Below are positions 1 through 64,000 of a stretch of 64,000 nucleotides of DNA, piece by piece. Both the position numbers and the translations under genes were made by a program. The notes under the pieces were generated by a model. The model was not told the origin of the DNA, did not search any database, and saw only the letters and a program-made list of their open reading frames with translations. Position 1 is the stretch's first letter. Every line of letters begins with the position of its first letter. Origin of the DNA: Pseudophaeobacter flagellatus (lineage in GTDB: Bacteria > Pseudomonadota > Alphaproteobacteria > Rhodobacterales > Rhodobacteraceae); contig NZ_JAJQRG010000001.1 of the NCBI RefSeq assembly GCF_021228235.1, positions 620,001-684,000 of the forward strand, in the 5' to 3' direction.

Positions 1-212
1 CTGGTATGCGGTTGCATGCCATTTATCCTCTGCATCGGCGCGACGCAATTGGCCAGTTGCGCGCATCATAGCCAATCATCGGCAGGGGAACAGAAAAAAT
101 GCGCCCAGTTTCGCCGGATGCGGCGTCTTGTTGGTTTGCGGTTATTGCCAGATGGGCGCAGATCTTTACACTGGTGATGCGTAGCTGCGTATGTTTGAAA
201 CAGGGGATCCAT

Positions 213-827
213 GTGAACCATACCGTTGTATCCAATCCTCCGCTGCATGTCGGGCCCGGGCTATTGTCCGAACCGGGGCGGGCTGTGACTGGCCCCTTGG
301 GGCCTTGGCTGGCTTGGATTACCGCTATTGTCCTGCTGCTGGCAACGCCGCTTTCAGCGCATGAGGTCGAGGACTTCTTTGGCCGCTACAGCGGCACGGC
401 GACGTTCGAAACCGCGACGGGTGAAGAGATTGAACGCGGCATCACCGTTGAAATCGCAGAATCTGGCAAGGGCTTTTCTGTCCAGTGGACAACCATCAGT
501 GAACAGGAAGACGGGCGGCGCAAGGTCAAATCCTATGACGTCTCCTTTCTACCAAGTGATCGCGAAGGGATCTTTGCCGCTGCGATGCAGCGCGACCTCT
601 TTGGCCATGCCGAACAGCACGACCCAATGAAGGGGCGCCCCTATGTCTGGGCCCGCCTAACGGGGGATGTACTGACGGTGTTTTCTATGTTCATCCATCC
701 CAATGGCGACTACGAGATCCAGCAATATGATCGCAGTCTCACAGAGACTGGATTGCATCTGGTGTTCCGGTCGCATCGCAATGGGGTTGCTCTGCGCCAG
801 ATTGAGGTTGATTTGTTGCGCCAATAG
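213..827 (+). CDS. Hypothetical secreted protein
   Basis: Function not recognised. The GTG at 213 is chosen because AGGGG lies seven bases upstream; the frame stays open upstream to 99 but without comparable support. The first 45 or so residues hold a hydrophobic stretch (WLAWITAIVLLLATPLSA) ending in a typical signal-peptidase site before HEVEDFFG, so the mature protein of about 155 residues is probably periplasmic. The mature part (for example FFGRYSGTATFE and MKGRPYVWARLTGD) reads like a small beta-rich domain. No catalytic motif is visible. It stands alone, facing sspB, with a hairpin between the two. Confidence 0.6.
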   Translation: MNHTVVSNPPLHVGPGLLSEPGRAVTGPLGPWLAWITAIVLLLATPLSAHEVEDFFGRYSGTATFETATGEEIERGITVEIAESGKGFSVQWTTISEQEDGRRKVKSYDVSFLPSDREGIFAAAMQRDLFGHAEQHDPMKGRPYVWARLTGDVLTVFSMFIHPNGDYEIQQYDRSLTETGLHLVFRSHRNGVALRQIEVDLLRQ

Positions 828-887
828 GTTGCTGAACCCATCTTGGGGCGGAACTTGCCGATAGAAATTCGCTTTCCGGCAAATAAA

Positions 888-910
888 AACCATGCCTCGC
901 GGGCATGGTT
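888..910 (-). terminator. Hairpin terminator downstream of sspB
   Basis: AACCATGCC and GGCATGGTT form a perfect 9-bp stem around a 5-base loop. Read on the minus strand the stem is followed by TTTT, so it fits an intrinsic terminator for sspB, whose stop is about 120 bases upstream. It also lies 60 bases after the stop of the plus-strand gene. Confidence 0.55.
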
Positions 911-1029
911 CATAGGCAGATGGGGCATTGTCCGCGCAATTGGTGATGGTGCAGTCCGGGGTGACAAGGCGGCGTGATTTCGCCTTGTATTATCAGCGCT
1001 GTAGCGCGCCAAGCCCTGGCCGTAGGGAA

Positions 1030-1500
1030 TTAGTTTTTGCGAAAACTGTCCAAAGACACCACTTCCCCCTCAGAGGAAGTGGGCGGCTCGTCGTCGTGAT
1101 CCTCACCGGTTTCACCCAGAGGGTCGTCATCGTCATCATCGTCATCTTCAGCAGATTCGAAACGAAGCCCGAATTCCACCGATGGATCAACAAAGGTCGC
1201 GATTGAGTCATAGGGAATATACAGCGGCTCTGGCGCATCCCCAAAGTTCAGGGTGATGCCAAAACCATCTTCCCCAACCTCAAGATTGTCATACCAATGC
1301 TGCATCACCACGGTCATTTCACCTGGGTAGCGATCACGCAGCCAATCCGCCAGTTGGGCGTCTGGATGGGTGGTGTCAAAGGTGATGAAGAAGTGATGGT
1401 TGCCCGGCAGGCCTTTGTCCGCGACTTCCTGCAGGACGGTGCGAATGAGGCCGCGCATGGCGGTGTGCATCAGATTTCCGTAGTCGATTTGACGCGACAT
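1030..1500 (-). CDS. sspB: ClpXP adaptor protein SspB (alphaproteobacterial type)
   Basis: The adaptor tethers ssrA-tagged proteins to ClpXP for degradation. The N-terminal 110 residues match the SspB-alpha fold as I recall it (IDYGNLMHTAMRGLIR, then HHFFITFDTTHPD and a strand ending PLYIPYDSIATFVDPSVEFGL). A highly acidic linker with eight consecutive Asp follows, and the chain ends in VVSLDSFRKN, which resembles the short ClpX-binding tail of SspB proteins. I take the ATG at 1500, preceded by AAGGG; a GTG three codons upstream (1509) is possible. It is single-cistron, and its partner RNA gene ssrA is only about 1.7 kb away on the same strand. Confidence 0.88.
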   Translation of the reverse strand: MSRQIDYGNLMHTAMRGLIRTVLQEVADKGLPGNHHFFITFDTTHPDAQLADWLRDRYPGEMTVVMQHWYDNLEVGEDGFGITLNFGDAPEPLYIPYDSIATFVDPSVEFGLRFESAEDDDDDDDDPLGETGEDHDDEPPTSSEGEVVSLDSFRKN

Positions 1501-1649
1501 GAAAGCCACCCTTGTTAAATTGCTGCACCAGCATAGTGAATTCTAGCAGAAACTAAAGGGCAGCCCTACTAGTTTTGTAAATATTTTTGGGGGCCTAGGG
1601 GGCGTTCCCGGACTGGATCTACCCGTTAACCCGTCGGCCCATACCGCGC

Positions 1650-2975
1650 TCATCCTAGCGCGGCTAATCCCTGGCTGGCCGCGTGCACTACGAGGCCGAG
1701 GCCAGCCATGATCAGCAAGAGCCAGAACAGGCGCCCTTTGAGCAGATATGCCAGGGGAGGCGCAGCCAGAACCAGCAACGCCGCCGTCGGATCCCAGCTG
1801 TGCAGGCTGGGCCAGGGCATGGCAAGCGGGCCGGAGCCCAGCACACTGACCTGTTGGAACAGCACATGCAGGGTGAACCAGATCATGAGATTGAAGATCA
1901 CCCCGGTGACCACGGCGGTGATGGATTCCAACGCTGAGGCCAGCCGTGGTTGCGCGGCCAGGCGTTCCACATGCGGCGCTGCGGCAAAAATCCACAGGAA
2001 ACACGGCATGAAGGTTGCCCAGAGTGCAGTGATCCCCGTGGCAAGAAAGAGCGCAACGCCGCCCTGTTTCAACCCGGCCAGCATGGCGACAAACTGGGTG
2101 ACCAGGATCAGCGGTCCCGGCGTGGTCTCTGCCAAACCCAGGGCATCAATCATCTCACCGGCGCTGATCCAGTGATGCTGTTGCACCACCGCCTGGCTCA
2201 TATAGGCGAGCACCGCATAAGCGCCGCCAAAACTGACCACGGCGAGCTTGGCGAAGAACCAGCCGATTCCGGCAAGAAACTCTGCGCCTGCAAGGCTAAG
2301 CAGCACCAGCGGTAGCAGCCAAAGCGTGCCCCAGATCACAAGGCTGCGCAGGCTCTGGGTGGTTGTGTTGTGGCGCGCGGCAGGAGGGGCAAGGGATGGC
2401 GCGGCAGGGGGGGCGGAAAAGGGCGGGGCCGGGCGGCACAGCCCCCAGACTGCGGCAGCAAGGATCACCACTGGAAAGGGCAGCCCAAAGGCAAAGAGCG
2501 CTATAAAGCCCAATCCGGCCAGCCACCAATCCTGGTGCCGTTTCAGGGCCTTATGGCTCAATCTCCACAGTGCTTGCAATACGATGACCACAACTGCGGC
2601 TTTGACGCCAAGAAAGGCGGCCTGCACACCTGGGACACTGCCAAACTGAGCGTAGAGCCAGACCAGTAGCGCAATGACACAGGCACCGGGTAGAACAAAC
2701 AAGAGCCCGGCCAATAGCCCGCCGACCGTGCCGCGCAACCGCCAGCCTGTATAGGTACACAGCTGCATGGCTTCGGGGCCGGGCAGCAACATGCAAAAGG
2801 ACAGTCCGCGCAGGAAGCTGTCTTCGTCCAGCCAGGGGCGCTCTTCGACCAGTTCTCGGTGCATCACTGCGATCTGGGCGGCCGGGCCACCAAAGCTCAA
2901 CAAGCCGATATGGCCAAAGACCCGCCACATCTGCCGCCAAGATACTGTTGTCATGTTCTTCATCCCAGTGCCCAT
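1650..2975 (-). CDS. chrA: Chromate transporter, ChrA family
   Basis: An inner-membrane carrier of the CHR family, which exports chromate. It is about 440 residues long with two homologous halves: the first carries IGLLSFGGPAAQIAVMHRE and the second KLAVVSFGGAYAVLAYM. Each half also has a PGP-type loop (LLPGPEAMQL and ETTPGPLILV), the duplicated pattern expected of long ChrA proteins. Roughly ten to twelve hydrophobic segments are visible. The start is uncertain among ATG 2975, 2963 and 2954; none has a clean ribosome site. It lies between sspB and ssrA, all on the minus strand. The substrate in vivo is inferred from family only. Confidence 0.85.
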   Translation of the reverse strand: MGTGMKNMTTVSWRQMWRVFGHIGLLSFGGPAAQIAVMHRELVEERPWLDEDSFLRGLSFCMLLPGPEAMQLCTYTGWRLRGTVGGLLAGLLFVLPGACVIALLVWLYAQFGSVPGVQAAFLGVKAAVVVIVLQALWRLSHKALKRHQDWWLAGLGFIALFAFGLPFPVVILAAAVWGLCRPAPPFSAPPAAPSLAPPAARHNTTTQSLRSLVIWGTLWLLPLVLLSLAGAEFLAGIGWFFAKLAVVSFGGAYAVLAYMSQAVVQQHHWISAGEMIDALGLAETTPGPLILVTQFVAMLAGLKQGGVALFLATGITALWATFMPCFLWIFAAAPHVERLAAQPRLASALESITAVVTGVIFNLMIWFTLHVLFQQVSVLGSGPLAMPWPSLHSWDPTAALLVLAAPPLAYLLKGRLFWLLLIMAGLGLVVHAASQGLAALG

Positions 2976-3159
2976 CGCGTTTGGGTAAAGAACATCGCTG
3001 TCGTCAAGTCCAGCCCAAAGCCTGCCACGGTCTGAACCAAAGGGGGCAGGCCATGCAAGAGTCGGCGGTACAAACCGATTTAGCAACTTTTCTTGGGGGG
3101 AAGTGCAGGTTTCTGTTGCCAGGTACCTGCGAACCCCGCCTTACGCTGCTAGGCATAAG

Positions 3160-3413
3160 GACTTAATTTTCGGTTTTCCGAACTGCTTACGCAGCCAGGG
3201 CTACCGGAGCACGATTGTCATTTGCAATTGTACAGTTTTCGCCGATAACGGTGGCAGACAGCCGAGACAAAGCTAACCCCTTTAGACGTCCGTCGATCCT
3301 GTTTCGACCCCATGATGCCCAAATGAAGCATGTTTGGTGGAGTCGCCGGGTACCGCCCCCGGGTCCGATCCGTGTATTACGAGCGCATTTATGTCCATAG
3401 TTCCCGAGGGAAC
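3160..3413 (-). ncRNA. ssrA: tmRNA, circularly permuted two-piece form
   Basis: This RNA rescues stalled ribosomes and adds a degradation tag. On the minus strand a frame at 3225-3187 reads ANDNRAPVALAA and then stops, a typical alphaproteobacterial ssrA tag ending in LAA. Upstream, the coding piece begins at about 3311 with GGGGTCGAAACAGGATCGAC, the usual tmRNA 5' end. Its GGGGTC pairs (one G-U) with GACTCC of the acceptor piece, which lies upstream and ends in encoded ACCA at 3335. CCGGG and CCCGG form its T-stem. About 23 bases (3312-3334) separate the pieces and would be excised. The 5' boundary is inferred from the promoter and the 3' boundary is approximate. The product acts with SmpB (not in this window), SspB and ClpXP. 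Confidence 0.9.
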
Positions 3414-3419
3414 ATCTAA

Positions 3420-3448
3420 TATATAGGCCAATACCGGGGGGATTTGAA
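3420..3448 (-). promoter_or_regulatory. Probable sigma-70-type promoter of ssrA
   Basis: On the minus strand TTCAAA (3448-3443) and TATATA (3425-3420) are separated by 17 bases. A start about seven bases downstream, near 3413, would give an acceptor piece of about 79 nt ending at the encoded CCA at 3335. Inferred from spacing and motif only. Confidence 0.5.
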
Positions 3449-3518
3449 GTAGGGATGCAGCATTTTTTGTTTGCGGTTGCGGTTTTCTGTCTGCAGCAAA
3501 AATAGGCCGCGCAGAAAC

Positions 3519-3577
3519 GGGGCCAGCCCCCGCCGGTGCGGAGCACCGGCGCCCCCGGGATATTTGGTGCCAAATGA
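3519..3577 (+). repeat. Intergenic palindromic repeat, copy A
   Basis: The element consists of GGGGCCAGCCCCCG, a variable insert that is itself a hairpin (CCGGTGC and GCACCGG), then CCCCCGGGATATTTG, two variable bases and GCCAAATGAA. Both conserved ends recur in the same order at 38089-38135 on the other strand. It lies between the end of the GntR gene and the ssrA promoter. Its role is unknown; a transcription-end or RNA-processing element is possible. Confidence 0.6.
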
Positions 3578-3621
3578 ATACGGCAGAAAGACAAGGGGGC
3601 AAAGGGGGGGGGCGGCTGCGA

Positions 3622-4347
3622 TCAGGCGGAGCGCGCGTCGAAGATTGTTTTGGCCAGAAAAAGGGTTTCCTGTTCAAGCTGAACAAGACCACTGTCAGCC
3701 GCTAAGCCGTTGCCCGCTGCGATGGCATCCGCGATCCGGATATGCAGGGCGATAATTTTTGCCCGGTCGCGGGCCGAAAATGTTACAATGTTCATCAAGG
3801 GTTGCATGGCCTCGACAGCGCCGGCCAGCTGGTAGGAGAGCACCGGGTTGGCGGCCGCATCCACCAGGGCGCGGTGAAAGGCGACATCCGAGGCGCAAAA
3901 GGCCGCATCCGACAGATCTGGCTGGCTTTGGTGTTGAATTTCTGCCTGCATGATCGCCAGGTGCTCTGCCTTGCGTCTGTGGGCTGCAAGTGGGGCGCAG
4001 GCCCGTTCAAGCGCATAGCGCGCTTCGCAGGCCGTTTCAAAGCTGACGGCGTTCATGCTTAGCAGTAGGGTTGAGGTGGTGATATGCTGCGCATAGGCAT
4101 CCTTAAAATTGAGCCGGTTGACAAAGGCCCCCCCGGTGGCACCACGCTGGGTACGGATCAGCGACTGTGCCGCCAGCCGTTTGAGGGCTTCGCGCACGGT
4201 GGGGCGAGAGACCTGAAACTGCGCGCAGAGCTCGGCCTCTGAAGGTAGGCGCGCATCAACGATCAGATCGCCCTGGATGATGGCATCTTTGATCGCCTTG
4301 GCAATCTGGGCCGATAGGTCGTCGCGGCTTTGTGGGTTGATCTTCAT
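3622..4347 (-). CDS. GntR-family transcriptional regulator with FCD domain
   Basis: A DNA-binding repressor or activator of the FadR subfamily. Residues 10-75 form the winged helix (LPSEAELCAQFQVSRPTVREALKRLAAQSLIRTQRGATGG). Residues 95-230 form the all-helical FCD ligand domain, with the His residues of AFHRALVDA and LHIRIADAI in the places that normally bind a metal and an organic acid. It is divergent from acuI, with two palindromic sites between them, so it probably controls acuI and itself. As I recall, a GntR regulator (DmdR) sits beside dmdA-acuI in other roseobacters and responds to acrylate metabolites. Equivalence here is inference. Confidence 0.85.
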   Translation of the reverse strand: MKINPQSRDDLSAQIAKAIKDAIIQGDLIVDARLPSEAELCAQFQVSRPTVREALKRLAAQSLIRTQRGATGGAFVNRLNFKDAYAQHITTSTLLLSMNAVSFETACEARYALERACAPLAAHRRKAEHLAIMQAEIQHQSQPDLSDAAFCASDVAFHRALVDAAANPVLSYQLAGAVEAMQPLMNIVTFSARDRAKIIALHIRIADAIAAGNGLAADSGLVQLEQETLFLAKTIFDARSA

Positions 4348-4425
4348 GTGCTGCCTCCTTCGGGGGCTTTTCTTTGGCGTGCGGAGGCTGGGGTTGGGGA
4401 GGAAATAGCGGTGCAGCGTGCAAAA

Positions 4426-4442
4426 ATCAATTGTCAGACATT
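4426..4442. promoter_or_regulatory. Candidate GntR operator 1
   Basis: ATCAATTGTCAGACATT contains an imperfect palindrome centred on A4436 (ATTGTC-A-GACATT). Its near-exact inverted copy lies 38 bases away at 4468-4484. TGTC-N-GACA-type palindromes are common operators of FCD-type GntR proteins. The site is in the intergenic region between the regulator and acuI. Confidence 0.6.
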
Positions 4443-4467
4443 AAAGGGTATGGCACAGATTTCAATA

Positions 4468-4484
4468 AATGTCAGACAATTGAT
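4468..4484. promoter_or_regulatory. Candidate GntR operator 2
   Basis: AATGTCAGACAATTGAT is the reverse complement of operator 1 with a single mismatch at the central base. Its core is centred on A4474, 38 bases from the other core. Two sites in this arrangement would allow cooperative binding or looping over both divergent promoters; that is inference. Confidence 0.6.
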
Positions 4485-4570
4485 GCGCGCGGATGCGACT
4501 GGTCCGTAGACTCTGTAATGCCAATTATGTTGCCAAGTACAGGTGGCGCGAAAAATCAGGAGAAAATCAC

Positions 4571-5566
4571 ATGTTCAATGCCCTTATCCTACGCCAAGAC
4601 ACAGACAGCGGCCTTGGGTCCGCTGCGATCGAGCAGATCAGCCTGGATCAGCTGCCCGAGGGGGAGGTCACTGTGGCTGTGGAATATTCGACCGTGAACT
4701 ACAAGGATGGCCTGTGTCTGAGCCCGAAGGGGGGCGGATTGGTGCGTCGCTATCCGCATGTGCCGGGTATTGATTTTGCTGGCACTGTCGAGGCCAGCGA
4801 TGATGAACGCTTCAAGCCGGGGGATAAGGTCGTCCTGACCGGTTGGCGTGTCGGAGAGGCCCACTGGGGCGGCTACAGCCAGAAGGCGCGGGTAAAGGCC
4901 GACTGGTTGGTGCCGCTGCCCGCTGGGCTGGACCCCCGCCAGGCCATGGCAGTGGGTACGGCTGGGCTCACGGCCATGCTGGCCATTATGGCGCTGGAGG
5001 ACCACGGGCTTACACCGGGGCGGGGGCCGGTTCTGGTTACTGGCGCTGCGGGCGGGGTTGGATCGGTTGCGACCGCAATTCTGGCCCATCTTGGCTATGA
5101 GGTGGCGGCGGTGACAGGGCGACCTGAAACCGAAGACTACCTGCGGGGGCTTGGCGCCAGCCGGATTGTGCCACGCGAAGAGCTGAATGAGACGGTGAAG
5201 CGCCCACTGGAAAGCGAGACCTGGGCAGGTTGCATTGATGCTGTGGGGGGGGAGATGCTGGCGCGGGTGCTGGGGCAGATGAAATATGGTGCGTCAGTTG
5301 CGGCGGTGGGGCTGGCCGGTGGTGCGGCGCTGCCGGCAACCGTGATTCCCTTTCTGTTACGCGGGGTGAATTTGCTGGGCATCGATTCCGTGTTGCAGCC
5401 CTACGGCAATCGGACCCGTGCATGGGCGCGGCTGGCAACGGATCTGCCGCTGGACCGGCTGGATGAGATGGTGAAACCGGCCGTTCTGTCGGATCTGCCA
5501 CAACTGGGCGCAGATATCTTGAAGGGGCAGATCAAGGGGCGCATTGTGGTGGATGTAAATGCCTGA
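4571..5566 (+). CDS. acuI: Acrylyl-CoA reductase (NADPH), AcuI/YhdH family
   Basis: This medium-chain dehydrogenase reduces toxic acryloyl-CoA to propionyl-CoA, for example during DMSP or acrylate breakdown. The 331-residue length is normal for the family. The N-terminal part has VNYKDGLCLSPKGG and HVPGIDFAGTVEAS. The NADPH-binding loop VTGAAGGVGSVA is near residue 157, and GGAALPATVIPFLLRGVNLLGIDS is typical of YhdH/AcuI. The ATG at 4571 has AGGAG nine bases upstream. The gene is divergent from the GntR regulator. The DMSP demethylase gene dmdA, often found beside acuI in roseobacters, is not here. Confidence 0.85.
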   Translation: MFNALILRQDTDSGLGSAAIEQISLDQLPEGEVTVAVEYSTVNYKDGLCLSPKGGGLVRRYPHVPGIDFAGTVEASDDERFKPGDKVVLTGWRVGEAHWGGYSQKARVKADWLVPLPAGLDPRQAMAVGTAGLTAMLAIMALEDHGLTPGRGPVLVTGAAGGVGSVATAILAHLGYEVAAVTGRPETEDYLRGLGASRIVPREELNETVKRPLESETWAGCIDAVGGEMLARVLGQMKYGASVAAVGLAGGAALPATVIPFLLRGVNLLGIDSVLQPYGNRTRAWARLATDLPLDRLDEMVKPAVLSDLPQLGADILKGQIKGRIVVDVNA

Positions 5567-5842
5567 GCGGCCTGCGCAGTGGTAGACCCTGATATGGGCC
5601 GGGCAGGGGCAGCAAGTTGCAACTGCGGCGACAGGCTACAGATAAAGGGGGGCAAGTCGGGCAGGTGAAGCAGCTGCTGCCTGCCCCTGGCCAGCCTGTG
5701 ATTGGCCCCGGACCTCCGGTGGCCAGTCTTTCATCGCCCGACGGCAAGAATGCCGGTATCTCCAGACAGAGAGTTCCCGCCAGCCTTGACCTCCCGCCCA
5801 TAGACCTGCATCTCTTTTGCCAAGAATAGTGGGAGAGCATTA

Positions 5843-7066
5843 ATGGCGCTGGATATTGATTTCGTACGCGGGCAGTTTCCTGCCTTTCAAGAACCAAGTT
5901 TGCGGGGGAAGGCCTTTTTTGAAAATGCAGGTGGTTCTTATACCTGTTGCCAGGTGATTGATCGGCTGACCCGATATTACACTCAGCGCAAGGTGCAGCC
6001 CTATGCGCCCTATGAACCGTCCATAACGGCCGGTGCCGAAATGGATGAAGCGCGTCAGCGGCTGGCGGCAATGTTGGGGGTGGCAACAGATGAGCTGAGC
6101 TTTGGCCCATCAACAACCCAGAACACCTATGTTCTGGCCCAGGCCTTTCGCCAGATGCTACGCCCGGGCGAGGCCATTGTCGTGACCAACCAAGATCACG
6201 AAGCAAATACCGGCCCCTGGCGGCGTCTGGCCGAGGACGGAATCGAGATCCGCGAATGGCAGATCGACCCGCAGACCGGGCACCTGGATCCGGCGAAGCT
6301 GGAGGTGCTGTTGGATGAAAAGGTGCGGCTGGTCTGTTTTCCCCATTGTTCCAACGTGGTTGGGGAAATAAATCCGGTGACCGAGATCACTGCAATGTCC
6401 CATGCTGCAGGTGCCTTTGTCTGTGTTGACGGGGTGTCCTATGCGCCACATGGGCTGCCCAATGTGGCGGATCTGGGGCCGGATATCTATCTGTTTTCTG
6501 CCTATAAGACCTTTGGCCCGCATCAAGGGCTGATGGTGATGCGGCGCGAATTGGGGCAATTTCTGCCCAATCAGGCGCATCATTTCAACGGCGACGTACT
6601 TTACAAACGGTTCACCCCGGCAGGGCCGGATCATGCGCAGGTGGCGGCCAGTGCAGGCATGGCAGATTATTTTGATGCGCTATGTGATCATCATGGCGGC
6701 CCCAACAGCGGGGCAGCGGCACGGGCCGGTTTTGTCCATGATCTGATGCGCAGCCATGAGATCGCACTGTTGCAACCGCTGTTGGATGCGGTGAAATCCC
6801 GCAATGATCTGCGGCTGCTTGGCCCAAGTGACGCAGCCCAGCGGGCACCGACCGTGGCACTGGCGTTGAACCGTCCGGCGGAAGCCGTCGCGGCCCAATT
6901 GGCCACGCATGGCATAATGGCAGGCGGCAGCGATTTCTACGCCGGGCGGGCGCTCTCGGCGATGGGGGTGGACCCCGGCGAGGGTGTCTTGCGGTTGAGC
7001 TTCACCCATTACACCAGCGTCGAAGAGATTGCTAAACTGATCGAGGTGCTGGATCAGGTGCTATAA
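5843..7066 (+). CDS. Cysteine desulfurase-like PLP enzyme (aminotransferase class V)
   Basis: A fold-type I PLP enzyme of 407 residues, related to NifS/SufS. Visible landmarks are ENAGGSY near residue 27, DHEAN in the substrate region, VDGVSYAPHGLP at the PLP-contacting Asp, and K222 in FSAYKTFGPHQG as the Schiff-base lysine. The proline and histidine after the lysine and the lack of an obvious C-terminal catalytic Cys loop place it in the 'cysteine desulfurase-like' group rather than with true IscS or SufS, so the substrate is open. GGGAG precedes the ATG. It is probably monocistronic: 276 bases separate it from acuI and about 140 from trgA. Confidence 0.75.
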   Translation: MALDIDFVRGQFPAFQEPSLRGKAFFENAGGSYTCCQVIDRLTRYYTQRKVQPYAPYEPSITAGAEMDEARQRLAAMLGVATDELSFGPSTTQNTYVLAQAFRQMLRPGEAIVVTNQDHEANTGPWRRLAEDGIEIREWQIDPQTGHLDPAKLEVLLDEKVRLVCFPHCSNVVGEINPVTEITAMSHAAGAFVCVDGVSYAPHGLPNVADLGPDIYLFSAYKTFGPHQGLMVMRRELGQFLPNQAHHFNGDVLYKRFTPAGPDHAQVAASAGMADYFDALCDHHGGPNSGAAARAGFVHDLMRSHEIALLQPLLDAVKSRNDLRLLGPSDAAQRAPTVALALNRPAEAVAAQLATHGIMAGGSDFYAGRALSAMGVDPGEGVLRLSFTHYTSVEEIAKLIEVLDQVL

Positions 7067-7209
7067 CGGGCCAAACATCACAGGGCTCATTTCAGTGTAG
7101 TAAAACATCGCTGAGCCAAGACAGGAGGCCGAGACAGGTTCGCTTTGCTCCCCTGGTTCAACTGCCCTGACAACAGCGAAACCTTAGATCTCCAAGGACA
7201 GAGACGCCA

Positions 7210-7650
7210 ATGCCCACAACTGCCCGCCTGACCGCAGCCATTGTTCTGGCGCTGCTCGCCTATCTCGTTTCTGACCAAGTGATTGCTGATATGCCAAAGG
7301 AAACCGACCCTGGCTATTTCTTCCATGTCAACGTGGTGCTGGGCCTGCTGACGGGCTGGATCTACATGGGGCGGCGGGTTGGCCATGGGTTGGTGCCGGC
7401 GCTGAACAACGGGCTGACCGGGATGGCGGTAATGGTGCTTTGGGCGCTGTTCATCCAGGGCGCCTGGGAGATGTTCGACCGGGCCATGCGCAACCGCTAT
7501 GGTGGCCCGTTTGACGCGCTGCTGGCGATCTTCACCCTATCGATCGAGTTTTTCTTTCAGATAGCGACACCTGCGGTTCTATTGCCCTTGGTGATTGGCG
7601 GCTGTCTGGCGGGGATATTGGCCGAGTATGCGCATAAGCGCTGGTCATAA
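7210..7650 (+). CDS. trgA: TrgA family membrane protein (tellurite resistance)
   Basis: A 146-residue protein with four hydrophobic segments (about residues 6-22, 38-58, 72-95 and 115-140). Characteristic stretches are IADMPKETDPGYFFHVN and GWEMFDRAMRNRYGGPFDA-like sequence (here AWEMFDRAMRNRYGGPFDA). In Rhodobacter sphaeroides the trgA-trgB pair next to cysK was described as a tellurite-resistance locus. The identical order here (trgA, trgB, cysK) supports the assignment more strongly than the sequence alone. The molecular activity is not known. Its stop codon touches the trgB start. Confidence 0.8.
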   Translation: MPTTARLTAAIVLALLAYLVSDQVIADMPKETDPGYFFHVNVVLGLLTGWIYMGRRVGHGLVPALNNGLTGMAVMVLWALFIQGAWEMFDRAMRNRYGGPFDALLAIFTLSIEFFFQIATPAVLLPLVIGGCLAGILAEYAHKRWS

Positions 7651-8802
7651 ATGCACCTTAACAATGGGTTAAAGGACGTGGTTGATCTATTTTTCTACGG
7701 CACGCTGCGCTATCGGCCGCTGCTGGAACTGGTCTTAGGGCGCGTGGGCGGTGACCTTGACGTTACCGAAGTGACCCTCGCAGATCACGCGGTTTTCGCC
7801 GTGCAGGACCAGATCTTTCCGATGATCGCCACTGCCCCCGGGCAGAGCGCACAGGGGATCTTGGTGCGGGGGCTGACGGCGCAGAATCTGGCGGCGCTTG
7901 ACTATTACGAGGGCGGTTATGACTATGCGCTTCGGTCGATCACGGTCTGCCTACCCGGCGGCGAACAGGTTAGCGCGCAGGTCTATTTCCCGACGCCGGG
8001 GCAGTGGCGGCCGGGTGCCCCCTGGGATCTGGCGACCTGGGTGGCGCAATCGGGGGCCTTGACGCTGCGGGCTGCAGAAGAGGTGATGGCCTATCGCGGG
8101 CGGGTCTCGGCGCGGGATATGCGCAGGTCGTTCCCCGCGATCCGCAGGCGGGCGGCAGCCTGGTTGGCGGCGCAGGCCCGGCCCGAGGATCCGGCGCACG
8201 ACCTGTTGCGAGATGTGCAGGTCAAGGCGCATAAGCGCGCCTATGTGAACTTCTTTGCGATGGAGGAAATGGATCTGCAGTTCCGTCGCTATGACGGTTC
8301 CATGAGCCCGGTCGTGAACCGGGGGGTGGCGCTGGTGGGGCGGGCTTCTGTGGTGCTGCCCTATGATCCGCTGCGTGATCAGGTGCTGCTGGTGGAACAG
8401 TTTCGCGCCGCAACCTACATCGCAGGGGAAAAGCGCCCCTGGATGTGGGAACCTGTCGCCGGGTTGATTGATCCCGGAGAGACGCCCGAGCAGGCCGCCC
8501 GGCGCGAGGCGGACGAAGAGGCCGGCGTCACCATTTCACGGCTGGAGGTGGTGACCCATGCCTATCCCTCTAGTGGCGCATCGGGCGAGTTTATTCATAT
8601 ATTCGTCGGGATTACGGACCTTTCTGACATTCGCGGTGGTGGCGGTGTTGCGGGTGAAAACGAAGATCTGCGCAGCGAAATTCTTGATTTTGACCACTTG
8701 ATGCAGGGGGTCGACAACCATAGCTACCAGGACATGCCGCTGGTGACAGCCGCGCTCTGGCTGTCACGCCACCGTGAAAGGCTGCGAGCTGCGGCGCGCT
8801 AA
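7651..8802 (+). CDS. trgB: TrgB: gamma-glutamylcyclotransferase-like plus NUDIX hydrolase
   Basis: A two-domain cytoplasmic protein of 383 residues. Residues 10-160 resemble the AIG2/GGCT fold (FFYGTLRYRPLLELVLGR, then LDYYEGGYDYALRSI). Residues 190-380 are a NUDIX hydrolase like ADP-ribose pyrophosphatase: MWEPVAGLIDPGETPEQ begins the NUDIX box near residue 271, with READEEAGV as its catalytic core. The fused GGCT domain hints at glutathione or gamma-glutamyl chemistry, which would suit tellurite detoxification beside cysK; this link is inference. The ATG follows the trgA stop directly (TAAATG), so translation is probably coupled. Confidence 0.82.
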   Translation: MHLNNGLKDVVDLFFYGTLRYRPLLELVLGRVGGDLDVTEVTLADHAVFAVQDQIFPMIATAPGQSAQGILVRGLTAQNLAALDYYEGGYDYALRSITVCLPGGEQVSAQVYFPTPGQWRPGAPWDLATWVAQSGALTLRAAEEVMAYRGRVSARDMRRSFPAIRRRAAAWLAAQARPEDPAHDLLRDVQVKAHKRAYVNFFAMEEMDLQFRRYDGSMSPVVNRGVALVGRASVVLPYDPLRDQVLLVEQFRAATYIAGEKRPWMWEPVAGLIDPGETPEQAARREADEEAGVTISRLEVVTHAYPSSGASGEFIHIFVGITDLSDIRGGGGVAGENEDLRSEILDFDHLMQGVDNHSYQDMPLVTAALWLSRHRERLRAAAR

Positions 8803-8871
8803 GGCACCTTCGCATCTTGTGAAGGCCTGCCCCCTTGGTTACATCTTGGGGGAATGATCGAAAGGGATACC

Positions 8872-9906
8872 ATGCGCATTGCACGCGATCTGGCCGACGC
8901 CATTGGCCACACTCCGCTGATCCGTCTGAACCGCGTCAGCGAAGAGACCGGATGTGAAATTCTCGGCAAGGCGGAGTTCATGAACCCCGGACAGTCGGTC
9001 AAGGACCGTGCCGCGCTCTATATCATCAGGGATGCCATTGCCCGTGGCGAGCTGAAGCCAGGCGGCACTATTGTCGAAGGCACTGCCGGAAATACCGGTA
9101 TTGGCCTGGCCCTGGTTGGCGCCTCGATGGGCTTCAAGACCGTGATCGTGATCCCGGAAACCCAATCCGAGGAAAAGAAGGATATGCTGCGTCTGGCAGG
9201 CGCGCAATTGGTACAGGTGCCAGCGGCACCTTATCGCAATCCCAACAATTTTGTGCGCTATTCCGAACGTCTGGCAAAAGAACTGGCCAAGACAGAGCCA
9301 AACGGCGCGATCTGGGCCAATCAGTTCGATAACGTTGCAAACAAGCAATCCCACGTTGAAACCACCGGCCCCGAAATCTGGGAACAGACCGACGGCAAGG
9401 TTGACGGCTTTACCTGTGCGGTTGGGTCCGGTGGCACCCTGGCGGGCGTCGCCGAGGCGCTGCAGCCTAAAGGCGTGAAGATTGCCCTGGCAGATCCGAT
9501 GGGCGCCGGGCTGTATTCCTATTATACCACTGGTGAAATCGCGATGGAGGGGTCTTCGATTGCCGAAGGCATTGGCCAGGTGCGGATCACCAAGAACCTG
9601 GAAGGGTTCAAGCCCGATTTCAATTACCAGATTACCGACACCGAGGCGCTGCCCTTTGTCTTTGATCTGCTTCATGATGAAGGTCTGGTGCTTGGCGGCT
9701 CTTCGGCGATCAATATCGCCGGGGCTGTGCGGATGGCCAAGGACATGGGGCCGGGGCATACCATTGTGACCGTGTTGTGTGATTATGGTACCCGCTATCA
9801 ATCCAAGCTGTTCAATCCAGATTTCCTGCGGGAAAAAGAGCTGCCGGTGCCGGATTGGATGACCCATATACCAGCCTCTATTCCAGGTGTTTTTGAGGAC
9901 GTATGA
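8872..9906 (+). CDS. cysK: Cysteine synthase A (O-acetylserine sulfhydrylase)
   Basis: It makes L-cysteine from O-acetylserine and sulfide with PLP. The Schiff-base lysine is K44 in NPGQSVKDRAA, the substrate loop is EGTAGNTGIGLAL, and the phosphate-binding loop is GSGGTLAGVAEAL. The chain is 344 residues, somewhat longer than the usual 310-320, the excess being in the C-terminal part (LFNPDFLREKELPVPDWM). The ATG at 8872 has AAGGG at good spacing; an ATG six codons upstream is less likely. It follows trgB by 69 bases, and its stop overlaps the start of the channel gene. Confidence 0.92.
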   Translation: MRIARDLADAIGHTPLIRLNRVSEETGCEILGKAEFMNPGQSVKDRAALYIIRDAIARGELKPGGTIVEGTAGNTGIGLALVGASMGFKTVIVIPETQSEEKKDMLRLAGAQLVQVPAAPYRNPNNFVRYSERLAKELAKTEPNGAIWANQFDNVANKQSHVETTGPEIWEQTDGKVDGFTCAVGSGGTLAGVAEALQPKGVKIALADPMGAGLYSYYTTGEIAMEGSSIAEGIGQVRITKNLEGFKPDFNYQITDTEALPFVFDLLHDEGLVLGGSSAINIAGAVRMAKDMGPGHTIVTVLCDYGTRYQSKLFNPDFLREKELPVPDWMTHIPASIPGVFEDV

Positions 9907-12449
9907 CCCGCGTTTCCCGCCCATCTCCCCGCTCTATCTCTGAGGTCGCAGTTTTGCGGCCTCAAACATTTTGGACCGCGAGTGCACAGCGTTTTATTGG
10001 CTGGTTTGTTGCTCTTGCGCTGATTCTGATGCTCTGCGCCGGGCAGGTTTTGGCGCAGGTGCGCTCAGAAGAACGCAGCTATTTTAATCAATGGGAAAAG
10101 GCCGCCGTGAGGGCCGAACAGGCCATTGATGCGGGGCGCGCCTCTAGTGCGGCCTTTGAAAAACTGCGCAAGGAACTGACCCAGTATCGGCAAAAGTTCC
10201 AGGATGTAAAAGGCCATAATGTTGAGCGTATTGAAACGCTCGAGGGGCAGATATCGGCCCTGGGGGCCGCCCCGGCAGAGGGTGAGAGCGAACCTGAAGA
10301 CATTGCCAATCTGCGACAAAATCTGACTGTTCAGCTGAACACGCTGAAGGTGCCCCGCATGATCGCGCAAGAGGCCTATAGCCGGGCGGATGGGTTGATC
10401 GGCGAAATCGACACGATCATTCGTGAGCGGCGTACTCGGTACCTATTGGAGCGCGGGCCATCCCCCCTGAACCCCGAGCTTTGGCCGGGCGCTCTGCTGG
10501 CACTCTCGCATGCCGGGCTTACCTTTTGGCATGAAACCAAGGCACAGATTAGCAACGATACCACGATCGAGCGGATCTCTAACCGGTTGCCGGCCATTCT
10601 GGCGCTGGTCCTGATAGGTGGCTTTCTGATCCTGCGCGGTCGTCCCTGGGCCCGCCGCATGGGGGAGTATCTGCGCCAGCTTGGGGCGCGTGGCACCGGT
10701 GTCTGGACCTTTGTTGTCTCGCTCTTGCAGGTGATCCTGCCGCTTTTGGGGATCGTTGTGCTGGTAGCGGCGGTGGAGATCTCGGGTATTCTGGGGCTGC
10801 GTGGCACCTTGATGCTGGAGAATGTGCCGGGCTGGGCCTTTCTCATTCTGACCTTTCACTGGTTGGGCGAGCAGGTTTTTGTTGCCCGACGGGATAGCTC
10901 TGACGTGTCTGGCACAGTGGGGCGGCCCGGAGAATCGCGTCTGATTGTCGATGCTCTGGCATTTGTTCTCGTGTCGCAGGATGCATTGAACCAGTTCTAT
11001 CTGCTGGAAAATTCCTCGGTTGAAAGCCGTGCCGTTCTGTCCTTTCCGCTGATCCTTGTGGCCGCCTTGGGGCTCTACCGGTTGAACTGGATTGGGCGGG
11101 CTAATGTCGCCACCTCCGAAGCGGAGGTAGATCAGGACGGAGAAAAACGGGTGGCAGTTGGGGCCAACCGTGCACTTTCTGTTCTCAGACGTATTGTACA
11201 TTTCCTTGGGGTCGTGGCCCCGATCCTGGCCGCGGTGGGCTATGTTAATGCCGCCGAAGCCATGATTTACCCAGCGATCTCAACCTTGGCTCTGTTCGCG
11301 GCGCTGGTCTTGCTGCGGCGCTTTTTCGCCGATCTCTATGCCTGGGCGTCAGGGCAGGGGGCTGCCGCGCATGACTCCCTGGCGACTGTGGCCATTGGCT
11401 TTGTTTTGACGTTGCTGGCGGTGCCGGTTGTGGCGCTGATCTGGGGCGGCCGGGTTGCTGATTTGACCGAACTGTGGTCGCGCTTTCTGGCGGGGTTCCA
11501 GCTTGGCGATACCCGGATTTCCCCTGTCGTCTTTCTGAGCTTTGTGGTGGTTTTTGCCATCGGCTATGGTGCCACCCGCCTGTTGCAAAGCAACCTGCGC
11601 ACATCTTTGCTGCCAAAAACCAAGATCGACCCGGGCGGACAGAATGCCATTGTGTCCGGTGTCGGCTATGTCGGGGTTTTCCTGGCCGCGCTGGTGGCCA
11701 TTTCCATGGCGGGGCTGGATCTATCATCCTTGGCCATTGTTGCCGGTGCGCTCTCTGTCGGGATCGGCTTTGGCCTACAGACCATCGTGTCAAATTTTGT
11801 CTCTGGGATTATCCTGCTGGTGGAACGCCCGATTTCCAAAGGCGACTGGATCGAGGTTGGCGGTCTGATGGGATATGTGCGCGATATTTCGGTGCGCTCC
11901 ACCCGGATTGAGACCTTTGACCGCAGCGATGTGATTGTACCAAACTCGGATCTGATCACCGGGACGGTAACCAATTATACCCGTGGCAATACGGTTGGCA
12001 GGGTGATCGTACCGGTGGGCGTTGCCTATGGCACCGATCCGCGCCGGGTTGAAACCATCTTGAAGGAGATTGCGCAGTCGCATCCGATGGTGCTGATGAA
12101 CCCGCCGCCCAATGTGATCTTTCAGGGGTTTGGCGCCGATAGTCTTGATTTTGAAATTCGTGCCATCCTGCGCGATGTGAACTGGGTCTTGACGGTGAAA
12201 TCTGATCTCAACTATGAAATTGCGGCCCGCTTTGCGGCAGAAGAGATCGAAATTCCTTTTGCTCAGCGCGATCTGTGGCTGCGCAACCCAGAGGTTCTGA
12301 CCGGAGGCGCAGGCGCACCAGAGACAACGGGCGGTCAGCCCGCCCCTGTGGCCGGCGGGCAGGCGGTGCAACCGGATCTGGGCGATCTGCAAGGCACCCC
12401 ATCCGAGGAAACTGCAGACAGCAATGGAGAGGCAGATGCAGACCGATAG
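9903..12449 (+). CDS. Large MscS-family mechanosensitive channel
   Basis: An 848-residue inner-membrane protein. A signal-like segment (about residues 30-52, ending VLAQ) is followed by a periplasmic helical region to about residue 190 with coiled-coil character (DUF3772-like). About ten membrane segments follow, then the conserved MscS pore and beta domain: ALSVGIGFGLQTIVSNFVSGIILLVERP near residue 615, then GDWIEVGGLMGYVRDI and VPNSDLITGTVTNYT. The C-terminal 50 residues are Gly/Glu-rich and probably disordered. It releases solutes on hypo-osmotic shock by family analogy. The start ATG overlaps the cysK stop (ATGA), so it is translationally coupled to cysK. Confidence 0.85.
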   Translation: MTRVSRPSPRSISEVAVLRPQTFWTASAQRFIGWFVALALILMLCAGQVLAQVRSEERSYFNQWEKAAVRAEQAIDAGRASSAAFEKLRKELTQYRQKFQDVKGHNVERIETLEGQISALGAAPAEGESEPEDIANLRQNLTVQLNTLKVPRMIAQEAYSRADGLIGEIDTIIRERRTRYLLERGPSPLNPELWPGALLALSHAGLTFWHETKAQISNDTTIERISNRLPAILALVLIGGFLILRGRPWARRMGEYLRQLGARGTGVWTFVVSLLQVILPLLGIVVLVAAVEISGILGLRGTLMLENVPGWAFLILTFHWLGEQVFVARRDSSDVSGTVGRPGESRLIVDALAFVLVSQDALNQFYLLENSSVESRAVLSFPLILVAALGLYRLNWIGRANVATSEAEVDQDGEKRVAVGANRALSVLRRIVHFLGVVAPILAAVGYVNAAEAMIYPAISTLALFAALVLLRRFFADLYAWASGQGAAAHDSLATVAIGFVLTLLAVPVVALIWGGRVADLTELWSRFLAGFQLGDTRISPVVFLSFVVVFAIGYGATRLLQSNLRTSLLPKTKIDPGGQNAIVSGVGYVGVFLAALVAISMAGLDLSSLAIVAGALSVGIGFGLQTIVSNFVSGIILLVERPISKGDWIEVGGLMGYVRDISVRSTRIETFDRSDVIVPNSDLITGTVTNYTRGNTVGRVIVPVGVAYGTDPRRVETILKEIAQSHPMVLMNPPPNVIFQGFGADSLDFEIRAILRDVNWVLTVKSDLNYEIAARFAAEEIEIPFAQRDLWLRNPEVLTGGAGAPETTGGQPAPVAGGQAVQPDLGDLQGTPSEETADSNGEADADR

Positions 12450-13164
12450 TGCCGCACTATATGGTCAGGATGCCTATCTGCAAGAGGCGCAGGCCCGTGT
12501 GATAGCGCATCTGCCGGATGGCGGCTTGGTGCTGGATCGCAACCTGTTTTACCCAACCGGCGGCGGCCAGCCGGGCGATACTGGCCGTCTTGGCTGGGCG
12601 ACTGGCACCTGCCGGGTTAACAACACTGTCAAGGGCACGGCTGGGGGCGCGGTCCTGATCTGCGCCACCGATGACCCGCGTCCACCCATTGGCACCGAGG
12701 TAAGCCAACAGCTGGACTGGCAGCGGCGCTATGGCCATATGCGGGTGCATACAGCACTGCATCTGTTGTCGGTTGCAGTCCCCTTTGAGGTCTCGGGCGG
12801 GGCGATCACCGCCAGCAAGGGACGACTTGATTTCAACATGCCCGAAGTCTCTGCTGACAAGCAGGCGCTGCAGGATCAGTTGCAAGAGCTGATCAACCGG
12901 AATCTGGAAGTCACCGAAAGCTGGATTAGCGAGGCGGAGTTGGAGGCCAAGCCGCAGTTGGTGAAAACCATGTCAGTCTCACCTCCGCGCGGAGCCGGGC
13001 TCATCCGTCTGGTGCGGATCGGCAGCGGTGCCGAGCAGGTGGACCTGCAACCCTGTGGCGGGACCCATGTAAAACGCAGCGCTGAAATAGGCCAAATCCG
13101 CATCGGAAAGATGGAAAAAAAGGGCAAGCAGAACCGCCGCATCTACCTGCATCTTGTTGATTGA
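12436..13164 (+). CDS. Alanyl-tRNA editing protein (AlaX-like)
   Basis: It hydrolyses tRNA-Ala mischarged with serine or glycine. The N-terminal part matches the editing-domain strand (LFYPTGGGQPGDTG). The two zinc-binding motifs are present: HTALH near residue 110 and CGGTH near residue 205. At 242 residues it has the editing domain but no aminoacylation domain. The ATG at 12436 follows GGAGAGG and lies inside the end of the channel gene, overlapping it by 14 bases. It is the last gene of the trgA-to-alaX run. Confidence 0.85.
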   Translation: MQTDSAALYGQDAYLQEAQARVIAHLPDGGLVLDRNLFYPTGGGQPGDTGRLGWATGTCRVNNTVKGTAGGAVLICATDDPRPPIGTEVSQQLDWQRRYGHMRVHTALHLLSVAVPFEVSGGAITASKGRLDFNMPEVSADKQALQDQLQELINRNLEVTESWISEAELEAKPQLVKTMSVSPPRGAGLIRLVRIGSGAEQVDLQPCGGTHVKRSAEIGQIRIGKMEKKGKQNRRIYLHLVD

Positions 13165-13244
13165 AAAAGGTTTTGAAAAAGATGACATTTTTGCAAGAAC
13201 GGGCCTTGCATTTCCGTTTCTGATCGGTCAAAAGTCCGACCAAC

Positions 13245-13334
13245 GGAGAGGTGGCCGAGTGGTCGAAGGCGCACGCCTGGAAAGTGTGTAGGCGGGAGAC
13301 CGTCTCCAGGGTTCGAATCCCTGTCTCTCCGCCA
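13245..13334 (+). tRNA. tRNA-Ser (anticodon GGA)
   Basis: A 90-base class II tRNA with encoded CCA. GGAGAGG pairs with TCTCTCC (one G-U), a long variable arm follows the anticodon arm, and the T-arm holds GGTTCGAATCC. The seven-base anticodon loop CTGGAAA gives GGA, which reads UCC and UCU. It marks the left edge of the decayed mobile region; I saw no repeated copy of its 3' end downstream. Confidence 0.95.
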
Positions 13335-13360
13335 CTTGCCCTCGCGTAAGCGTTCTCCCG

Positions 13361-13382
13361 ATCCGGCTGCGGTCGGATTTTT
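13361..13382 (+). terminator. Terminator of the tRNA-Ser transcript
   Basis: ATCCGGC and GTCGGAT form a 7-bp stem (one G-U) around TGCG, followed by TTTT. It lies 27 bases after the tRNA 3' end. Confidence 0.6.
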
Positions 13383-13690
13383 CCGTTATATTCAAGGGTT
13401 ATGGGGGAGGGGCTGAGCACCGGCCCTAGAAGGCAGAGTGCTCAAAGCGTTCTCTCTGCACCAATATTCTCCGGACCTGATGACTGTGACGGTTTCGGTG
13501 AATAGCTATAAGTATCGGAAATCCAATGGCTACTTCTCGGTATAGCTTCGGTCCGTTTGGAGCGGCCACGCGGATGCCAAACGGAACTGTCGTCGAAACA
13601 CCTATGTCATGCGGCACAAATGCAAGTTTCTCTTGTTCCGTCCTCCTTTGAGTCAAAGCCACCGGGCACCCCTGTGCGGTGCACCCGGAG

Positions 13691-14290
13691 CTATACTTTG
13701 TCACTGGATAGTACGGCCTCAAACTCCTCTCCAACTCGAAGGTTGCTCGGCTTCCATTCAGTTTCTGAGGGGCGGATTTCTGCGGCTTCAGTCCAACGAA
13801 ATCCCTCTTTTTCGACTGGCGCCATCTCGACGAGTGAATGACTAGCCAGTTCGCGTATATGCGTCGGCGAGAAGGCGGCGCCATCGGGACCGAAGAGCAG
13901 ACCTTTCAGCAGCGCAGGAGTGTCGGCGCGTGTGCGGGCGGCACGCTTACGGGGGCTTTCGGTAAGTATGCGATGGACCTTGTCCCAGTTCGCGCGGTCG
14001 ATGATGGCATCATGCTCGCCGGGATAGCTGTCGCCCTTGTGGACGGCCTCGCCGATGTAGGCGCGGTTGTTCAGCAGGCGGTATAGGTATTTCTTGTCGA
14101 TCCGATTGCCACGGCTGGTCTGGATGCCCCGTGACGCCAGTTCCCGCGCCAGTTCCGTGCCCGAGCCGATTTCGATGAACCGGTCGAAGATCCAGCGCAC
14201 ATTGGCGGCATCGGCCTCCTTAATGATCAGTTTGCGGTCTTTCACCTCGTAGCCCAGCGGGGGCACGCCGCCCATCCACATGCCTTTCAG
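13691..14290 (-). pseudogene. Serine site-specific recombinase fragment (large serine recombinase)
   Basis: About 150 residues match the central 'Recombinase' domain of large serine integrases/resolvases: MWMGGVPPLGYEV, then ELASRGIQTSRGN, YLYRLLNNRAYIGEAVHKG and LLKGLLFGPDGAAFSPTH. The catalytic N-terminal resolvase domain is absent. Reading upstream from 14281 gives only LKG before unrelated DNA begins near 14288. After SPTH (about 13840) the sequence no longer looks like the family, lacks the usual zinc-ribbon and coiled-coil part, and runs through 45 unrelated residues to a stop. It is a doubly truncated relic unable to recombine DNA, and shows that a mobile element once inserted here. 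Confidence 0.8.
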
Positions 14291-14292
14291 CC

Positions 14293-14457
14293 GGGGTCGA
14301 GGTCGCGCAGAGCGTCCTGGCCGAGACCCAGTCCGCCGTCCTGCCGCTGGTGCCCTACCTCGATACGCTTCGCTGGGTGTTCATCGCGGTGGCTCTCGGG
14401 GGGATCGCGCTCACGATCTACGCTCGCTTGGATGACTGGAAACGGGGGCAGAGATGA
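14293..14457 (+). pseudogene. C-terminal fragment of a phage endolysin (muramidase with membrane anchor)
   Basis: The frame ending at TGA 14455-14457 reads VEVAQSVLAETQSAVLPLV, then LDTLRWVFIAVALGGIALT and a short basic tail DDWKRGQR. A lone C-terminal membrane helix of this kind is typical of phage lysozymes/muramidases in this group as I recall. The N-terminal enzyme domain is missing; the frame meets the recombinase relic at about 14290. Its stop overlaps the start of the next small gene (ATGA), as in phage lysis cassettes. The family call rests on context and a short stretch. Confidence 0.5.
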
Positions 14458-14711
14458 TCGCCAGCATTCTCGGCGGGATCGCCGCCAGCTCATCGGCGCG
14501 GGCCGCTTTGCGCTATGGAGCTATGGCTGTCGCCATCGTCCTGTTCCTGCTTTCAATCCGCCGTTCCGGCGAGCACGTCGGGCGGATTGCTGAACGTCTC
14601 GAAACCACGGAGAAAGCCAATGATATTCAACGCCGAATGCTGGAGGCGGCGGCTCGTCGTCCTCGCAATCGCGACGAACTGGTTGACCGGCTGCGCGACG
14701 GCGGGTTTTGA
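14454..14711 (+). CDS. Phage lysis protein, inner-membrane spanin-like (Rz-like)
   Basis: An 85-residue protein with one N-terminal membrane helix (about residues 18-35, AALRYGAMAVAIVLFLLS). A charged helical domain follows (HVGRIAERLETTEKANDIQRR), ending in DELVDRLRDGGF. Size, topology and position after an endolysin tail and overlapping a small lipoprotein gene fit an i-spanin, which with an o-spanin disrupts the outer membrane at the end of phage lysis. It starts inside the endolysin stop. The reading frame is intact, but the rest of the phage is gone. Confidence 0.6.
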   Translation: MIASILGGIAASSSARAALRYGAMAVAIVLFLLSIRRSGEHVGRIAERLETTEKANDIQRRMLEAAARRPRNRDELVDRLRDGGF

Positions 14712-14871
14712 AGCGAACGGCTTGGCGGCATGTCCGCCGGTCGTGGAATACAGCAGGGAGTTACAGGCGCGGGCGGCCGAAGAATTGGCGATGCTGCCGG
14801 ACGGATCGGCCGTCCTCGAGATGATGGGTGACTACGCCGTTTTTCGAGATCAGGCGCGCGGCTGCAGATAG
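14620..14871 (+). CDS. Small lipoprotein, outer-membrane spanin-like (Rz1-like)
   Basis: An 83-residue product in a different frame from, and largely overlapping, the preceding gene. ATG 14620 has GGAG eight bases upstream. Basic residues (CWRRR) and a hydrophobic stretch lead to the lipobox LTGC at about residues 17-20, so the mature product would be a lipoprotein of about 64 residues. A lipoprotein gene that starts inside an i-spanin gene is the classic Rz/Rz1 arrangement. The C-terminal part (EYSRELQARAAEELAMLP) is predicted helical. Function is inferred from architecture, not from similarity. Confidence 0.55.
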   Translation: MIFNAECWRRRLVVLAIATNWLTGCATAGFEANGLAACPPVVEYSRELQARAAEELAMLPDGSAVLEMMGDYAVFRDQARGCR

Positions 14872-14914
14872 AGTCAGCGCATCTTGGTCTTCAGCGCAGT
14901 CTGCAGAGTATAGA

Positions 14915-15388
14915 TCACTCAGAATGCTTGATATCCTTTTCGCCAATTTCAAGCTGCCCGTTGTCCGAGAGCAGCCAGGTTCTGAGAAGCCCAACCGTTG
15001 CCGCCAATTGGTCGGTCTTGCGCAGTGAACACTCCCACACCGTTGCGACCCTCCATCCTGCCTCTATCAACTGGTCCCGTATGGCGGCGTCTCGGATTAC
15101 ATTCGCGTCGAACTTCGCCTGCCAGAACTCGGATCGCGTCGATGGAGTGGTTGTGTAACGACAGCCCTCATGGCGGTGCCAGAAACAGCCATGCACGAAG
15201 ACGATTGCGTGATGCTTCGGAAACACGAGGTCAGGTCGCCCGGGGACATTTTTCGAATGCAGCCGGTAACGGAAGCCGCGCGCATGAAGTGCCCGCCGAA
15301 GCACCAGTTCGGGCTTCGTGTCCTTCCCCTTGATCCCGGCCATCATCCGGGAGCGGGTCTGTTTGTCTACGATATCGGTCACATGCAC
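14915..15388 (-). CDS. vsr: Very short patch repair endonuclease Vsr
   Basis: Vsr nicks next to T:G mismatches produced by deamination of 5-methylcytosine. The 157-residue sequence keeps the family landmarks: IVDKQTRSRMMAGIKGKDTKPE at the start, RPDLVFPKHHAIVFVHGCFWH with the catalytic Asp, zinc ligands around GCFWHRHEGC, and NVIRDAAIRDQLIEAGW. It appears complete. It is divergent from a cytosine methyltransferase gene 61 bases away, the usual Vsr partner, but that gene is broken. The insert is probably horizontally acquired. Confidence 0.92.
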   Translation of the reverse strand: MHVTDIVDKQTRSRMMAGIKGKDTKPELVLRRALHARGFRYRLHSKNVPGRPDLVFPKHHAIVFVHGCFWHRHEGCRYTTTPSTRSEFWQAKFDANVIRDAAIRDQLIEAGWRVATVWECSLRKTDQLAATVGLLRTWLLSDNGQLEIGEKDIKHSE

Positions 15389-15449
15389 CCTGGTCTTCGA
15401 TCTGGAACCTAGTATACACCGACTGAATGAATTTCGTCAGGAGCCTGAT

Positions 15450-16680
15450 TTGTCAGCCACTTTCGGCATTGTCGATCTGTTCGCCGGTCCAGGCGGACTT
15501 GGCGAGGGCTTTGCCTCCCTCGTCGAGGACGGACATGCGCCGTTCCGGATCGGCATCTCGGTCGAGAAGGAGGCATCGGCCCATCGCACCCTGAAGCTGC
15601 GCGCGTTCCTTCGTGAATACCAGGCTCTTCACGGCACCTTGCCCGACCAGTTCATCGATTTCCATGCAGGGCTTGTCCCCGAGCCGGATTGGTCAGCAGT
15701 CGACGCCGAAGCGTGGCAGCTTGCCATTGATGAGGCTCGTGCACTCGAACTCGGCACTGAGGCTGCTGCGACGGCGATTGACGGTGCCATCGAAAAGCTA
15801 CGCAAAAAACTATGACGATACGATTGTGATCGGCGGACCGCCCTGTCAGGCTTATTCCCTGGTGGGGCGCGCCCGGGCGAAGGGCAAGATCGGCTATGTG
15901 CCTGAAGAGGATGGGCGGCACTACCTGTTCCGAGAGTACATCCGCGTGCTCGACAGGCTTCGTCCCGCCGCTTTCGTGATGGAAAACGTCAAGGGCATGC
16001 TGTCTTCGACTGTCGAAAGTCGACTTGTCTTCGAGATGCTGATGGAAGATTTGTCGTCGCTTGGTACGGGCCAAGGTCATCACTACGAGCTGATGACGGT
16101 CGGGGTGGAAGATGGAAAAGCCAGCCTGCAAGAAGCAGGGCGACCGTCTGATTTCATCGTGCGGGCCGAGCAGTTCGGGGTCCCGCAACGGCGCCACAGG
16201 GTGATCATCGTCGGAATTCGGTCCGACCTTGCGGGCAAGGCTGCGCGCGCCGAGATTGCCGTCTCGGGCCTGACGCGAACGGTCAGTGACGTGATCGGGC
16301 CTATGCCGGACCTGCGCAGCGGCATCAGTCGTGGTCGAGACGATTCATCGGCTTGGCGAAACGAGGTCGTCGAAGCGGCGAAACTCCTGGCGAGCATCCA
16401 TAAGGGCAAGGAGGACGGCCCGCTTAGGGAGGCGTTCTCATCCGTTGCCAAGCGAATGAAGTTGGGCGCGCCGAGCCGTCGGACGGCGTCTTGCCTGCCG
16501 GATGGCTATGGCACCTCGAACGATGAACTGCTGCGGTGGCTCGAGCGGCCGAACCTGCGTGCTGTTGCCCAACATGAGACGCGCGGACACATGGCCTCGG
16601 ATCTGGGACGGTATCTGTTCGCCGCTGTGTTCGGAGCAGTGCGCGGCTATATCCTGACGGCCTGGCGGGAACGGATGTGA
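15450..16680 (+). pseudogene. DNA cytosine-5 methyltransferase, frameshifted and 3'-truncated
   Basis: A TTG start at 15450 has AGGAG six bases upstream. The first frame carries motif I (DLFAGPGGLGEGF) and ends at TGA 15813-15815. The second frame continues with motif IV (GGPPCQAYS), motif VI (MENVKG) and motif VIII (QRRHRVIIVG). Removing one A from the six-A run at 15804-15809 joins the frames. The sequence then stops after VRGYILTAWRERM, before the late motifs with the conserved RE and GN residues that complete such enzymes. It is probably inactive. The frameshift could be a sequencing error or phase variation, but the missing 3' end is independent of it. Confidence 0.8.
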
Positions 16681-16785
16681 CTGTTGTCACTCATGAACCA
16701 CAAGACCAAGCCTCATTGCGCCCACAGCGCAGAAACGTCGTAGATCTTGTGGACGCTTGACATCAACTCATTGTTGATTTTCGCG

Positions 16786-16808
16786 CCCCCCCCCCCCCCC
16801 CCCCCCCC
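16786..16808 (+). repeat. Homopolymer of 23 cytosines
   Basis: An uninterrupted run of 23 C, 105 bases after the end of the truncated methyltransferase. The minus strand would carry 23 G, able to form a quadruplex. The length may be inexact because such runs are prone to slippage and to sequencing error. Confidence 0.9.
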
Positions 16809-17903
16809 AAATCCTGATGAATCGCTGTATGCACACTCAACGCCGGTGCTGTCCTTGGTGCGCCCACTAAAAAGTTGATGGCATTTCTGCCGGGGGCGCT
16901 CAAACGCACTTGTCATTTTAAAACTCATCTCTACGGTGTCCACGCTGAGGCGGTGCGAGCAGACGCATTTGGATGTGGGGGTATTCACCGTCAATGCTTG
17001 CTGAACCAACAGGCGCAACCAACGACCAACTGTGTTCACCCAATCACGTTGACCATCCTCATTCATTGCCTTGCTAATATGGATGACTGTGCCGATTTGG
17101 TGTTCAGGTTATTGGCCTCGGGTATATAAATATTTTCCTGACGCGCGACTAAGCACTTCGGCTTCGGTCTCTCCTGAATTACAGCGACCCGGTTTGCACA
17201 TGCCTGTTGTGGCGAGGTCAGAATACGAGCAGCAATCGACATTGCGGTCAGGTCGCTCGCAAGATCAGTAGACAAGCAAGGATGACAGCGGCTCACCTAC
17301 TTTTTCTTCGGTTTCCGCAGTCGCCTGTATTCCGGTTTCCTGTAAATAAAACCGAACACCGAACACCGAAAAGCGCTAATCATAGGCAGGACCAAAGCAA
17401 ACCGGTTGGAGTGATATTTTCCAAAAGCCGGGTATTAACCATGCGCCCCCGATGTGGATCGTGATGCGATTCCCGAACCGTTGTCTCTCTGAGGGGAAAC
17501 AGTTCCTCGTATATTGTGGAATTGGTTCCAGTTTGGTGATCCGTTTGCTAGGGGGAATATCGCGCCGTCTCGCTGGACCTAGCAAGTGGGCCGGGCCTGA
17601 AGGTTGCCTATTTGGAAACAGCCCTGCGCTGACCTGGCGGCTTTTGTCTCTTTTTCAGGGTGATATTATCGATCTTGCGCTGCATTGGTGTTGATTTGAA
17701 AACAATCTCGGCATTCTACCTGCTGTTGGCTTTGCCGGTTTGGGGCCCGCTTTAGGGTCGCCTGGCAATTTATTAAAATTTCTGACGGTTTTTTCTCTTT
17801 GTTGAAATATATTCATCCGCTATTCATTAAATACCCATTTGGGGGGTATATTCTCTAGGGTGTTACGAGACTTGATCTGGCGCAACCGGCTATCAAAGGC
17901 GCC

Positions 17904-17922
17904 ACGTGAACTGCCTTCACGT
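17904..17922. promoter_or_regulatory. Inverted repeat upstream of the RTX gene (outer)
   Basis: ACGTGAA and TTCACGT form a perfect 7-bp inverted repeat around CTGCC, about 205 bases before the RTX start codon. It could be an operator or an RNA hairpin in a long leader. Confidence 0.35.
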
Positions 17923-17957
17923 TTGATCCAATTTCCGTACAACCTGAACCGGCGCAC

Positions 17958-17980
17958 TCTGTCCTATTGTACAGGACAGA
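17958..17980. promoter_or_regulatory. Inverted repeat upstream of the RTX gene (inner)
   Basis: TCTGTCCT and AGGACAGA form a perfect 8-bp inverted repeat with a 7-base spacer, about 150 bases before the RTX start. The CTGTCC/GGACAG arms recall operators of dimeric regulators, including LuxR-type boxes, but the 23-base length does not match a standard lux box, so no regulator is named. Confidence 0.45.
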
Positions 17981-18127
17981 ACACGTAACGCGTGGCTAGA
18001 TGGCGCTGTCTCCTCAACTTCGGGCATGAATTTGGAACTGCGGTTTTGCGGTTGATTTTATTTCGGATTGAACGCTTCGAGCGACGGGGCGCGTTTAACG
18101 CGGCACCACACCGATAAGGAGAACGAG

Positions 18128-21100
18128 ATGGCTGACAATTTTGACAACCCGTATTCGGCCAATCTGGTTGGTCTGTGGGATTTTCGCGAGGGATACACCA
18201 CTGATGACAGCGGACTTGGCGATGGGATTGCCCAGGATGGCGTCGGGTCTGGCGGCACGACCTATGCGGGGGGCTGGATGCTGGGCAATGGCGATGGCAG
18301 CCAGTTCACCGTCGCGGGCAACCAGGATGTTCCGTTTGATCTCGCAACCGGTTCCCTGATCACCTCTTTCAAGGCCAGCGCAATGCCGGGGAGCGGTGAG
18401 CAAACCGTCGTAAGCCGGGGGCTGTCATCGCAGGATGATGCGGATGGTGAGAGCTTTGTCATTCGGGTGAGCGAAGAGGGCGTTGTCAGTCTGAGTCATG
18501 CCGATGATGGCAAGACAGTGAATTTCGCAACCGATCCCGGTTTCTTTGCTGCGGGTGATCTGCTGACCGTCTCTTACGGCTGGAGCCCCGGCGGGGTGAG
18601 CCTGGTGGTGGAAAACAGCACTCAGGGGACCAGTTTTACCACTGGCGACGATGTCGTTGGCATGACCCTTGATGTGACTGCGGATGGCGAAGATAGCTTC
18701 GTCATTGGGGCCGATGGTGACGGTGGCAATGCCTTTGAAGGCAGCATCGACTATGTTGCGGTGCTGGACGACAATGTTGTGCAGTACAATGGCGGTGGCC
18801 TCGACGGTGTCGTCGAAGGCAGCACTGGCGATGATCTGATTGATACCGGCTACTTGGGTGATCCTGAAGGTGACCGTATCGACAATGGCGATGCGATCAA
18901 CCCGGCTGATGGGCCCGATGATGATCTGGTCAATGCCGGTAGCGGCGATGATACCGTGCTTGCAGGTGCTGGCGATGATACCGTACATGGTGGCGGCGGG
19001 GCAGACAGCCTGAGCGGCGGCGCAGGTGACGACGTGCTGCAGGGCGACACGGATGTTCCCGGTGGTGTGGGCGGTGGTGGCACCCGCGAAGTGTTCCAGT
19101 GGGATCTTGCGCCTGACCCAGATGGTGGCGACCCGGTTGATCCCGGCGATGACCTGACGGCGGGATTCTCGCAGGATACCGGCTCGGTTACCGTTGATTT
19201 TTCGGTTTCCAATAGCACCGGCACCCCGACCAGTGACTTTACCGATGTGCCTCAGTTTGTTGGCAATATCAACACCGGCGGTGTGGCGGCAGATCCGCAA
19301 AGCGGCTTGAATGCTGCAACCAGTGCCGATGCAAGCACCGCCGACTATCAGCTGAATTTTTCGGGACCGGTTGGTGACGTCTCTTTCCGTGTCAGCGATA
19401 TCGATGCTGACAGTGTGGTCAATATTACTGCCTTTGATGCGGCCGGAAACCCGGTGGTGGTGAACCTGGCGGGTGGCCCTGGTCTGACGATGACAGATAC
19501 CGATGCTGTTTCCGGTTATGACACGGCCGCCGCCAAGGATGACGACACCTTCACCAGTGACGACAATCCCGATACCTCCATGTTGGTAACCATTCCCGGA
19601 CCGGTTACATCGATTGTGATCACCCATAGCCAGGATGGCAACATCTCTAGCAGCGTGGTGGTTAGCGATGTCTTCTTCGACGCCCTTGGTACTCCGCCTT
19701 CTGTTGTGCCCGGCAATGACACAATCGACGGTGGCGATGGCGATGATATCATCCTTGGCAATGACGGGGATGACTCTCTGATTGGTGGCGATGGTTCTGA
19801 CAGTGTTGATGGCGGCGAGGGCGATGATGTCATCGACACCTCTTCGGATGACACCGCACCTCTGCCGGACCGGGGGTTTGATGGTTATACTGGCACCACG
19901 CCAAATATTCCTTTTGTGCCTGCGGATGCTGATCCCTTCAATGATCGCGATACCGTCGATGGCGGTGCCGGCGATGATCTGATCACCACCGGCGATGACA
20001 ACGACCTGATCTCAGGCGGCGCTGGCTTTGACACCATTGATGGCGGTATCGACGATGATACCATTGATGGCGGTGATGATGATGACCTGATCATCGGTGG
20101 CGAAGGCTCTGACAGTATGATCGGCGGCGCGGGAAACGATACCATCTACGGTGGTCTTGATCCCGCCTTCCCGGATGGGCTGAACATCACTGATGATGGC
20201 TCTGATGGGCGGCCGGTTGATCCAGACCCTACAAATGGCATGGATACCATCGACGGCGGTGCTGGCGATGATGTGATCTATGGCCAGGACGACGACGATC
20301 TGATTTCCGGTGGCGCTGGCAATGATATGATTGATGCCGGCATCGATGATGACAGTGTGACTGGCGGCACGGGCGATGACACCATCCTGGGTGGCCAGGG
20401 GGATGATGTGCTCGATGGTGGCGCAGGTCTGGATCAGATCGATCTCGGCGCTGGTGACGGAGCGGATTCCGCCCTGGGCGGCACCGGGTCGGATACTATC
20501 ACCGGGCTGAGCCAGAACGACATCGTTTACGGCGGCGAAGATGACGATGACAGCGACGTTGATGTTTTGGACCTGACTGGCGCTGCCGAGGCCCAGAACC
20601 CCGGCGGCAGCCTGAGTGTCGAACTGGACGATACCAACCCTGAAAACGGCGTGGTGACCTTCTTCAACGCTGACGGCGATATCACCGGAACCTCCAATTT
20701 CTATGAGATCGAAACCGTTGTGGTGCCCTGTTTCACACCGGGAACCCGGATCGCCACCCCAGAAGGTGAGCGCCGGGTGGAAGATCTCGTCGTTGGCGAT
20801 CGGGTCATAACCCGCGACAATGGCATTCAGGTGATCCGCTGGCTTGGTAGCCGCAGCCTGGAACGTTCTGATCTGAAACAGGCCGCGCATTTGCAGCCGA
20901 TCCTGATCCGCGAAGGTGCCCTGGGCAATGGTCTGCCGGAACGCGACATGATGGTCAGCCCCAATCACCGGGTGCTGGTCGCTAATGATAAGACCGCGCT
21001 GTATTTCGAAGACCGTGAAGTGCTGGTCGCAGCCAAGCACCTGACGGGGCTGGTGGGCATTGACGCGGTAGAGACCAGTTCGGTGACCTATATCCACTTT

Positions 21101-21310
21101 ATGTTCGATCAGCATGAGGTGGTCCTGTCGGATGGTGCCTGGACAGAGAGCTTCCAGCCCGGGGATCAAACTCTGCGCGGGTTGGATAATACCCAGCGCA
21201 ACGAAGTCTTTGAGCTGTTTCCAGAGCTGAAGTCAGAGCAAGGCCGCGTCGCCTACAGCTCTGCCCGCCGGTCGTTGAAGCGCCACGAGGCCCGCCTCTT
21301 GGTGCACTAA
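18128..21310 (+). CDS. RTX calcium-binding secreted protein with C-terminal Hint domain
   Basis: A 1060-residue, very acidic protein; the ATG at 18128 follows AAGGAG. Residues 1-220 look like a LamG-type beta sandwich (ANLVGLWDFREGYTTDDSGLGD, then GSIDYVAVLDD). RTX nonapeptides of GGxGxD type occur in four blocks at about residues 270-315, 525-575, 605-675 and 705-810, with a beta-rich domain between the first two. From about residue 868 a Hedgehog/intein-type Hint domain begins at CFTPGTRIATPEG and includes SPNHRVLV, and the chain ends about 60 residues later. There is no N-terminal signal peptide, so export by a type I system is expected; no exporter genes are nearby. The Hint Cys and His suggest self-processing. 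Function in adhesion or biofilm is inference. Confidence 0.85.
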   Translation: MADNFDNPYSANLVGLWDFREGYTTDDSGLGDGIAQDGVGSGGTTYAGGWMLGNGDGSQFTVAGNQDVPFDLATGSLITSFKASAMPGSGEQTVVSRGLSSQDDADGESFVIRVSEEGVVSLSHADDGKTVNFATDPGFFAAGDLLTVSYGWSPGGVSLVVENSTQGTSFTTGDDVVGMTLDVTADGEDSFVIGADGDGGNAFEGSIDYVAVLDDNVVQYNGGGLDGVVEGSTGDDLIDTGYLGDPEGDRIDNGDAINPADGPDDDLVNAGSGDDTVLAGAGDDTVHGGGGADSLSGGAGDDVLQGDTDVPGGVGGGGTREVFQWDLAPDPDGGDPVDPGDDLTAGFSQDTGSVTVDFSVSNSTGTPTSDFTDVPQFVGNINTGGVAADPQSGLNAATSADASTADYQLNFSGPVGDVSFRVSDIDADSVVNITAFDAAGNPVVVNLAGGPGLTMTDTDAVSGYDTAAAKDDDTFTSDDNPDTSMLVTIPGPVTSIVITHSQDGNISSSVVVSDVFFDALGTPPSVVPGNDTIDGGDGDDIILGNDGDDSLIGGDGSDSVDGGEGDDVIDTSSDDTAPLPDRGFDGYTGTTPNIPFVPADADPFNDRDTVDGGAGDDLITTGDDNDLISGGAGFDTIDGGIDDDTIDGGDDDDLIIGGEGSDSMIGGAGNDTIYGGLDPAFPDGLNITDDGSDGRPVDPDPTNGMDTIDGGAGDDVIYGQDDDDLISGGAGNDMIDAGIDDDSVTGGTGDDTILGGQGDDVLDGGAGLDQIDLGAGDGADSALGGTGSDTITGLSQNDIVYGGEDDDDSDVDVLDLTGAAEAQNPGGSLSVELDDTNPENGVVTFFNADGDITGTSNFYEIETVVVPCFTPGTRIATPEGERRVEDLVVGDRVITRDNGIQVIRWLGSRSLERSDLKQAAHLQPILIREGALGNGLPERDMMVSPNHRVLVANDKTALYFEDREVLVAAKHLTGLVGIDAVETSSVTYIHFMFDQHEVVLSDGAWTESFQPGDQTLRGLDNTQRNEVFELFPELKSEQGRVAYSSARRSLKRHEARLLVH

Positions 21311-21340
21311 GCGCATCGGTGATGTGACAGGGATGAAACG

Positions 21341-21377
21341 AGGGACGGCACCGTTGGGTGCTGTCCCTTATTGTTTT
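21341..21377 (+). terminator. Terminator of the RTX gene
   Basis: AGGGACGGCAC and GTGCTGTCCCT form an 11-bp stem (one G-U), followed by TATTGTTTT. It lies 30 bases after the RTX stop, between two convergent genes. Confidence 0.75.
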
Positions 21378-21407
21378 CTGCCAAGAGTGTAGGGACAGCA
21401 GCCTGGC

Positions 21408-22004
21408 TTAAGGCTGCGTCTGCCGTTGCGCGGCGCGCCACTGCGCCCAGGCTTCAGGGGTGTCCAAATCGGTCACCGCGCGCTGGCCGGGCAGGGCGAT
21501 ATGCTGCACGGTTTCCTGGCGCAGCAGGGCACGGGCCCCTTGATCGCCGGTGATCTGGCGCAGATCGGCAAAGCAGCGGCGTGGAAAGAGCACGGGATGA
21601 CCGGGGGTACCGGTGCTGGTGGTGGCGCGCAGCACCGGGCTGTCTGGCCCGTGAAACCGGCGCGCCAGATGCAGTAGATCCTCGGTCTGCAGATCCGGCA
21701 TATCGCAGGGCAATATCATTACCGCATCGGTCGCGTCTGGCAGGGCTGCCACCCCTGCGCGGATCGAGGCGGCCATGCCCTCTGCCGCATCCGGAACCGG
21801 AACAATCTGCGCCGCACCGATATGCGCCGCGCGCGGGTGGGTCTGGCTTGGCAGGGTCACATAGCAGGGCAAGCCGGTGTTGTCGGCGCGCTGGCAGATC
21901 CGCGTCAATAGGGGCTTGCCGTCGATCCGCTGCATCAGCTTGTCCTGCCCCGCCATCCGCGAAGAGGCACCGGCCGCAAGCAAAAGAACCGCGATATTTT
22001 CCAT
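21408..22004 (-). CDS. Nucleotidyltransferase, MobA/MocA-like
   Basis: It probably transfers a nucleotide onto molybdopterin or a similar cofactor. The N-terminus IAVLLLAAGASSRMAGQDKLM is the NTP-transferase signature (LAAGxSSRMG-xxK). Further motifs are PVPDAAEGMAASIRAG and the metal-binding ILPCDMPDL. The 198-residue length fits MocA/CoxC-type proteins. ATG 22004 has GGGGG upstream. No molybdenum hydroxylase genes lie beside it, so MobA-like and MocA-like roles cannot be told apart. It lies 135 bases downstream of the stop of the FAD/GcvT dehydrogenase gene on the same strand. Confidence 0.75.
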   Translation of the reverse strand: MENIAVLLLAAGASSRMAGQDKLMQRIDGKPLLTRICQRADNTGLPCYVTLPSQTHPRAAHIGAAQIVPVPDAAEGMAASIRAGVAALPDATDAVMILPCDMPDLQTEDLLHLARRFHGPDSPVLRATTSTGTPGHPVLFPRRCFADLRQITGDQGARALLRQETVQHIALPGQRAVTDLDTPEAWAQWRAAQRQTQP

Positions 22005-22139
22005 GGTGCCCCCTGGGCTGGCGAATGACCGTGACTTGTTGAGGGCTAGTTTGGGAACATTGCCAGCGAATGACCAGTGAAAATGCCCCGGTATCATCCC
22101 CCTTGGCAAGGGGATGGCACCGGAAGGCAGCCGACAGGG

Positions 22140-24557
22140 TTAGCCGCGCATGCGGGTGCCCTCTGGATCAAACAGCGCTGTGGTGATCAGCCGCGCCTCG
22201 TGCATCTGGCCCAGGATTTCAATCTCGACCTCCAGCCCCTCTTGCGCATGCTTGGTCGGGACAAACCCCAGGGCGATGGATTTCTGCGCATGATGCGAAT
22301 AGCCCCCCGAGGTGCAGAACCCCACCACTTCACCGCCCAGAGAGATCGGCTCATAGGCGGTGATATCGGCATCCGTGGCCGCGACCTCAAAGGCGCAGAG
22401 CCGACGGGCGGACCCTGCTTTTTGCTCGGCTTCGGCTTTGGCGCGGCCGATGAAATCAGCGGTCTTCTTGAACGAGATAAATCGGTCCAGCCCGGTTTCC
22501 GCCGCGGTATAATCAGGCGAATATTCTCGCATCCAAGAGCCAAAGAATTTGTCCAGCCGCAGCGACATCATTGCCCGCATGCCAAAGGGGCGCATGTCAT
22601 GGGGTTTGCCAGCCTGCCACAGGCAGGACCAGAGCGCCCGCTGGCTGGGCAGGTCGCAGTAGATCTCATAGCCCAAATCGCCAGTGTAGCTGATCCGCTG
22701 CACCAGGCAGTCGACCACGCCGATGGTCATTTGGCGCAGATCCATGAACCGCATGTCAGAAATGTCAGTCCGGGTGCAGGCTTGCAGCACCGCGCTTGCC
22801 TGGGGGCCGGCAATCTGAAACCCGTTGCGGCTGTCTGAAACGTTCTGAATATCGACGCCTGCGACCTGATGCTGCAGGAACCAGCGCATGTGATAGGCCT
22901 GCGCCCCATAAGATGCCGTGAGCTGAAATTCATGCTCGCTCAGGCAAGAGATGGTGAAATCGCCGATAAGCCGCCCTTGATGCGACAGCATCGGTGTGAG
23001 ACTGATGCGTCTAGGCTGTGGCACCCGGCCTGCCATGATCCGATCGAGCCAGGCCCGTGCTCCGGCGCCGCTGATGCGGTATTTGCCAAAGTTATGCACC
23101 TCATTGATGCCAACGCTGCCGCGTACTGCCTTGACCTCACGGGCGGTGGCCGCAAAGGCGTTGGAGCGGCGAAACGATGGTGTTTCAAAACGGGGTTCAT
23201 CGCTGTTGGCAAAATAATTCGCAACCTCAAGCCCGTATTGTTGGCCCCAGACTGCGCCCATTTGATCAAAGATGTCATACATCGGCGTGGTGCGAAACGG
23301 CCGGGCTGCGGGCAGCTCTTCGTTGGGGTAGGCGATGGAGAAACGCTTTTGATAGTTTTCGATCACCTTGGGGAGGGTATATCCAGGGGTGATCCAGTCG
23401 CCAAAGCGGGCACAGTCCAGCGCCATGGTGTCGCGTTCTGGCTCTCCGTCAACCATCCATTGCGCCAGCATCAGCCCGACGCCGCCCCCCTGACTGAACC
23501 CGGCCATGACGCCACAGGCAGACCAATAGTTGCGCACCCCTGGCACCGGTCCCACCAGCGGGTTGCCATCGGGGGCAAAGGTGAAGGGGCCGTGAATGAC
23601 GGATTTCACCCCAGCCTCTGCGAGGGCGGGGAAGCGTTTGTAGGCAAAATCAATCGACGCTTCGATCTTGTCAAAGTTATCGGCCAGAAGTTCATGGCCA
23701 AAATCCCAGGGTGTACCATCCACAGCCCAGGGTTTGCAGGGCTGTTCATAGAAGCCGATGCACAGCCCGCGCCCTTCCTGGCGCAGATAGCTTTCACCGG
23801 CCGGGTCCATCACATGCGGGTGTTCGCCGCCGTTGTCGATGATTTCGGCAATCTTTGGCACCTCATCGGTGACGATGTACTGGTGTTCCATCGGGTGCAG
23901 CGGAAAGTAGATTCCGGCCATGGCGCCCACCTCGCGCGCCCAAAGCCCGCCGGCATTGACGATATGTTCGGCATGGATTGTGCCCTTGTCGGTCACCACA
24001 TCCCAGCTGCCATCTGCACGCTGGTTGGTCTGGGTGACCTTGCAGTGGGTTTCAATGGTTGCGCCGCCCATGCGGGCCGCCTTGGCATAGGCATGGGTGG
24101 TGCCCGAGGGATCAAGGTGACCATCAAGTGGGTCATATAGCCCCCCCAGGATGCCATCGATATTGGTGACGGGGGCAATCTTGGCGATTTCCTCGGGGCC
24201 GACGATTTCGGTCTTTAGCCCCATGAATCGGTGTTTCGCGCGCTCTGCCTTGAGCATGTCAAAGCGTTCCTGGCTGTCGGCCAGGGTGACGCCGCCGACA
24301 TGATGCAGCCCGCAGGACATGCCGGTGATCTTTTCCAGTTCGCGGTAGAGCGTGATGGTATAGCCCTGCAGCGCCGCCATATTGGTATCGCTGTTCAGGG
24401 TATGAAAGCCCCCTGCCGCATGCCAGGTCGAGCCAGAGGTCAGTTCGGATCGTTCCAGCAGCATCACATCGGACCAGCCCAGTTTGGTCAGGTGATAAAG
24501 GACCGAACAGCCGACAACGCCGCCGCCGATCACAGCCACGCGGGTGGTGGTCTTCAT
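22140..24557 (-). CDS. FAD-dependent dehydrogenase with GcvT domain (dimethylglycine/sarcosine dehydrogenase type)
   Basis: It oxidatively demethylates an N-methylated amine and passes the one-carbon unit to tetrahydrofolate. Residues 1-380 form the DAO-type FAD domain: RVAVIGGGVVGCSVLYHL is the dinucleotide-binding loop, and the His of SGSTWHAAGGFH is where FAD is attached covalently in dimethylglycine and sarcosine dehydrogenases. Residues 425-805 form the aminomethyltransferase (GcvT) domain and its C-terminal barrel. Length 805 is normal. ATG 24557 has GGGAGAAG upstream. Substrates could be dimethylglycine, sarcosine or a related methylamine; there is no neighbour that decides. Confidence 0.85.
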   Translation of the reverse strand: MKTTTRVAVIGGGVVGCSVLYHLTKLGWSDVMLLERSELTSGSTWHAAGGFHTLNSDTNMAALQGYTITLYRELEKITGMSCGLHHVGGVTLADSQERFDMLKAERAKHRFMGLKTEIVGPEEIAKIAPVTNIDGILGGLYDPLDGHLDPSGTTHAYAKAARMGGATIETHCKVTQTNQRADGSWDVVTDKGTIHAEHIVNAGGLWAREVGAMAGIYFPLHPMEHQYIVTDEVPKIAEIIDNGGEHPHVMDPAGESYLRQEGRGLCIGFYEQPCKPWAVDGTPWDFGHELLADNFDKIEASIDFAYKRFPALAEAGVKSVIHGPFTFAPDGNPLVGPVPGVRNYWSACGVMAGFSQGGGVGLMLAQWMVDGEPERDTMALDCARFGDWITPGYTLPKVIENYQKRFSIAYPNEELPAARPFRTTPMYDIFDQMGAVWGQQYGLEVANYFANSDEPRFETPSFRRSNAFAATAREVKAVRGSVGINEVHNFGKYRISGAGARAWLDRIMAGRVPQPRRISLTPMLSHQGRLIGDFTISCLSEHEFQLTASYGAQAYHMRWFLQHQVAGVDIQNVSDSRNGFQIAGPQASAVLQACTRTDISDMRFMDLRQMTIGVVDCLVQRISYTGDLGYEIYCDLPSQRALWSCLWQAGKPHDMRPFGMRAMMSLRLDKFFGSWMREYSPDYTAAETGLDRFISFKKTADFIGRAKAEAEQKAGSARRLCAFEVAATDADITAYEPISLGGEVVGFCTSGGYSHHAQKSIALGFVPTKHAQEGLEVEIEILGQMHEARLITTALFDPEGTRMRG

Positions 24558-24731
24558 GAAGCTTCTCCCTGGTTGTATCAGATTTATTCTGGACAGATGT
24601 GAACAGTAGTCCAGTAAAAAACGACCAGGGGTGCTGACGGATGGGCAAAAACACGCCCGAACCGCGCCGATCATCAAAGGCCTGTGGTGTTAGGCCGGGG
24701 CGCAGTCCGGCAGTGGGGGGGGGACGCTGCG

Positions 24732-26354
24732 CTAGTCGGTGCTGCGCAGCGGGCTGATTTGCACCAGCACAACGGCGCATAGCGGGATCAGCAGCTTCAG
24801 CAGGGCAACCGTGATTAGCAAAAGGCCAAGCTGGCTGTAATCTTCCGGGGTTGAAACCTGACCACTGGCATTGCTGAGCTCGCGGGTGACGACAAAGAAT
24901 TCGTTCAGGTATTTTGTCCCCAGGCTAGAGGCCGAAAGCGCCAGATTGGTAAAGGCGGCCATCACCGCAAAAAAGGTTGCCTTCAGGTTGCTGGGCGCGT
25001 TGCGGGCGATCCAGGCGAGCATCGGGATCATGGCGACCTGTCCCAGGGGGGATTCAACCGCCGTATCGACCAGCGCAATGAAGCGGGCATCCACCACACC
25101 TCCGGTCAGCGGGGCGGTCCAGTCCTGTAGGCCGTAGTACAGGCTAATATTGGGCAGGCTCAGCATGGCCTCGCTCAGGGCTAGAAATATGATGATCCAG
25201 GCAATGGTGTTATTTGCGATCAGCGGCCGCAGCACCACCATGCCAAAGAGCGTCAGCAGCGAAGAAATCAGCGACAGCACTGACAGAAACTGCTGATCAA
25301 AGCTCAGCACGTCGATTTCAAACCAGGTGGCAGCGGCCCCGGTCTGGGGCGTGGCGCGATAGGCAAAGATGATAATCGCGGTGCCGATCAGGGCGCGGGC
25401 CTGAGCTGGCGTCAGAACCTTGATCAACTGACGCATCAGCAACAGCACAATCAGCATAGACCCCGCAAAGACCAACTCTTGCCCCTGTGCGATATCATTC
25501 AGGCCAATGCCAAGGGTCAGGGCCACAAAGGCTCCGCCGCCGATGAAATACCACCAGTTCACCGAGACGGGATCGCGGGGCAGGGTCAGGCGGGCTTTTA
25601 TGTCAGCAGCAGATAGCCCCATCCGGCGTAGCCTGACATCAAGCTGCAGGCGCTGAAACAGCGCCACGGCGATCCCCGTCAGCGACAGCAGTGGTACCAG
25701 CTGTGCCAAGAGAAAGACCTGCGCGTAAAGTGCGCCCTTGTCCGCCTGCACCAGGGCGTTGGCGCCATCAAACAGCCAGACATTCAGCGCCGCCGCAGCG
25801 CTGAAACCACCGATCAGGGCAATCCGGCCCAGGGTCTGCATCGTCGTGTGAAGGACGCGGGTTTCTGCCGTGGTCAACTCGGTTCCCTCTGCATCATAGC
25901 GGGGAACGGCTTCGACAGACATGGCATCCGCCACGATATCTTGCAGCACAAACCCGCAGGGCGCGAGCAGGGCCGAGGTCACATACCAGGCATTGGGGGA
26001 TATCACCGCAGCCATCACATCAGGAATGAGAAGCAGGCTGGCAAGAATGCCATAGCTTGTCGCCATCAGCGCAGCCCCCAGCACGATCAGCAGATATTTC
26101 CAACGCCACATTAGATCGACCAAATGGCCCAGCGGCATCTTCAGGGCCCAGGGCAGCCCCACCCAGAACCCCAAACCAGCAAGAAATGCGGCGTCAAAAT
26201 CCAGGTATTCCTTTACAAAAAAAGTCCCCGCCACAGAGGTGACGCCCTGTACTCCATAGGCAAAATAGATCAACAGCGGCGGCAGGAAGCTCCATCTCAA
26301 TTGCCGCAGCAGGTCCAGTAAGACCTGGTCGAACCATATATAGGCCCGGTTCAT
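24732..26354 (-). CDS. Polytopic transporter, BT1/folate-biopterin-like MFS protein
   Basis: A 540-residue membrane protein with about 12-14 hydrophobic segments. The first half has the MFS-like loop GLPWALKMPLGHLVDLMWRWK and the conserved-looking LLAPCGFVLQDIVADAMSVEAVPR, which resembles the BT1/FBT transporter family where DxxADxxxVE is typical. Substrate unknown. Its start overlaps the stop of the CorC/CNNM gene by four bases (ATGA), so the two are translationally coupled. Family assignment is by motif; another MFS branch is possible. Confidence 0.6.
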   Translation of the reverse strand: MNRAYIWFDQVLLDLLRQLRWSFLPPLLIYFAYGVQGVTSVAGTFFVKEYLDFDAAFLAGLGFWVGLPWALKMPLGHLVDLMWRWKYLLIVLGAALMATSYGILASLLLIPDVMAAVISPNAWYVTSALLAPCGFVLQDIVADAMSVEAVPRYDAEGTELTTAETRVLHTTMQTLGRIALIGGFSAAAALNVWLFDGANALVQADKGALYAQVFLLAQLVPLLSLTGIAVALFQRLQLDVRLRRMGLSAADIKARLTLPRDPVSVNWWYFIGGGAFVALTLGIGLNDIAQGQELVFAGSMLIVLLLMRQLIKVLTPAQARALIGTAIIIFAYRATPQTGAAATWFEIDVLSFDQQFLSVLSLISSLLTLFGMVVLRPLIANNTIAWIIIFLALSEAMLSLPNISLYYGLQDWTAPLTGGVVDARFIALVDTAVESPLGQVAMIPMLAWIARNAPSNLKATFFAVMAAFTNLALSASSLGTKYLNEFFVVTRELSNASGQVSTPEDYSQLGLLLITVALLKLLIPLCAVVLVQISPLRSTD

Positions 26355-27661
26355 GTAAGCGGGCGCACCTTGAAGGCGGTGATCCGGTTGCCCTCTCGGC
26401 CCGTGACCTCAAATCGGAAGCCGTGGAAGGAAAATACCTGCCCCTTTGTGGGGATCATCTGGGCCTCGTGGATGACCAGGCCGGCAATGGTATTGGCCTC
26501 TTCATCCGGCAGGTTCCAATCGGTGGCCCGGTTCAGATCGCGGATGGTGGTGGCACCCTCGACGATAAAATTTCCATCGGATTCTTTGCGCACCAGTGAC
26601 TCTTCGGCTGGGTCAAATTCATCGGTGATCTCGCCGACGATCTCTTCCAGAATATCTTCGAGTGTGATCAGCCCCTGCAGGGCACCATATTCATCCACCA
26701 CCAGGGCAAAATGGCTGCGCATGCGTAGGAACTGCCGCATCTGATCGTCCAGCGTGGTTGTTTCAGGGACAAAATAGGGCGGTTTTGCTACCGTGGTGAT
26801 TTCAAAATCCCGCAACGCGCTGGCATCGCCTTCGGGGCCACCGATCTGGGCATACATTTCACGCAGCAGATCCTTGGCGTGGACAATGCCGATGATGTTT
26901 TCCTGTTCGCGCTGGAAGACGGGCAGGCGGGTATGCGGCGAGGTCAGGCATTGTTCCAGAATATCTGCAGGCTTTGCCTCGGCATCAATCATTTCGATAT
27001 GAGAGCGGTGCAGCATGACCTCTTCGACAAAGCGATCCGACAGATCCAGCGCGCCCAGAATACGGTCGCGATCTTCTTTTTCGACCACGCCTTCGGAATG
27101 GCCAATCTGCAGCGCACCGGCGATTTCTTCCCGCACTGCCATGATATGGCTGTCGGGGTCGATCTGGACGCCAAAAAGGCGCAGAATGCCCCGCACCAGA
27201 AAGCGCACAGCCGCCACGATAGGAGCAAGAATGGTCACCAATGCGCCAATGATCGGGGCCACCGCCGAGGCGGCCTTCTCTGCGTTGGAAATGGCATAGG
27301 TTTTTGGCAGAACCTCGGCAAAAATCAGCACCAGCAGGGTCATCACCAGGGTGGCAAAGGCCACACCGCTTTCGCCAAAGGCACGGGTCAACAGGGCCGT
27401 CGCCAGGGATGTCGCTAGGATATTTACCAGGTTGTTGCCCAGCAGAACCGACCCGATCAGCCGCTCGCTGTCTTCGGTCACTTTCAGGGCGCGCTCTGCG
27501 CCATGCGACCCCTTGTCGGCCTGGCTCCGTAATTTCCCCCGCGAGGCGGCTGTCAGGGCAGTTTCCGAGCCAGAGAAAAATGCCGAGAGAACCAAGAGCA
27601 GCAGGATGGCCCCGGCTGAGATCCAGAATGCGCTGTCCAAAACGGTTTGGGCGGTGTCCAT
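26351..27661 (-). CDS. CorC/HlyC (CNNM) family membrane protein with CBS domains
   Basis: A 436-residue protein with three domains. Residues 10-190 form a DUF21/CNNM membrane domain (LSAFFSGSETALTAASR, then FAEVLPKTYAIS). Residues 215-335 hold a CBS pair (HIEMIDAEAKPADI through FALVVDEYGALQGLITLEDILEEIVGEI). The last 80 residues form a CorC_HlyC domain (FIVEGATTIRDLNRATDWNLPDEEANTIAGLVI). Members are proposed Mg2+/Co2+ transporters or their regulators. It overlaps the downstream BT1-like gene by four bases. Confidence 0.88.
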   Translation of the reverse strand: MDTAQTVLDSAFWISAGAILLLLVLSAFFSGSETALTAASRGKLRSQADKGSHGAERALKVTEDSERLIGSVLLGNNLVNILATSLATALLTRAFGESGVAFATLVMTLLVLIFAEVLPKTYAISNAEKAASAVAPIIGALVTILAPIVAAVRFLVRGILRLFGVQIDPDSHIMAVREEIAGALQIGHSEGVVEKEDRDRILGALDLSDRFVEEVMLHRSHIEMIDAEAKPADILEQCLTSPHTRLPVFQREQENIIGIVHAKDLLREMYAQIGGPEGDASALRDFEITTVAKPPYFVPETTTLDDQMRQFLRMRSHFALVVDEYGALQGLITLEDILEEIVGEITDEFDPAEESLVRKESDGNFIVEGATTIRDLNRATDWNLPDEEANTIAGLVIHEAQMIPTKGQVFSFHGFRFEVTGREGNRITAFKVRPLT

Positions 27662-27797
27662 GGTGGGTCCAAATTCTGTTTGTGTCGTTCGATGTTATGG
27701 GCCGTAGCGGTCTTTCAGACAAGTCCCGTTCAGGGCGTCCAGGCGGGCGCAAAGGCAAGAGATACAGGTAATAAGACAGGGCGGCGGGTAGGCTTTG

Positions 27798-28829
27798 TCA
27801 GTGCGCCGCGTCCTGGCTGTCGTTCGGCGCTGCCTCACCTTCGCCTGATTGCGTGCCGTCGGTTTCTGTTTCTGTCGCGCGCGATAGGGGGTGGTGTTGC
27901 AGCACCAGTTCGCTTAGCCGCGCATCCAGCACATGGGTATAGATCTCGGTGGTTGCAATATCGGCGTGGCCCAGCAGCGCCTGAATGGCCCGTAGATCGG
28001 CGCCATTAGCCAAAAGATGGGTGGCAAAGGCGTGGCGCAGGGTATGAGGCGTGACCTTTTGCGGATCTACCCCGCCGCTTACCGCCAGGTCTTTGATCAG
28101 CAGGTAAAACCAGTGGCGCGTCAGGTGCCCGGACTTGCCGCGCGACGGAAACAGGAACTTTGACCCCATGTGATTTGACCCCGCGTGATTGGGGCGGGTC
28201 TGTTTCTCGGCCTGTTCGCTGTCGCGATGTTTCAGCCAGGCCCGCAGGGCAGCACGTGCCGGGGGCGATAGCGGCACCAGGCGTTCTTTATTGCCCTTGC
28301 CCATGACCAGCAGCATATTGGGATCCCCACGCGCCGCCGCCAGCGGCAGCGAGACCAGTTCGCTCACCCGCATGCCGGTGGCATAGAGCAGCTCCATCAG
28401 GCAGGTGTTGCGCAGGCGATCCGCAGGGCTGCGCCCGGTCTGGCGGGCGGCGTCAAGCAGTCGGTCGACCTCGATCACCTCCAGCGTCTTGGGTAGCGAT
28501 TTGGTCCGTCCCGGTCCTTTGATCTGGATTGCCGGATTGTCGGCGCGCCAGCCTTCTTCAAAGGCAAAGTGATAGAGCTGACGAATGGCAGAAAGCCGTC
28601 GGGCCCGGGTGGCCCGGGACAGCCCTTCGGCATCGCAGCTGATCAGATAGGCCTCAATATCGTCTCGGCTGGCGGCACCAAAGGCCTGGTTGCGATGTTG
28701 CAGCCAGGCGGCGGCATCTTTCAGATCGCGCCCATAGGCCAGCAGAGTATTGCGCGCCGCGCCCGCCTCGGCGGCCTGGGCCTCCAGGAAGGTAGAGATC
28801 CACTGCAGGTCATCGTGCGGCGCGGCCAT
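27798..28829 (-). CDS. xerD: Tyrosine recombinase XerD
   Basis: It resolves chromosome dimers at dif together with XerC. The N-terminal core-binding domain (WISTFLEAQAAEAGAARNTLLAYGRDL) is followed by the catalytic domain with Arg in LLYATGMRVSELVSL, Lys in GKGNKERLVPL, HTLRH, and LGHADIATTEIYTHV with the nucleophilic Tyr. An insertion of about 25 residues (EKQTRPNHAGSNHMGS) lies between the Lys and HxxR motifs, and the C-terminus has an extra polar tail. The upstream hypothetical gene ends at 28830, so the stop and start abut. Confidence 0.9.
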   Translation of the reverse strand: MAAPHDDLQWISTFLEAQAAEAGAARNTLLAYGRDLKDAAAWLQHRNQAFGAASRDDIEAYLISCDAEGLSRATRARRLSAIRQLYHFAFEEGWRADNPAIQIKGPGRTKSLPKTLEVIEVDRLLDAARQTGRSPADRLRNTCLMELLYATGMRVSELVSLPLAAARGDPNMLLVMGKGNKERLVPLSPPARAALRAWLKHRDSEQAEKQTRPNHAGSNHMGSKFLFPSRGKSGHLTRHWFYLLIKDLAVSGGVDPQKVTPHTLRHAFATHLLANGADLRAIQALLGHADIATTEIYTHVLDARLSELVLQHHPLSRATETETDGTQSGEGEAAPNDSQDAAH

Positions 28830-30518
28830 TCAACCGCGCTCCAGTAGCATCAATTGCAGGGTGGCGCGCCGCGCGGTGTCTTCCAATCCTACCGCCCGCA
28901 GGGCGGCCAGCGCCTTGCTCAGGGCCCCCAGGTTGCCCTGCGCCCCGCGCGCAAAGAGATCCATGGTCCGCAGGATCGCTTCGCCCAATTGCCCGTTGTC
29001 CAGCAGGGTTCGGATTTCTGTCGGCACCTCGGCGTCTTCGTCAAACCCCTGAATGATGGATTGCATCAGGGGGGAGCTGTGGCGCAGGGATGATCCCTGC
29101 CGCGGCGCCGTGGCTCCGTCGTCGGGCATTTCCTCTGTGGTTTCTGCTGTATTCTGTGCCTCGGGGCTGGGGCGCAGCGCGATATTGCTGCCGGGATTGC
29201 CGGGGGTTCCCTGCGCCAGCGCGGCCAGAAATTTGTTTTTGTCGCTGTCCTTTGGCGGACTATGAGAGGCGATTTCATAGGTGGGGGCCAGCAGGCGGAT
29301 CCGCCAGGCCAGTTCTGCTGCCGGGCCACTCAGCTTGAAACGCGCCAGCTGGGTCGAAAACAGATCAGCAAAGCCCACCTCCAATCCGGCCTGTTGCATC
29401 GCCTTCCAGACGGCGGGCAGGGCATTGCCCACCTCGGCGCTGCTGCCACTGTTCAGGGCTGCCTCGAAATGCTGCAGAGCGGCGACCCGGTCCCAGATCC
29501 CGCCGGAGGCGGCAGGGCTGCGATCCGTATAAAGCCCCAAGAGCTGATTTGGGTTCAGCGCCCCGGCGCGGGTCAGACGCTCGGCCGCCTCCAGCTGGGC
29601 CTTCCAGCCGGCCAGATCGCGCAGATCTGCCGCCGCAAAGGCTCGTGGCAGCGGCGCTGTGGGCAGCGGCTCGCCAATGGCTTCGAACAATCGAAAGGTC
29701 AGCGGGTCGGGATTGCTAGGTCGGGACAGCGGTGGTGCCAGCTCAAATATATCGGGGTTGAGAAACCGGTCGAGCAGGTCAAGCTGCGCCTTTGGTAACA
29801 GATCAAGTGCATGGGCCGATTCCAGCATCAGCGCCGCAGTGGGCCAATCGCCACGCCGCGCAGCGCAGAAAATGCGCGCCCGGTAGTCAGGGGCAAGATA
29901 TGGTTCCGCAATCAGGGCGGTGCAACTTCGGTCTTCACCACCGCTCAGCAGGGCGGTAAAGAACCAGCGCCGAAACCGCGCCGGGCTGGCTGTCGGACCG
30001 GCTTGCTCTACCAGCGCCTGCGCCGGATCCGACGCCCCAAGGCTAATCAATCGATCCAGCCGCGCCAGCAAAACGACATCGCCCTCGGCGCGCAGCGGCC
30101 GACTTTCCGACAGCAGCAGGGTAAACAGCAGCGATTGCATCGCCGGATTCCCCCGCACCGAAACCGATCGGATCAGTCGGGAAATGACCTCGGGATCGCT
30201 GCCGCGCCACAGATCCACCGGCAACCCGGTTGCCGAGGGCGCGACCAGCCCGGTCGGGGGCAGCAGCGCCTGCAGGGGCGTTACGGTGATATGCGGATGA
30301 CTTGCGCTGCCGGTCACCGGTGGCTCTAGCAGGACGGTGCTGGGCAGCGGTCCGGTGCTGCTGGGTTGCCCCAGCCAGTCAATAACGGTGAGCGGCGCCT
30401 GACTGTGCCCCTGGGCCTCTAGCGTACCAAAGGGCAGAGAGACCGCCAGGACAACGCAGGCAAGAGCGGCAAAAGAGCGATTCTTTTGCCGCTGTTTTCT
30501 GCGCCGGTCAGTTTGCAT
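28830..30518 (-). CDS. Hypothetical exported protein, 562 residues
   Basis: Not recognised. After a basic N-terminus (DRRRKQRQKNRS) a hydrophobic segment ALACVVLAVSLPFGTLEAQ forms a signal peptide or anchor. The remainder is rich in Ala/Leu helices and looks like a long alpha-solenoid (for example FAAADLRDLAGWKAQLEAAE), with a disordered Pro/Glu/Thr-rich stretch near residues 440-490. It sits directly upstream of xerD, ends at its start, and overlaps the preceding 49-codon gene by 11 bases, so the three form one transcription unit. A periplasmic repeat-type scaffold is a guess from composition only. Confidence 0.7.
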   Translation of the reverse strand: MQTDRRRKQRQKNRSFAALACVVLAVSLPFGTLEAQGHSQAPLTVIDWLGQPSSTGPLPSTVLLEPPVTGSASHPHITVTPLQALLPPTGLVAPSATGLPVDLWRGSDPEVISRLIRSVSVRGNPAMQSLLFTLLLSESRPLRAEGDVVLLARLDRLISLGASDPAQALVEQAGPTASPARFRRWFFTALLSGGEDRSCTALIAEPYLAPDYRARIFCAARRGDWPTAALMLESAHALDLLPKAQLDLLDRFLNPDIFELAPPLSRPSNPDPLTFRLFEAIGEPLPTAPLPRAFAAADLRDLAGWKAQLEAAERLTRAGALNPNQLLGLYTDRSPAASGGIWDRVAALQHFEAALNSGSSAEVGNALPAVWKAMQQAGLEVGFADLFSTQLARFKLSGPAAELAWRIRLLAPTYEIASHSPPKDSDKNKFLAALAQGTPGNPGSNIALRPSPEAQNTAETTEEMPDDGATAPRQGSSLRHSSPLMQSIIQGFDEDAEVPTEIRTLLDNGQLGEAILRTMDLFARGAQGNLGALSKALAALRAVGLEDTARRATLQLMLLERG

Positions 30519-30657
30519 CTAGGACGACCGGTTTTCGGACTTCTTCGATGGGTACACTGAAATCAGCCCCGAACCAGGGGCCGATATAGGCATAGGCTAT
30601 CAAAGCCAGTGCCGCCAGAACCCCAAAAATGACAAGATATTTGATCAATCGCACCAT
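30508..30657 (-). CDS. Hypothetical 49-residue single-span membrane protein
   Basis: ATG 30657 has AGGTG six bases upstream. After MVRLIKY comes one hydrophobic helix (LVIFGVLAALALIAYAYIGPW) and then a short polar tail (SVPIEEVRKPVVLDAN). No family known to me. Its 3' end overlaps the start of the 562-residue protein gene by 11 bases, suggesting coupling. It is divergent from aroK with about 80 bases between them, a shared promoter region. Confidence 0.6.
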   Translation of the reverse strand: MVRLIKYLVIFGVLAALALIAYAYIGPWFGADFSVPIEEVRKPVVLDAN

Positions 30658-30738
30658 TGCACACCTGCTGCCTGCTTCTTTGTATTTTGACCAAGTTATA
30701 TATGGCCTTTTTTGCAATATCACGTCATTCACTGAAGA

Positions 30739-31326
30739 ATGAGCGAAAAAGAGCAAATGACCGAGGCAGATGCCTCAAAACCCGATCCCGGACGCCTGAA
30801 AAAGACTGTTGTCATGGTTGGCATGATGGGCGCGGGCAAAACTGCGGTTGGCCGCGCCCTGGCCGCGCGGCTGGGGGTGCCCTTTCTGGATAGCGATCAC
30901 GAAATCGAAGCCGCCGCCAATATGACCATCCCCGAGATTTTTGCCCGCGATGGCGAGGCCTTCTTTCGCCTGAAAGAACGCCAGGTCATCGCCCGGCTGT
31001 TGACCGAGGAATGTGGTGTGCTGTCCACCGGGGGCGGCGCCTTTCTGGCGGCGGAAAACCGTGAAACCATCACCCGAAATGGTGCCTCGATCTGGCTGCA
31101 GGCCGATCTGGAGGTGCTGTGGAATCGGGTCCGCCACCGTGATACGCGGCCTCTGTTGCAGACTGCTGATCCCCGCGCCACCCTGGCAGAGCTCTATCAG
31201 CAGCGGGTGCCATATTATGCCAAGGCAGATATTGCGGTGGTGTCGGATGGGCGGGCCTCGATTGAACAAATGGTAGACCGGGTGCTGCTGGCCCTACAGG
31301 CGCGGCCTGACGTATTGGAGTGCTGA
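30739..31326 (+). CDS. aroK: Shikimate kinase
   Basis: It phosphorylates shikimate in the aromatic amino acid pathway. Walker A is GMMGAGKTAVG near residue 35; DSDHEIE holds the Mg2+/shikimate Asp; GGGAFL is the substrate loop; and the lid Arg occurs in RHRDTRPLL. The 195 residues include about 25 extra N-terminal residues before KKTVVMVG. An internal ATG at 30757 is a possible alternative start. aroB follows two bases after its stop. Confidence 0.93.
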   Translation: MSEKEQMTEADASKPDPGRLKKTVVMVGMMGAGKTAVGRALAARLGVPFLDSDHEIEAAANMTIPEIFARDGEAFFRLKERQVIARLLTEECGVLSTGGGAFLAAENRETITRNGASIWLQADLEVLWNRVRHRDTRPLLQTADPRATLAELYQQRVPYYAKADIAVVSDGRASIEQMVDRVLLALQARPDVLEC

Positions 31327-31328
31327 AT

Positions 31329-32450
31329 ATGGAACGGATTGTGCATGTTCCCCTAGAGGGGCGCACCTATGATGTGGTGATCGGACCAGGGTTGTTGCAG
31401 CAGGCGGGGCAGCGAATTCTTCCCTTTCTGACGCGTCCGCGTGTGGCAGTAATCACGGATGAAACGGTTGCGGGCCTGCATCTGGATGCCCTGCGCGCCG
31501 GACTGGCCAGCGCCGGGATTGAGATGGTCTCTCTGGCCTTGCCAGCCGGTGAATCAACAAAGAGCTGGCCGCAGTTTTCACGCGCGGTGGAATGGCTGCT
31601 AGAGCAAAAGGTAGAGCGCAACGACGTGGTTATCGCGCTTGGCGGCGGGGTGATTGGTGATCTGGTCGGATTTGCCGCCTCTGTGCTGCGCCGTGGCGTG
31701 AGGTTTGTGCAGATCCCGACCTCGCTGTTGGCGCAGGTCGACAGCTCTGTCGGTGGCAAGACAGGCATCAACGCACCCCAGGGCAAGAACCTGATCGGCG
31801 CCTTTCATCAGCCCACATTGGTGCTGGCGGATACGGCAGTGCTGGGCACGCTTACCGCGCGCGATTTCCTTGCCGGCTATGGCGAGGTGGTCAAATACGG
31901 CATGCTGGGCGATGCGGATTTCTTTGCCTGGCTAGAGGAAAAGGGGCCAGATCTGGCCTCGGGCGATATGCAGGCGCGGGTCGAGGCAGTGGCCCGTTCG
32001 GTGCAGATGAAGGCCGATATCGTGGTCGAGGATGAAACCGAACTGGGCAATCGCGCGCTTTTGAATCTGGGCCATACCTTTTGCCACGCGCTAGAGGCCG
32101 CAACCGGCTATTCCAATCGGCTGATGCATGGCGAAGGCGTGGCCATTGGCTGCGCGCTGGCCTTTGAACTGTCGTCGCGTTTGGGCCTGTGCAGCCAGGA
32201 AGATCCCAGCCGGGTACGCGCCCATTTGAAAGCCATGGGGATGAAAACTGATCTGTCGGATATCGACGGCCCCTTACCCGATGCCGAGACCTTGCTGGAA
32301 CTGATGAGCCAGGACAAGAAGGTGGTGGATGGCCAGTTACGCTTTATCCTGGCCCGCAGCATTGGCGAGGCCTTTGTCACTGCTGATGTGCCCAAAGAGA
32401 CGGTCTTGTCTGTCTTGCAGGATGCCTTGTCGGATCGCCCACAGGCTTAG
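31329..32450 (+). CDS. aroB: 3-dehydroquinate synthase
   Basis: The second step of the shikimate pathway, converting DAHP to 3-dehydroquinate with NAD+ and a metal ion. Motifs are ALGGGVIGDLVGFAASVLRRGV, QIPTSLLAQVDSSVGGKTGIN, and the metal-binding E and H residues in AGYGEVVKYG, NLGHTFCHALE and MHGEGVAIG. Length 373 is normal. The ATG at 31329 has GGAG ten bases upstream inside the end of aroK; the pair is an operon, closed by a strong terminator. Confidence 0.95.
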   Translation: MERIVHVPLEGRTYDVVIGPGLLQQAGQRILPFLTRPRVAVITDETVAGLHLDALRAGLASAGIEMVSLALPAGESTKSWPQFSRAVEWLLEQKVERNDVVIALGGGVIGDLVGFAASVLRRGVRFVQIPTSLLAQVDSSVGGKTGINAPQGKNLIGAFHQPTLVLADTAVLGTLTARDFLAGYGEVVKYGMLGDADFFAWLEEKGPDLASGDMQARVEAVARSVQMKADIVVEDETELGNRALLNLGHTFCHALEAATGYSNRLMHGEGVAIGCALAFELSSRLGLCSQEDPSRVRAHLKAMGMKTDLSDIDGPLPDAETLLELMSQDKKVVDGQLRFILARSIGEAFVTADVPKETVLSVLQDALSDRPQA

Positions 32451-32517
32451 GTCCCGCTGGACTGGGCCGGTCGGGTTGGGCCAGTTGGCGCGCCAAGAGG
32501 AATAGTAGAAACCTAAG

Positions 32518-32547
32518 AAAAAGGGCCAGCGGATGCTGGCCCTTTTT
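32518..32547. terminator. Bidirectional terminator between aroB and ssb
   Basis: AAAAAGGGCCAGC and GCTGGCCCTTTTT form a perfect 13-bp stem with a 4-base GGAT loop. A on one flank and T on the other serve both convergent genes. Confidence 0.9.
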
Positions 32548-32643
32548 CTGATTGCCTTGACGGATGAGTGTCTCGCCAATTTCACGCGTATTTGTCCGGC
32601 CTGGCTCTTTGCCATTGCAGCCGGACATGCGCGATTGGTTGGT

Positions 32644-33174
32644 TTAAAATGGGATCTCGTCGTCGTCGATGTTGTGCGACGGGCCGCTGCTGCTGCCGCC
32701 ACCATAGCCACCACCCTGCTGGCTGCCGCTGTCGTAGCCACCGCCACTGCCGCCACCATAGTCGCCACCCTGTCCGCTGTCTTGGCTACCACCAAAACCA
32801 CCGCCGCCACCGCCGCCTTCGCTACGACCGTCCAGCATGGTCAGCGTGGCACCAAAGCCCTGCAGCACAACTTCGGTTGAATAGCGGTCATTTCCGCTTT
32901 GGTCCTGCCATTTTCGGGTCTGCAACTGGCCTTCGATATAGACCTTGGAGCCTTTGCGCAGATATTGCTCCGCGACCCGGACCAGACCTTCGCTGAAGAT
33001 TGCAACCGAATGCCATTCGGTGCGTTCACGGCGTTCTCCGGTATTGCGGTCTTTCCAGTTTTCGGAAGTGGCAATGCGCAGATTGCACACCTTTCCACCG
33101 TTCTGAAACGACCGCACTTCTGGGTCGCGGCCCAGGTTGCCGATGAGGATGACTTTGTTGACTGAGCCGGCCAT
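32644..33174 (-). CDS. ssb: Single-stranded DNA-binding protein
   Basis: Residues 1-110 form the OB fold ([23 protein letters not shown], then [32 protein letters not shown]). A Gly/Ser/Gln-rich disordered linker follows, and the chain ends in the acidic tip DDDEIPF that recruits repair and replication partners. Length 176 is typical. It is monocistronic, divergent from the transglycosylase gene and convergent with aroB. Confidence 0.96.
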
Positions 33175-33434
33175 TGGGGTCCGTCCTTATTTCTATCTTA
33201 TGTTGTAACGCGTGCGGGACTACTGGCGAATCTCGTCCGCGAAGTTGGGGGGAGACTATAGACCTGGGCGCGGGGTGAAAAGCGCTGCTCTGATCCTGAC
33301 GGGATTTCTGTGCCCCAACACCTTGGAGCAATGGCGGTAAACCGCAGAGGCCAGTCGGCAGGATCGCTTTCATTTGGTAAACGTTTCGTTATAGTATGGC
33401 AAAATATTTGCAGGGTTAAGGGTGAGGGGCAGAA

Positions 33435-34028
33435 ATGCGGCCACAGAGATTTGGGATGTCATGTGCCTGTCTTGCAGCCGGGCTTGTGCTGGCAACCAGC
33501 GCATCTGCGGATATGTTCAGTACCAAGAGCCGACGCGACTTATTTGCTTCGCACACCCGGATTCTGGATACCCGTGCTGCGGAACAATATGAAAATTCTG
33601 TCCGTTTGCAGCCAAAGCCCATTCCCGGCCTGACCTCAGCCAGCCCGCGCTACAGCGGCAAGTATCGCGGTGAATACCTAGCGATGGCGCGTCGGGCTGC
33701 ACGTAAACACGGGGTGCCGGAAGAGTTGTTCCTGCGGCTGGTACAGCAGGAAAGCAATTGGAACCCAAATGCAAAATCCCACAAAGGGGCCCTGGGGCTG
33801 GCGCAGTTGATGCCGGCCACGGCGCGCAGGCTGGGGGTGGATCCGGCTGTTCCGAAACAAAATCTCGAGGGTGGCGCGCGCTATCTGGCCAAACAGTTCC
33901 GCAACTTTGGCTCCTGGCGTCTGGCCCTTGCCGCCTATAATGCCGGGCCGCAAGCGGTGCGCAAATATGGCGGAGTGCCGCCCTACAAAGAAACCCAAAA
34001 CTACGTGGCCGTCATCTGGGGCAGCTGA
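33435..34028 (+). CDS. Lytic transglycosylase (SLT domain)
   Basis: It cleaves peptidoglycan glycan strands. A signal peptide ([17 protein letters not shown]) is followed by a short linker and the SLT lysozyme-like domain from about residue 90: [43 protein letters not shown] carries the catalytic Glu and the GLxQ motif, and [13 protein letters not shown] and YVAVIW complete it. Length 197 is small for the family, essentially one domain. Confidence 0.88.
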
Positions 34029-34203
34029 CGCCTGCGCAGGCTAGGGGCCAGTGCGTAGCGACCAGTGCGGTACCAGGATGCAGACCGGCCAGCTAATGCA
34101 GTTTGGCCAGATTGTGTAGACCGGGCTGACACGCTTTCTGCACAGACAATGCAGCCATGCCTTTGCACCTGAACCGATCGCGTTAACGAGATCGTAATCT
34201 TGC

Positions 34204-34218
34204 TTAACGCCCTGTTAA
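34204..34218. promoter_or_regulatory. CtrA box (TTAA-N7-TTAA)
   Basis: TTAA at 34204-34207 and 34215-34218 are separated by exactly seven bases, the full CtrA consensus. Another GTTAAC lies about 20 bases upstream. The site is 70 bases before the GTG start of the next gene, a position suited to regulating its promoter. Confidence 0.6.
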
Positions 34219-34287
34219 CTCCGCTTCGTTGCCACCAATCGGCCTTAATTTTTTATGATCTTGCCTGCGATTTCAGGAGGAATTGAC

Positions 34288-34662
34288 GTGACCAGCAGAA
34301 GCTTTGAAGACCGGCTAGAGCGCATTCAATGGGTACCTGGCGTGGTGCCGACACATGACATGATTGATAGCGTATTGGGCGGGCGCGGATTGGCCAAGGC
34401 CCGCAGCGTCGGGGCAACCCTGTTTGGTGCGATTCTTGGCATTATGATTGGGTTTGGCGTTAAGGGCATAACGCTCGCCGAGTCTCCCTGGGGGCCGGAT
34501 ACCGGTTTTCCGGGGCTGGTCGGTGGCGGGCTGTCGCTTGCAGCGATGGGCGTTTCGATTGTTCTGGGGCTCTATGTCGTGCTGCGCAGTCGGCGTTACC
34601 CCTGGTTGATGCAGTTTTCTTCGATGAATCTTCTGATGATCGTGGTGCTTTTGTTGAGCTGA
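34288..34662 (+). CDS. Hypothetical membrane protein
   Basis: Not recognised. GTG 34288 has AGGAGG eight bases upstream; an in-frame ATG at 34255 lacks such a site. The 124 residues comprise a soluble N-terminus (SFEDRLERIQWVPG) and three hydrophobic segments at about residues 40-60, 75-98 and 106-124. The perfect CtrA box upstream suggests that it belongs to the CtrA regulon, which in this group includes motility, gene-transfer-agent and cell-cycle functions; that is inference. Confidence 0.65.
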   Translation: MTSRSFEDRLERIQWVPGVVPTHDMIDSVLGGRGLAKARSVGATLFGAILGIMIGFGVKGITLAESPWGPDTGFPGLVGGGLSLAAMGVSIVLGLYVVLRSRRYPWLMQFSSMNLLMIVVLLLS

Positions 34663-34756
34663 GCGCCAATATTACCATTGGAAATTGCGCGACATCAACG
34701 ATCCCAGTATGGGGATGGGGAAACTACCGGCATAGACCCTCATTCCGGAGACCATG

Positions 34757-35920
34757 ATGAAGCCTGCCCAATCCCCTATCCGTTTCACGCTTGCCGCGCT
34801 TTGTATCCTGTGCAGCAGCAGTGCAGTTCAGGCGCAGCCCCCCCTGGAAGAGCTGCGCCTGGAAGAGCTGGGAGAGGCGCTGTTTCACGATCAGGATCTG
34901 TCGCTAAATCGGACCCAGGCCTGCGCCAGTTGCCACGCGCCCGACCTGGGCTTTAGTGATCCGCGCCGTTCGGCGCGTGGTGCTTTTTCTTTGGGGGATG
35001 ATGGCCATTCCCTGGGAAACCGCAACGCGCCGACCGCCTCTTACGCGAGCTTTATCCCGCCCTTTCAGAAAAACGCAGATGGTGTCTGGATCGGCGGCCT
35101 GTTCTGGGATGGCCGGGCGCGTGATCTGGAAGAGCAGGCCGGTGGCCCCCCTTTGAATCCGGTTGAGATGGGGTTGCCGGATCGGGCGGTTCTGGTTCAG
35201 CGACTGCGGGAAAAACCTGCCTATCAAGCGGCCTTTGCCGGGCTGTTTTCGCCAGATGTTCTGCAAGATCCTGATCGGGGGGTTGCGGCGATGACTGCAG
35301 CAATTGCCGCCTTTGAACGCAGCGCTGAATTCGCCCCCTTTGACAGTAAGTATGACCGTTACCTTGCTGGAAAGGCAGAGTTCTCTAAAGAGGAAGAGCT
35401 GGGCCGCACCCTGTTCTTTTCCGACCAGTTCACCAATTGCAACCAATGCCATCAGCTGCGCCAAAGCCCAATGGACGCGCAAGAGACCTTCAGCGACTAC
35501 AGCTATCACAATATCGGTGTGCCGCAAAATCCGGCAGTGCAGCAAGACCTCGGCCTGGCGGCTGACTATGTCGATGACGGGCTATTGGCCAATCCGGCGG
35601 TGACGGATCCGGCCGAGCGTGGGAAATTTCGCACCCCAACCCTGCGAAATGTCGCAGTGACTGGCCCCTATATGCACAATGGGGTGTTTCAGGATCTGCG
35701 CAGCGTCGTGCTGTTTTACAACCGCTATAACAGCAAGGCCGCCTCAGCGCAGATCAATCCGGAAACCGGCCAGCCCTGGGGCGACCCAATGGTGCCCGGT
35801 ACGCTGTCGCAAAAGGAACTCACCCATGGTCCTGCGCTGGATGAACGCCGGGTGGCAGCACTGGTGGCCTTTTTGAAGACGCTTACAGATCTGCGCTATG
35901 AATCCCTGCTAGAGGACTAG
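34757..35920 (+). CDS. Di-haem cytochrome c peroxidase (CcpA/MauG family)
   Basis: A periplasmic protein reducing H2O2 with electrons from cytochrome c, or a related di-haem oxidase. A signal peptide (FTLAALCILCSSSAVQAQ) precedes two c-type haem sites, CASCH near residue 54 and CNQCH near residue 228. Distal features include LFHDQDLSLNRTQAC, LFWDGRARDLEEQA and FRTPTLRNVAVTGPYMHNG. Length 387 agrees. Two adjacent ATG codons (34754, 34757) are possible; GGAG favours the second. It stands alone before the convergent ABC transporter genes. Confidence 0.87.
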   Translation: MKPAQSPIRFTLAALCILCSSSAVQAQPPLEELRLEELGEALFHDQDLSLNRTQACASCHAPDLGFSDPRRSARGAFSLGDDGHSLGNRNAPTASYASFIPPFQKNADGVWIGGLFWDGRARDLEEQAGGPPLNPVEMGLPDRAVLVQRLREKPAYQAAFAGLFSPDVLQDPDRGVAAMTAAIAAFERSAEFAPFDSKYDRYLAGKAEFSKEEELGRTLFFSDQFTNCNQCHQLRQSPMDAQETFSDYSYHNIGVPQNPAVQQDLGLAADYVDDGLLANPAVTDPAERGKFRTPTLRNVAVTGPYMHNGVFQDLRSVVLFYNRYNSKAASAQINPETGQPWGDPMVPGTLSQKELTHGPALDERRVAALVAFLKTLTDLRYESLLED

Positions 35921-35938
35921 CGCCGGTATTCCGGCGCT
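35919..35938. terminator. Hairpin between the peroxidase and ABC genes
   Basis: AGCGCCGG and CCGGCGCT form a perfect 8-bp stem around TATT, beginning inside the peroxidase stop codon and followed by no clear T-run. It may end transcription from either convergent side. Confidence 0.5.
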
Positions 35939-35961
35939 GGATCAGTTCCTCGACCTATCGA

Positions 35962-38049
35962 TCATTTTGCGGCAACCTTGATCACCGGCGACATCCGCGC
36001 CAGCATTTCATCACTCAGGTGGCATTTGATCTGATGGCCTGCCTGCAGCTGGCGGGTGGGCGGCACAATGGTTTCGCACAGCCCTCCGGGCACTTCGGTC
36101 TTCCAGCGGCAGCGGGTCTGAAACGGGCAGCCAGAAGGCGGATCCATCGCCGAGGGAATATCCCCCTCCAGCACAATATGCTGCTTTTCGACCGAGGTAT
36201 CGGCAATTGGCACAGCGCTCAGCAGTGCTTCGGTATAGGGATGATAGGGCGGGGAAAAGACCTGATCGGTATCGCCCAATTCGACCACATGGCCCAGATA
36301 CATCACCATCACCCGATCGCTGAGATAGCGCACAATTGATAGATCATGGCTGATGAACAGCAGGGTGGTCTTTTCCTTGCGCTGAATTTCCATCAGCAAA
36401 TCGGTCACCGCCGCCTGTACCGACACATCAAGCGCCGAAACAGGCTCATCCGCTACCACAATACGCGCCCCACCAGAAAACGCCCGTGCAATGCCAACGC
36501 GTTGTTTTTGCCCGCCCGACAATTGGCGCGGCATGCGGTTTGCAAAGGCCCGCGGCAGCTTCACCAGATCTAGCAGCTCTAGCATGCGCTGCTTCCGGTC
36601 CTGATCAGAGCTGCCAAAATCAAACACCTCCAGCGCGCGGATGATCTGGCGACCAACCGTCATAGAGGGGTTGAGCGTATCAAAAGGATTCTGGAACACC
36701 ATCTGCACATCGGAAATGGTGCGGGTGTCGCGATCTTCAATCGCAGTCTGCTCGATGTTGTTGCCATCCAGCAAGATCTCCCCCTCGGTTGCAGTTTCCA
36801 GCCCCATCAAGACCTTGGCAAAGGTCGATTTTCCGCAGCCGGATTCACCAACAATTGCAAGAGTTTCCGATTCGCGCGCCGTAAAACTCAGGGTTTCGTT
36901 TGCCTTTACCACCCTCTTGGTACCGCCGCCAAACAGCGCATTTGCCGCCACCTCATAGTATTTCTTCAGGTTGTCGATCTGCAGAACCACCTTGCCCGGT
37001 TGGGTCTTTTCCTTCTGCTCGGCCAGCGCGATCGGTGCTGCCCAATCGATTTCAAGGTGCTTCAGACAGCGGGTCGCATGGCGATCATTGCCCGCCACGG
37101 GCGACATTTCGATCTCGCCCTGATCACAGCGCCCTGGTTCAAAGTAATCACAGCGAGGGCCAAAATTGCAGCCCTGCGGCCGTTCATGCGGCAGTGGAAA
37201 ATTGCCGGGAATCGCCACCAGGGGATGGGCATTCTTGTCAGCCCCAGGCAGGGGAATAGAACGGAACAGGGCCTGGGTATAGGGGTGCTGCATATCGTCA
37301 AATACCTCGGCAATAGAGCCCCGCTCCACCGCCTCACCGGAATACATCACACAGAGACGATCGCAGGTTTCCAGGATTAAACCCAGATTGTGGCTGATAA
37401 ACAGCATCGAAGTGCCGTATTTCTTGCCCAGATCCCGCACCAGTTCAACCACCGCCGCCTCAACCGTGACATCCAGCGCGGTTGTCGGCTCATCCAGGAT
37501 CAGCAGCGCTGGCTTTGACATCAGGGCCATGGCAATGACGATCCGCTGCTGTTGCCCACCTGACAGTTGATGCGGATAGGCCTGCAGCATCCTCTCAGGA
37601 TCAGGTAGGCGTACATCTGTAACCACCTCCAACGCACGGTCATAGGCGTCTTTCTCGCCAAGCCCCTCGTGGATCATCGGCACTTCTATCAACTGACGCC
37701 CGATCTTCATCGCCGGGTTCAGGCTGGCCATGGGCTCTTGATAGATCATCGCAATTTCATTGCCGCGAATGTCGCGCAGCTCATCGGCGCTCATCTCCGC
37801 CAGATCGCGGCCCTTAAAGCGGATATTGCCGCCGACGATGCGGCCATTATTGCCCAGGTCCTGCATCACCCCCAGCGCCACGGTTGACTTGCCACAGCCG
37901 GATTCACCAACCAGACCAACGGCTTCCCCAGGTTGCACCGAGACGGAAAAATCCATCACAGCCGGGATCTCATGCCGCCGGGTGAAAAATGAAATCGACA
38001 GCTTGTCGATTTCAAGGATCGGGCCGTCATATTCTGCCATTTTGCTCAT
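35962..38049 (-). CDS. Peptide-type ABC transporter, fused double ATPase subunit
   Basis: 695 residues joining two ATP-binding domains of the DppD and DppF (Opp/Dpp) type. Domain 1: Walker A GESGCGKSTVALG, signature LSGGQQQRIVIAMAL and Walker B ALLILDEPTTALD. Domain 2: Walker A GESGCGKSTFAKV, signature LSGGQKQRVGIARAF and RIVVADEPVSALD. Each half ends with the oligopeptide C-terminal domain, whose Cys residues (RPQGCNFGPRCDYFEPGRC, and the GCPFQTRCRW stretch) could hold a metal cluster. ATG 38049 follows GGGAG. It is the last gene of the cluster that starts with the binding protein at 42466. Confidence 0.88.
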   Translation of the reverse strand: MSKMAEYDGPILEIDKLSISFFTRRHEIPAVMDFSVSVQPGEAVGLVGESGCGKSTVALGVMQDLGNNGRIVGGNIRFKGRDLAEMSADELRDIRGNEIAMIYQEPMASLNPAMKIGRQLIEVPMIHEGLGEKDAYDRALEVVTDVRLPDPERMLQAYPHQLSGGQQQRIVIAMALMSKPALLILDEPTTALDVTVEAAVVELVRDLGKKYGTSMLFISHNLGLILETCDRLCVMYSGEAVERGSIAEVFDDMQHPYTQALFRSIPLPGADKNAHPLVAIPGNFPLPHERPQGCNFGPRCDYFEPGRCDQGEIEMSPVAGNDRHATRCLKHLEIDWAAPIALAEQKEKTQPGKVVLQIDNLKKYYEVAANALFGGGTKRVVKANETLSFTARESETLAIVGESGCGKSTFAKVLMGLETATEGEILLDGNNIEQTAIEDRDTRTISDVQMVFQNPFDTLNPSMTVGRQIIRALEVFDFGSSDQDRKQRMLELLDLVKLPRAFANRMPRQLSGGQKQRVGIARAFSGGARIVVADEPVSALDVSVQAAVTDLLMEIQRKEKTTLLFISHDLSIVRYLSDRVMVMYLGHVVELGDTDQVFSPPYHPYTEALLSAVPIADTSVEKQHIVLEGDIPSAMDPPSGCPFQTRCRWKTEVPGGLCETIVPPTRQLQAGHQIKCHLSDEMLARMSPVIKVAAK

Positions 38050-38088
38050 CTTGTATCTCCCTATCGGGGCAAGAGGGGACCGTGCCCC

Positions 38089-38135
38089 TTCATTTGGCTG
38101 CAAATATCCCGGGGGGCCGGGGGCTGGCCCCCGGG
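38089..38135 (-). repeat. Intergenic palindromic repeat, copy B
   Basis: Read on the minus strand: GGGGCCAGCCCCCG, a three-base insert, then CCCCGGGATATTTG, CA, GCCAAATGAA. It matches copy A (3519-3577) at both ends but lacks its long insert. It lies in the 115-base gap between the permease gene and the ATPase gene, inside one apparent operon. Confidence 0.6.
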
Positions 38136-38164
38136 AATGCCGGTCCCGGAAAAACCAATGCGGA

Positions 38165-39607
38165 TCAATCCTTCATGCTCTCTTCTCGCAGTCCGTCTGC
38201 CAGCAGGTTCAATCCCAAAACCAGGCTCAGCAGCGCAAATGCCGGGGGGAGGGCGGGGTGCAGGTAGATCGCCAACAGCTTGCGCCCCTCATTGATGGTA
38301 GACCCCCAATCCGGGCTTTCGGGCGGCAGGCCAAGCCCAAAGAAGCCAAGCGTCCCCAGCAGGATGGTGGTATAGCCAATGCGCAGACAGAAATCGACGA
38401 TCAGTGGCCCGCGGGCATTGGGAAGAACCTCCCACAGCATGATATACCAAGGCCTTTCGCCCCGGGTCTGGGCCGCGGCAACATAGTCGCGGGTTTTGAT
38501 ATCCATCGTCAGGCCGCGCACGATACGAAACACGGTGGGCGAGTTGACAAAGACCACAGAGACAAAAACCACCAGGATTCCGCCTGTAATATTAAAAAGA
38601 TCAAGGCTTTGGGGTAGGAAGTTAATTTTTGACTCGGTCTGATTGATCACTGAAAAATAGCCCCAGACCAGCGGGATTAGCACCACGGACAGCCATAGCC
38701 GGTTCTGGTGCGGTTGGGTGCGAAACCGGGCATTGATCCACACCGCGAAAAAGATCAGCGGAAAGGCAAAAAGCACCGCTGCCATATATTGTGGCAGGCC
38801 AGTTTGCACGATCTCGGGCGTCACCAAAAGATAGAAGAGCAGGATGACCGGGAAGGCCAAGATCAGGTTGGCAAGAAAGGACAGGAATGTATCAATCCGA
38901 CCGCCAAAATACCCGGCTGGCAGGCCCAGGGTGATCCCGGCCATAAAGGCAAATATGGTTGCCAGCGGCGCAATTTTCACGACCTCCCAGGCCCCCTTGA
39001 CCATGCGGCTAAAGACATCGCGGGCCAGGTTGTCGCCCCCCAAAAGATACCATTGGAAATCGCCCTCTTCAGGGCTGGGCAGCGGGGTGCCGGGCACTTT
39101 GTTCTTCAGACCGGACAGCTGTGCCAATGGATCATGGGTGATGATCAGGTCAAAGGCCCCGAATATGCCGGTAAAAACCCAGAACATCACCAGGCCAAAG
39201 CCGATCATGCCGATGGGGCTGTCAAACAGCTTGCCATACATGCCCATGCGCTGCTTGAACCTGACGGACAGGGCAAAGAGCAGCACCAAGGCGATCCAGA
39301 CCGGCAAAAGCCGCTGCGCAATGGCCCCAATGATGCCGGCGCCGGTGCCCAGCACCAGCCCAAGGATCAGATAGGCCGCAATGACGGCCGCCGTGAGCAG
39401 AAAGGTCAGGCGCACCGCAAGGCCAGTCAGCTCTCGTGGGCCGGTTGGCAGGCTGAGGCCCGCGCCAGACGGGGTGATTGCGCGATTTTCCGGCAGCAGA
39501 CAGCTAAGCACAATCCAGGCCAGCACCGAAAGGCCCAAAAGCCCAAGGCCCAGCGCCAAAACAGGGTTCAGGAAGGCAATTTGGCCGGTCCAGCTAAGAG
39601 GGTCCAT
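38165..39607 (-). CDS. Peptide-type ABC transporter permease (DppC-like) with N-terminal extension
   Basis: 480 residues. The C-terminal 300 are a typical BPD permease: GGDNLARDVFSRMVKGAWEVVKIAP, and the EAA-type loop AAAQTRGERPWYIMLWEVLPNARGPLIVD. In front of this lie about 150 residues with three or four additional hydrophobic segments (LGLGLLGLSVLAWIVLSCLL, FLLTAAVIAAYLILGLVLG, RLLPVWIALVLLFALSV) absent from ordinary DppC. It follows the DppB-like permease by 15 bases on the minus strand. Confidence 0.88.
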   Translation of the reverse strand: MDPLSWTGQIAFLNPVLALGLGLLGLSVLAWIVLSCLLPENRAITPSGAGLSLPTGPRELTGLAVRLTFLLTAAVIAAYLILGLVLGTGAGIIGAIAQRLLPVWIALVLLFALSVRFKQRMGMYGKLFDSPIGMIGFGLVMFWVFTGIFGAFDLIITHDPLAQLSGLKNKVPGTPLPSPEEGDFQWYLLGGDNLARDVFSRMVKGAWEVVKIAPLATIFAFMAGITLGLPAGYFGGRIDTFLSFLANLILAFPVILLFYLLVTPEIVQTGLPQYMAAVLFAFPLIFFAVWINARFRTQPHQNRLWLSVVLIPLVWGYFSVINQTESKINFLPQSLDLFNITGGILVVFVSVVFVNSPTVFRIVRGLTMDIKTRDYVAAAQTRGERPWYIMLWEVLPNARGPLIVDFCLRIGYTTILLGTLGFFGLGLPPESPDWGSTINEGRKLLAIYLHPALPPAFALLSLVLGLNLLADGLREESMKD

Positions 39608-39622
39608 CTCTATCTCCTTCCT

Positions 39623-40675
39623 TTATGAAATACGAATACGAGGGTTGAGGTAGACATAGCCGATGTCTGAAATCAGCTGCGTCACCAGCACAACAACTAC
39701 AGAGACGACAGAAATCGCCAGGAGCAATTCGATGTCGTTATTGCCGGCGGCTTCAACCAGGATCCAGCCAAAGCCTTTGTAATTGAAAAGGGTTTCCACG
39801 ATCACCACGCCGTTCAGCAACCAGGGGAACTGCAGCATGATGACGGTAAAGGGGGCGATCAGCGCATTGCGCAGCGCATGTTTCAAGATGATGTTGTGAA
39901 AGCTGACGCCCTTGAGTCTGGCGGTGCGGATATATTGCGCCGTCATCACCTCGGTCATCGAGGCCCGCGTCATCCGCGCGATATATCCCATACCGTAGAG
40001 CGCAATAGTCAGGACCGGCAGAAAGAAATTCTCAAAGGTCGGGTTCTCCATTGCGGATGTCGCTGTGCCCTTGAACCACTTCAGCCCCACGGTCGAAGAG
40101 GTAAAGATCGCAATCAAAATCACCCCAGAGACATATTCCGGCGTTGCGGTGGTCAGGATCGAAACAGTGGATAGGCTGCGGTCGGTTACCGACCCTTCAC
40201 GCATGCCTGCCAGCACCCCGATGATCAGCGCTGATGGGACCATGATCACCAGAACCCAAAGCATTAGATATCCGGTATTGCCCAACCGGACCGATATAAT
40301 GGACGCCACATCGTCTTTGAATCGGGTGGAATAGCCCCATCCGCCCTGCAGGATGCCGCAGAAGCGCGCTGCCTGATCTGCCTCGGACTCGGGCTGCGTG
40401 CCGGTGATGCATCGCCCGGTGACACCCTCTTCGGTGGTGCGGGTCCAGCCCGGCAAAGCGCCCAGCCATTGGCCGTATTTCACCACAGTCGGCTGCCCGT
40501 AACCGTTGTTGTTGAGCCAGCTGTTTACCGCCTCGTCGCTCATACGGAAATTGCCCTGGGTCTTGGCCAGTTTTTCCAGATTTGGTTCGAGGTTGGTTAA
40601 TACAAAAACGATGAACGTCAGGCATAGTGCCGTCAGGATCATCACGCCTGATCGGCGCAAAATGAACAATCCCAT
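39623..40675 (-). CDS. Peptide-type ABC transporter permease (DppB-like)
   Basis: 350 residues with about six membrane segments. The N-terminal start FILRRSGVMILTALCLTFIVFVL is typical of DppB/OppB, and the EAA loop is YIRTARLKGVSFHNIILKHALRNALIAP. A periplasmic insert of about 90 residues with two Cys (GRCITGTQPE and RFCGILQGG) separates the first and second helices. ATG 40675 follows AGGGA; an upstream in-frame ATG at 40726 is less likely. It pairs with the DppC-like gene 15 bases downstream. Confidence 0.88.
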   Translation of the reverse strand: MGLFILRRSGVMILTALCLTFIVFVLTNLEPNLEKLAKTQGNFRMSDEAVNSWLNNNGYGQPTVVKYGQWLGALPGWTRTTEEGVTGRCITGTQPESEADQAARFCGILQGGWGYSTRFKDDVASIISVRLGNTGYLMLWVLVIMVPSALIIGVLAGMREGSVTDRSLSTVSILTTATPEYVSGVILIAIFTSSTVGLKWFKGTATSAMENPTFENFFLPVLTIALYGMGYIARMTRASMTEVMTAQYIRTARLKGVSFHNIILKHALRNALIAPFTVIMLQFPWLLNGVVIVETLFNYKGFGWILVEAAGNNDIELLLAISVVSVVVVLVTQLISDIGYVYLNPRIRIS

Positions 40676-40798
40676 TGAGGTCCCTGTCTGTCTGGCGTCA
40701 AAACCGGCACCGTCGGAGCGGCGCATAGTTGATGGCTGAGGGAGAGCGCCCCTGCGCGCTAGATAGTGGCGCGCGGGGGCGGGTCCTGGCGGTGCGGG

Positions 40799-42466
40799 TT
40801 AGGCCGACCAGCCCCATTTGTAGTGGTGGTGTTCAAAGGTCACATGCATATCGGCATTGGCCACGCCTTCCTTCATGTGACGATAGAGAGAGCGCCAGTA
40901 GGGCTGGATGGTGACGCCTTCGTCCTGGATGAGCATCTGGATCTTTTTCATCACCTTGCGCCGCTTGTCTGCATCGGCGATGGCCAGAGCCTCGGTCAGC
41001 AGGGCGTCGAATTCGGCGTTGGACCAGCCAAATTCATTCCAGGCCTCGCCCGACCGATAGGCCAGCGCGTGGATCTGTACGCCCAGCGGGCGATGGTTCC
41101 AGTTGGTCGAACTGAAGGGATATTTCACCCAGTCATTCCAGAAGGTAGAGCCAGGCAGCACTGTCCGTTTCACCTTGAAACCGGCATCGCGCAACTGTGC
41201 CGCGACGGCGTCGGTGGTGTTTTTGCGCCAATCATCGTCAATCGAGACGATTTCATGCTCATACTCCATCATGCCAGCTTCAAGCATCAGGGCCCGGGCC
41301 GCTTCGGGGTCGTGTTTCTGCGGCGGCAGTTCGGCATATTCGGGATGGATCGGGCCAACATGGTGGTTTTCCGCCACCTCGCCGCGATTGCCATAGCCCA
41401 GTTCCAGGCAGACGGCGTTGTTGGTGGCCAAATGAATTGCCTGACGAACGCGTTTGTCCGCATAGGGGCGCTTGCCATCAACCTCGGCCAGCTGGTTGGG
41501 GCGCACAACGATGGTCGCCATGGTGACAACTTCGGATTTTTTATAACCAAGCCCGTCCATCACATCAATGAATTCGCCAACCGATTCATAGAGCATGTCA
41601 ACTTCATCAGATTCCAGCGCCGCCAGCCAAGAGGAGGGGTCGGTGCCAAAATCGGTATATTCGATACGGTCCAGCGCGGGCTTGCCAAAGACCGCTTCGC
41701 CCCACCATGTGTGTTCGGTATTGCGCTCTAGCGTGGCTTTGACGCCGACTTCAAGATTGGTCAGCAGATAGGGGCCAGTACCAATGTTCTTTGTGAAATC
41801 GTCGGTTTGAAAGCTGGAGTGCACAATGGCAGCAGGGTAATCGGCCATGCCTGCAATCATCGAGATATCGGATGTCGGAAGGTTCAGTCGTAGGGTGTGG
41901 CTATCAACAACCTCGATGCCCCCCTCAATCGCCGCCCCTGTTTCAGAATCGATCAGGGTGGCAAAACGCCCGGCCATTGAGTTGCCCTCAAGCCCCTTGT
42001 CACACCACCCGGCGATATTGCGCGCCACATCCTCTGCCGTGAAAGCGTCGCCATTGCTCCAGGTGACGCCCTTGCGGACATTCAAGGTATAGACAGTTGC
42101 GTTGTCATTGACCTCCCAGCTGTCCAGCAACATGCCACGGATAGAGCCATCGTTGTTATATTCAACCAGGTATTCAAGGGTGCCGCGGGTCTGGTTGCCC
42201 ATCTCCGACCAGTCATAGGTACGCGGGTCTTTCAGTGGGCGGACTCCCATTTGTACCCGCAGGGTGCCGCCCTGTTTCATTTCGGTGGCCGCCTGTGCTG
42301 CCGGTGCAGTCAGGCCAAGCAGCCCATAGGCCGCAGCAGCACTTACCCCGAGGCCAGTGGCACGGGCCAGAAACTCGCGTCGGTCCAGTTTCCCGTCTAG
42401 AACTTCCTGGGCATGCATTTTTGCCGCCCAGTGGGGCTGTTGGTCAGTGGTGGAAACGTAGGTCAT
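40799..42466 (-). CDS. ABC transporter substrate-binding protein, family 5, Tat-type signal
   Basis: A periplasmic binding protein of about 555 residues, family SBP_bac_5 (peptides, nickel, opines and others). Landmarks are [22 protein letters not shown] and [15 protein letters not shown]. The N-terminus has [22 protein letters not shown], a twin-arginine-like export motif, ending [10 protein letters not shown] 42466 follows GGGAG. It is the first gene of the cluster; 413 bases with a palindrome lie upstream. Substrate unknown. Confidence 0.88.
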
Positions 42467-42879
42467 TCGGATCTCCCTTTGGTGCTCCATGGGGAACGGG
42501 CCCCAGTTGGACATTGCCATTTTTCTGGTCTTGCGCCTGAAGCGGTATGGTTCTGGCTTGCAGCTTTTTGATGCATTCATTCGGCCCTAGTTCTGTAGAC
42601 AGGTCAATGCATAGAATCGGCTGTCTTGGGTTGAAAAGCGACATTTTTTGTGTCGCATTTAGCAAATAGACGGTTGACGGCCTCTGAACTGGGCAGATCT
42701 GCCCAGTCCTGGACGCAATGGTCTACTTCGACAGATAGGCCGGGTATTCCCTAAAATAATGAACAGGTTGTGGGGGGGATGCCGCGCAGGCCTGTGGTGC
42801 TGCGCCTGTTACGGCACAACTGGATTGGCGGGCACCGGCACAACGACCAGCGCAACCCCGGCCGCGTGGTTCGACGGGG
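42467..42879. other. Regulatory gap upstream of the ABC transporter cluster
   Basis: No gene seen in 413 bases. It contains an AT-richer block (about 42620-42675) with the inverted repeat GCGACA-N7-TGTCGC at 42638-42656 and the probable promoter of the binding-protein gene. The AraC regulator gene ends at the right-hand border. Confidence 0.55.
42638..42656. promoter_or_regulatory. Inverted repeat, possible operator of the ABC cluster
   Basis: GCGACA and TGTCGC form a perfect 6-bp inverted repeat around TTTTTTG, about 170 bases upstream of the binding-protein start. TGTCGC half-sites are known for some AraC-family regulators of amino-compound catabolism (for example ArgR of pseudomonads), and an AraC gene lies next door; the link is inference. 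Confidence 0.4.
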
Positions 42880-43695
42880 TCACGGGCGGCGCATACGGGC
42901 CGATTTTCGCAGGGTGCTGGGGGTCTGACCTGTGTGCAGAGTGATGAAGCGGGTGAAATAGGCTGGGCTCCCAAATCCGATCCGCTCGGCAATGTCGCGC
43001 ATGCTCAACTCTGAAAACACCAAAAGACTGCGAGCGGCATAGAGCTGGCGTTCGGTGAGCAAGGCTGCCGCCGTCTTGCCGGTTTCCGCTTTACACACCC
43101 GGGTCAGATGGGTTGGCGTCACATTCAGCGCGGCAGCGTGATCGGCCATGGTGGTGCGGGCATCGTAATATTCGCAGACCCGCTGACAATAGGATTGCGA
43201 CAGGCGCCGCGCCGCAGAGGGGCGCGCAGGGGGCAACGGCCCCGAGGGGGGCAGGCGGCGCAGTTGAATGCTGATCAGCTCGCTATAGCATTGCAAAGCC
43301 CGGCGCCACAGCGCGGGATGCCCGGTCTGTTCCTGCAGGATGGAGTCCAAAAGCGCGTTCAGGCGGGCCTGTTCGCGGGGGTCGGAAATTTTCAGGTGCA
43401 GCGGCATGTCCGGGGTGGCCACCGGGGCAGAGACCGGAATTCTGAGCGCTTGACCCAGACATTGGCGGCCAAATTCAACCGACCAAAGCGACCTTGCCGG
43501 GAAAAACAGCGCGCTATGAGGGCTAAAGCCACGTTGGTACCCCTCCATCAGAAAGCGGCCTTGGCCGCGGGTAATCCAGACTAACAGATGTTCGCCGCGG
43601 TCATGTGCCAGCTCTGTCTGCCAGGCCCCATCCGCCGCCAATCTGGACAGGGGGATAACCTGGATTTCTTCAATGGGATTTGGATCAAAAGGCAT
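42880..43695 (-). CDS. AraC-family transcriptional regulator
   Basis: 271 residues. The N-terminal 150 form a cupin-like sensor domain (LLVWITRGQGRFLMEG). The C-terminal 100 carry two helix-turn-helix motifs: HAAALNVTPTHLTRVCKAETG and the conserved second HTH RDIAERIGFGSPAYFTRFITLHTGQTPSTLR. It lies upstream of and in the same orientation as the ABC transporter genes and is the obvious candidate to control them. The ligand is unknown. Confidence 0.88.
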   Translation of the reverse strand: MPFDPNPIEEIQVIPLSRLAADGAWQTELAHDRGEHLLVWITRGQGRFLMEGYQRGFSPHSALFFPARSLWSVEFGRQCLGQALRIPVSAPVATPDMPLHLKISDPREQARLNALLDSILQEQTGHPALWRRALQCYSELISIQLRRLPPSGPLPPARPSAARRLSQSYCQRVCEYYDARTTMADHAAALNVTPTHLTRVCKAETGKTAAALLTERQLYAARSLLVFSELSMRDIAERIGFGSPAYFTRFITLHTGQTPSTLRKSARMRRP

Positions 43696-43883
43696 TCAGC
43701 AATCAGAACTTCTATAATAGTTAATCTGTCATCAGAGCAGGGCATGAAAATGTGATTCGGGGCAAGTTTCGCCAGATTATGTTTCAAAATTTAAATGACC
43801 GTATGAAATATGAGGCCAGGGTGAAAATGCCAGTGTTTCAATACTGTGGCGCCATTGTTTAGCAGAGCAAGTGGGAAAAGCCA

Positions 43884-43915
43884 CGGGCCTGCATCGCCAG
43901 GGCGCTGCAGGCCCG
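43884..43915 (-). terminator. Terminator downstream of miaA
   Basis: CGGGCCTGCA and TGCAGGCCCG form a perfect 10-bp stem with a 12-base loop; on the minus strand it is followed by TGGCTTTT. It lies 12 bases after the miaA stop. Confidence 0.65.
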
Positions 43916-43927
43916 AGACCCCGGCTG

Positions 43928-44794
43928 TCAGAGCGCGCCTGACTGGATCGGAATCCAGTGTTTCATCTTTGAGCGAAACCAGCTGCGCTGTCGTTTTGCA
44001 TAGCGCCGGGTGGCAATCGCGGCCTGTTCACGGGCTTCATCCAGCGATAAATCGCCGGTGACATAGCCCATCAACTCTGGCACACCGATGGCCTTGCAGG
44101 AGGGCAGGGCTGGATCATACCGCGCCTGCATGGCCTCAACCTCTTCGAGTGCTCCCTGTTGTAGCATTTGATCAAAGCGGCGGCGAATGCGCGGCTCCAG
44201 CCAATCCTTGGGACTGTGCATCACCAGCGCATTGCAATGCGCCAGCGTCAGGGGCGGGGCAGGAGTGTCGTCTTGCCAATTGGCCAGCGAACGCCCGGTG
44301 GCCTGCAGCACTTCCCAGGCGCGCTGCACCCGGGCCCGGTTTAATGTATCAATCCGCCCCGCCGTCTGGTCATCCAGCTGGCACAGCAGTGCAGCCAGCG
44401 AGAGGGAATCGCCATGTGCGCGAATCTCTGCCGGGGTTGGTGGAATTTCGGCCAGACCTTCTGTCAGGGTTGAAAAATACAGCCCCGTGCCGCCAACGAT
44501 GATCAGCCTTTCGGGGCCGGCCAGCAGGGTTTCCACCTCACGCAACCAATGGCCTGCGGAATATTGCTGATCAAAACCGACATGGCCATACAGATGATGT
44601 GGCAGGCGATCTTCCTCTGCCTGTGAAGGGCGGGCTGTGACCACGCGCCAGCAATTGTAGATCTGACTGGCATCGGCATTGACGATTACACCGCCTTGTT
44701 TTTCTGCGATTTCCATCGCCAGGGCAGATTTTCCCGAGGCGGTTGGCCCCGCCAAAAGCACAGGTTTGTCCGGGTCGATATCGGGCAATAACAT
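43928..44794 (-). CDS. miaA: tRNA dimethylallyltransferase
   Basis: It adds a dimethylallyl group to A37 of tRNAs reading U-starting codons. The P-loop is [17 protein letters not shown] near residue 15, with [22 protein letters not shown] and [18 protein letters not shown]. The 288-residue length from ATG 44794 is normal; the longer frame to 44875 adds an atypical N-terminus. It is divergent from pyrH with about 150 bases between them. Confidence 0.93.
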
Positions 44795-44948
44795 CAGCGG
44801 TCCGTTCCAGGGTTTGTGGTGTTGCGCCAGGGGCGGCAGAGCAAGCAGCGCAGAAACAGGCGCGAAAGCCTCCACGCTGCATTGAAACCCGCGCCATTTT
44901 GCTTCATTTTGCCGCGCAAACTAACCCCCTCATCTGCCGGAGCGCAAC

Positions 44949-45695
44949 ATGCCCCTTAATCTTGAAACGCTGGAAACTGTTCCAGACGCTACCTATAAAC
45001 GTGTCATGCTGAAAATTTCGGGGGAGGCCTTGATGGGGGATCAGGGCTTTGGCCTGCATCCGCCCACCGTTCAGCGCATCGCCCGTGAAGTGAAGACCGT
45101 GCATGACATGGGCGTAGAAATATCCATGGTGATTGGCGGCGGCAATATCTTTCGCGGCCTGTCTGGTGCCGCCCAAGGGATGGAACGTACAACTGCCGAT
45201 TACATGGGGATGCTGGCAACCGTGATGAACGCCCTCGCCATGCAAAGCGCGCTAGAGGATCTGGGCGTTTTCTGCCGGGTGATTTCGGCGATCCCGATGG
45301 ATCAGGTCTGTGAACCCTATATTCGCCGCCGCGCTGTGCGCCACCTAGAAAAAAAGCGGGTCTGCATCTTTGCGGCGGGCACCGGCAACCCCTATTTCAC
45401 CACCGATACCGCTGCCACGTTGCGGGCTAATGAAATGGGCTGCGAAGCAATTTTCAAGGGCACCAAGGTTGATGGTGTCTATGACAAGGATCCAGAAAAA
45501 TACGCCGATGCCGTCCGCTATGACAGCGTGAGCTTTGACGATGTTCTGGCAAAACGGCTCGGCGTTATGGATGCTTCTGCCATCGCGCTGGCGCGCGACA
45601 ATAACCTGCCCATCATCGTGTTCTCGCTGGATGAACCCGGCGGTTTCCGGGGGATTCTGGCCGGTAAGGGCACCTATACCAAGGTCGAAGGCTAA
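44949..45695 (+). CDS. pyrH: UMP kinase
   Basis: It phosphorylates UMP to UDP; hexameric bacterial type. Landmarks are [44 protein letters not shown] and [13 protein letters not shown]. Length 248 is normal. It begins the plus-strand run that leads to lpxB. In many bacteria rpsB and tsf precede it; here miaA lies upstream on the other strand instead. Confidence 0.96.
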
Positions 45696-46038
45696 CCCGA
45701 TATTGTCGGGCTCTATCATTTGGCTGTTACACTTAGCGCCTATGATGCGGATAGCCCTCTTGCATTGGCACCAAGCGCGAGGGGCGTGGGTTGGGAGAAT
45801 TGATCTATCCTGATACAGGCCCAGGCCCAGGTCTGTGGTGACCCGGTGAATTTCTGCGCGTGACGGCCTGGCTGTCACGCGCAATTTCGTTTGGGGTGGC
45901 TGGTCTGGCACCGCGCCGCAAATGAATGCTGTGCGGGGCTGGCGCAGCACAAAACCCTGACATGGTCGCTCTATACATCGGCGGACCAATGGCTTATGAG
46001 CGGAACAAAGACGGCCTCAAGTCAGGGGAGACAATAGA
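45696..46038 (+). other. Intergenic region between pyrH and frr
   Basis: 343 bases without a credible gene. A CCCGA-TATTG-TCGGG hairpin (45696-45710) follows the pyrH stop directly, and a stronger 9-bp hairpin lies at 45856-45882. The end of the region presumably holds the frr promoter. I recognise no riboswitch or known small RNA. Confidence 0.5.
45856..45882 (+). terminator. Strong hairpin between pyrH and frr
   Basis: GCGCGTGAC and GTCACGCGC form a perfect 9-bp stem around a 9-base loop, followed by AATTTCGTTT. The T content after it is low, so it may be a terminator or a processing hairpin. Confidence 0.45.
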
Positions 46039-46602
46039 ATGTCTGACGATTTTGAACTGGATACCGACGATCTGAAACGCCGCATGGATGGCGCAATGGC
46101 AAATCTGCGAACAGAATTTGCCTCTTTGCGCACCGGACGTGCCTCTGGCTCTATGCTGGAGCCTATCATGGTCGAGGCTTATGGATCGATGACACCGATC
46201 AACCAGGTTGGCACCGTGAATGTGCCCGAACCACGCATGGTGACGATCAATGTCTGGGATAAAGGCCTGGTTGGGCCGGTGGAAAAAGCGATCCGCAATT
46301 CCGGCCTTGGCATTAATCCACAGCTAAACGGCACCATCATCATGCTGCCGATCCCAGAGCTGAACGAGGAGCGCCGCCGCGAGCTGGGCAAGGTCGCCGG
46401 CCAATATGCCGAACATGCGCGGGTTTCTGTCCGCAATGTGCGGCGCGATGGCATGGATCAGATCAAAAAGGCCAAGGCCGACGGCATGTCTGAAGATGAC
46501 CAGAAATTCTGGGAAACAGAGGTGCAAGAGTTGACCGATGCGATGATCAAGGCTGTAGATGAGGCGCTTGAGAACAAGCAGGCCGAAATTATGCAGGTCT
46601 GA
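46039..46602 (+). CDS. frr: Ribosome recycling factor
   Basis: It splits post-termination ribosomes together with EF-G. The 187-residue sequence has the three-helix domain and inserted beta domain: [64 protein letters not shown] and [18 protein letters not shown] precedes the ATG. uppS follows after 8 bases. Confidence 0.96.
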
Positions 46603-46610
46603 TCCGCTTT

Positions 46611-47384
46611 ATGCCCAGAGTTTCAAAAAACCGTGTGTCTAGCGCCGGGTCCGAACAGGGCACATCTGACGGGCAAACCCTGGCCGGCCCCCGGCATGTC
46701 GCCATCATTATGGACGGCAATGGCCGTTGGGCCCAGGCGCGGGGGAGACCGCGTCTCTTTGGCCACCATGCCGGTGCTCGACGCGTTGGTGAGGTGGTGG
46801 AGTGCTGCCCTGACCTGGGTATCAAATACCTGACGATCTTTGCCTTTTCGACTGAGAATTGGAAACGCACCCAGGTCGAAATCTCTGGATTGATGAGCCT
46901 TTTCCGCCGCTATATCTCGAAAGAGATGAAGGCGCTTGCTGCGCGTAATGTGCGGGTGCGCTTTATTGGCGACCGGGTGCGGCTGGATGCCAAGCTGGTG
47001 CAGCTTATGGATGATCTGGAGCATGAAACAGCGCAGAATGAGGGCACTCATCTGACCATCGCCCTCAATTACGGGGGGCGCGACGAGGTAGCCCGCGCCA
47101 CCAAACGCCTGGCCGCAGATGTCGCCTCTGGGCGGCTGTTGCCAAAAGACGTCGACGAAGAAACACTGCCCCGTTATCTTGACACCCATGTGCTGCCGGA
47201 TCCCGATCTGGTGATCCGCACCAGTGGCGAAGCGCGAATTTCCAATTTTCTGCTCTGGCAGTCGGCCTATTCCGAGTACGAATTCATCGATACGCTCTGG
47301 CCGGATTTCACGTCGGAAGAACTGGCGCGCCTGTGTCAGAGGTTTGGCAATAGGGATCGCCGCTTTGGGGCGGTCAAAACATGA
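46611..47384 (+). CDS. uppS: Isoprenyl (undecaprenyl) diphosphate synthase
   Basis: It makes the C55 lipid carrier for cell-wall synthesis by cis-prenyl transfer. The catalytic loop IIMDGNGRWAQARGRPRLFGHHAG starts near residue 30, and DLVIRTSGEARISNFLLWQSAYSE holds the diphosphate-binding residues. Length 257 is slightly long because of about 25 N-terminal residues. Its stop overlaps the cdsA start (ATGA). Confidence 0.94.
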   Translation: MPRVSKNRVSSAGSEQGTSDGQTLAGPRHVAIIMDGNGRWAQARGRPRLFGHHAGARRVGEVVECCPDLGIKYLTIFAFSTENWKRTQVEISGLMSLFRRYISKEMKALAARNVRVRFIGDRVRLDAKLVQLMDDLEHETAQNEGTHLTIALNYGGRDEVARATKRLAADVASGRLLPKDVDEETLPRYLDTHVLPDPDLVIRTSGEARISNFLLWQSAYSEYEFIDTLWPDFTSEELARLCQRFGNRDRRFGAVKT

Positions 47385-48163
47385 TCTCGGCGCAATCGGG
47401 GCGCTGGGGGGATTTGCTCCCACGGTTGATTTCCGCACTGGTCATGGTGGCTGTTGCGCTTGTGGCGATTTGGGTCGGCGGCCTGGTCTTTGGCCTGGTG
47501 ATTGCGCTGTGTTGTGGCGGCATGGTCTGGGAGTTGAGCCAGATGTTAGCACCGCGGCGCTTTGGTGCCGCTGTGCTGCTGGGCGTCGTGACGGCAGTGA
47601 CGGTTTTCTTTGCCGGGTTTTTGCCGATGGTTCTTGGGCTTGCCGTGCTGGTGCTGCCCGTGGCCCTGGGCTGGGCCATGATGCTGCCTGCCGCCAAGCT
47701 GCGCTTTGCGCTGTTTGCGATCTGGATCGTGCTGGCGGGCTTTAGCTTTATCTGGTTACGCACCGGGCTGGGGGCCGGCTGGTTGATCTGGCTGGCGGTG
47801 GTTGTGGTTGCAACCGATGTGGCCGGGTATTTCGCGGGCAAAACTTTTGGCGGCCCCAAATTCTGGCCGCGTATCAGCCCGAAAAAGACCTGGTCAGGGA
47901 CCAGTGCGGGCTGGGGCGCTGCCGCTTTGGTTGGGGCCGGTGCGGCGCCATTCTTTGGCTTGGGGTTCGGTCTTGTTATCGCGGCTGTGGCGGTGTCCAT
48001 GGCAAGCCAGGCCGGAGATATTGCGGAAAGCGCGCTGAAGCGGCAGACCGGGGTCAAGGATTCAAGCGGCCTTATTCCGGGCCATGGCGGCTTGCTAGAT
48101 CGCTTTGACGGTATGCTTGGCGCTGCGGCAATGTTCCTATTTCTCTTTATCTTTCTAGGATAA
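47381..48163 (+). CDS. cdsA: Phosphatidate cytidylyltransferase
   Basis: It makes CDP-diacylglycerol from phosphatidate and CTP at the inner membrane. 260 residues with about seven membrane segments; the CdsA signature lies at the C-terminus (SQAGDIAESALKRQTGVKDSSGLIPGHGGLLDRFDG). DVAGYFAGKTFGG precedes it. It is coupled to uppS by a four-base overlap. Confidence 0.94.
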   Translation: MISAQSGRWGDLLPRLISALVMVAVALVAIWVGGLVFGLVIALCCGGMVWELSQMLAPRRFGAAVLLGVVTAVTVFFAGFLPMVLGLAVLVLPVALGWAMMLPAAKLRFALFAIWIVLAGFSFIWLRTGLGAGWLIWLAVVVVATDVAGYFAGKTFGGPKFWPRISPKKTWSGTSAGWGAAALVGAGAAPFFGLGFGLVIAAVAVSMASQAGDIAESALKRQTGVKDSSGLIPGHGGLLDRFDGMLGAAAMFLFLFIFLG

Positions 48164-48181
48164 CCTGAAAGGGGAAAGACC

Positions 48182-49354
48182 ATGCGGAAAATCTCTATTT
48201 TTGGGGCGACGGGGTCTATCGGGCAAAGCACGATAGATCTGATTGTGCGTGCCCCTGATGCCTATGACGTTGTCGCTCTCAGCGGTGGGCGCAATATTGC
48301 CCGGCTGGCGGCAGATGCGATTACACTGCGTGCCGATGTGGCGGTTACTGCCTTTGAAGATCAATTGCCTGCGCTGCGTCAGGCTCTTGCGGGCAGTGGA
48401 GTGCAGGCCGCCGCGGGCCCCGATGCGCTGATTGAGGCCGCTGCCCGCCCGGCCGACTGGGTGATGTCGGCCATTGTCGGTGTCGCCGGGCTGGCGCCGG
48501 GGCTGAAAGCACTGGAGCAGGGCGCGACACTGGCGCTTGCCAATAAGGAATCGCTGGTCTGTGCCGGGCAATTGCTGATGCAAACGGCCCAGCAGCATGG
48601 CGGGCGCCTCTTGCCGGTGGATAGTGAACATTCCGCAGTGTTTCAGGGCCTTGTCGGGGAAGATATTTCAGCGGTCGAACGCATTGTCATCACGGCCTCG
48701 GGGGGGGCGTTTCGCGACTGGCCAATTGCTGACCTGCCGGGCGCAAGTCTGGCGCAGGCCTCGTCGCATCCCAACTGGGACATGGGGCAAAGGATCACCA
48801 TCGACAGTGCCTCTATGTTCAATAAGGCGCTGGAAGTTATTGAAACACGAGAATATTTTGATGTTTCACCTGAGCAGATCGAAGTACTGATACACCCGGA
48901 ATCCCTGATGCATGCCATGGTCGGCTTTAAGGACGGGGCGCTGATGGCGCATCTTGGCGCGCCTGATATGCGCCATGCCATCGGCTATGCGCTACACTGG
49001 CCCGAGCGACGTGATCTGCCGGTGGCGCGGTTGGATCTGGCCGCTATCGGCCAGCTAACCTTTCGTGCTCCCGATGTGCAGCGCTATCCCGCGTTACAGC
49101 AGGCGCAGCAGGTGATGCAGCGCCGCGGGTTGATGGGCGCCGTTTTCAACGGTGCCAAGGAACGCGCGCTCGATCACTTCATAGCCGGCCGCATTCGGTT
49201 CACCGATATGGCCGAGGTCACCGCCCGGGTTCTTGATGAGATTGAGACGCAAAGTGGCCTTATTGATTCCGCAATGACCCTTGATAACGTCACCCAGATT
49301 GACCACATGGCGCGTAGGGCCGCAGATGCGGCTGCCGCTCACAGCATAGGCTAA
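48182..49354 (+). CDS. dxr: 1-deoxy-D-xylulose 5-phosphate reductoisomerase
   Basis: It is the first committed enzyme of the MEP isoprenoid pathway, NADPH-dependent. The N-terminal ISIFGATGSIGQSTIDLI binds NADPH; VDSEHSAVFQ carries the metal-binding Asp/Glu; TASGGAFRDWP and NWDMGQRITIDSASMFNKALEVIE are diagnostic. Length 390 is normal. GGGGAAAG precedes the ATG. Confidence 0.96.
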   Translation: MRKISIFGATGSIGQSTIDLIVRAPDAYDVVALSGGRNIARLAADAITLRADVAVTAFEDQLPALRQALAGSGVQAAAGPDALIEAAARPADWVMSAIVGVAGLAPGLKALEQGATLALANKESLVCAGQLLMQTAQQHGGRLLPVDSEHSAVFQGLVGEDISAVERIVITASGGAFRDWPIADLPGASLAQASSHPNWDMGQRITIDSASMFNKALEVIETREYFDVSPEQIEVLIHPESLMHAMVGFKDGALMAHLGAPDMRHAIGYALHWPERRDLPVARLDLAAIGQLTFRAPDVQRYPALQQAQQVMQRRGLMGAVFNGAKERALDHFIAGRIRFTDMAEVTARVLDEIETQSGLIDSAMTLDNVTQIDHMARRAADAAAAHSIG

Positions 49355-49358
49355 AGTT

Positions 49359-50708
49359 TTGGACCTCCTCTCATTTATCCCGCAGCTTGGCGGTTTTTTC
49401 TATACGATCATCACCTTTGTTATCGCGCTTTCGGTGATTGTTGCGGTGCATGAATATGGCCACTACATTGTCGGGCGCTGGTCAGGCATCCACGCCGAGG
49501 TGTTTTCCTTGGGTTTTGGCCCCGTGTTATGGAGCGGCCGCGACAAGCGCGGCACCAAATGGCAGATCGCAGCCTTGCCTTTTGGCGGCTATGTAAAGTT
49601 TCTGGGCGATGCCGATGCGGCCTCTGGCAAGGATAGCGAAGCGATTGATGCAGTGGCGGCCGATCCGGTTGCGCTGCGGCGCACAATGCATGGCGCTCCG
49701 CTTTGGGCCCGTGCTGCCACGGTTGTTGCTGGACCGGTTTTCAACTTTGTCATGTCGATTGTCATCTTCACGGCATTGGCGCTGGCCGTCGGGACCGTGC
49801 GTGATCCGTTGACGGTTGAATCCCTGGTGCCGGTTCCGGGCGTTGAAAACACCCTGCGCCCGGGGGATGAGCTGCTGGCGGTCGCTGGTGTGCCGATTCC
49901 GGATCGCGACGACGCGGCGGGTTGGAAGGCGTTTACCGACCAACTTCCGGTGCGCCCCGAGCTTGATTACCTGGTGCGGCGTGATGGGGCCGAACAGGTG
50001 GTCACCGACACCTATTTCTCGCCAGCCTACGTTTCCAGCGTGATGCCCGGCAGCGCGGCTGCCGATGCGGGTATCCAGAATGGCGATTTCATTACCGCCT
50101 TGAACGGAGAGCCGGTTTTTGCCTTTCGCCAATTGGTCAAAATGGTGGCCGAAACCGAGGGCCAGCCGCTGGATCTGGTGCTGATGCGCGCAGGCCAGCC
50201 GGTCGAGGTGACGCTGTCTCCGCGCCATGTGGACATGCCGCAGGCCGATGGTGGTTTCACCAGCCGCTGGTTGATTGGCATCACTGGTGGCAGCCTTATC
50301 GACTATGCCACCGAACGCACCGGGTTCGGCGCGGCCCTTGCGGCCGGGACAGGCCAGGTCTGGGCGGTTGTGAGCTCCTCTGTGTCGGGGCTAAGCCATA
50401 TGATCACCGGGGCAATCAGCACCTGTAACCTGTCGGGACCGATTGGCATTGCCAAGGCCTCTGGCGATACCGCCAGTCAGGGGGCGGTCAGCTTTATCCG
50501 CTTTATCGCGGTGCTGTCCACAGCGGTGGGCCTGCTGAATCTGTTTCCGATTCCAGCGCTGGATGGCGGGCATCTGGTGTTTTACGCCTATGAGGCCGTG
50601 GTGGGGCGTCCGCCCAACGATCGGGCGGTGCAGATCTTGATGAGTATCGGCATCGCGATGATCTTGTCCTTGATGGTCTTTGCCCTGGGCAACGATATTT
50701 TCTGCTAG
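49359..50708 (+). CDS. rseP: Site-2 protease RseP (M50 zinc metalloprotease)
   Basis: An intramembrane protease that cuts anti-sigma factors and remnant signal peptides. It uses a TTG start five bases after the dxr stop. The zinc motif HEYGHYIVG is near residue 31, the second site is NLFPIPALDGGHL near residue 390, and two PDZ-type segments lie between (LRPGDELLAVAGVPI and MPGSAAADAGIQNGDFITALNGEP). Length 449 with about four membrane segments is usual. It sits before bamA, as in many proteobacteria. Confidence 0.93.
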   Translation: MDLLSFIPQLGGFFYTIITFVIALSVIVAVHEYGHYIVGRWSGIHAEVFSLGFGPVLWSGRDKRGTKWQIAALPFGGYVKFLGDADAASGKDSEAIDAVAADPVALRRTMHGAPLWARAATVVAGPVFNFVMSIVIFTALALAVGTVRDPLTVESLVPVPGVENTLRPGDELLAVAGVPIPDRDDAAGWKAFTDQLPVRPELDYLVRRDGAEQVVTDTYFSPAYVSSVMPGSAAADAGIQNGDFITALNGEPVFAFRQLVKMVAETEGQPLDLVLMRAGQPVEVTLSPRHVDMPQADGGFTSRWLIGITGGSLIDYATERTGFGAALAAGTGQVWAVVSSSVSGLSHMITGAISTCNLSGPIGIAKASGDTASQGAVSFIRFIAVLSTAVGLLNLFPIPALDGGHLVFYAYEAVVGRPPNDRAVQILMSIGIAMILSLMVFALGNDIFC

Positions 50709-50956
50709 TCCTGCACAGAGTCCCAGGGGCGGGCTGCCGTGGCGTTGCAGCCTGACCCCTGGCGGGCATTTGCCTGTGTTTCGTGCCTGTGTTTCGCCCT
50801 TTGTGCGGCAAGCGCGGCCACCAATCATCGCCTTTCAGCGCTGCGCCCAACTCATGCCACATTCTTTCGGTAAGTTTTTGTTAGTCTGTACTAACGCGGA
50901 TCTTCGCTGGGCGCTGCACGCCAGCTGAACGCCGCATATCTACTGGGGAAAAGGTT

Positions 50957-51094
50957 ATGGATCGCTACATGCTGAAACAGGCAGAGAGTGAAAACGGGCT
51001 GGCAATATTGTTGCGACTGGGCTCTGATCGGGTGCTGTCGTCCAGCTTCATTTTTCTATCATTGTGTCTTGGGAGTTGGCTTGTGTCACATTAA
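50957..51094 (+). CDS. Possible small membrane protein, 45 residues
   Basis: ATG 50957 is preceded by GGGGAAAAGG. The product has a polar N-terminus (MDRYMLKQAESENGLAILLR) and a hydrophobic C-terminal half (VLSSSFIFLSLCLGSWLVSH). The stop is 28 bases before a strong terminator. No family known to me; it could be chance, since only the ribosome site and terminator support it. Confidence 0.35.
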   Translation: MDRYMLKQAESENGLAILLRLGSDRVLSSSFIFLSLCLGSWLVSH

Positions 51095-51121
51095 TGGAAA
51101 CACAAGCTTTGGTTTTTCTCC

Positions 51122-51155
51122 AAAAGGCACGTGGCTGAGGGCTTCGTGCCTTTTT
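51122..51155 (+). terminator. Intrinsic terminator upstream of bamA
   Basis: AAAAGGCACG (51122-51131) and CGTGCCTTTT (51145-51154) form a perfect 10-bp stem around a 13-base loop and run into TTTTT. Among the clearest terminators of the window. Confidence 0.85.
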
Positions 51156-51228
51156 GTTGGTTTTGACAACCGCTCTCAAACCCGGTACGCAGTTCTGTAA
51201 GAGGCTATTAATATTTGGGTGCATACAG

Positions 51229-53631
51229 ATGGTTTGGGGCAAGAACGTGGGCATATCCTGCGGTGGGCGTGCAACGCGTACCAATATTTTGTATCGGGGC
51301 GTATCAGTTATCGCCCTGACTGTGACCTTCGGACTTGGGCTTGCACCCAAGTTTGCAGAAGCACAAAATTACCGGTTCAACGCGGTGCAGGTTGAAGGCA
51401 ATCAACGCATTCAAAGCTCTACAATTGTCGCCTATACAGGCATTGAACGGGGCAAAACTGTTTCTGCCGGGCGATTGAATGATGCTTATCAAAACATCAT
51501 CGACAGCGGTGTCTTTGAGAGCGTCGAGCTGGTGCCGCAGGGCAATACCCTGGTCATCAAGGTGACAGAATACCCGACCATCAACAAAATCAACTTTGAA
51601 GGCAATCGCCGGATCAAAGATGAAAATCTGGCGGAAATCATCGAATCAGCCGGGCGGCGCGTGTTCAATCCGGCACAGGTTGAAGCTGATGCAGCAGCGA
51701 TTGCAGCCGCTTATGGGGCGCAGGGACGCTTGGCCTCTCAGGTGACACCACGCATCATTCGCCGGAGCGACAACCGGGTCGATCTGGTTTTTGAAATCTC
51801 CGAAGGTGATACAACCGAGGTGGAGCGCGTTTCTTTCCTGGGCAACCAGGTCTATTCGGATCGCAGGCTGCGCCGGGTTTTGGAAACCAAACAGGCGGGT
51901 TTTCTGCGCGCCTTTATCACCAAAGACACCTTGATCGAAGACCGTATTGAGTTCGACAAACAAGTCCTGCGCGATTTCTACCTGTCGCGCGGCTATGTCG
52001 ACTTTAAGGTCAATAGCGCCAATGCCGAAGTCACCCGCGAACGCGATGCTGTCTTCCTGGTTGTTGATGTCAGTGAAGGGCAGCAATTTAACTTTGGCAA
52101 TATCACGGTTACAAGCGAGCTGTCCGAGGCAGATGCCGATGTGTTCCGCTCTGTGCTCAAGTCGCGTCCGGGGGTGGTCTATTCGCCCATGGTGGTTGAA
52201 CGAGAGATCGAGCGGCTGGAGACATTGGCGCTGAAGCAGGGCATTGATTTCCTGCGTGTCGAGCCGCGCGTCACCCGAAATGACCGGAACCTGACCCTGG
52301 ATGTCGACTATGTGCTGACCCGCGGGCCTCGGGTTTTTGTGGAACGTATCGACATCGAAGGCAATACCACCACGCTGGATCGGGTTATTCGCCAGCAGTT
52401 CCGCACTGTCGAGGGTGATCCGTTTAATCCGCGCGAAATTCGTCGCACCGCGGAACGCATCCGCGCGCTTGGCTTCTTTTCCAATTCGGATGTGGACGTG
52501 CGCGAAGGCAGCTCTGCCAGCACGGTGGTCGTTGATGTCGATGTCGAAGAACAGCCAACAGGATCGCTGAACCTTGGCGGGTCTTATTCGGTCAATGACG
52601 GCTTTGGTATTTCGGTTGGTTTGACCGAAAACAACTTCTTGGGGCGTGGTCAGCGTCTGTCCTTTGCCATCGCGACGGCGACAGAGTCTGATGAATATGT
52701 GCTGGGCTTTGTTGAACCGCGCCTGCTGGGGCGTGACCTGCGTTTTAGCCTTGATTTGGGTCTGTCAGAATCTGATTCCAGTTTCTCGGAATATGATACC
52801 AAGCGGGTTTTTCTGAATCCTGCCCTGACCTTCAAGACTAGCGAAAGTTCTACACTGCAACTGCGGTATAGCTGGAACAACTCCGAGATGATCGCGCGGG
52901 GCGCCGGAACCTACCCTGGCGGCACCTATCCGCTTGCTGCGCCCACCGTACAGAATGAAATTGCCCAGGGCGAACGCAGCAGCAGCATTGTTGGCTTGAC
53001 CTATTCCTACGATACCCGGCTGATCGGGCTTGATCCGAATGCAGGGTTCTTGATCCAGGTCGGCGCTGATTATGCCGGTCTTGGTGGTGACAGTGAATAT
53101 TTCAAAACCTCGACCAAGCTGGTCGCGCAGAAGCTGGTCTTCAATGAAGAGGTCACCCTGCGGGCAACCCTGGAAACCGGCGCGCTGCATTGGCTTGGCG
53201 ATGACAGCAGTCGCTCGATCGACCGCTATGTTCTGTCTCCCTCCATCATGCGTGGGTTTGAACCTGGCGGGATTGGTCCGCGGGATCGCTCGGCGCGCGC
53301 CGGTGGTGGCAATTATGATGACTTCCTTGGTGGCAACCTGTTTGCGGTGGCCCGGTTTGATGCGGAATTCCCCCTTGGCCTGCCCGAAGAATATGGGCTG
53401 CGCGGCGGCGTGTTCTATGACGTCGGCAACCTCTGGGGTTTGAACGATGTTGATACTTCAGGCAGCACCAGCATCGTGGGGCGCAACGGGTCCTTCCGGC
53501 ATGTGGTTGGGGTTTCCCTGCTCTGGACAACGGGTCTTGGCCCGCTGCGGTTCAACTTTACCAAGGCGCTGAGCAAAGAAGACTACGACCAAGAGCAGAG
53601 CTTTGACCTGACCTTGCAGGCGCGGTTCTAA
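51229..53631 (+). CDS. bamA: Outer-membrane protein assembly factor BamA
   Basis: It inserts beta-barrel proteins into the outer membrane. From ATG 51229 (GGGTG upstream) a signal peptide ends near AEAQNYRFNAVQVEGNQRI, the start of the first of five POTRA repeats. These have the usual pattern (INKINFEGNRRIKDENL, VERVSFLGNQVYSDRRL, VERIDIEGNTTTLDRVIRQQF). The C-terminal 380 residues form the barrel, with the VRGF-type motif here as MRGFEPGGIGPR, ending in a terminal Phe as expected for an outer-membrane protein. The frame is open upstream to 51154. Confidence 0.95.
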   Translation: MVWGKNVGISCGGRATRTNILYRGVSVIALTVTFGLGLAPKFAEAQNYRFNAVQVEGNQRIQSSTIVAYTGIERGKTVSAGRLNDAYQNIIDSGVFESVELVPQGNTLVIKVTEYPTINKINFEGNRRIKDENLAEIIESAGRRVFNPAQVEADAAAIAAAYGAQGRLASQVTPRIIRRSDNRVDLVFEISEGDTTEVERVSFLGNQVYSDRRLRRVLETKQAGFLRAFITKDTLIEDRIEFDKQVLRDFYLSRGYVDFKVNSANAEVTRERDAVFLVVDVSEGQQFNFGNITVTSELSEADADVFRSVLKSRPGVVYSPMVVEREIERLETLALKQGIDFLRVEPRVTRNDRNLTLDVDYVLTRGPRVFVERIDIEGNTTTLDRVIRQQFRTVEGDPFNPREIRRTAERIRALGFFSNSDVDVREGSSASTVVVDVDVEEQPTGSLNLGGSYSVNDGFGISVGLTENNFLGRGQRLSFAIATATESDEYVLGFVEPRLLGRDLRFSLDLGLSESDSSFSEYDTKRVFLNPALTFKTSESSTLQLRYSWNNSEMIARGAGTYPGGTYPLAAPTVQNEIAQGERSSSIVGLTYSYDTRLIGLDPNAGFLIQVGADYAGLGGDSEYFKTSTKLVAQKLVFNEEVTLRATLETGALHWLGDDSSRSIDRYVLSPSIMRGFEPGGIGPRDRSARAGGGNYDDFLGGNLFAVARFDAEFPLGLPEEYGLRGGVFYDVGNLWGLNDVDTSGSTSIVGRNGSFRHVVGVSLLWTTGLGPLRFNFTKALSKEDYDQEQSFDLTLQARF

Positions 53632-53635
53632 ACGG

Positions 53636-54280
53636 GTGATCGATCCAGTGGCGTTAAAATTGCCGTTTCAAATCAAACAAGCGCTGGCCATTGGGCTGGC
53701 GCTTTTTGTGCCTTTTGGCGGGGCGTCACCGGGTTTGGCCCAACAGACGCCACCGCCTGCCGGGTTTGAACTGGGCCGCCAGGTTCAGCTCGGAACTCCT
53801 CAAAGCGGGTTGTTAACAATCCAACCTGATCGGCTGTTTTCAGAGAGTCTCTTTGGCGAGAGGATTGCCCAGGAGATAGAGGCAGAAGGCGCTGTTCTGA
53901 CTGCAGAAAATCGCAATATTGAGGCTGAATTGCGGGCCGAAGAACAGGATCTGACACAGCGCCGCAGCGGGATGGAGCCAGAGGCTTTTCGTCGGTTGGC
54001 CGATGCCTTTGATCGCAAGGTGCAGGAAACCCGCGTGACCCAAGATCGCAAGCTGCGCGAAATCAGCCAGCTAAATGAAACTGCGCAGCGCGAATTCTTT
54101 GCGGCCTCTTTGCCGATACTGGAACAGATCATGCGTGAAACCGGGGCGGGGGCGATTCTTGACCATTCGACCGTGTTCTTAAGCGCAGATGCCGTCGATA
54201 TCACCGACCTGGCGATCAGCCGGATCGACAAGGTTCTGGGGGATGGCCAAGATCAAGACCGATCCCCAGACGGGCAATAG
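53636..54280 (+). CDS. skp: OmpH/Skp family periplasmic chaperone
   Basis: It carries unfolded outer-membrane proteins to BamA. A signal peptide (LAIGLALFVPFGGASPGLAQ) is followed by a short linker, LLTIQPDRLFSESLFGERI, and the long coiled-coil tentacles (residues about 85-150, IEAELRAEEQDLTQRR) with TVFLSADAVDITDLAISRID at the end. It uses GTG at 53636, four bases after the bamA stop. 214 residues, a little longer than enteric Skp (about 160). The usual neighbour lpxD is absent. Confidence 0.88.
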   Translation: MIDPVALKLPFQIKQALAIGLALFVPFGGASPGLAQQTPPPAGFELGRQVQLGTPQSGLLTIQPDRLFSESLFGERIAQEIEAEGAVLTAENRNIEAELRAEEQDLTQRRSGMEPEAFRRLADAFDRKVQETRVTQDRKLREISQLNETAQREFFAASLPILEQIMRETGAGAILDHSTVFLSADAVDITDLAISRIDKVLGDGQDQDRSPDGQ

Positions 54281-54352
54281 AGCGGCGAAAGCTTGCTCCA
54301 AAAGCGCCCAGTTGATAGGGACTTATCAAATCAATAATGACAGGAAAATGCC

Positions 54353-54817
54353 ATGACCGCTGAATTGCAGAGCGCCGATATTCACCTGATCCAGCGGATC
54401 CTGCCGCATCGCTATCCGTTCTTGTTGGTCGACAAGGTGGTGGATATCGACGGCATCAAATCGGCGCGTGGGATCAAGAATGTGACCATGAATGAGCCGC
54501 ATTTTCAGGGCCATTTCCCTGGCACGCCAATCATGCCAGGCGTTACTATCGTCGAGGCCATGGCGCAAACCTCCGGTGTTATGCTTGGGGTGGCGCTGGA
54601 TATGGTTGACCGCGACCTGCTGATCTATTTCATGAACATCGACAAATGCAAATTCCGCCGCAAGGTCATTCCTGGCGATGTGCTGGAAATGAATGTAGAA
54701 ATCCTGCGCGGCAAGGCGGGCGGCAAGGTCTTCAAATTCAAGGGCGTGGCCACTGTCGAGGGAGAAGTCGCCGCCGAAGCCGAGTTCACCGCCATGGTTG
54801 ACGTGCAAAAGGATTGA
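54353..54817 (+). CDS. fabZ: 3-hydroxyacyl-ACP dehydratase FabZ
   Basis: It dehydrates 3-hydroxyacyl-ACP in fatty-acid synthesis and balances lipid A supply. Hot-dog fold with the catalytic His and Glu in [39 protein letters not shown], and a normal length of 154. AGGA precedes the ATG. lpxA begins just after its stop. Confidence 0.95.
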
Positions 54818-54822
54818 GCCAG

Positions 54823-55608
54823 ATGAGCCAGATTCATCCCAGCGCGGTGATCGAAGAGGGGGCCAAGCTTGGCGAAGGCTGCCAGATCGGCCCGTTCTGC
54901 CACATCGGCGCCGAGGTGGTTCTGGGCGATCGTGTCACCCTAAAATCGCATGTTGTCGTGACGGGCGACTGCGAGATCGGCGATGATACGGTGGTCTTTT
55001 CTTTTGCGGTGATTGGTGAAATCCCGCAAGATCTGAAATTCCAGGGCGAGAAAAGCCGCACGGTGATTGGCCAGCGCAACCGTATTCGTGAACATGTCAC
55101 GGTGAATGCCGGCACCGAAGGTGGCGGCGGCGTGACCCGGATTGGTAATGACGGGCTGTTTATGGCCGGCTGTCATGTTGCCCATGATGCCATTGTTGGC
55201 GATCGGGTGATCGTGGTGAATTCTGCGGCGATTGCGGGCCACTGTGTGCTGGAAGACGATGTAATCATTGGTGGGCTGTCTGGTATTCACCAATGGGTGC
55301 GGATCGGCCGCGGTGCGATCATTGGTGCCGTGACCATGGTGACAAATGATGTCATTCCCTACGGGCTGGTTCAGGCTCCTCGCGGTGGTCTCGATGGACT
55401 CAACCTTGTGGGGTTGAAACGACGCGGGGTGACACGGGCCGACATCACGGCGCTGCGGGCGGCCTTTCAGATGCTGGCCCAGGGCGAAGGCACCTTTCAG
55501 GAACGCGCCCGCCGGCTGGGCGACGAAACCGAGAGCGCCTATGTGGAAGAAATCGTAGCCTTTATCACCGGAGAGACCGATCGCTCTTTCCTGACGCCAG
55601 GGGGCTGA
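54823..55608 (+). CDS. lpxA: UDP-N-acetylglucosamine acyltransferase
   Basis: The first step of lipid A synthesis. A left-handed beta helix of hexapeptide repeats (IHPSAVIEEGAKLGEGCQIGPFCHIG onward), the catalytic His in GCHVAHDAIVGDRVI, and a C-terminal helical domain. ATG 54823 has AAAAGGA ten bases upstream; a TTG at 54814 overlapping the fabZ stop is less likely. 261 residues. Confidence 0.94.
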   Translation: MSQIHPSAVIEEGAKLGEGCQIGPFCHIGAEVVLGDRVTLKSHVVVTGDCEIGDDTVVFSFAVIGEIPQDLKFQGEKSRTVIGQRNRIREHVTVNAGTEGGGGVTRIGNDGLFMAGCHVAHDAIVGDRVIVVNSAAIAGHCVLEDDVIIGGLSGIHQWVRIGRGAIIGAVTMVTNDVIPYGLVQAPRGGLDGLNLVGLKRRGVTRADITALRAAFQMLAQGEGTFQERARRLGDETESAYVEEIVAFITGETDRSFLTPGG

Positions 55609-55612
55609 ACCT

Positions 55613-56401
55613 ATGCTTGCACTGATTGCCGGAACCGGGCTGCTGCCACGTGAGGTGGCCGCACGTCTGACCAAGCGACCGCTGATATGTGCCATGGAAG
55701 GCTCTGAGCCGGACTGCCTGGATGCAGAGATATCTTTTCGTATCGAACATCTGGGCAGCTTTCTGGCGCGGTTGAAATCAGCTGGCGTGCAGGAGGTCTG
55801 CCTGGCCGGGGCTGTCAGCCGACCCGCAGTTGATCCTGCCGCGATTGATGCGGCGACCCTGCCGATGGTTCCGGTCATTCAGGCCGCCCTTGGGGCGGGC
55901 GATGACGGTGCTTTGCGCGCGGTTATGGGCTTGATTGAACAGGCCGGTTTCACCCTGCGCGCCGCGCATGAGGTGGCCCCTGATCTGTTGATGCAGGAAG
56001 GCGTGGCCACTCAGGTGCAACCGGGCGCGCTGGATACGGCAGATGCGCAGCGCGGTGCCGAAGTGGTTGCAGCGATGAGCGCCGCCGACATTGGCCAGTG
56101 CTGCGCCATTCGTGCCCGTCAGGCTGTTGCGGTGGAAAATGTCTTTGGCACCAACTGGATGCTGCAGAGCCTGCGCGACCGTCCCGATGGGCAGGGAGGG
56201 ATCCTGTTCAAGGCGCCCAAGCCCGGCCAGGACCGCCGCGCCGATCTGCCGACCATCGGGCCACAGACAGTGGAACTGGCGGCGCAGGCCGGGCTGTCGG
56301 GCATTGTGCTAGAGGCTGGCGGGGTGATCGTGCTGGAGCAGGAAGCGGTGATTGCCGCCTGCGACCAGCTTGGTCTCTTCCTCTGGCTGCGCCCCGCGTG
56401 A
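55613..56401 (+). CDS. lpxI: UDP-2,3-diacylglucosamine pyrophosphatase LpxI
   Basis: It hydrolyses UDP-diacylglucosamine to lipid X; LpxI is the alphaproteobacterial replacement for LpxH (DUF1009 family). Landmarks are LALIAGTGLLPREVA, EVCLAGAVSRPAVDP, GDDGALRAVMGLIEQAGFTLRAAHEVAPDLL and LPTIGPQTVELAAQAGLSGIVLEAG. Length 262 is normal. The lpxB start GTG overlaps its stop. Confidence 0.93.
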   Translation: MLALIAGTGLLPREVAARLTKRPLICAMEGSEPDCLDAEISFRIEHLGSFLARLKSAGVQEVCLAGAVSRPAVDPAAIDAATLPMVPVIQAALGAGDDGALRAVMGLIEQAGFTLRAAHEVAPDLLMQEGVATQVQPGALDTADAQRGAEVVAAMSAADIGQCCAIRARQAVAVENVFGTNWMLQSLRDRPDGQGGILFKAPKPGQDRRADLPTIGPQTVELAAQAGLSGIVLEAGGVIVLEQEAVIAACDQLGLFLWLRPA

Positions 56402-57555
56402 GCCTCAAGGTCTTTGTCCTGGCTGGGGAACCCTCGGGCGATCGGCTGGGGGGGGCCTTGATGCAGGGGCTGAAAACCCTGCAGCCGCAGATTCAGTTCG
56501 ACGGCATCGGTGGGACCCAGATGGCGGCGCAGGGGCTGCAGTCGCGCTTTGCAATGGAAGAGCTGTCGGTCATGGGCCTGGCCGAGGTTCTGCCCAAGTA
56601 CCGCCACCTGAAGCGTCGCATTCGCGAGACTGCCGAGGCTATCCTTGCCTGGCGCCCTGATGTGCTGATCACTATCGACAGCCCTGATTTTTCCCTGCGC
56701 GTGGCCAGCCTGGTCAAGGCGGCCAGTGATATCCGTACGGTGCACTATGTGGCGCCCTCGGTCTGGGCTTGGCGGCCCAAGCGGGCGGTCAAGATGGCCA
56801 AGAGCATTGATCAGGTTCTCGCGTTGCTCCCTTTTGAACCGCCGCTGATGCAGGCGGCAGGCATGGATTGCGATTTTGTCGGCCATCCGGTTGTGGCGGA
56901 GCCACAGGCAAGCCGGGCCGAAATCGACGCGTTTCGCAGCTGTTTCAACCTGGGTGATTCTCCGCTGGTACTGGCCTTGCCGGGATCTCGGCGATCCGAG
57001 GTGACGCGGCTTGCGCCGATTTTTGGCGAATCTCTGCGGGCCTTTCAGCACCTTCACCCCAATCACCGGGTGGTAGTGCCCTGTGCTGGGCCCGTTGCTT
57101 CCCTTGTGCAGGAGGCAGCGGCGGATTGGCCTGCGGGCACCCTGTTCCTGGACCCTAACGCGCATGATTCCGCAGAGTTCGCCGGGCTGAAACGCGCAGC
57201 CTTTGCGGCCTCCGATCTGGCGCTAGCGGCCTCTGGCACGGTCTCGCTTGAACTTGCGGCCTCGGCGACGCCCATGGTCATTGCCTACCGTTTTCAGTGG
57301 CTTACATGGCAAATCATGAAGCGGATGGCTCTGGTTGATACGGTGACCCTGGTGAACCTGGTCAGCGAAACCCGCGTGGTACCAGAGTGTCTGGGGCCAG
57401 AGTGCCGCCCCGGCACCATTGCCCGTTGTCTGCGCGATCTGGCCGCGGCACCCGAATTGCAAAAGGCCGCCATGGCCGTGACCATGCAGCGTCTGGGGCA
57501 GGGCGGCGAGGCCCCCGGCCTGCGGGCGGCCCGCGCGGTTTTAAACCGGCTGTAG
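56398..57555 (+). CDS. lpxB: Lipid A disaccharide synthase
   Basis: It joins lipid X and UDP-diacylglucosamine to give the lipid A disaccharide (family GT19). The GTG at 56398 overlaps the lpxI stop. KVFVLAGEPSGDRLGGALMQGL begins the chain, followed by IDSPDFSLRVA, HYVAPSVWAWRPKRA, FVGHPVVAE, LALPGSRRSEVTRLAPIF and ASGTVSLELA. 385 residues. The open frame upstream to 56098 lies inside lpxI and is not used. Confidence 0.95.
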   Translation: MSLKVFVLAGEPSGDRLGGALMQGLKTLQPQIQFDGIGGTQMAAQGLQSRFAMEELSVMGLAEVLPKYRHLKRRIRETAEAILAWRPDVLITIDSPDFSLRVASLVKAASDIRTVHYVAPSVWAWRPKRAVKMAKSIDQVLALLPFEPPLMQAAGMDCDFVGHPVVAEPQASRAEIDAFRSCFNLGDSPLVLALPGSRRSEVTRLAPIFGESLRAFQHLHPNHRVVVPCAGPVASLVQEAAADWPAGTLFLDPNAHDSAEFAGLKRAAFAASDLALAASGTVSLELAASATPMVIAYRFQWLTWQIMKRMALVDTVTLVNLVSETRVVPECLGPECRPGTIARCLRDLAAAPELQKAAMAVTMQRLGQGGEAPGLRAARAVLNRL

Positions 57556-57634
57556 CCACACCGCTGTTGTTTTGGTTCCGCCTGGCGGCCCCATGCCGCC
57601 GGTAAATCTGGTCTGAATTACGTGCCCGTGGGGC

Positions 57635-58780
57635 TTAATACCCGCGCCAGATCCAGCCACCACCAAAGATGCGGCTGCTGTCAGTGTCATAAAATACGCA
57701 GGCCTGCCCCGGTGAGACGCCTTCCTCGGGGGTCAGTAGCTCTACCTCGGCGGTGGTGGGCGACAGTGGGCGAATGATTGCCTCGCGCGGTGGCCGGGTT
57801 GAGCGCACCTTGACCATGACAGTCCATTCCTTGCGGCTGTCAAAGGGGGTATCGCCGAGCCAGTTGATTTCGCGCACGGGGATTGTGCGGGTCGCCAGCA
57901 GCTCTTTGGGGCCAACAATCACCTGTTTCTTGTCCACATCCAGCCGCACCACATACAATGGTTCGGTCAAACCGCCGATGCCCAGGCCGCGCCGCTGACC
58001 AATGGTGTAGTGAATCACCCCGGTGTGGCTGCCCAGCACCCGCCCATCGGCATGCACAATCTCTCCGGGTTCCGCTGCACCCGGACGCAATTTCTCGATT
58101 ACGGAGGTATAGTTTCCATCTGGGACAAAACAAATGTCCTGACTGTCCGGTTTATCGGCGACGGCCAGCCCATATTGGGCCGCCATCTCGCGGGTTGCAT
58201 CCTTGGAGGGCAGGTGGCCCAGGGGGAATCGCAGGTAGTCGAGTTGCTCTGCCGTGGTGGAGAACAAAAAGTAGCTCTGGTCGCGATTCGCATCTTCGGC
58301 GCTGTGCAGCTCGGCGCCATTTTCGCCCATCTTGCGCTGGATATAATGGCCCGTGGCCATGCAGTCGGCCTCCAGGTCGCGGGCGGTTTCCAGCAGATCC
58401 TTGAATTTCACCCGCTCGTTACAGCGAATACAGGGCACAGGTGTGGCTCCGGCAAGATAGCTGTCGGCAAATTCATCGATCACCGCGTCTTTAAAAATAT
58501 TTTCATAATCAAGCACATAGTGTGGAAAGCCGCGTTCTTCGGCGACCCGGCGCGCATCGTGGATGTCGACACCGGCACAGCAGGCGCCCTTTTTCGCGAG
58601 CGCCGCCCCATGATCATAGAGCTGCAGCGTCACCCCCACCACATCATAGCCCTGGTCAGCAAGATAGGCGGCCACAACAGAGCTGTCGACGCCGCCAGAC
58701 ATGGCGACCACCACGCGGGTGTCTGAGGGAGGTTTGGCAAAGCCAAGAGAGTTGAGCGGAGTGTCGGTATCCAGCGCCAT
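57635..58780 (-). CDS. mnmA: tRNA-specific 2-thiouridylase MnmA
   Basis: It thiolates U34 of tRNA-Lys, Glu and Gln. The ATP-binding P-loop is [18 protein letters not shown] near residue 25; catalytic Cys residues are in [14 protein letters not shown] and [11 protein letters not shown]; the C-terminal barrel ends [16 protein letters not shown]. Length 381 is normal. It is convergent with lpxB and divergent from sciP. Confidence 0.95.
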
Positions 58781-58927
58781 ACGGCAAATCCTTAGATCAA
58801 GGGGGCAAGCGCTGCAGAATATATGAAAATCCTACAGACTCTCAAGGGGGCAGGTTCACGGCTCTTTAATTAGACTGAGTAAATGCTGTCGGGGAAACAG
58901 AAATATAGTTCCACTAGGGGTCAAGGA

Positions 58928-59200
58928 ATGTTCCTGAAGAAAGTTGAAGGGCCACGCGCAGTGACCTTACCGGATGGTACCAAGATGACACGAGCAGATT
59001 TGCCACCTGCAGCCACCAGTCGCTGGGTCGCCTCTCGCAAGGCCGCCGTGGTGCGCGGAGTGCTTTATGGCTTGCTGCCCCAGACCGAGGCGCTGCGCCG
59101 TTACGGGCTGAGCGAAGAAGAGTTCCGCAGTTGGATTGCCGCAGTTGCGGACCATGGCGAAGAGGCCCTGAAAGCGACTAGGTTGAAAGAGTACCGTTAA
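58928..59200 (+). CDS. sciP: CtrA inhibitor SciP (DUF1153)
   Basis: A small DNA-binding protein that blocks transcription from CtrA-dependent promoters. The 90 residues start MFLKKVEGPRAVTLPDGTKMTRADLPP and hold a helix-turn-helix (RKAAVVRGVLYGLLPQTEALRRYGLSEEEFRSWIAAV), the pattern of the family. ATG 58928 is chosen by homology to that start; the frame extends to 58883. It lies 131 bases upstream of ctrA in the same direction. Confidence 0.9.
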   Translation: MFLKKVEGPRAVTLPDGTKMTRADLPPAATSRWVASRKAAVVRGVLYGLLPQTEALRRYGLSEEEFRSWIAAVADHGEEALKATRLKEYR

Positions 59201-59331
59201 GAGGGAATAATAATTAAGCGCACCACTTGAGTCAAAGTTGAAAATTAACCAATATGGTAACGGGCCATTAACCTTTTTCCACCAGGGTTAACGCAACCTA
59301 AGGGAAACAGTTACAGGCGGAGACTTTAAAC
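59201..59331 (+). promoter_or_regulatory. ctrA upstream region with CtrA half-sites and a GANTC site
   Basis: TTAA half-sites lie at 59214-59217, 59245-59248 (followed at N7/N8 by GGTAA), 59268-59271 and 59288-59291 (followed after seven bases by TAAG). A GAGTC site, the CcrM methylation target class GANTC, is at 59229-59233. The pattern suggests autoregulation and methylation-sensitive control as in Caulobacter, by analogy. No perfect two-half CtrA box is present. Confidence 0.45.
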
Positions 59332-60051
59332 ATGCGTATTCTTCTCGTAGAAGACGATCCTACTACAGCTAAAAGCATCGAACTGATGCTGACTCATGCC
59401 AACCTTAACGTCTATTCGACGGACCTGGGGGAGGAAGGGATCGATCTGGCCAAGCTTTATGATTACGATTTGATCCTGCTTGATCTTGGCCTTCCTGATA
59501 TGAACGGTCATGAGGTGCTGCGCCAGCTGCGAATGGCCCGTATTGAGACGCCAATTCTGATCCTATCCGGTGCCGATGATACCGAAAACAAAATAAAAGG
59601 TTTCGGATTTGGTGCGGATGACTATCTGACCAAGCCGTTCCACCGCGAAGAACTGGTGGCCCGGATCCATGCGATTATCCGCCGCTCCAAGGGGCATTCG
59701 CAGTCCATCATCAAGACCGGTAAAATCGCGGTCAATCTGGATGCCAAAACCGTGGAAGTGGACAGCAAGACTGTGCATCTCACCGGGAAAGAATACCAGA
59801 TGCTGGAACTGCTGAGCCTGCGTAAGGGTACCACCCTGACCAAAGAGATGTTCTTGAATCATCTTTATGGCGGTATGGATGAACCCGAACTTAAAATTAT
59901 TGACGTTTTCATCTGCAAGTTGCGCAAGAAGCTGAGCACCGCAACAGGTGGTGACAACTATATCGAAACTGTTTGGGGGCGGGGCTATGTTCTGCGGGAC
60001 CCGCAGGATGATCAAATGTCCGGTGGCCACCGCATGGCTGTTGGGGCCTGA
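59332..60051 (+). CDS. ctrA: Response regulator CtrA
   Basis: The master cell-cycle/motility regulator of alphaproteobacteria. The receiver domain starts [20 protein letters not shown], with phospho-acceptor Asp in [15 protein letters not shown] (residue 51). The OmpR-type winged helix ([56 protein letters not shown]) is very typical. The 239-residue length agrees. A terminator follows at 60194. SciP, its inhibitor, is directly upstream. Confidence 0.96.
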
Positions 60052-60193
60052 TGGCGCCAAGCGACGGCATCTGATCCGGAACCTCTTACAAGATCCTAGC
60101 GGTTTTTGATCTGAACAAAGCGTGCTGGTGAACCAGGCGATGTCGGCTTTGTGAAGTTTTAGTGAACGCGGGCTATCTATCTCGGCCTGCCAG

Positions 60194-60226
60194 AAAGACT
60201 CCGCCGTGGCGGGGTCTTTATTGTTT
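60194..60226 (+). terminator. Terminator downstream of ctrA
   Basis: AAAGACTCCGCC and GGCGGGGTCTTT form a nearly perfect stem followed by ATTGTTTG. It lies 143 bases after the ctrA stop and before ligA. Confidence 0.75.
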
Positions 60227-60254
60227 GTCTGAGGTGTTTGCCTAGGATGTTTGA

Positions 60255-64000
<3,746 letters not shown>

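Follow-up and report, generated by a model that had tools for sequence, protein, structure and literature searches.

Anatomy and identity of the locus

In the window, a stretch of 64,000 nucleotides from Pseudophaeobacter flagellatus, a tmRNA gene lies on the minus strand, flanked by an ORF whose domains are GntR and FCD (3622–4347) and by one with chromate transporter domains (1650–3086), both on the same strand as the tmRNA. The gene is laid out in permuted order, with the acceptor half leading, an intervening segment following and the coding half last. A putative promoter occupies 3449–3420 and comprises CTT (3449–3447), the hexamer TTCAAA (3448–3443), a 17-bp spacer and a −10 hexamer, TATATA (3425–3420). 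The acceptor piece (3413–3335), whose 5′ end we place at 3413 from the position of the −10 hexamer, represents the tRNA-like 3′ half and consists of a 5′ hairpin, the T arm, the acceptor strand CGACTCC and an encoded ACCA that ends at 3335. The next 23 nucleotides (3334–3312) are presumably excised. The coding piece (3311–3102) opens with GGGGTCGAAACAGGATCGAC at 3311–3292 and includes the 5′ acceptor strand GGGGTCG, the tag reading frame ANDNRAPVALAA with its TAA stop (3225–3187), downstream helices and a 3′ terminal hairpin (3130–3105).

The Rfam model alpha_tmRNA (RF01849), which covers both pieces, matches the minus strand at 3452–3102 over all of its positions (1–355) with 307.6 bits (E = 7.8e-89; the gathering score is 50 bits), and the model tmRNA_permuted (RF04321) matches the same locus with 139 bits. 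ARAGORN, an independent method, places a tmRNA at 3430–3096 (−), reads the tag as ANDNRAPVALAA and prints the call as 'tmRNA*', which we take to be its sign for a permuted tmRNA gene. The full-length RF01849 match and the ARAGORN call uphold the gene type put forward in the original prediction, a permuted two-piece tmRNA gene, and we regard it as virtually certain that the locus is ssrA, encoding a two-piece tmRNA in the circularly permuted form usual in Alphaproteobacteria. The parts that had been read from the letters were likewise recovered: the minus-strand tag and stop with GGGGTCGAAACAGGATCGAC ahead of them, an acceptor piece upstream with an encoded ACCA, and a separation of 23 bases between the pieces. 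The gene had been called hidden, which is apt for a protein-only annotation but not for two standard RNA tools, the Rfam model and ARAGORN, both of which detect it.

This is a well-known gene type and an ordinary case of it, with nothing at the locus that is unusual or not already known. The window gene and alpha_tmRNA (RF01849) have in common the piece order, the acceptor stem, the encoded CCA, the tag frame, the intervening segment and the 3′ end, and we find no difference of substance; the 23-nucleotide segment and the tag ANDNRAPVALAA are both common among relatives. RF04321 is described as a broader model whose base pairs are confined to the shared tRNA domain (PMC11915505), and with it the window gene shares the tRNA-like domain in permuted order. 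The standard one-piece tmRNA (RF00023) presumably has the same function in trans-translation, but it is unpermuted.

Conservation, base pairing and boundaries of the gene

For comparison between genomes, we aligned the 30 best-scoring of 56 RF01849 matches (alignment A1), keeping duplicates; 11 of these 30 loci come from the genus of the window, and among the 26 weaker matches a relic in one genome, described below, was the only one inspected. The 7-bp acceptor stem that bridges the two pieces is paired at all seven positions in 30/30 loci. Pair 5 occurs as UA in 14 loci, CG in 13, GC in two and AU in one, which makes four compensatory types, and this compensatory change supports the pairing of GACTCC with GGGGTC proposed at the outset. 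Pair 3 is G-U in every locus, and G3-U70 is the alanine identity pair. Of the 73 pairs that RNAalifold gave for the 30 sequences, 26 show one or more compensatory changes; a small number of the 73 are doubtful, for example those joining promoter columns 26–28 to columns 362–364. Over the T arm and ACCA, conservation averages 0.95–1.0 per 10-base bin.

The tag frame runs through to a stop in all 30 loci, and all tags end in AA. They are of the same general type throughout, beginning ANDN in 25 loci, ANNN in four and GNDN in one. The ANNN-type tags (L011, L024, L030 and L036) have GCC as the resume codon. At the GNDN locus (L033, genome G019), the resume codon is GGC, and the resulting tag, GNDNRAPVALAA, lacks the usual initial alanine.

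At the 3′ side, the extent of the gene had to be revised. The proposed scan of the minus strand with alpha_tmRNA returned the full-length match given above, with its end at 3102 and not near 3160, which leaves the originally predicted end about 58 bases short. The ARAGORN call continues to 3096, and conservation among the 30 loci is high as far as approximately 3100 and drops beyond. One pair of the 3′ hairpin at 3130–3105 is UA in 15/30 loci and CG in the other 15 of the RNAalifold alignment. Because both the conservation and this compensated hairpin run past 3160, we delimit the gene with its promoter as 3449 to approximately 3102. A terminator scan of 2900–3800 found no intrinsic terminator at the 3′ end of the gene; it gave one terminator-like site, at 3688–3668 and away from the gene end, versus 1.1 expected from shuffled sequences.

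The proposed promoter with 17-bp spacing is present in the window as TTCAAA and TATATA at 3448–3420 and is conserved, but by hand count it has only 8/12 consensus matches, and a sigma-70 consensus scan of 2900–3800 reported no promoter-like site. Because that scan missed it, the promoter assignment rests on the comparison of genomes. CTT stands at match index 3 in 28/30 loci, and TANNT stands at index 27 in 29/30 loci and at index 26 in the remaining one. T5, T6, T28, A29 and T32 are invariant in A1, and the spacing from TT to TA..T is fixed across the 30 loci save for a one-base deletion in one of them. This conservation between genomes makes it believable that the upstream hexamers act as a promoter.

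The intervening segment measures 21–26 nucleotides in 26/30 loci. In the other four (L009, L016, L033 and L037) it reaches 37–46 nucleotides, about twice the usual length, and the predicted hairpins are longer. Among the 30 loci there are 24 different intervening sequences. All have a predicted hairpin, though only 11 of the 24 beat 95% of their shuffles; the window's own sequence has a value of 0.094. Changes in the stem look compensatory by eye, and the hairpin is absent from the RNAalifold consensus fold of A1. From these predicted folds we would suggest, tentatively and with the odds against it, that selection may act on the structure of the excised segment, which would form a small hairpin beside the acceptor stem and guide processing.

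An overlapping reading frame and the number of copies

The list of ORFs contains a frame of 135 codons on the minus strand (3594–3187) that starts with TTG, is open throughout and has ANDNRAPVALAA as its final 12 residues. This ORF is a spurious by-product of the tmRNA gene. The converse reading, in which the 135-codon protein is real and ends in ANDNRAPVALAA by chance, can appeal to the open frame itself and to the relatives in which the tag frame also stays open for at least 100 codons upstream (10/30 loci); nine of those ten are among the 11 loci of the window's own genus, which is the strongest argument for a protein and was put to the test in the comparison within the genus below. In 13/30 loci the frame is closed within 19 codons upstream. 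The ORF has no Pfam match at an E value of 0.001. In a comparison of 11 genomes of the window's genus, its own included and the other ten scored against the window, the part of the ORF outside the tmRNA (3594–3453) is 49% identical to the window (696/1420 cells, counted with gaps), with substitutions spread evenly over the three codon positions (216, 207 and 189). In contrast, the tmRNA with its promoter (3452–3102) is 93.4% identical (3277/3510 cells), and the two values together are the pattern of an RNA gene next to DNA under no constraint. We consider the chance of a real protein here to be negligible. The earlier warning that a false 135-codon protein might be called at this position was thus justified: the ORF is listed, lacks a Pfam match and behaves as non-coding sequence in relatives.

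It might also be argued that the window holds a decayed or displaced copy of the tmRNA while a working gene lies elsewhere, since relics do occur in the alpha_tmRNA family, as in genome G024, where one lies 7 kb from an intact gene. Against this, RF01849 has a single match in the whole genome (4.29 Mb, 99.99% complete), and the copy in the window retains an intact promoter, acceptor stem, ACCA, tag and 3′ hairpin. We give such a displaced copy almost no probability. RF04321 likewise has one match over the cut-off in the genome, at the same place as the RF01849 match. RF00023 has no match over the cut-off in the genome; its six sub-threshold matches (17.8–28.8 bits) overlap genes for tRNA-Ala, Gly, Leu, Pro, Ser and Cys as called by ARAGORN, and the model gives sub-cut-off matches in archaeal control genomes too. 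We therefore rejected an additional tmRNA gene, since outside the window locus none of the three models, RF01849, RF00023 and RF04321, reaches its cut-off in the genome. The original prediction had named as contrary to it the lack of a model match here together with a convincing ssrA elsewhere; the genome presents the opposite picture. The genome also encodes SmpB, for which TIGR00086 scores 171.8 bits (cut-off 119.1).

The G024 relic (L040, 1195–1346) is located 7 kb downstream of that genome's intact tmRNA. It consists of 40 bases, covering the T arm and the acceptor end and reaching into the intervening segment, joined to a 46-base part of the 3′ end. Neither part differs from the intact gene (100% identity), and the two overlap at CTTTGGG. 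Because the 40-base part runs straight into the 46-base 3′ end, the relic is without the coding half. An integrated island may have displaced this fragment, with its middle lost later.

Across 60 genomes searched, 36 of them from the same family as the window genome, RF01849 is present in 55, the window's own included, with 56 matches in all. The model has no match in G004, G032, G057, G058 and G059. In these five, RF04321 gives no match in four and 29.6 bits, below the cut-off, in G058, where an Rfam scan of the weak locus identifies genes for rRNA and tRNA but no tmRNA. Completeness is 91% for G058 and 71–86% for the other four, and at such values the tmRNA may simply be missing from those four assemblies.

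Genomic setting, proposed function and significance

In 56/80 loci of the GntR-type regulator, the tmRNA core pattern is found downstream of the regulator on the same strand, within the flank taken. In the other 24 the exact core pattern is on neither strand; six of these 24 are below full length, and variant cores escape the pattern. The closest relatives of the regulator among named genomes, at 76–78% identity, belong to Pseudophaeobacter, Leisingera and Roseobacter, which most probably places the bacterium carrying this ssrA in the Roseobacter group.

A further RNA family match in the window is Cis52_sRNA (Rfam), full length at 39868–40046 (+) with 136.2 bits and antisense to a 367-codon ORF at 39623–40726 (−). 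In Ruegeria pomeroyi, cis52 is described as antisense to a permease of an oligo/dipeptide ABC transporter (PMC4809877). The match in the window may largely mirror conservation of the coding gene.

By analogy with the known family and with work on Caulobacter, from which we infer transcription start, processing, charging and tagging, a single transcript would begin at approximately 3413 and contain the acceptor half, the 23-nucleotide segment and the tag-bearing half. RNase P and tRNA 3′-end processing would excise the segment, and the two resulting RNAs would stay joined through the 7-bp acceptor stem and additional helices. Alanine would be attached to the acceptor half via the G3-U70 pair, and the charged tmRNA, with SmpB, would enter stalled ribosomes and append (A)ANDNRAPVALAA to the unfinished protein, so that tagged proteins would end in AANDNRAPVALAA. 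Experiments in Caulobacter crescentus demonstrated that a permuted gene gives rise to a functional two-piece tmRNA (Keiler et al. 2000, cited in PMC3985003), for whose processing RNase P and tRNase Z are the proposed enzymes (PMC3985003). A 2025 database contains 11,946 unique permuted tmRNA sequences (PMC11915505).

To what is understood of trans-translation, the window gene adds nothing new. It does confirm that a permuted RNA gene can be recognized by a reader from raw sequence, and the gain for this genome is that its ssrA is named and a spurious 135-codon ORF is flagged.
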